From Fragilaria crotonensis (taxonomy: Eukaryota > Bacillariophyta > Fragilariophyceae > Fragilariales > Fragilariaceae), in assembly GCA_022925895.1 (NCBI GenBank), contig JAKSYS010000800.1, positions 1-24,511 of the forward strand: DNA of 24,511 bases. The letters run 5' to 3'. A model generated the notes under the pieces. That model ran no database searches. It worked only from the letters and a program-made list of their open reading frames with translations, and had not been told where the DNA came from. Made by a program: the position numbers and the translations under genes. The first letter of the stretch is position 1. Each line of letters opens with the position of its first letter. Of this stretch, positions 1-24,511 are shown piece after piece.

Positions 1-712
1 CACCATCGGAACATACAGCATGTTCTTTGGACTCCCTATGCAGCAGGGATAGTTGGTTTGACGTTGATGCATGAAAGTGGCCACGCCCTCGTCATGCACT
101 ATAGAGGCATACCGTTTTCTCCAATGGTGTTTGTCCCCTTCATGGGCGCTACCGTCGCAATGAAACGTCGTCCTGAAGATGCCTGGGAGGATGCTTTAGT
201 TGGACTTGGAGGACCTATTCTTGGCTCCATCGGTGCACTGGGCTGTTCTTTGGGAGCGCGTGCTATGGACTCTCAGCTGTTGTATGCTCTGGCTGATTTT
301 GGTTACTTTATTAATCTTCTCAACCTCCTTCCGATTGGAATGATGGGTAAGTGAATTTCGTTGCCAGGTATTGAGTACATTAGCGGACTCGCCAGAGCTC
401 ACACCATGTTAGACGGCGGAAGAATTACTGGTGCTCTATCACCCTATGCGGGTGTCGTGGGCTTGGGTCTTGGTGGAATGTTGATTTACAACGGCACAAT
501 CCATAATCCCATCATTTTCTTGTGATGATCGCTGGTGGTTGGCAGACGTATCAACGCTTTCCAATCCCAACGCCACTCCCAGGAATTACTACAACATTAG
601 TCTCGCGCAACGCGCTGCACTCACAGGTGGATATTTTGGGCTGGTTGGGGCTTTGTTTGCTGCCATGGCATTGAACAATGAATTTAGGAAGCCCAGAAGT
701 CTTGGAACTTGA
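1..712 (+). CDS. Peptidase M50 (site-2-protease-like) membrane metalloprotease, 3' part
   Basis: Intramembrane zinc metalloprotease of the M50 type; the 5' end lies outside the window and frame 1 is open from base 1. Seen: the zinc-binding HESGH motif (HExxH) at bases 70-84, then hydrophobic segments. The second metal/active-site motif, NLLNLLPIGMM followed by DGGRI, is completed only when a 66-bp GT-AG intron (347-412) is removed. After TGA at 523-525, homology-like sequence continues: GGWQTYQRF in frame 3, then YYNISLAQRAAL and a final hydrophobic stretch in frame 2, ending at 710-712. One missing base near 522 and one in the T-run near 558-560 would rejoin the frames. The DG motif with HExxH makes the family call strong; substrate and membrane are unknown. 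The upstream start cannot be seen. Confidence 0.82.
347..412 (+). other. Spliceosomal intron in the M50 protease gene (66 bp)
   Basis: Begins GTAAGT and ends TTAG. Removing it (phase 1) joins MM to DGGRI and restores the conserved M50 DG motif. Retaining it gives a TGA in frame seven bases after the splice site. Confidence 0.85.
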
Positions 713-870
713 GAAATCATGGGATGAAAGGTAAACCCAATCAAAAAGATAATACGCACGAGCTTCACTATAGGAAAGGCATGATTTTAGATCCACGGCA
801 TCCACCCTATGTAAAGCTGAACTAGATTTTCGTGACACGTCGCCTCAGAGATCATAGTGTGTACTTGACC
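713..870. other. Short intergenic stretch, nothing recognised
   Basis: Lies between the M50 stop and the 3' end of the minus-strand remnant. No motif or convincing open frame was seen. Confidence 0.5.
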
Positions 871-1479
871 CTACGATGGTTGTAGTGGCGTGTCACCGCT
901 ATTTTGTTTGGCTTCCTCTTCAAGATACTCGTCTCTCAACCAATGTGTACTCGAACCAAAGGGACAATACGCGAGGAGGGCTTGATAGCCTTCAAAGCTT
1001 CGAGGTACTGCTCCATCGCCATATGTAGATAAACCTAACAATGCATATCTTCTGAAAGCGCATATTGGCGAACTCTGACATCTTCTGCAGACCACCCTTC
1101 GTGTTGAGCCACTCCGAAGATGCGCGCTTCTGGGAGAGAATCCAGATACTTCCCAAATTCGGAGTGACTCTTTCCCATTTTGGACGAAGCTGACTTGACA
1201 CCTGGAAACGCTCCATTATTCCAGGAACTGCTTTCAGTCCTCCGTCTGCAATCCATCTACGGGAAGTCGAGTTCAGAGGCCTCTTCGCTTTGGCGTGCGA
1301 CACTGCTTGATCAGATCCAACCGAAGTCCGACCTAGTGATTGTTTGAAGCCTCGATACGGACTTACACTTCCATTCGACCTCGCATACCTTGCCCCATCC
1401 CTTCACCTCAACTACACCCAAGATATTAAGAACCTCACTAGTTTGCCCTGCCTGATACTCCAGCTTGGCAAGCTGCATC
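871..1479 (-). pseudogene. Unidentified coding remnant, frame-broken
   Basis: Three minus-strand stretches read like protein but lie in different frames. In order they are a segment starting MQLAKLEYQAGQTSEV (around 1479-1367), one containing RRWIADGGLKAVPG and then FGKYLDSLPEARIFGVAQHEG (around 1265-1035), and one with RRYALLGLSTYGDG to the stop at 871-873. A GTAAGT...CTAG segment at 1333-1366 would join the first two, but at 34 bp it is short for an intron. I do not recognise the family. It may be a real gene damaged by sequencing indels or a decayed gene; exact limits are uncertain. Confidence 0.3.
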
Positions 1480-1741
1480 TAAACTTCGCCGATCCATCCA
1501 ATCGCATTGTCTATTGAAGTGTAGGCACAGACTGCGCCTGGGTAAAAACAAGTTGAACCCCTACCTTTTGGTATCCGAACGCTTCTGTATGTTGCATTCC
1601 AGGTACAATGTACCAGGTACTTGTATGTTTTTGTATGCGCTATCATACTGGTCCACAAAATCCACGTTTCAGACAACATTGTACATCACACCGTTCAGTA
1701 TTACACTTTTCGGTGTATTTTATATACGGTAGTGAACTGGA

Positions 1742-1843
1742 GTACAAGTACAAGTACAAGTACAAGTACAAGTACAAGTACAAGTACAAGTACAAGTACA
1801 AGTACTAGTACTAGTACTAGTACTAGTACCAGTACTAGTACTT
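1742..1843. repeat. Hexamer microsatellite GTACAA x10 then GTACTA-type x7
   Basis: Ten perfect GTACAA units fill 1742-1801. They pass directly into seven units of the GTACTA type (1802-1843, with one GTACCA and a final GTACTT). The array ends 9 bp before an ATG (1853) that opens the next possible gene. Both sub-arrays share the GTAC core that recurs in other intergenic parts of the window. Confidence 0.97.
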
Positions 1844-1852
1844 GAATCCAAA

Positions 1853-3672
1853 ATGTTCAATTCGACAGATCCGGATTCGGTGAAGTGGAGCCTCCAGCAC
1901 GTAAACCAGTCTAGCATTGAGATGGATTACACATCGACAAGAGGGGAGAAGAAAGGCAAACACTACTAGTACATCCCGATAACACGCTGAAATTTCATGC
2001 TAAGAGTATGATAGAGGAGTCGACTTCGTTCGATTTCGACCCAGTCCGTCTTAATCGGTTGGTAAAGACGCGACGAGCACAATCTGTTGAATCGAATTGC
2101 AACGATACAAACACTGGGGTGTAATCCGCTCTACTGGAGATGATTTAGCGCCGATGTCCTCAAAACTCGACGAAAGTACATGTGCCACAAATTTGACGAA
2201 CAGTAGAGATCACGAGGATTTGCGCGCTGCCCTTGGGACGCTACGACGAGTGAATGGGCGAGCAACACGCAGCAGCGACCAAATCACACATTCGGTGGAT
2301 GTCGAATCAAGCACCGCTACATGTACATCAACGAGCACTTAGACCCTTGAGTCCTTCAATTACTCCAGTGGTCTCGCTACGGAAAACAAGTGATAAACGA
2401 ACGCTGGAAGCCGTGGCGCAAATAGCAAAGAGATTACCGTTGGACACGAGGTTTTCGCAACACGCTCCAGTGTGTGCGTATCATCATCTCCAACGTTCAG
2501 AATCAACGTGGATGCTTCCTGTCTTCTTTATTACAGCAGCCTCATTGAAGGCACCTTCTTGAGCCAAACGTAGATGCTGTCACAGCTGCATCGTCCGTTT
2601 CACTGTGGAGCATCAGTGTCCAAAAGAAACACCATCCAAGACGAGAGATGGACCGTTCTTGCTTCTTTTGTCCTGATGTTGGTTTCGTCGTGGTTCGTTG
2701 TCTCTACCAATGTCTTTATCGAGCCTATGAGACAAAGCTTGAAACACCAACCGGCGGTCCTTTCCTTTATCCAACCCTAAGAGAAATGCAAGATCAGATT
2801 TCAACTGCGTGGGAAAGACAAGACTCATACTCGCGAGCGATGAATTCTTGGCTTGAGACACGCTCCGTCCTCTGATACTAGTGATGCGTACAGTTCTTGG
2901 ACGTGTTGATAACTCCAGCCCACTGCGTTACTCGACGACGTTGGAGCGCCTGACAGGGTGCTTTACTCCATATGGGTCGCGTTGCGAGGGAAGAGTGCAT
3001 GAGGCAGGACAAGGCTTGATTGAGACCGATAACAACCGACATCCCGAAGTTGGGGATCGTTTTTCGTCGCTTCACTGGAAGCCTGACGATGTCTCTTACG
3101 CCGCATCGGAGGGAGTCCTGCAAAGTTCGAGCGCATGTGCCGTTATTGAGGATCACATGCTTGTCACGCTGCTGAAGTTGGAAGTTGTGACTCGTATCGC
3201 AAAAGAAGAATGCTCTCTTATGGCAATATTTCTTGAGAAGTGTTACTTGTTTTCGTTCCATGAGATGCGTCCCTTCGCAACACGTTCGACATCACGCGCG
3301 GATGAGACGTCTCGGGTGATACCTTTGCCAGTTGTAGAATCAATCATGGCACAATTAGCGCGTGGGCCGCAGCGCACTAAGCTCAAACTGTTTGTGGGTG
3401 ACGTTTGGATGCATCTGCGGCAGAGAATCAAGGTTTGGAGACCCTTTAGGATTAAGGATGGACCATGGAAGGCCAGGGCTAGTGGATTGTTGAGGAAATG
3501 GGAAAATCTATTCAGATCAATACTTACTCTTCCTGAACGAAACCGGAGTGCTGTATTTCGCCTCAACCATGACTCCAGGAACCGTACGTATGGCGGCATC
3601 AAGGGGACTCTCCGAAAGTTTATTTCGAAACTCCCTGCAATAATTGAGAATGGCTACCGGAGTAAGAAATAA
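1853..3672 (+). CDS. Unknown frame-broken gene, possible membrane protein
   Basis: Not a family I recognise. A series of consecutive plus-strand frames suggests one gene of roughly 600 residues cut by indels. The segments are: MFNSTDPDSVKWSLQ from ATG 1853; a segment from about 1940 with HPDNTLKFHAKSMIEES and FDFDPVRLNRL; one around 2097-2340 rich in Ser/Thr; one around 2340-2460 with KTSDKRTLEAVAQIAKRLP; a strongly hydrophobic segment WTVLASFVLMLVSSWFVV at about 2650-2703 (probable transmembrane helix); and an uninterrupted 263-residue frame at 2881-3672 that is basic towards its C terminus (KLKLFVGDVWMHLRQRIKVW). The final segment is the best supported part. The joins are inference; the pieces could also be separate exons or two genes. 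Confidence 0.4.
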
Positions 3673-4631
3673 TTGTTTTAATATAGATGAGCGCATAAGC
3701 GTTTCTGCCAGCTATTTGAGCATAATGCATAATATGTTATCAGGTCGAAGAAGAGTATGGAAGCATTGTCTTAAATCGAGTATATCAGCTTGGTGCCACA
3801 ATCCGAATTCAATTGTACGTACATCACAAGCCATCTTGCGCTGGGTTTTCTTGAATCTTTTCTTGACTCCGACTTCATTTGGTTGTGGGGTAGCACTGCA
3901 TATTGCATATCCATGAACAAATGTCCCTGCCAAGATTTCTTTTTTGCCTTCACCGGATGTCATGTGGAGAGGGTACCAGGTACTTGTACCAGGTATCGTC
4001 ACAACTTGCTATTAGCTATCATACTGTAGTATTGTCAATAGGGACGTGATGGCATCTAAGTAACTTTTACCTCTACTAACACCCTCAACACTGTGTCGTT
4101 TGATACTGTATCATACTGAAGTATTGGATTCTGGACTCTGGACTCTTATATAGTACTACTAGTAGTACTGTAGTACGCGGAGTACAGCACAGGCTACGTG
4201 CACGACGTTACGTATGTTCAAGGTACAAGGTGCGTATGGAAGTACAAGTACACACGTACGTATACCTGGTATGTCATACTCCATACTGGGCGACTGTACG
4301 AGTTGCGTAGAAGTACTACAGTAGTGCATACAGAGTTGGTCTATGTAAAGAGCTCGAACTGGCATAGATATACCAATTATCCGTACCTGGTATCATAGAT
4401 ATACCAATTATGCGTATCATGTATATATTTAGCAATTAGCAATGCTCCAGTATCATCCAGCAGCCTGAGATGGCGCACAGACTGGCACCGAGGCATCGTG
4501 ATCAAAACTTGAAACATACATCTGTCATCGTCGAGCGCAACTCAAGTGAACATTAACTGGTTCAATTGAATTTGCATTGGTTCCGCCGGACCAACTGACA
4601 CGCTGTCACGACAAAGATCATCGCATCAACC
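3673..4631. other. Intergenic region with GTAC-rich sequence
   Basis: No convincing gene. It holds GGTACCAGGTACTTGTACC (3972-3990), scattered GTAC and ACTAGT palindromes at about 4150-4330, and a direct repeat at 4363-4411. The last ~100 bp should contain the promoter and 5' leader of the SGNH-like gene; no clear promoter element was identified. Confidence 0.6.
4363..4411 (+). repeat. 18-bp direct repeat, two copies 31 bp apart
   Basis: The 18-mer CATAGATATACCAATTAT occurs at 4363-4380 and exactly again at 4394-4411. The copies are separated by a GTAC-containing spacer. Confidence 0.9.
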
Positions 4632-7484
4632 ATGGCGCCAATGAATTTCCAGGACGACAACCTGGAAGAGGTTGCAGGTTTGATTCGTGCCGGTGGGACA
4701 TCCGGGGCTGGAGCTAGTCGTTCGTTCTTCAAATCCAGCTATTGCGACGAACTCATTGACAACGCCGTTGGAAGGAGAAACCGTCGCGTGCTTTTGATGA
4801 CCATTGGTTGCCTGGCTGTCTTGCTTGTTGTGATTATGGCCTCGAAGAGCGGTAGTTATGAAATAAGTGGTCCAGTAAGCCAAGGCTCTAGTGGAATTTG
4901 TGGATCCCGATTCACCACTTCAGCTCCTGAAGATACTGAAAGTGATCAAACCGGCCCAAACGAAAGTGGAGAGCAAGTCGTCGTCGTCGATCCGAAGCCT
5001 GAGACTGTCGAGCAACCTACGACTGACCCTCCTGTTCCGCAGCAAATCGTAGTAGCGAAACCAAAACCAAAACCGAAACCAAACAACAAGATTCCTCGTC
5101 TTGAACCAGACAAAGAAGCGGGACCAATAGACGATGCCAAGAGAGATGCACTTTCCGATTTATGGGGAAGCTGGCATTTCTGGGATGGCGAAGAAGACGC
5201 GCGTCCCAAAGAAGATTACCTTTCCAAATACCCAAACCGCGACATTCCTGGTGACGACTTCCCGTCAAATTCTTGGCAAACCGATTCCGTATTTGTAAAT
5301 CACTACCTAAACGATGCAGGCAATCTTATCGATCGAGCCATGGAAAGTATATTTGCGGAATATGGTCACGGGAAGCCGCTTCCCCCTGAAGTAATGGCGT
5401 CACGCATGAAAATGTTTCACTGGGAAAAGATTGATTTGACCACAGAAACGGAGCCACCGCCTGAATTCAGAAAAGAAGGCGCAAGGGATATTGGTGGGTG
5501 GACCACCAAGCGGTCGTTCAAAGGACTGGTCCGGCGCTTGTTGCACGCCATGCTCACCCGCGACACTTTCACAGTCGTGCTTGCTGGCCATTCGGCGGCG
5601 CAAGGGCAGGGCAATCACTTTCGGCAATCGTATGCAATGCAGTTCCATCGGATCATGAAGCCCATATTTGAACGTCTCGGTGTCAAACTGATCACACGCA
5701 ATATGGCACAAGGTGGTTTGGGGACGTTGCAGGGAGGGATGGGAGCTCGTGATATCTATGGATCGGATGTTGATTTGTTTCTCTGGGATTCTGGCATGAC
5801 AGAGGGTAATGCACCGCATCATGTTGACTTGGTCATCCGTCAAGTTCTCATGAGTGGCAATCGTGTGCCTGTCGTGTGGGGGCCTCCCTTCGATCTCCTC
5901 AAGTTGTATCACGAAGAAGCCGACGCCGATGTCGGTGAGTGGGGCACTGGATTTGCTGGTGTGCCAGAGACGACTAGTGAAGAACAGGCCTTGACCCTGC
6001 CCTTCGCAGCTCGCAACATGAAATGTAGCAGTGAGCGCCAGGATCTATGTAAGGAAAATCGCTTCTCATCAACATGTTGGATTAATCGAACCGACGGTAT
6101 TGTTCCCACTCGTGAGCAGCCATCACACCCCCGAGGACAAGTTAAGTGGCACCCAGGATGGCGACCTCATCAACTCATGGGGCGTGTCTTGGCATTTGCC
6201 GTCTTGGAAGGTCTTGAAGTGGCAGTTAATTCTTGGATGGAGAACACCATGACAGGACAACCTCTCGATGATGAATATTGGCATGTGACTGACTATTATG
6301 AAAACATTCGTAACAAGGTTCGTAACATGGATCAGAGCTTTGGGACACTGTCCGGATATCGCCAAGCAGGAAGAGTTGCCTCTACGAATGTGCTTCACTC
6401 CCATTAACGGCAAGACACAGTATACGCCTCGTGCGAACTATGAAGAATCGGCATTGACGAGCATTGTTAGGGCAGCTCCGAGTGGGTATGTGCCAATCAA
6501 CGGCGACAAGCGACCGGCACTGTACGACGGCCCGGATGTTCATAACCCTGCCTATGACATTCCAGAAGGAGAAGTTGACGTTTTGTCGATCGTCATGGGC
6601 CGTCGCCGATTGGATGCTTCCAAGGAGCTGCCAACTTGGTATTCACACAGTGCTTCGCTGAATGCGATGCAACCTTCGAAATCGTCCGAAAGGACATCAA
6701 GGGCAAACATTTCTGACTTGATGCCACGACGTCGTCGCCGCCTTGATGAGGATATAGTTCCTGGTGAGGGATGGGATGTTGCGCTAGAAGTCCAAGGGTA
6801 TTGTGATGGCACGTACGATTCGGTGTGTGCCCATGCACCGGATGAAGAGTGTTTCCTATTGGGCCACCCCGATGGCCGTGGTGCCATCGTGGGGGGGCGA
6901 TCTCTCCGGTTGGCTTGTCATGACATTGAAGGCTCTCAGGCAAGGTATTATCGTTGTCAAGCTGCAAACATGGCATGTTCAGGAAGAAAATCCTCGTGCT
7001 CGCAGTTGGTCAACTGTAGATGGCAAAAGGCGACGCTTGGGAGAGTCGTCGGTATCGGAGCAAGAATCCGTTGACGATCGGGAAGACATGTATTTCATGG
7101 GTGACCTAGCGTATCCAGAGGTGGACGAAGCTATACCCATCAACCCACATCGAAATGTCAAGATGCGAAACTACGATTGTCCCCCATTGCCCGATACCTT
7201 TGCCTTTGATTATGCCATCAATGGGAAGATCACTACGTTAAACAACACAGAGTTCCTTGAACGCAAAAAGAATCTCCAACGAGTGGTTGAAACGCTCACC
7301 CTTTTGGACGACCCAGAGTTCACCAAAGACGAGCAAGACGTTGAAGTGGCCTTTCGATTGCGCGGTGCGGGTCGTCCTATTGTGTTTGGAATATCTCACA
7401 TGTATTGGGCTTAAACACATCGCTCTGACACTTACTAAACCAGCTAGGAATGTTCGTATCAAGGTGGTGAACGTTATACCCTGA
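4632..7484 (+). CDS. Membrane-anchored SGNH/GDSL-hydrolase-like protein
   Basis: Probable type II membrane protein with a lumenal or extracellular esterase-like domain. The ATG at 4632 is in good context (ACCATGG). Residues 53-70 form one transmembrane helix after a basic RRNRR. A linker with a KPKPKPKP tract (143-150) follows, then an SGNH-like core: AGHSAAQGQGNHF (318-330, nucleophile Ser321 in place of GDS), NMAQGGLG (357-364), FLWDSGMTEG (383-392) and a late WHPGWRPH (507-513) that could supply the catalytic His. After residue 570 the frame changes near 6342-6344, again in the G7 run at 6891-6897, and again at 7407-7409; removing one G at each rejoins MDQSFGHCPDIAK, AIVGGDLSGWLV and HMYW-LKHIALT. 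The remainder contains a Cys-rich segment and basic RRRRR clusters, with the stop at 7482-7484. Substrate unknown; the hydrolase call rests on motif spacing. Confidence 0.7.
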
Positions 7485-7631
7485 CACCTATGTCTGCCAC
7501 CGAAATCGCGTATCGTTCGATATGAAACGTGCGAAGCTTGCGAACGCAGAAATCTAAGCGAGAGCGACGACAAAGGAAATCGATGCAAGGTGAAAGGTTG
7601 TCTGGTGCGGGATTCTGAGCGTAAATTAGGT

Positions 7632-9506
7632 TCACGTGCTCGTGCTTGTGCTTAGCGCTGGTTCGTCCGTATTTGCCAGCCTGGAGTTCCTCAACCTCCA
7701 TTTGTCGTTTTCGTAGATATCAGGCATTTCTTTACAGAACAACTCCAGATCTCTTAACGTCACTTTTCCATCATTATTCACATCGGCAAAAGAGTGCACG
7801 AATGTCGCCCAAGGACATTTCGTTGGCATCCACAGAAAGCCCTAACTTGTCGCCAAGAGCAGCGTGAATCTCTGGGATGCCAATTACTCCGTCGTGATCC
7901 CGATCTAGCAATTCAAGTCGCTCCTCCGACATGCACGTATCATCGCAATCCTCCGTTGGTGACGGCTGAACTGCTTCCCAGATCTTTCGCCACAAATTTC
8001 GGGCAAAGTAGGACATGAGTTCTGCGTAAATGTTAACGTAATTTCCTTTGGGCGGAAGCGCGTCTGGGTGTGCCTTGTAATACTCTGTCAATGTCGGCGA
8101 TTGCCCATTGGTCAAATCCGAGACCTTGGTTGCAACCCGATATAATTTCTCCAGGTCGAGCGGCTTGCCAGAAACATGAGTAACAATTGGAGTAACACCT
8201 CCTGAAACTCTTCCTTTACATCAATGTCGTATTGCATCCAACCAGGTATTGGAGGTCCCGAATGAGTTTCGAAATTGCCTTGCAAGGACCCAGCCAGGCA
8301 TGTCAACGACTCCGACCACTTCATCCGACTTGATTTCCGCTTCTAGAGCCTCCAACGAAAAGAAGGAACCGGAGGGTAATCAGTCCCTCCGCGAATGTTT
8401 CCCATGAGCAGGACGGCATCTATAAGGTGTGTTCGCTGGCGACCACGCCTCACATTTAGGAGGATCGTAGAGACTGCAGATCAATTTCCATGGTAGTGAC
8501 GCTCCGCGAGCATTGACAGAAGAAAGGGCTCAAATGATGATGGAACGCGTGCCAATTCCGTGTTGCGGAGAGGCAGCAGTGCGTCATACGCCTTGGTATT
8601 CTCCTCGTTGAGAATTGCATCTGGTTCCCAGTCAGACGTTTTGACGAATCGCGCTGATATCTTAGGATTTTTACTACTTGCATCGTCCCAACAGATCTCT
8701 AAGACTGTGGCGTAAATGGCATCCAACCCGGGCTTGAGCAATCGTGTCCCCTCGATGGTCTCGTCGACCCGATGATGGTCATGGCCCGACAGAATAACCG
8801 GAAAATCAAACATGCGACAGGTCTTGTGATCGTCGGGAACGTACATATGTTGCAAGGGGATAACAAGGTCGCAGGAGTAGGGTGGTTTCTCCAGAAGGTC
8901 CTTGTATTCCCGCAGAGTCTCCCATGGATCGCGAATGTTGGCCCCTCCGAAGGCACCTGGTTCCTGAAAGTGCTTGTACAGGGCAGGATCGTCTGACAAC
9001 ACTGCAATCAATCCAACCGTGCGAGTCTGAGATCCGTCCGGCGAGGTAACCTTCAAGATTTCGAAAGGTTTCTGATACTCCATCGCTTCATGATCTTGCA
9101 TATTCGTGTTGATGAATGTTCCTGGGAAGTTCTTGACATGCTTGCACACCGTCCGATGGTTAATATCAGCCTCGTGGTTGCCCCACGTCAAGTAGTCGAT
9201 TGGAGTCTTGGCCAAGGCGTTCATCATGCCTGCGCCTCGATCGACACTAGAGAGCAAATAGGGAGCGAGGAAATCGCCAGTGAGCACCGATACGACGGAT
9301 GAAGGAGCGGAGCGCTGTCTGGCGTCGCGCAAAAGAGTCTTGAGTGATGCAAAATGTTCCAAGGTGTAAACGTCGGTCACTTGCACAATTGTCAACTTGG
9401 ACTGCGATTCCAGGGGAGGAGTTGGGATCCAGGTTGAGGTCGAGTGTTCTGAGAGTTTGTCTCCCGAGGAGGGCGCCCTGCCACCACTCGATGCTAAGGA
9501 AGCCAT
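7632..9506 (-). CDS. 5'-nucleotidase-type metallophosphoesterase with C-terminal EF-hands
   Basis: Calcineurin-like phosphoesterase fused to calcium-binding EF-hands. Residues 1-341 are in one frame: TDVY (44-47, at the metal-binding DxH position), LTGDF (75-79), TWGNHE (107-112), PLQH (217-220) and SGHDHH (240-245) are the ordered metal-ligand blocks. The 5'-nucleotidase C-terminal domain follows, but frames change near 8481, 8370, 8285 and 8205: LNVRRG, AVLLMGNIRGGTD, EAEIKSDEVVGVVDMPGW, GPPIPGWMQYDIDV and RVATKVSDLTNG. EF-hand loops are DRDHDGVIGIPE and, after another shift near 7795, DVNNDGKVTLRD. Ca2+ control is inferred. DxH is DxY here, so activity should not be assumed. The exact C terminus is ambiguous because two frames stay open past 7700. 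The gene converges on the SGNH-like gene with 147 bp between stops. Confidence 0.78.
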
Positions 9507-9919
9507 TATAACAAGAAAGGGAAGTGGTCGCTACCATAGCGGTGTGGGACTTGGGTTTGTGTCGCTGATGTGCTCCGCCTTTGTGCTTAAAACTCAACTT
9601 TCTGTCTTAAGCTTGATTCAGCTGTCCAGTTGCCAAAACCTGTTTCAACTTCAGTACCTTCAGTCAGCGGGGACTTCTACGGAACGTCCTATCGACCGAA
9701 GATACGAAAGAACGTCAATAGGGATTCGAGATGCGTACTTATGTTTGACGAACAGTTCGGTGCAGGACGAGATGATGATTTGTGCAGACTTGGATCTCGG
9801 ATGAAGGTTCATGTAGGAGTGTGACATGCGCGTATTCAAATGTGGTGCCATGGAAAACGTCATCGGCGAGACACGTAGGACTGAAAGATTCACGTATGCA
9901 TACGCGGTTTCGGTTACAT
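9507..9919. other. Intergenic region left of the MULE
   Basis: Contains the 5' flank of the metallophosphoesterase gene and then DNA up to the transposon terminus. Short open frames here are shadows or chance. No promoter motif was identified. Confidence 0.5.
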
Positions 9920-9957
9920 ACGGATCCGATTAACTGTCACCTATTTTTCGTCATCGT
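9920..9957 (+). repeat. Left terminal inverted repeat of the MULE (38 bp)
   Basis: Starts ACGGATCCGATTAACTGTCA and ends TTCGTCATCGT. It is the exact reverse complement of 15858-15895. Similarity stops abruptly at both edges. Confidence 0.95.
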
Positions 9958-10211
9958 ACGACACGTTACTTAAGGACCTTGTAGAAAATTTAGCTACAAG
10001 TGGAAGCTGTTCAAGATGGGAATTTTGTTTCCTTTCCTCGACATATTTTCTCAATCAATTCACCACGCCTGCCCTCCCTGCTCTGAATTTGAATTTGAAT
10101 TCATGCACATATTCACGTACATAAATCTGATTTAAAATAAGAATAACTCTCCATTTTTTCACCGTACTGCAGCACCATTCCATTCATTGTTCCCACTCCT
10201 ATTGTATTGAG

Positions 10212-13171
10212 ATGTCTACCGACACCACAACGTTCTTGCAAACAAGCCAAGCCGCGGCAAGCCAAGCCGCGGTGACGAAGTCATTACAGGTGGCTTTGGA
10301 CGGCGCATCCAAGGATCTGAAATACTGGAGAGCGGTTATTCCTTTCCTTATCAGGGCATCCCATGCACCAGGCTCTTTACTAAATGTTCCTTCAGATAGT
10401 CATGAGTGCGAGGACATTCTTGAGTATTTGCAACCTATGTACAAAGGTTACAAGATATACTTCAGTGACAAGTACTCTGCATCCATTTCTAGTGGCGGTG
10501 GCTGGAAGGAGCTTCTGAAGGACCTTGCAATTGCAGGAATGCAAGGTGGATTCTACCTAATTGGAAATGGTAGTTACAAGGACAAACATATTGTTGTGTG
10601 CCGAGGAAGCCGCTTGTATCAAGGTACTAAGAGGCAGCAGCTGAGTCCCAGCCAGAAGCCGCAATACAGGAATGAAACTTTGCACTCTGATCGCAACAAT
10701 TCACGTGGAAATGTTGGGAAACTTCTTCCCCGCAAGACTCGCACTACTCGTGCAATAGAGAAAGGTTCTGTCTGTCCATTTCGAATGAATATTGGACTGG
10801 ATTCTTTGGATACTATCTTGCTGGCGGAACCGGAAATTCTCATCATGCATATCACCCGAAGGTATTGAAAGTTGAGTATGCTGTCCCAACGCGACTTATT
10901 GGTGGAGTTGAAAAGGACATCCTAGTTAGCGTTGGTAGCGCAAAGGCTAATGATGGTGTGGGGAGAAGTATTCATTTCTCTCGATGCGGATACGTGATTC
11001 CTAGAAGTCAGGTTAGATACATTAATGGGTTTCGGGTGGGGCCTGCAACAATGATGGTAATTCTGCACTCCGAGACAGTCCTGATCAGAGTCCAATTGAT
11101 GCTTTTACTTCCTTTCGAACCGAAGGTTTTGATCATTGCGTGCTTTACCATCATCTTCCGCATCAAAACGGGGATGTCACGATGGGGAGGAAATTCCTTC
11201 ATCCATGGATCAAGATAATGCGAATCCAACAATAGGAATAATGGTGAATGAGTCATTTGGTGATGACGGTGATCACAATGTTCAGCCTTCTCCACCAACA
11301 TCCATAAAAGTTGTGCTTCCTGATAGTGAGGATTTGGACATGCAGTTATTTGCGAGAACACATCGACACTCACTGTTGGTGGATGACAAGCAAGACCTCA
11401 TGATTGGTTGTGCTTGGACAACACCGAAAAGCGCCTATTCAAAATGTTCGGTGAGGTGCTCCACATCGATTGTACTGCCGATACAAATTACGAGGACAGA
11501 CCGTTCCTCACAATAACTGGGCGGGACTCGAATGGAAAGATGTTCACTGTTATCCGCGCTTTTCTTCCGAATGAACGTGCCTGGGTTTTTCGCTGGTTAT
11601 TTCAGACAGTAATGCCTTCTTTGCTTGGAAGGGAATTCATTGGAAGAGTAAAGGTCATTGTGACAGACGGCGATTCACAAGAAACATCACAGCTTGATAT
11701 TGCAATTGCACTACACTTTCAAAATGTTTGTCGCGTACGATGTGGCTGGCATGTTGTGGACCGTGGTTGGATTCGCTGTTGTCCTGGCGTCAGATCCGTT
11801 TCGAGAGAAAACCAAGCTGCATTTAAAACAAGCATCATTCAAATCAAGGCGTGGCTTTACAGCTGGATGCACTCGACCTGTGAGTCGGAGGAAGAGTACC
11901 GGATTTCAAACGCCCTTCTTGCTGCATATCTGCGTTCACCTTCGTTTCCACTGCTACAGAGCCTGTGGCAGAGCGCATCCGATTGTTCATCCGTGACAAT
12001 GTGGAGCCTCGAAACTTTCCTCTGCTTTTATCGCCGCGCAACATTCGCCACTACGACACATATACCAACTCCACATGAGGGAACCAACAATGGATTGAAA
12101 GCTGGAGCTGCCCTGTCATGCCGCAGCATTCCCTTGATCGATCTGCATCCATACTTAATCATAACGCACAGATAAAGGTTACATCAAGCTCGATACTATC
12201 CGCGAATGCGGTATCGAGCAAGTCGCTCTGGTCGTCTCTACCAACGTCACAGAGATTAACTCACAAAGGCGAGGGTCTTGTAACACAACAGTGGAATCTA
12301 CGCAACAATTACATTTTCAAAGGGTTGCGGAGGAACACTGGTTGGTGAGTGCTAAACGTGACGAAACAGAGTTACATCCGGACTTGTTCCACGTTTTGCA
12401 CGTGTACGAAAAGTTTCCATTTCGGATGACAGGATTCTTGTCTGCTTGCATGCACTTCGAACGTATTGGTATCCCTGTCGCCATCAGATGCACATCCTGA
12501 GCTCCTTCTAATGACTATTTGGGCATAACCCACCATGATGTATGCGTTACTTGGTGGCAGGAGTTCCTTGCGTATGGGTTCAGTAATGACCCCAAGTGCC
12601 ACAACGTATCATCCTTGTACAAACGATTGCTTTTCAATGACATAAGAGGGCCTTCGATACCAACGGAATTGAACTCCACCTATTCAGCCAACCCTTGCTG
12701 ATACGTCGCTTGCAGTGAAACCCACCAAAGAAACATGCCTTAACTACGATGTGTCAACTATAAATCCTGGCATTGAGGCGCCTAATTTCTCCGATGTTGA
12801 ACCGAACGGACTTTTTTGGTGTGAAGAACCAACTTTGACATCAAATGAAGACAACGATGACTTCATTGGCAATCCTTGCAACACACAGCAAGAAACAACT
12901 TTGTACTCAACAAATGAAGACGAAGATGCTGCGCTTGTGTTCCCAGAACTCGTTCCAACAGTTGTTAGGAAGGAAAGTGTTCCATACAGTGTTCTTGTTC
13001 CCTTGCAAAAGATTGGCATCGATTCTTGAGGGAAACTGCACAGTGGAGGAGCTGCAGCAGTACGAGGCAATGTTATCAAATTGCATTAAGAAAAAGCACG
13101 AAATAATGGCACAGCGTGGGTCTGCCAATGGCAGCATGGTCTCTTCGAGTGTTCGCTCCAACAAAAGCTGA
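10212..13171 (+). CDS. MULE transposase (DDE), frame-interrupted
   Basis: Catalyses transposon excision and integration. From ATG 10212: an Ala/Gln-rich start, an N-terminal region with KGYKIYFSDKYS, then (after a shift near 10800) GYYLAGGTGNSHHAYHPK, typical of the segment before the MULE domain. The DDE core at 11408-12100 shows HIDCTADTN (first Asp at 11468), VIVTDGDSQE (second Asp at 11666), RCGWHVVDRGW (the C..H motif of MULEs) and HEGTNNGLK (likely catalytic Glu at 12077). A SWIM-like zinc finger follows, FERIGIP plus CRHQM after a shift near 12470, then CVTWWQEFLAYGFSNDP and LYKRLLFNDIRGPSIP. Further shifts lie near 11050-11140, 11400, 12112, 12300, 12700 and 13010. The chosen stop is 13169-13171, but a lysine-rich frame (PPAKKLKDAKGKS) stays open to 13317 and may be the true tail. 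As read, the gene is not intact. Confidence 0.88.
10242..10271 (+). repeat. 15-bp tandem duplication in the transposase start
   Basis: The 15-mer AAGCCAAGCCGCGGC/T occurs twice in a row, differing only at its last base, and encodes a repeated Ser-Gln-Ala-Ala stretch near the N terminus. Confidence 0.75.
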
Positions 13172-13469
13172 AAACTCATGGGACAAAGCACATGTCATTT
13201 GGGTAACGTTGACGAACAAAGCCACCAGCAAAGAAGCTGAAGGATGCGAAAGGGAAAAGTATTAGTGATCGGATCAGTGCATCATTCTTCATTCATGGTA
13301 CTGACATTGGTATCTAATACAACTTCCAATTACATTATTGCCAACGTATCAGCATGTTGGTGACGACACAAACAGCATCAGAATGCATACCTAGTAACCA
13401 CCATACTAACATGAACTAACTTATCGCTTCTCCTTTCAATACTCTTAACCGAACTAATCCTTCTTCCTT

Positions 13470-15076
13470 TCACAAATACAAATTCACTTCCTCGTTCTTG
13501 CACGTTCTTTTGTTGTGGCCCTTCTGACCACATTGTCCACATTTGATTTTGGAATCTTCGTCTAATGCACTCGCTTCGGTGACGAATTCTATTCTCTTTT
13601 GGACGCCCAGCCTGTCGTCCACAGACAATTTCCAATTGGATGCATCGCACCGAAGTCCCCCCTCGAATTCCTTGCCTTTCCATCCGGACGTTTATTCGCC
13701 ACCATGGTGTTGTGCAAGTTAATCTTGTCCAATGCCCCACTCAGCGCGGCCTTGGTTGCACAATCAGGGGATGACAGGACGTTCCTGATCAGAATCAACG
13801 TCTTCCGGCTTTTCAGGCGGCACGAGTATGCAAGCTCAACAATGAAGTCCACAACCGGGGTGACGGTTGGGTCCACAACACAGCATGTTGCCGGAATACG
13901 AAAGTGGTGACATCCCTTAGCATAATGCCCACCCCCATCGCGTGCGGCGTTGGATTCCGCGAGGCGTACGTTGAAAATATACGCCCGATCAGCAGGCGAC
14001 CAATCGGAATGGTGGCCATCAAACACGTCGGGAGGCATTGCTGGACCATCAGCATCACTCAGCTGTCTCCCGGAACGGATCAGCCTCGTGGGCAGGAGCC
14101 GACACCTATGTTAAGGGACACCCTCCATGCCGAAATGTTCCCGCCACTGGCATCATGCAAGCACCTCACATACCCTCCATCCCCAAATTTGCCATCCTCA
14201 TCAATCGTAACCAACTCATGTCGGGGATTAAGTGATTTCCGCCTGTCCGGCAGTTATGTCTTGGCGCCTCTCCCTAGCACAATAAAAATGCCCACAGACG
14301 GGATGACGGCAATCACAGTTCGAACTCCCATCCGCCTTGGTGTCGAGACGATGCACATCGCGGCTCCGAACGGGGACCACGGCTCCACCCCTAACGGCGG
14401 AAGCAAGATCGACGGGCGTCAATGCTCGATTCAAGACGACATCCATCAGAATGAATTCTTGCTGAAACGAGCTTACAGAGCCGGATGGACGGAAGACATC
14501 GTCCTCACGAAGGATTCCAATTGCTGTATTTGGAAACGCGGATAGCCACCACCCGATAATCCCAACACCTCTTGCAGCCCATCCGCAATCCACCGAATGG
14601 GAGTGTAGCAAATCGTGGGCTCGACATGTTTCGCACTTTCGGCTTCGTTTTTAACGCATGTCGAGAAGAACTCATCGAAACCCCTCAAGTCCCCGGCAAC
14701 ACTTCAGAAGGACATCCAGCACTTGTAACTGTGAGGGGACGCGTTCCGAACGGACCGAATTTCGGTTTCCTACCCTTCCGACCTCTCCGATGTTTTCCGG
14801 CATGATGATGCGATTGCACAGGGTTAACAGCAGGGACAGGAACGCCAACATTTGCTGCCTGCCCGGAAGCCACAACCCTAGTAGGCGTGCGAGATTAAGA
14901 ATGGAGGAGCGACATGGATTCGTCAGCACCCTCGTGGCCAATACGTCGTTTGCGGCATTCCTCGGGAACAATCCCGCAACAACACCACTTACAACATGAT
15001 CATCGACAGCGCTATCCGTCATCACAAAAGATGAGGCTGCGCTACCGGTTCGCGGAAAACGAACAATCCCTGGCAA
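13470..15076 (-). CDS. Second, convergent MULE gene with CCHC zinc knuckle; function unknown
   Basis: I do not recognise the main body. Reading leftwards, protein-like segments in changing frames are: TDSAVDDHVVSGVVAGLFP and a hydrophobic LLGLWLPGRQQMLAFLSLLL (15076-14672); GFDEFFSTCVKNEAESAKH and RWIADGLQEVLGLSGGG (14688-14540); FRPSGSVSSFQQEFILMDVV (about 14500-14430); DDEDGKFGDGGYVRCLHDASG (near 14190-14130); and FDGHHSDWSPADRAYIFN through KINLHNTMVANKRPDGKARN (14038-13660). The C terminus has GRPKENRIRHRSE and then a zinc knuckle, CGQCGQKGHNKRTC (13500-13541, CX2CX4HX4C), before the stop at 13470-13472. The GRPK...RIR tail plus knuckle resembles the nucleic-acid-binding tails of plant MULE transposases (family knowledge, not checked). 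A competing plus-strand frame of 213 codons covers 13904-14545, so the body assignment is moderate. Confidence 0.5.
13500..13541 (-). other. CCHC zinc-knuckle motif
   Basis: Minus-strand translation gives CGQCGQKGHNKRTC, exact CX2CX4HX4C spacing, flanked by SKIK and KNEE. This motif binds nucleic acid in retroelement Gag proteins and occurs in the tails of MULE transposases. It is the clearest evidence that this part of the element is read on the minus strand. Confidence 0.85.
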
Positions 15077-15535
15077 CCCACTCCGCAGTTGTGGCAGAGC
15101 GTGATCGATCGGGAAAGCAAGCTGTCACGTCCAAGGGTGCTGCCGGTTCACAAAACAGCAATCCCTGACGACCCACTCCACAGTTATGGCAGAGCGTGAT
15201 CGATCAGGAAAGCAAGCTGTCACGTCCAAGGGTGCCGCCGGTTCGTACGAAAAACAAGCAATCCTGACGACCCACTCCACAGTTGTGGCAGAGCGTGATC
15301 GATCGGGAAAGCAAGCTGTCACGTCCAAGGTGCCGCCGGTCTGTACGAAAAACAAGCAATCCCTGACGACCCACTCCACAGTTGCTGGCAGAGCGTGATC
15401 GATCGGGAAAGCAAGCTGTCACGCCCGTGCTGCCGGTTTGTACGAAAACAAGCAACTTGACGACCCACTCCACAGTTGTGGCAGAGCGTGATCGATCGGG
15501 AAAGCAAGCTGTCACGTCCAAGGTGCTACAGGCGG
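15056..15535. repeat. About five tandem copies of a ~97-bp unit, subterminal in the MULE
   Basis: The core GCAGAGCGTGATCGATC recurs at 15094, 15189, 15288, 15388 and 15481 (steps of 95, 99, 100 and 93 bp). Each copy continues with a GGGAAAGCAAGCTGTCACG-type block, a GCCGGTT block and CCCACTCCACAGTT. Copies differ by small indels. A unit near 96-99 bp could encode a 32-33 residue repeat on either strand, but there is no strong reason to call it coding. Its place between the second gene and the right terminus fits a subterminal transposase-binding or promoter array. Confidence 0.92.
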
Positions 15536-15857
15536 CAGATCCTTCAATTGCTTGTACAGAAACGACGAGGAGGGTGCTTGTTTGGTGGGTCACGACAAAG
15601 GATGATCAACAGCAGAAGCAATAACAATGAGGTATCGTAGTGTTTCAGGCAAAATGAAATGAAATGAATGTCAGATCAGCAATGCAAAATCTCACGAAAT
15701 AGATGTATCGATATACAGATATACACATCGTGATACATGTATTGAGTTGGATGGGGAACAATGCCGATTTGGCTGGCGCGCAATGCCGGTTTGAATGTTA
15801 CACATACAAATTTTTTGATTTTTGTTTTCGACGGATGAGCAAGATTCCTATGATGTC
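15536..15857. other. Right internal flank of the MULE
   Basis: Lies between the tandem repeats and the right terminal repeat. No gene is supported. It contains alternating GATATACAGATATACACATC-like sequence near 15710-15730. Confidence 0.5.
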
Positions 15858-15895
15858 ACGATGACGAAAAATAGGTGACAGTTAATCGGATCCGT
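15858..15895 (-). repeat. Right terminal inverted repeat of the MULE (38 bp)
   Basis: Starts ACGATGACGAAAAATAGGTG and ends AATCGGATCCGT. It matches 9920-9957 in inverted orientation without a mismatch. Confidence 0.95.
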
Positions 15896-16739
15896 CATAT
15901 GATAGTCGAGAAGGCAAAACGTGACAACAAAACTGGCAGACCGAATAGATGATTTTTTCAAGCACAAACACATACTCCGAGTATCTCAAATGCATTTTAT
16001 GTGTCGAAAAACATCGAGTTATGATGAAAACACTGCACGAGCTGTTCTACGGTAGCACTAGTACCGGGGATTGGGCATACTACAGTACCATGCATCCTCA
16101 GTGCACAGTGCTCAGTATCCTACAACAGCAACTACTACGTCACGTACTACCGTAGAGAGTCGTACAGTAGCAGGTATACTATAAACTACTAAGTACCGGT
16201 ACTCCGGAGTACTCTACTACCGGTAGTCGTGGTACGAATTGCGAATATAGACAATACGCAATATACATGAGACGTATGCGTAGACTGCCGGCTGCCGGGG
16301 GAGTTCCACATTTTCAACTCAATTTCAATCGTACACTTTGGTTCGGAGACATGCACGCAAACGAGTACCGCATGCGCAGTCGATGTTCTGTAGAGGAGTG
16401 CGTTCTATCATCAATCATCAATGATCAAGTCCTACTAGTAGAGACATTGTACTCCTCTCTAACTACCGGTAGTAACATTGTAGTCATTGTGCTGGCTGAC
16501 CATTCTGTTGCGTTGATTGATTAACGATAGACGTCCCTTGTGGTTGACGTGTAATCAGTCAGACAAGTTGGCTCTCAGAGACGGTTGACGCGCCAACATA
16601 AAGCAATCAATCCGGAGCTTTGCAAATCGCAGAGTGCTGAGTGGTTGATACGCGGTCTAGCCTGAGCCTCTACTTAAGGTTCAAAATTGTGCGATTGTGA
16701 CACTACCTACTCGGAGTCTTGCCACCTTGTTCTGCCATC
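15896..16739. other. Intergenic region with a palindrome-rich GTAC island
   Basis: No gene is supported. Perfect palindromes cluster at 16192-16227 and GTAC/ACTAGT motifs run from about 16050 to 16240 and again near 16430-16475. The segment just before 16740 should hold the 5' leader of the gamma-glutamyltransferase gene. Confidence 0.6.
16192..16227. repeat. Three adjoining perfect palindromes
   Basis: AGTACCGGTACT (16192-16203), GTACTCCGGAGTAC (16199-16212, overlapping the first) and ACTACCGGTAGT (16216-16227) are each perfectly self-complementary. Together they could form alternative cruciforms. Confidence 0.9.
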
Positions 16740-19209
16740 ATGAGTCCTCGAGGTCAAGATGGTTATTCCCAGGTGCCTTCGCCACCCGGTGCTGTAAATA
16801 TATATGCTGAGGCATCACAACTGTTGGATCCTTCTGAAGGCGAAAACAACAACGAAAACTGCAATGACAATAGCCACAGCAACGTGAAAAGGTTCGATGG
16901 GAATCGACATGCAGTAGTTTGCGCCGGCTTCTGTGTCCTTACGCTCGTGGTACTACTGCTGGTAATTCTTACAGATGGCTCGCCATTTCAGTACATCTCT
17001 CATCTGTTTCGCCCTGATTCGTCGACCGGAACAGGAACCTGTGGTTTGAGTTCGGATCTTGATGCCGTCTTGAAGCTCAAACCAAAGTCAACGTGTAAGC
17101 AAAACTGGACTTTTCGACCAATGGAAATACCAATGTCTGACAACATTTGTATCTCTATGATGTTTCGCAGTGGAGGGATTGAAACAAGGAGCGGTCGCAT
17201 CAGACCATCCAGTCTGTTCGGACATTGGAAAATCCATGTTGGAGTTTCATGGAGGCAATGCTGTTGATGCCGCAGTTGCAACCGCTCTTTGTTTGGGAGT
17301 TGCCAATCCAGCATCTAGCGGAATTGGCGGAGGTATGTTCATGGTCATTCATGCCGATCGGAAGCATCATGAGAAGCGATGGAACATGGCTGCTACTGCG
17401 CATGATGTGACTAGTGTAAATGGCTCAAATGCTTCCATCCAGCGACCAGATTTTGTGGATGCTCGAAATGCTAGTTCCCCCGGTTACGCGGATGATGAGA
17501 AGATAGCTGAAGTTATTGACGCCCGCGAAGTGGCCCCGGATGGAGCCTTTCGTGACATGTATTTGCAACCTAATGTTCCTCCCACTGCATCGGTCAAGGG
17601 TGGTCTGGCCGTGGCCGTCTTGGGAGAATTGCGGGGTTTAGAATTGGCGCATGCCAGACATGGATCGCTGGACTGGTCTGTGGTGGTGGAACCCGCGCTT
17701 CGATTGGCACGAGACGGCGTGATTGTTACCAACCATTTGTCAATTGATATTGCAAATCAAAAGAATAACATCGTCAAGTACGGATTGACTGGACTTGGTA
17801 AACTTTTAACTCGAGATGGACTGAGCCAAACAATGCTGAAGGAAGGGGATCTTCTCAAGAACCCAACTCTGGCGAAGACGTTGGAGGCTGTCATGGAGGA
17901 AGGTGCCGATGCAATCTACAAGGGAGAACGAGCCAGGAATCTTGCTGCAGATATACAGGCGGCTGGCGGAATCGTCACAGAAGAAGATCTGAACCGATAT
18001 AAAGCAACCCCAGGTCTCCGCTGATTTCAGAAGCGAGCGGTTTCTATTAGCGTCCCACCACCCAGTTCAGGTGGTGCAACTATCATTGAATTTTGCGTTT
18101 CTTGTCCGGATTTTCTTCGCCCATGGCCTCCTTGGCAGACACGCTGTCGATTCATCGTCTAGTTGAAGGCATGAGACACGCATTTGCTATTCGCATGTCG
18201 CTGAGCGATCCTGACTTCTCAACCAATGTTACGCTGGATGCCACCAAGGACTTAGTAAGCGGCAGCTACATGGAAGAGTTGAGAATTTCCTATCGAGATA
18301 ATGAAACTGCGAACTTGTCTGCTTTTGGCGGTCCTAAGTGGGCTCAACTCAAAGATGGCGAAGGGGCTGTTGACGCAAACGATGCACACGAAGGGGACCG
18401 CTCGCGACGACTACGATATCAGAAAAGGCACCTTTATCGTACTTTTGGGTACTTGGAGGACCACGGAACGACCCACCTATCTGTTGTTGATTCTCAAGGG
18501 AACGCAGTATCTTTGACAAGTACAATCAATACTTATTTTGGATCTGGAATAGTAAGCCAGTCAACTGGGATTGTTTTAAACAATCAAATGGACGGTACGT
18601 GCTTTGTAATCTCTCCCGATACCTCATTCCGAAAAAATCTGATTCGCCTGCCTTCCAATCCCAAAGATTTCGGCACACCTGGACAAATCAATTACTTTGG
18701 GCTGAAACCCTCCGAAGCAAATTTTATTGAGCCACGAAAGAAACCTCTATCATCGATGGCGCCAATGCTGGTTTTCAAGAAGAGCGAAGGCGAAGGGAAT
18801 GTCTCACTTGGAAAGCTGTTTCTGGCAATCGGCGCTAGTGGTGGCCCAAAAATCATCACGTCTGTTGTACAAGTGTTTATCAATCATGCACTGTTAGGTA
18901 TGTCACTCTTTGATGCCATGTCACATCCACGTGTCCATGACCAGTTACTGTACCATGGATCGGATGTCACTTGTTTCGAAAGTGTTGACCTGGACAATGC
19001 CGGCCCGCACATTGAAGTCTCCAACCGCACGAAGAAGCCTTGATCAACAGAGATCACCAGCTGCTCAGCATCGACTATACTGGTGTGGTGCAGGCTGTTT
19101 CAGTGGATTTAGAGACGGCTTCCATGTCGCAGTGTCAGACATTCGCAAGGCTGGTGTTCTGCGGGATACTGAATGTCGAAAGGGTGACGACCTAATTGGT
19201 CGACAGTAA
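16740..19209 (+). CDS. Gamma-glutamyltransferase with N-terminal signal anchor
   Basis: Transfers or hydrolyses the gamma-glutamyl group of glutathione and its conjugates; a type II membrane protein with the enzyme outside the cytosol. From ATG 16740, about 58 residues are polar, residues 59-78 form one hydrophobic anchor, and a 76-bp intron (17095-17170) is removed. The large subunit then has GAVASDHPVCS, GGNAVDAAVATALCLG and SSGIGGGMFM. The small subunit has GTTHLSVVD; the first Thr (18468-18470) is the expected autoprocessing nucleophile. VPPPSSGGAT, SSMAPMLV and IGASGGPKI are further family blocks, and VSDIRKAG is the usual C-terminal signature. Frames change near 18013, 18045, 18080, 19037 and 19125; single-base corrections join TPRSPLISEASG to VPPPSSGG and EIL to RFLSGF. 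The stop is at 19207-19209. Confidence 0.92.
17095..17170 (+). other. Spliceosomal intron in the gamma-glutamyltransferase gene (76 bp)
   Basis: Begins GTAAGC and ends TTTCGCAG, phase 1. Removal joins KST to (L)EGLKQGAVASD, the expected start of the enzyme domain. The unspliced frame runs out of family similarity at the same point. Confidence 0.8.
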
Positions 19210-19231
19210 GATTAATTATGTAAATATTCAA

Positions 19232-20025
19232 CTACACTTCTGGCTGTTCCTTCAATAAAACAAATGTGGTTCCCTTATTTCCTCTAGAAATCCGCATGCG
19301 ATCCGACAAGTAAGTGACATCAATCCACCCCTTGACCCAATCGCGAAACAGTGGCAGTCGAAACGGAACGGGGTATGGAATCTTCAAGTCTCCAAACTGA
19401 AAATTGCCCTCATCAAAAACAAAGTCAACCCGCGAATCAGGTCGATTCGGATCCGGCGCGGCCTCGTCTCCCACCAGGGATACACCTAGAATGTTGAGCC
19501 CCAAGACTTTCCCCGTGGACTTGCGATCGGTGAGTTCCGCCAAAGGATACGCCGGCGTTGACGCCAAGGCGTCGACCCTAAGTTCAGCCGTATCACTGAA
19601 TTTGACTACTTGACTCACGATGAGAACTTCGTCGCTTGTATTCTCATTTCTTAACGAAATATCTTGATAAATGGCAAATTTGGATGCATCCACGGCCTTG
19701 CGTTGAATGGGGGAGGCTGTTGCGGCGTTGGAAGTGTGCAGCAACCGCCAACGACCATAAATCTGGGGAGCAATAGATGGGCGTGGGAGTGTCTTGTCGC
19801 TGCGTTCCAATTGAGCAATGATACTATCGATCTCCTCGGATGTGGAGAGACGTTCAGTTTGTGAAATGGCATCCAAAAGTTGATTCTCAAGGTCGGTATC
19901 TCCAAATGTTTTCGGCACGAGCTGCTTGGACAGTCAAAGCCTTGAAAGTTTGGTATGAGATTCTGAAATCCCGTGGCGCATTCGGCAAACGCGATGGATA
20001 CGAGAATGCAGCGGAGGGCTATCAT
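19232..20025 (-). CDS. Plastid PAP/fibrillin (plastid-lipid-associated protein)
   Basis: Fibrillins bind lipids at thylakoids and plastoglobules. The start MIALRCILVSIAFAECATG is a signal peptide followed by FQNLIPNF; a G|F cleavage before an uncharged segment fits diatom plastid targeting. The frame then breaks near 19911 in an A-run; one added A joins SCRK to TFGDTDLENQLLDAI. The fibrillin domain shows IYGRWRLLHTS, SPIQR, a central Asp/Arg-rich VDFVFDEGNFQFGDLK, IPYPVPFRLP, GWIDVTYLSDRMRIS and GNKGTTFVLLKE, the last a hallmark of the family. Length (about 260 residues) is normal. Its stop lies only 22 bp from that of the convergent gamma-glutamyltransferase gene. Confidence 0.92.
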
Positions 20026-20729
20026 GGCCTAGGTCGTTTATTCGTTTGACAAGTACTACAAGTAAATGTTTGGTGATGTGTTGCCAGCTCGTAGGGCACG
20101 ACAGCACGACAGCACGACACGCCAGACGCCAGGTATTATACATTTCGTGTTCGGTATTTGGGGTACACGCACATGTGGATTCGATGATGCAAGATGCAAT
20201 ATGCATGTGTCCACTTCGGTTTCGTGAAATGACGTCACTTACTACTTATGGAAGGTACCAGGTAAACATCAACGGAAACCTGCCGTGACGGAATCTTTGC
20301 ACACACTTACAGCCTTTTATAGCAATGCAGGGCTCCTCGAGGACCACTGTTGCCATTTTGAAGATGGATGACATCCCTATCATACTGCGGAATGAATCAA
20401 CAACATAGCTTTTCAGAGAGCTGTAGTACAAGTTCTCTACTGCATTTACGACTAGTATGTGTACTATTACTTCTTAGAGGCAGCTTGGACGCTGGATCTC
20501 AACATGGAGACGAGCATTTGTTTCACATGAAGCCATGGTTGAGAGCACCAGGATGGCATGGGATTTGATAATGTTGGAAATTGCAGCTAAGGACAGGTAT
20601 GAGCAATCCATCAGAAGCATCTTTACACAGTTAAGACGAGCACAAACTTTCCTTACATCCCATCAGAGACCCAAGTAGAAGCGCGGTACAACCTGCTCGC
20701 CCTCGGTTATCTTCAACACGTATTCTACA
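20026..20729. other. Intergenic region
   Basis: No gene is supported. It holds the 5' flank of the fibrillin gene and a small GACAGCAC-type tandem repeat (three copies near 20096-20120). Confidence 0.55.
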
Positions 20730-21741
20730 TCACTTTCGTTCAACCAACTTCTGCATTGCCTTGAAAGACACAAAGAGTGTACCCAGAAAGCTTATAGACA
20801 CCAACGACTCAAACACACCACCAGAAGCTCCTCTGGCCATACATTCTTGAACTCTTTTGACGGCAATGCCAGAAATGGCTCCTGCCTGGACTATCTTCTT
20901 GATTCCACTCTTGTTCTTCATGGACACCATGAGAAAGTATAGTCCCAAAAAGACGGATGCCGCGGCTTCAGCCGGAAGTTTCGGCAGTCGACCACCGTGT
21001 TGCAGCTCCACAGTCAGCGCCAACAAGCTGGCAATGATTGTGAAACTGGAATAAAGCTGAAAGATGACTGACTTGAACTTGAACTCCATCGCGCTACTTC
21101 CTTCCATTTTACGCAGTGGATAGCCACTAAAGTGGCACCAAAGGAAAGGACAAGGCAGCTTGCGAGCTTCAGGCACCCAGGAGCCGTTTGCGACGCGACA
21201 ATGAGCCACCGTGTCGCCGCCAGATTGGAGATAGACAATGCAGTGAGATCGTCTTGCGAAAAATCGGTTCATTCTTCATGGGTTGCAATACTGAGAAGAC
21301 CAGCGTTGCGATCTGAACAACAACAATTGTGGGCCAAACCAGAAAGATGAAGGACGGCGGAGTCACAAGAGTGGGGAAATAGTCGGCAAAGAGACGATTG
21401 GTAGTTGGTCCTACATTTTGGGTCAAGACAGATGCCAGGGTAGGTTTTACGGGCATGACGTCGGGCATCATGGAGCTCATGGACACCAACCCAAAGTAAA
21501 GGAGACTTAGGAATGCTGGTGCATGATTTGCCACTCGGATAACACGCGATGTCAGTCCTGTGTTTCTGGATGGTCCAAAGGCACCTTCGACTGTGTCGGC
21601 GATGGAATTTAGACGAGAACCAGGATTTCTGCTGATGGTTGTTTGGATAGCCGAACTTCGAAGAGCAACCTGTTTCGGTGCGACGAAAGCGTCAACAGAG
21701 CTGACAAGTAGTAATTGGAACAAAAGCAACACTTGCTTCAT
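20730..21741 (-). CDS. Plastid-targeted multi-pass membrane protein, weakly TspO-like
   Basis: The N terminus MKQVLLLFQLLLVSSVDA then FVAPKQ is a signal peptide with the classic A|F plastid motif of diatoms. A Ser/Arg-rich transit-like segment follows, then about five or six hydrophobic helices, including HAPAFLSLLYFGLVSMSSMM, the PPSFIFLVWPTIVVVQ segment, LYSSFTIIASLLALTVEL, ASVFLGLYFLMVSM and SLVSISFLGTLFVSF. The frame changes at an A5 run (21259-21263, plus strand), moving to QDDLTALSISNLAATRWLIVA, and again near 21133, moving to SGYPLRKMEGSSAM. The PPSFIFLVWP helix resembles the PPxxxFxxVW segment of TspO/MBR proteins, but the rest is not a clear match, so the function is left open. The site of action is probably a plastid membrane. 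Confidence 0.65.
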
Positions 21742-22816
21742 CGTTCAAATATATGCTGGGATCTTCGCTACTATAATAAGATCGAAATGTGTGGAGACAA
21801 CAGAGGCGGATGTCAGCCTGGTGTCACACGATGCATCAACTCAAGTGGTAAGGTTCACTTCGATGAGTGCAAAACAGCAAAACCCTGGTACAAGCATGAT
21901 ACCCTGCACGTGAGTGAATACCGGGTCCACAAGCTGATTGGTTCCCATTTTCCACTCTACATATGCAAATATCTAAAAAATAATATCCATCTATTTTATT
22001 TTGCTACTGGTACAGTAACTTTTTCTCTCTATCGAATTCTGAGGACTTCCTCCGATAAGCATGCGTATATGTTTGATCAATGTAAGTATATACATAAATA
22101 TATGCATAGTTGTGCGGCGCGCATACGAGTACTGGATTAACAACTACCGGTAACAACCTGGTACCTGGTACTGGTAGTACGTGTACCTCATCAGCAACAC
22201 CATCAACATCAAAATCCTACCTCCTACCATAGGTCCCTGCAGGAAATGATGAGCTGAACTGGATATCATACATGTACACTTCCGAGCATACGATGCGACG
22301 AAGTCAGAGATAACCAACTGTGCCATCCTCGACTGACTATCGTACCTAGAAACTTGAACCTGTGCTTGGCTCATAAGTCTACGCTTGAACTTGGAGTTCG
22401 GTGTCGGCACATCGCAGTCGTATCTTTGTAGGGATACTAGTACCAAGTACGTGGGACAGGATGATGCCGCACTTTTCCAGTGAATAGTGAATACACAGCA
22501 TTGAGCTAGCCCGTGAGGTTAGGAATGCGGAGCGTAGGCTTAACAAACTCTCGATTCATGTGAAAACATCTAAAGACTATTATTAAAAAGGTATAGCTCT
22601 TATATACGATTCAATATGTCATTTGGAAATGCATTTGTCGCGTTTCTCGAAGTACACGTCATGATTTGAATCGGTACCGTCCAATTGGTCTCACCGAGTC
22701 GACGGCGATTTCGCCAGTGTCACCTCCGTCATTCGGGTTTGATGGAGAGGCTTCAACCTTTGTTCGTTGTGCTTAACTTGGCGGTATTCCTTCTCAATAG
22801 GCTCGTACGACATATT
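21742..22816. other. Intergenic region, GTAC-rich around 22143-22190
   Basis: A 141-codon plus-strand frame (21715-22140) overlaps the start of the membrane-protein gene and is not convincing. ACTACCGGTA, GGTACC and GTACGTGTACC elements cluster at 22143-22190. Nothing else was recognised. Confidence 0.5.
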
Positions 22817-23813
22817 TCACAGCCCGGAGGACGGACCGCCTCCCGAGGGGCAAGACCTCATGTAAAACCAAGGAGGACGCCCTGCGCTGGCGCGTTCATC
22901 ATGACTCGAGAGAACCACTTGGGGCCAGTGAAAAAGGCGCCCACTCCGTCAGCTCGAAAACCCTCCCGAACAATGTTGGTGTACACGATTTTGCCGTGTT
23001 GTGGCATAATCAAGGTACGCCCCACAATGCCTGTTGTGTAATGGCAAAGACGTTGCCGACGAAAATGTTCATGCTCAGACCGTACCAAAATAGCGTCGTT
23101 TTGCTCTTCTGCTCTTGGGGAAAGTATAGCTTGTAGGTAATGGGCGTCAACAAGAAAGTAGTTTGACACATGATGAAGTTTCTCATGAAATTGGGCAGAA
23201 AGGCAGGACCCGCAGCCCGCCGCATCGCACCCCACCCCAATTGAGATTCCACCTTTGCCAGTTGACCGGGACCGAAGTATCGCTGAACTTCGGCACGGTT
23301 GGAGACCTTGGATTCGAGAGCAGCTGCCAGTGCCGGTGAAAGGATTCTAGCAAATGATGACTTGAACCATTCGGCAGGCGTGGTGCTGACGTCGTCGTCG
23401 TCAGGCGGGGTCATGAGTTCGTGACCATAATACACGGGTTTGACGTCCAAGAGGTTACTGAGACTGTGGTCAAAGAACTGAAATGCAAACCCCATGATAG
23501 AGTATTGTAGAACCAGGCCAGCGATGCCGGGCCGACGACCCGAAAGTGCAAGAGGTCCTTCGGCGAAGGTAAGACGAAGGGATTGTCTCATTGGATTGGG
23601 CCCCGATACTTGGCTTGAATTCATAAAAAGAGCAATTTTCTCGAGTGGCATGCCACTAAAGCGCATAATCACGCCAAACACCCCGATGCCAACCGATCGA
23701 TAGGTGACCAACGCCGACTCGACCACAGCCTCGGGAAGGCCCATGGTGGAGGCTTGTATCGCAGTACTCCTCCGTTGAATGCTTCCATCCTTGTGGCTCT
23801 TGCCTGGCGACAT
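22817..23813 (-). CDS. Mitochondrial-carrier-like (SLC25-like) membrane protein
   Basis: Probable member of the mitochondrial carrier superfamily. Starting at ATG 23813, the N-terminal two thirds are in one frame, with repeated amphipathic or hydrophobic segments: VGIGVFGVIMRFSGMPLEK, IAGLVLQYSIMGFAFQFF, and PNFMRNFIMCQTTFLLTPIT, then FWYGLSMNIFVGNVFAITQQ. The frame changes in a C4 run (23020-23023, plus strand), giving GRTLIMPQHGKIVYTNIV and then DGVGAFFTGPKWFSRVMMNAPAQG. That last block matches the carrier pattern of GxxAFxxGxxxRxxxxAP near the last helix. Another shift near 22865 gives FYMRSCPSGGG and the stop at 22817-22819. Canonical PxD/ExxR repeats are not clear, so it would be a divergent carrier; substrate unknown. 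Length (about 330 residues) fits. Confidence 0.6.
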
Positions 23814-24511
23814 GGCTTGTGACTAGAGAATCTGGGAACAAGAAAAGCGAAGCGCGGTCGAGAAGCGAGAGTTGACAGTTGTGTCAAGTTCAGAGTTCGG
23901 ATTGCAATTTCAAACTCGAGATGCGGGAATCGATCGAATTCGAATTGAAGAGTGTTCTATTATGAGAGCAGTAAAAGATAGCAGACAAAGCAGAAGCAGG
24001 AGCAAAAAGTGAGAGCTGATAATGTATGCGAGTTGAAGTGAACTACAGGATGGTGAGAGGTTAATGACTCGTGATCATGTGATCACGTGTGCAGGGTAAA
24101 AGTACACCAGTGTACTTTCTAGAATCTAGAGTTGATGTCCACCTATCATGAATTTGTGGTGGTGGGAAGTTCGTGTTCGTGACGACACAGACAAACACGA
24201 AGTTTCAGGATTTGCAGTAGTGTCGCCCCTATCATATTCATGGTTTCTGGCGACGCATGACGTCATGAGACATGACGCAAGGAATTACTCCGAGTATCAA
24301 GTCGTTGTTGTCAACAGATCATGCGAAAAAAATATGTATGACAGTACTCAAGCCGGGTACCAGTATAGGGCTTTTTGGTGAGTACTTGTACTTTACTGGT
24401 ACTGGAGTACTACTTACGTACATACCATTGTGAATCGTGAATTGATAGTGTACACCGGTAGCCTTAGCCTGAACCGGACCCGGTACTGAGTACTGGTGAC
24501 TAGTAGCATGT
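23814..24511. other. Upstream region with inverted repeats and a GTAC island
   Basis: 5' flank of the carrier-like gene. It contains three inverted repeats in a row (24070-24130) and a run of GTAC-rich sequence at about 24355-24511. A 77-codon frame at 24148-24381 runs into the GTAC island and is not supported as a gene. Confidence 0.6.
24070..24130. promoter_or_regulatory. Three successive inverted repeats with a G-box
   Basis: CGTGATCA-TG-TGATCACG (24070-24087), AAAGTACAC-CA-GTGTACTTT (24099-24118) and TCTAGA-A-TCTAGA (24118-24130) follow each other about 260-320 bp upstream of the carrier-like start codon. The first is extended by CACGTG (24084-24089), the core bound by bHLH and bZIP factors. 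Dyad spacing suits dimeric regulators, but function is inference only. Confidence 0.45.

Follow-up and report, generated by a model that had tools for sequence, protein, structure and literature searches.

The polarity with which staggered joining occurs gives rise to target duplication, a feature by which DNA transposons are recognized and classified. The window, a 24,511-nt stretch of a Fragilaria crotonensis contig (JAKSYS010000800.1), carries a Mutator-like element (MULE) between inverted termini and raises two questions: whether this copy is complete, and what its insertion did to the target. We consider it likely that the locus is a young, deleted MULE copy whose family replaces 6 bp of target without duplicating any. 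If true, a DDE transposase is able to join with another geometry or processing; precise target-site deletion is, to our knowledge, not usual for DDE transposases.

Ends, copies and host of the element

The inverted termini match at 38 of 38 positions (9920–9957 against 15858–15895), exactly as the preliminary description had it. Other copies end at the equivalents of 9922 and 15893, two bases inside this match, so the inverted repeat owned by the element measures 36 bp; judging from these copies, the outer AC/GT belongs to the flanks and is complementary by chance. True ends beyond 36 bp were rejected, as nothing consistent is common to the flanks adjacent to the ends. A pattern search allowing at most 2 mismatches recovered 32 termini in the 62.1-Mb genome, 25 of them exact, while the reversed pattern, used as a control, gave none across the same genome. 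The terminus thus recurs beyond the window, as had been anticipated, with other copies sharing the window's ends to within 2 bp. The diatom host suspected earlier is borne out by the silicon transporter family PF03842, which has 19 matches in the genome, 18 of them above the cut-off. Long copies differ by 0.12–0.20% substitutions in the pairs compared, four of the six that exist, and the insertion is missing from contig C52, an apparent second haplotype; both point to recent activity, which had likewise been proposed.

Table 1 Features of the element in the window
Feature	Position	Strand	Remarks
Entire element, 5972 bp	9922..15893	+	Internally deleted member of an 8.5–9.0 kb family
Insertion boundary	9921..15894	.	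GACTAT separates the counterparts of 9921 and 15894 in the empty apparent haplotype; no duplication
Left terminal inverted repeat	9922..9957	+	Family-wide end; 9920–9921 are flank
Right terminal inverted repeat	15858..15893	-	15894–15895 are flank
MULE transposase gene region	10212..13358	+	First in-frame ATG at 10212; right limit inferred from L001
MULE DDE (RNase H-like) domain, PF10551	11387..12172	+	E 3.9e-11
Internal deletion junction	13631..13632	.	2786 bp relative to L001; no microhomology
Third-gene remnant (protein C, N-terminal part)	13632..15121	-	No known family
Tandem array	15057..15536	+	Five copies, 93-nt core, spacing 93–100 bp

The window copy derives from a three-gene element

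Four longer copies, L001–L004, measure 9024, 8551, 8846 and 8532 bp, the last of which stops at a contig edge. Their gene content comprises a MULE transposase, a Ulp1-family peptidase/DNA-binding protein and protein C. The window copy lacks a 2.7–2.8 kb segment that is found in the longer copies, and its two parts match L001 with 97.9% and 96.5% identity on either side of the junction (Table 1). The deletion takes out almost all of the Ulp1 gene as well as protein C's C-terminal part. The preliminary description had called the element complete, with a two-gene layout of MuDR type; neither is supported, as the window copy keeps only the transposase region and the start of the third gene. We regard the copy as young, internally deleted and probably non-autonomous. 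Its intact termini and two coding regions would also suit a two-gene element in its own right, which is very improbable given the matches to L001 on both sides, the presence of the missing segment in longer copies, and a cut that interrupts both protein C and the terminal stretch of the Ulp1 frame. The same junction was found in no other copy at a new site among the matches listed. The tandem array near the right end seems to differ in length among element copies, as seen in self-matches and length differences.

The profile search for the MULE domain (Table 1) agrees with the transposase assignment made before, and the broken reading frames noted then are likewise evident, with only short stop-to-stop frames in the element. 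Between long copies, 1-bp gaps are as frequent as substitutions or more so; the broken frames may therefore reflect assembly indel error or real decay, which are inseparable here. In L002, the transposase frame runs for 795 codons without a stop and matches PF10551 with E 2.5e-10, and a SWIM match in the L001 transposase is weak (E 0.0075; its 16.2 bits fall short of the 19.6 cut-off). The Ulp1 peptidase of the full-length copies, absent from the window copy, matches PF02902 (Peptidase_C48) with E 1.5e-8 and 2.9e-10, and SENP1 gives the best PDB matches (E 0.011). In Pfam, NCBIfam, PHROGs and PDB, protein C had no hit with an E-value below 0.011, and its weak PDB matches (E 0.011–1.2) were judged to be chance; two peptide patterns confirmed no relatives in viral contigs. 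Its residues H557, D559, H620 and K654 are invariant in the five of eight aligned rows that have the C-terminus; for a 2-oxoglutarate dioxygenase, with its HxD...H metal triad set in a double-stranded beta-helix, Pfam, NCBIfam, PHROG and PDB give no support. Searched without a mudrB profile, the full element showed no recognizable mudrB-like gene.

Insertions seem to replace six base pairs of target

By comparison of occupied and empty sites, the element swaps 6 bp of target at four sites: none of these four clean comparisons shows a target duplication, and in each 6 bp of target are missing. Specifically, the window and C52 are 98.3–98.8% identical over 9.8 kb apart from the insertion and the missing 6 bp. 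C313 and C33, also apparent haplotypes, differ by the same length, with 98.8% identity over 3.2 kb on the left, and 92% and 99% on the right, where C313 contains about 1.3 kb absent from C33. The other two sites were compared with multi-copy repeats. At C346 a net difference of +6 was obtained with 23 of 25 repeat copies and of +5 with the remaining two, and at C91 of +6 with 9 of 13; four repeat copies were aligned base by base in each case, and all four carry the same 6 bp. The six-base words in the four empty sites are GACTAT, ACCAGT, CATCAT and CGACAT. The idea that the terminal GGATCC might be a duplicated palindromic target of 6 bp was rejected, since none of these words is GGATCC. At three sites (window copy, C346, C91) the end base of the element is identical to one of the six, which makes a loss of 5 bp possible as well; C313 is the sole site with an unambiguous figure of 6 bp.

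These sites come from 12 main-family sites tried, seven of which had no usable empty site (40 of 306 and 40 of 75 candidates scored); L012, with a right end short by about 17 bp, and L019, which adjoins another repeat, were unusable. C193 (L005) is discordant, with a net loss nearer 4 bp against diverged paralogues. The copy on C876 lies in a perfect 7-bp array, the phase of which agrees with the loss of 6 bp or the gain of 8 or 1 bp, but not with the gain of 9 bp. Among nine short sister elements, no empty site bridging both flanks was found (40 of 107 candidates scored), and of four further sister elements (22 of 22 scored) only C241 yielded partial paralogues, at a repeat edge.

The flanks were also surveyed directly. 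Duplication-like flanks of 8–11 bp (at least 85% identity) occur at 2 of 25 sites, one of them in a 7-bp array and hence uninformative, the other (L020) in a sister family, and at 2 of 29 family and sister-family insertions when four added sister sites are counted. Averaged over the 25 sites, the flanks have an identity of 0.47, compared with 0.41 in random pairs. At L020, a short sister-family member, 8 of 9 flank bases match, as expected of a 9-bp duplication, and none of 2000 random flank pairs reaches this level. None of the four added sister sites shows a duplication: C251 (on the assumption that L091 pairs with L022), C76 and C119 have best flank identities of 0.38, 0.67 and 0.50, and C471 (L088/L089) was judged by eye. 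The 25-site count excludes C137/L001 (a two-locus junction), C579/L004 (contig end), C311/L012 (truncated end) and the one-ended sister copies L016/L036, L017, L018, L024, L030, L032–L035, L092, L093 and L096–L098; L013 and L014, which have the same two flanks, make two entries.

Proposed mechanism and alternatives

We propose that the transposase would connect the 3' ends of the element to two target positions separated by 6 bp, in reverse of the usual polarity. The intervening 6 bp would then become 3' flaps and be trimmed, leaving a deletion in place of a duplication, and short copies could be mobilized in trans by the transposase of long copies. A different chemistry with the same 6-bp outcome, somewhat resembling the coupling sequences of Tn916, would ligate 6-nt 5' overhangs (GGATCC) of the excised element opposite 6-nt single-stranded target gaps, the two mismatched junctions being resolved later to the element's sequence. 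The number of bases lost does equal the length of the terminal 6-bp word (GGATCC at 28 of the 32 termini, AGATCC at four). We nevertheless hold this route unlikely, because the target word would be expected at one end in some copies and none was seen, although a search with at most 2 mismatches would miss it; 14 of 15 long right-end matches reach to within 3 bases of the end, the exception (C311) being truncated.

It is less probable still that this is an ordinary MULE whose 9-bp duplications were later lost through recombination between near-identical copies or misassembly. At least the copy on C137 has flanks from two different loci, so some absent duplications may indeed have such causes; a degree of assembly indel error is likely, and the 8 of 9 matching bases at L020 fit as well. 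Ectopic joining, however, predicts unrelated flanks, whereas for the window copy and for C313 both flanks align for kilobases with a single empty contig and the junction lacks 6 bp, and the net difference of 6 bp in nearly all C346 comparisons also argues against it. That the empty sites arose by excision that left 6-bp footprints, and are not ancestral targets, with which C52 and C33 alone would be compatible, is scarcely credible, since a footprint would vary while the aligned repeat copies for C346 and C91 all retain the same 6 bp, which points to the ancestral state.

Relation to known systems

The family resembles the Mutator superfamily in its PF10551 DDE transposase, inverted termini and internal deletion derivatives, and possibly in a weakly matching SWIM-like zinc finger. 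It differs in its TIR, which at 36 bp is short for the superfamily, and in replacing 6 bp of target where a duplication of 8–11 bp is given for the superfamily (PMC6446971). Group 37 of the same source, the MULE-Diatoms, is entered in Table 1 of that paper as "No TSD and not indicated", with TIRs of 123–124 bp and 1 ORF (Dupeyron et al. 2019, PMC6446971). Both have a stramenopile host and, tentatively here in view of the weak match, a SWIM transposase, while the present family has a 36-bp TIR and three genes; the portion consulted makes no mention of target deletion. A fixed 6-bp deletion could account for diatom MULEs being entered without a TSD. MuDR of maize combines long TIRs with a mudrB gene beside the transposase. 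It has two ORFs (PMC6446971); in the present family the TIR is 36 bp and the genes next to the transposase are a Ulp1 peptidase and protein C.

In the literature searched, mostly at title level, no target deletion by a MULE is named, and titles with "target site deletion" concern retroelements or transposable elements generally. DDE transposons lacking target duplication are described in two other sources, as the Spy group of PHIS transposons (PMC4482050) and as Harbinger relatives with 0-bp duplications (PMC12730594). Spy and the present family are both DDE elements without target duplication, with transposases of different families; the portions consulted mention no target deletion for Spy. 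The Harbinger relatives with 0-bp duplications are presumably Spy.

The review PMC13317346 reports a Ulp1-type protein and anti-silencing activity for the Kaonashi (KIU)/Vandal MULEs of Arabidopsis, which are non-TIR elements. On that account, the full-length copies of the present family are alike in having a Ulp1-type protein next to a MULE transposase, and differ in having TIRs. By analogy, the Ulp1/DNA-binding protein and protein C might oppose host silencing.

The full element looks chimeric

A more distant MULE of this assembly, on C22, used as a positive control, has a clean 9-bp duplication (TTTAAAATG); its second copy, on C165, shows no clear duplication. This 7.1-kb element shares with the present family a protein C relative, a Ulp1 peptidase and the DNA-binding region of the Ulp1 protein, but has TIRs of about 640 bp and a separate 549-aa MULE transposase, to which the present transposase has no significant match. 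The latter instead shares 60% identity over 662 aa with the transposase of a MULE on C76. The terminal sequences of the C76/C137 and C119 MULEs (5.9 and 6.6 kb) are closely similar to those of the present family, and their flanks show a duplication at neither site. No Ulp1 or protein C frames were recognized by eye among frames of at least 150 aa in the examined part of C76. In the full element, the Ulp1 peptidase is fused to a CCHC-like motif and to the DNA-binding region of a different MULE transposase, the protein being 48% identical over 116 aa to the N-terminus of the C22 transposase.

On these protein and terminal similarities, the full element looks chimeric, with the termini and transposase of a sister MULE and a Ulp1 protein bearing another lineage's DNA-binding part. 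It may have originated when the ends and transposase of a sister MULE were fused to cargo from a MULE lineage capable of 9-bp duplications. We give about even credence to the broader picture of a diatom MULE lineage with exact 6-bp replacement, driving a chimeric element with possible anti-silencing Ulp1/protein C cargo. Such a chimera would be a case of a MULE acquiring accessory genes of another lineage, including the Ulp1–DNA-binding fusion. Because MULE lineages within one genome seem to differ, the 6-bp trait is directly testable.

Termini, copies and age of the element

The host genome proved to be that of a diatom, as the preliminary description had supposed: in the 62.1-Mb assembly (881 contigs) the silicon transporter family is matched 19 times, 18 of these above the cut-off, and among 14 control genomes one had a match and none exceeded the cut-off. 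The inverted termini of the element, likewise reported as identical, agree in 38 of 38 bases. By searching both ends against the genome and scanning the fetched copies, we found that the family starts with GGATCCGATTAAC, which sets the window element at 5972 bp. A check set beforehand, whether the terminus occurs elsewhere in the genome, gave 32 termini with at most two mismatches, 25 of them exact, and the same pattern search with the reversed pattern returned 0 matches in the assembly.

We fetched 18 stretches for family comparison, comprising four long copies (9024, 8551, 8846 and 8532 bp, the last stopping at a contig edge), four medium copies (4.8–5.0 kb), six short copies (3.05–3.67 kb, one truncated at its right end) and four stretches with a single end or a shorter relative. 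Against L001, the longest copy, the window copy matches to element position 3730 and resumes at 6517; with 2786 bp of L001 absent, the element first called complete is an incomplete copy. Substitutions between long copies, in four of the six pairs, amount to 0.12% (L001-L002), 0.18% (L001-L003), 0.20% (L001-L004) and 0.14% (L002-L003), and those of the window copy to 0.59% against L002 and 0.72% against L001. The closeness of the long copies, together with a site that is empty in C52, the apparent second haplotype of the window, bears out the suggested recent activity. One-base gaps among the long copies are as frequent as substitutions or more so, and assembly error may therefore explain the broken frames in part. 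The window element is a real, recent MULE-type element of a diatom. The short copies probably rely on the long ones, since the termini are common to both and the transposase is interrupted or partly missing.

Insertion with probable loss of six base pairs

Empty sites were sought with the joined flanks of 12 main-family insertions (40 of 306 candidates scored), and the search was repeated for six of these (40 of 75 candidates scored); four insertions, those of the window, C313, C346 and C91, yielded clean empty sites. Specifically, the window and C52 are 98.8% identical over 4.4 kb on the left and 98.3% over 5.4 kb on the right (41 mismatches in total), and in C52 GACTAT sits between the bases matching window 9921 and 15894. 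C313 matches C33, also an apparent second haplotype, at 98.8% over 3.2 kb on the left and in blocks of 92% and 99% on the right, between which C313 has about 1.3 kb extra; ACCAGT separates the flanks in C33. The empty sites of C346 and C91 come from repeat copies and hold CGACAT and CATCAT, respectively, in 4/4 aligned copies each, one of those for C91 having an altered flank base. Net differences in length are +6 in 23/25 and +5 in 2/25 copies for C346, and +6 in 9/13 for C91, the others being +3, +7, +8 and +12. The insertion on C193 (L005) counts against a strict 6-bp rule: its net loss is nearer 4 bp relative to seven paralogues, the listed ones of which are 80–88% identical and which may not include the actual target copy. 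The remaining 7 of the 12 gave no usable empty site among the candidates scored. Additionally, a copy at 59.9 kb of C876 lies in a perfect 7-bp array whose phase fits 6 bp lost, or 1 or 8 gained, and not 9.

MULE target duplications are 8–11 bp long, according to passages of Dupeyron et al. 2019 (PMC6446971). Flank identity of at least 85% over 8–11 bp was found in 2 of 25 insertions of the family and its sister families (related MULEs of the same genome) with both flanks in hand, namely the C876 copy in its array and L020, where 8 of 9 bases agree; 0 of 2000 random flank pairs reached this level, and mean flank identity was 0.47 for the 25 insertions versus 0.41 for random pairs. No duplication was seen at four further sister sites (C251, C76, C119 and, by eye, C471). 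As a control, a more distant MULE on C22 is flanked on both sides by the 9-bp sequence TTTAAAATG, showing that duplications are visible in the assembly; its C165 copy has no clear duplication at its flanks. The left flank of L001 matches the left side of the C346 locus at 97.7% (5.4 kb compared) and its right flank the right side of the C76 locus, a result of either recombination between copies or misassembly. Because such a copy joins two loci, a missing duplication alone is weak evidence, and our argument rests on the empty sites.

L020, a 1-kb sister element on C29, is bordered by a nearly perfect repeat of 9 bp (ATCAGTACC/ATCAGTTCC) that its close copies L019 and L021 lack. This repeat may represent a genuine target duplication of 9 bp, and it counts against extending the absence of duplication to all sister families.

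A fixed loss of 6 bp and perfect ends suggest an enzymatic step. The 3' ends of the element would be joined to target positions 6 bp apart with reversed polarity, and trimming of the resulting 3' flaps would remove exactly 6 bp of target. Alternatively, 6-nt element overhangs could be ligated into 6-nt target gaps and repaired later towards the element; the end product is identical, and the present data fit both overhang ligation and reversed-polarity joining.

The element is assigned to the Mutator superfamily by its transposase; it lacks the target duplication that serves as a criterion of the superfamily. Relatives of Harbinger that insert without duplication go by the name Spy. Two papers place duplication-less transposons among the Harbinger relatives (PMC12730594; PMC4482050). 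A diatom MULE group is entered as 'No TSD and not indicated', with TIRs of 123–124 bp, SWIM and one ORF, in PMC6446971, and plant MULEs carrying Ulp1 are the Kaonashi/KIU elements, with hypomethylation of related elements reported in passages of PMC13317346. For the papers that the literature searches listed, the listings and the passages cited here name no target deletion for a MULE. The element differs from known MULEs in its apparent insertion mode and in its gene make-up.

Genes and probable chimeric make-up

Of the MULE DDE/SWIM transposase proposed earlier, the MULE domain was recovered in a 795-codon frame of L002 (E 2.5e-10), and SWIM came down to a weak match in a later frame of L001 (E 0.0075, under the cut-off). 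A peptidase of the Ulp1 type is encoded on the opposite strand (L002, E 1.5e-8; L001, E 2.9e-10), and its frame is in two pieces in L001 and L003. Beyond the peptidase, the L002 frame has a region that shares 48% identity (116 aa) with the N-terminus of the C22 MULE transposase, followed by a CCHC-like motif seen by eye. Beyond the Ulp1 frame, on the same strand, lies a third gene, for protein C; searches of Pfam, NCBIfam, PHROGs and PDB gave it no match with an E-value below 0.011. Of these genes, the window copy still has the transposase region and the beginning of protein C.

A 278-aa fragment of protein C has 139 matching places in the genome, fragments and the family's own copies counted. 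Its relatives (L061-L064, L066, L072-L074) form a large family without known domain, many with long open frames. H-x-D and H residues are invariant in the five relatives with complete C-termini (eight aligned), and our guess is that they may resemble a 2-oxoglutarate dioxygenase triad.

Across 662 aa, the transposase shares 60% identity with the one encoded by the 5.9-kb C76/C137 MULE, whose termini (AAATCCGATTAAATG) are close relatives of the element's own; it did not match the C22 transposase significantly. The Ulp1 domain and its C22 counterpart share 42% identity (139 aa), and C22 also carries a relative of protein C (41%, E 3.4e-16). In termini and transposase the element is thus similar to one MULE lineage, and in its cargo to a different one; in which direction the two would have fused is inferred.

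The C76/C137 element occurs on two contigs with a 99% match and lacks a target duplication. The C22/C165 MULE has inverted repeats of about 640 bp, a protein C relative, a Ulp1 peptidase and its own transposase; its two copies share 99.1% identity and have different flanks. At C22 the Ulp1 frame (PF02902) adjoins the protein C relative, and a frame of similar look at C87 had no Pfam match.

Coordinates of the element, its neighbours and related features
Feature	Position	Strand	Remarks
Left inverted repeat	window 9920-9957		
Right inverted repeat	window 15858-15895		
Element limits	window 9922-15893		
Junction of missing segment	window 13631/13632		without microhomology
Tandem repeats near right end of element	window 15057-15536		about 97 bp; array length seemingly varies among copies
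L001, longest copy	C137:42754-51778		
C22 MULE	C22:22098-29180 (L068/L069)		7.1 kb; second copy on C165 (L070/L071)
C76 transposase	L082:1771-4614		stop-free 948-codon MULE frame
Calcineurin-like phosphoesterase frame	window 8481-9527	minus	PF00149; start about 0.4 kb from insertion
Gamma-glutamyltranspeptidase gene	window 17161-19040		over two frames; intron or assembly indel
Silicon transporter frame	C97:29749-33762		one open frame, 1456 codons, three tandem domains
Silicon transporter frame	C771		two tandem domains in a single frame of 1008
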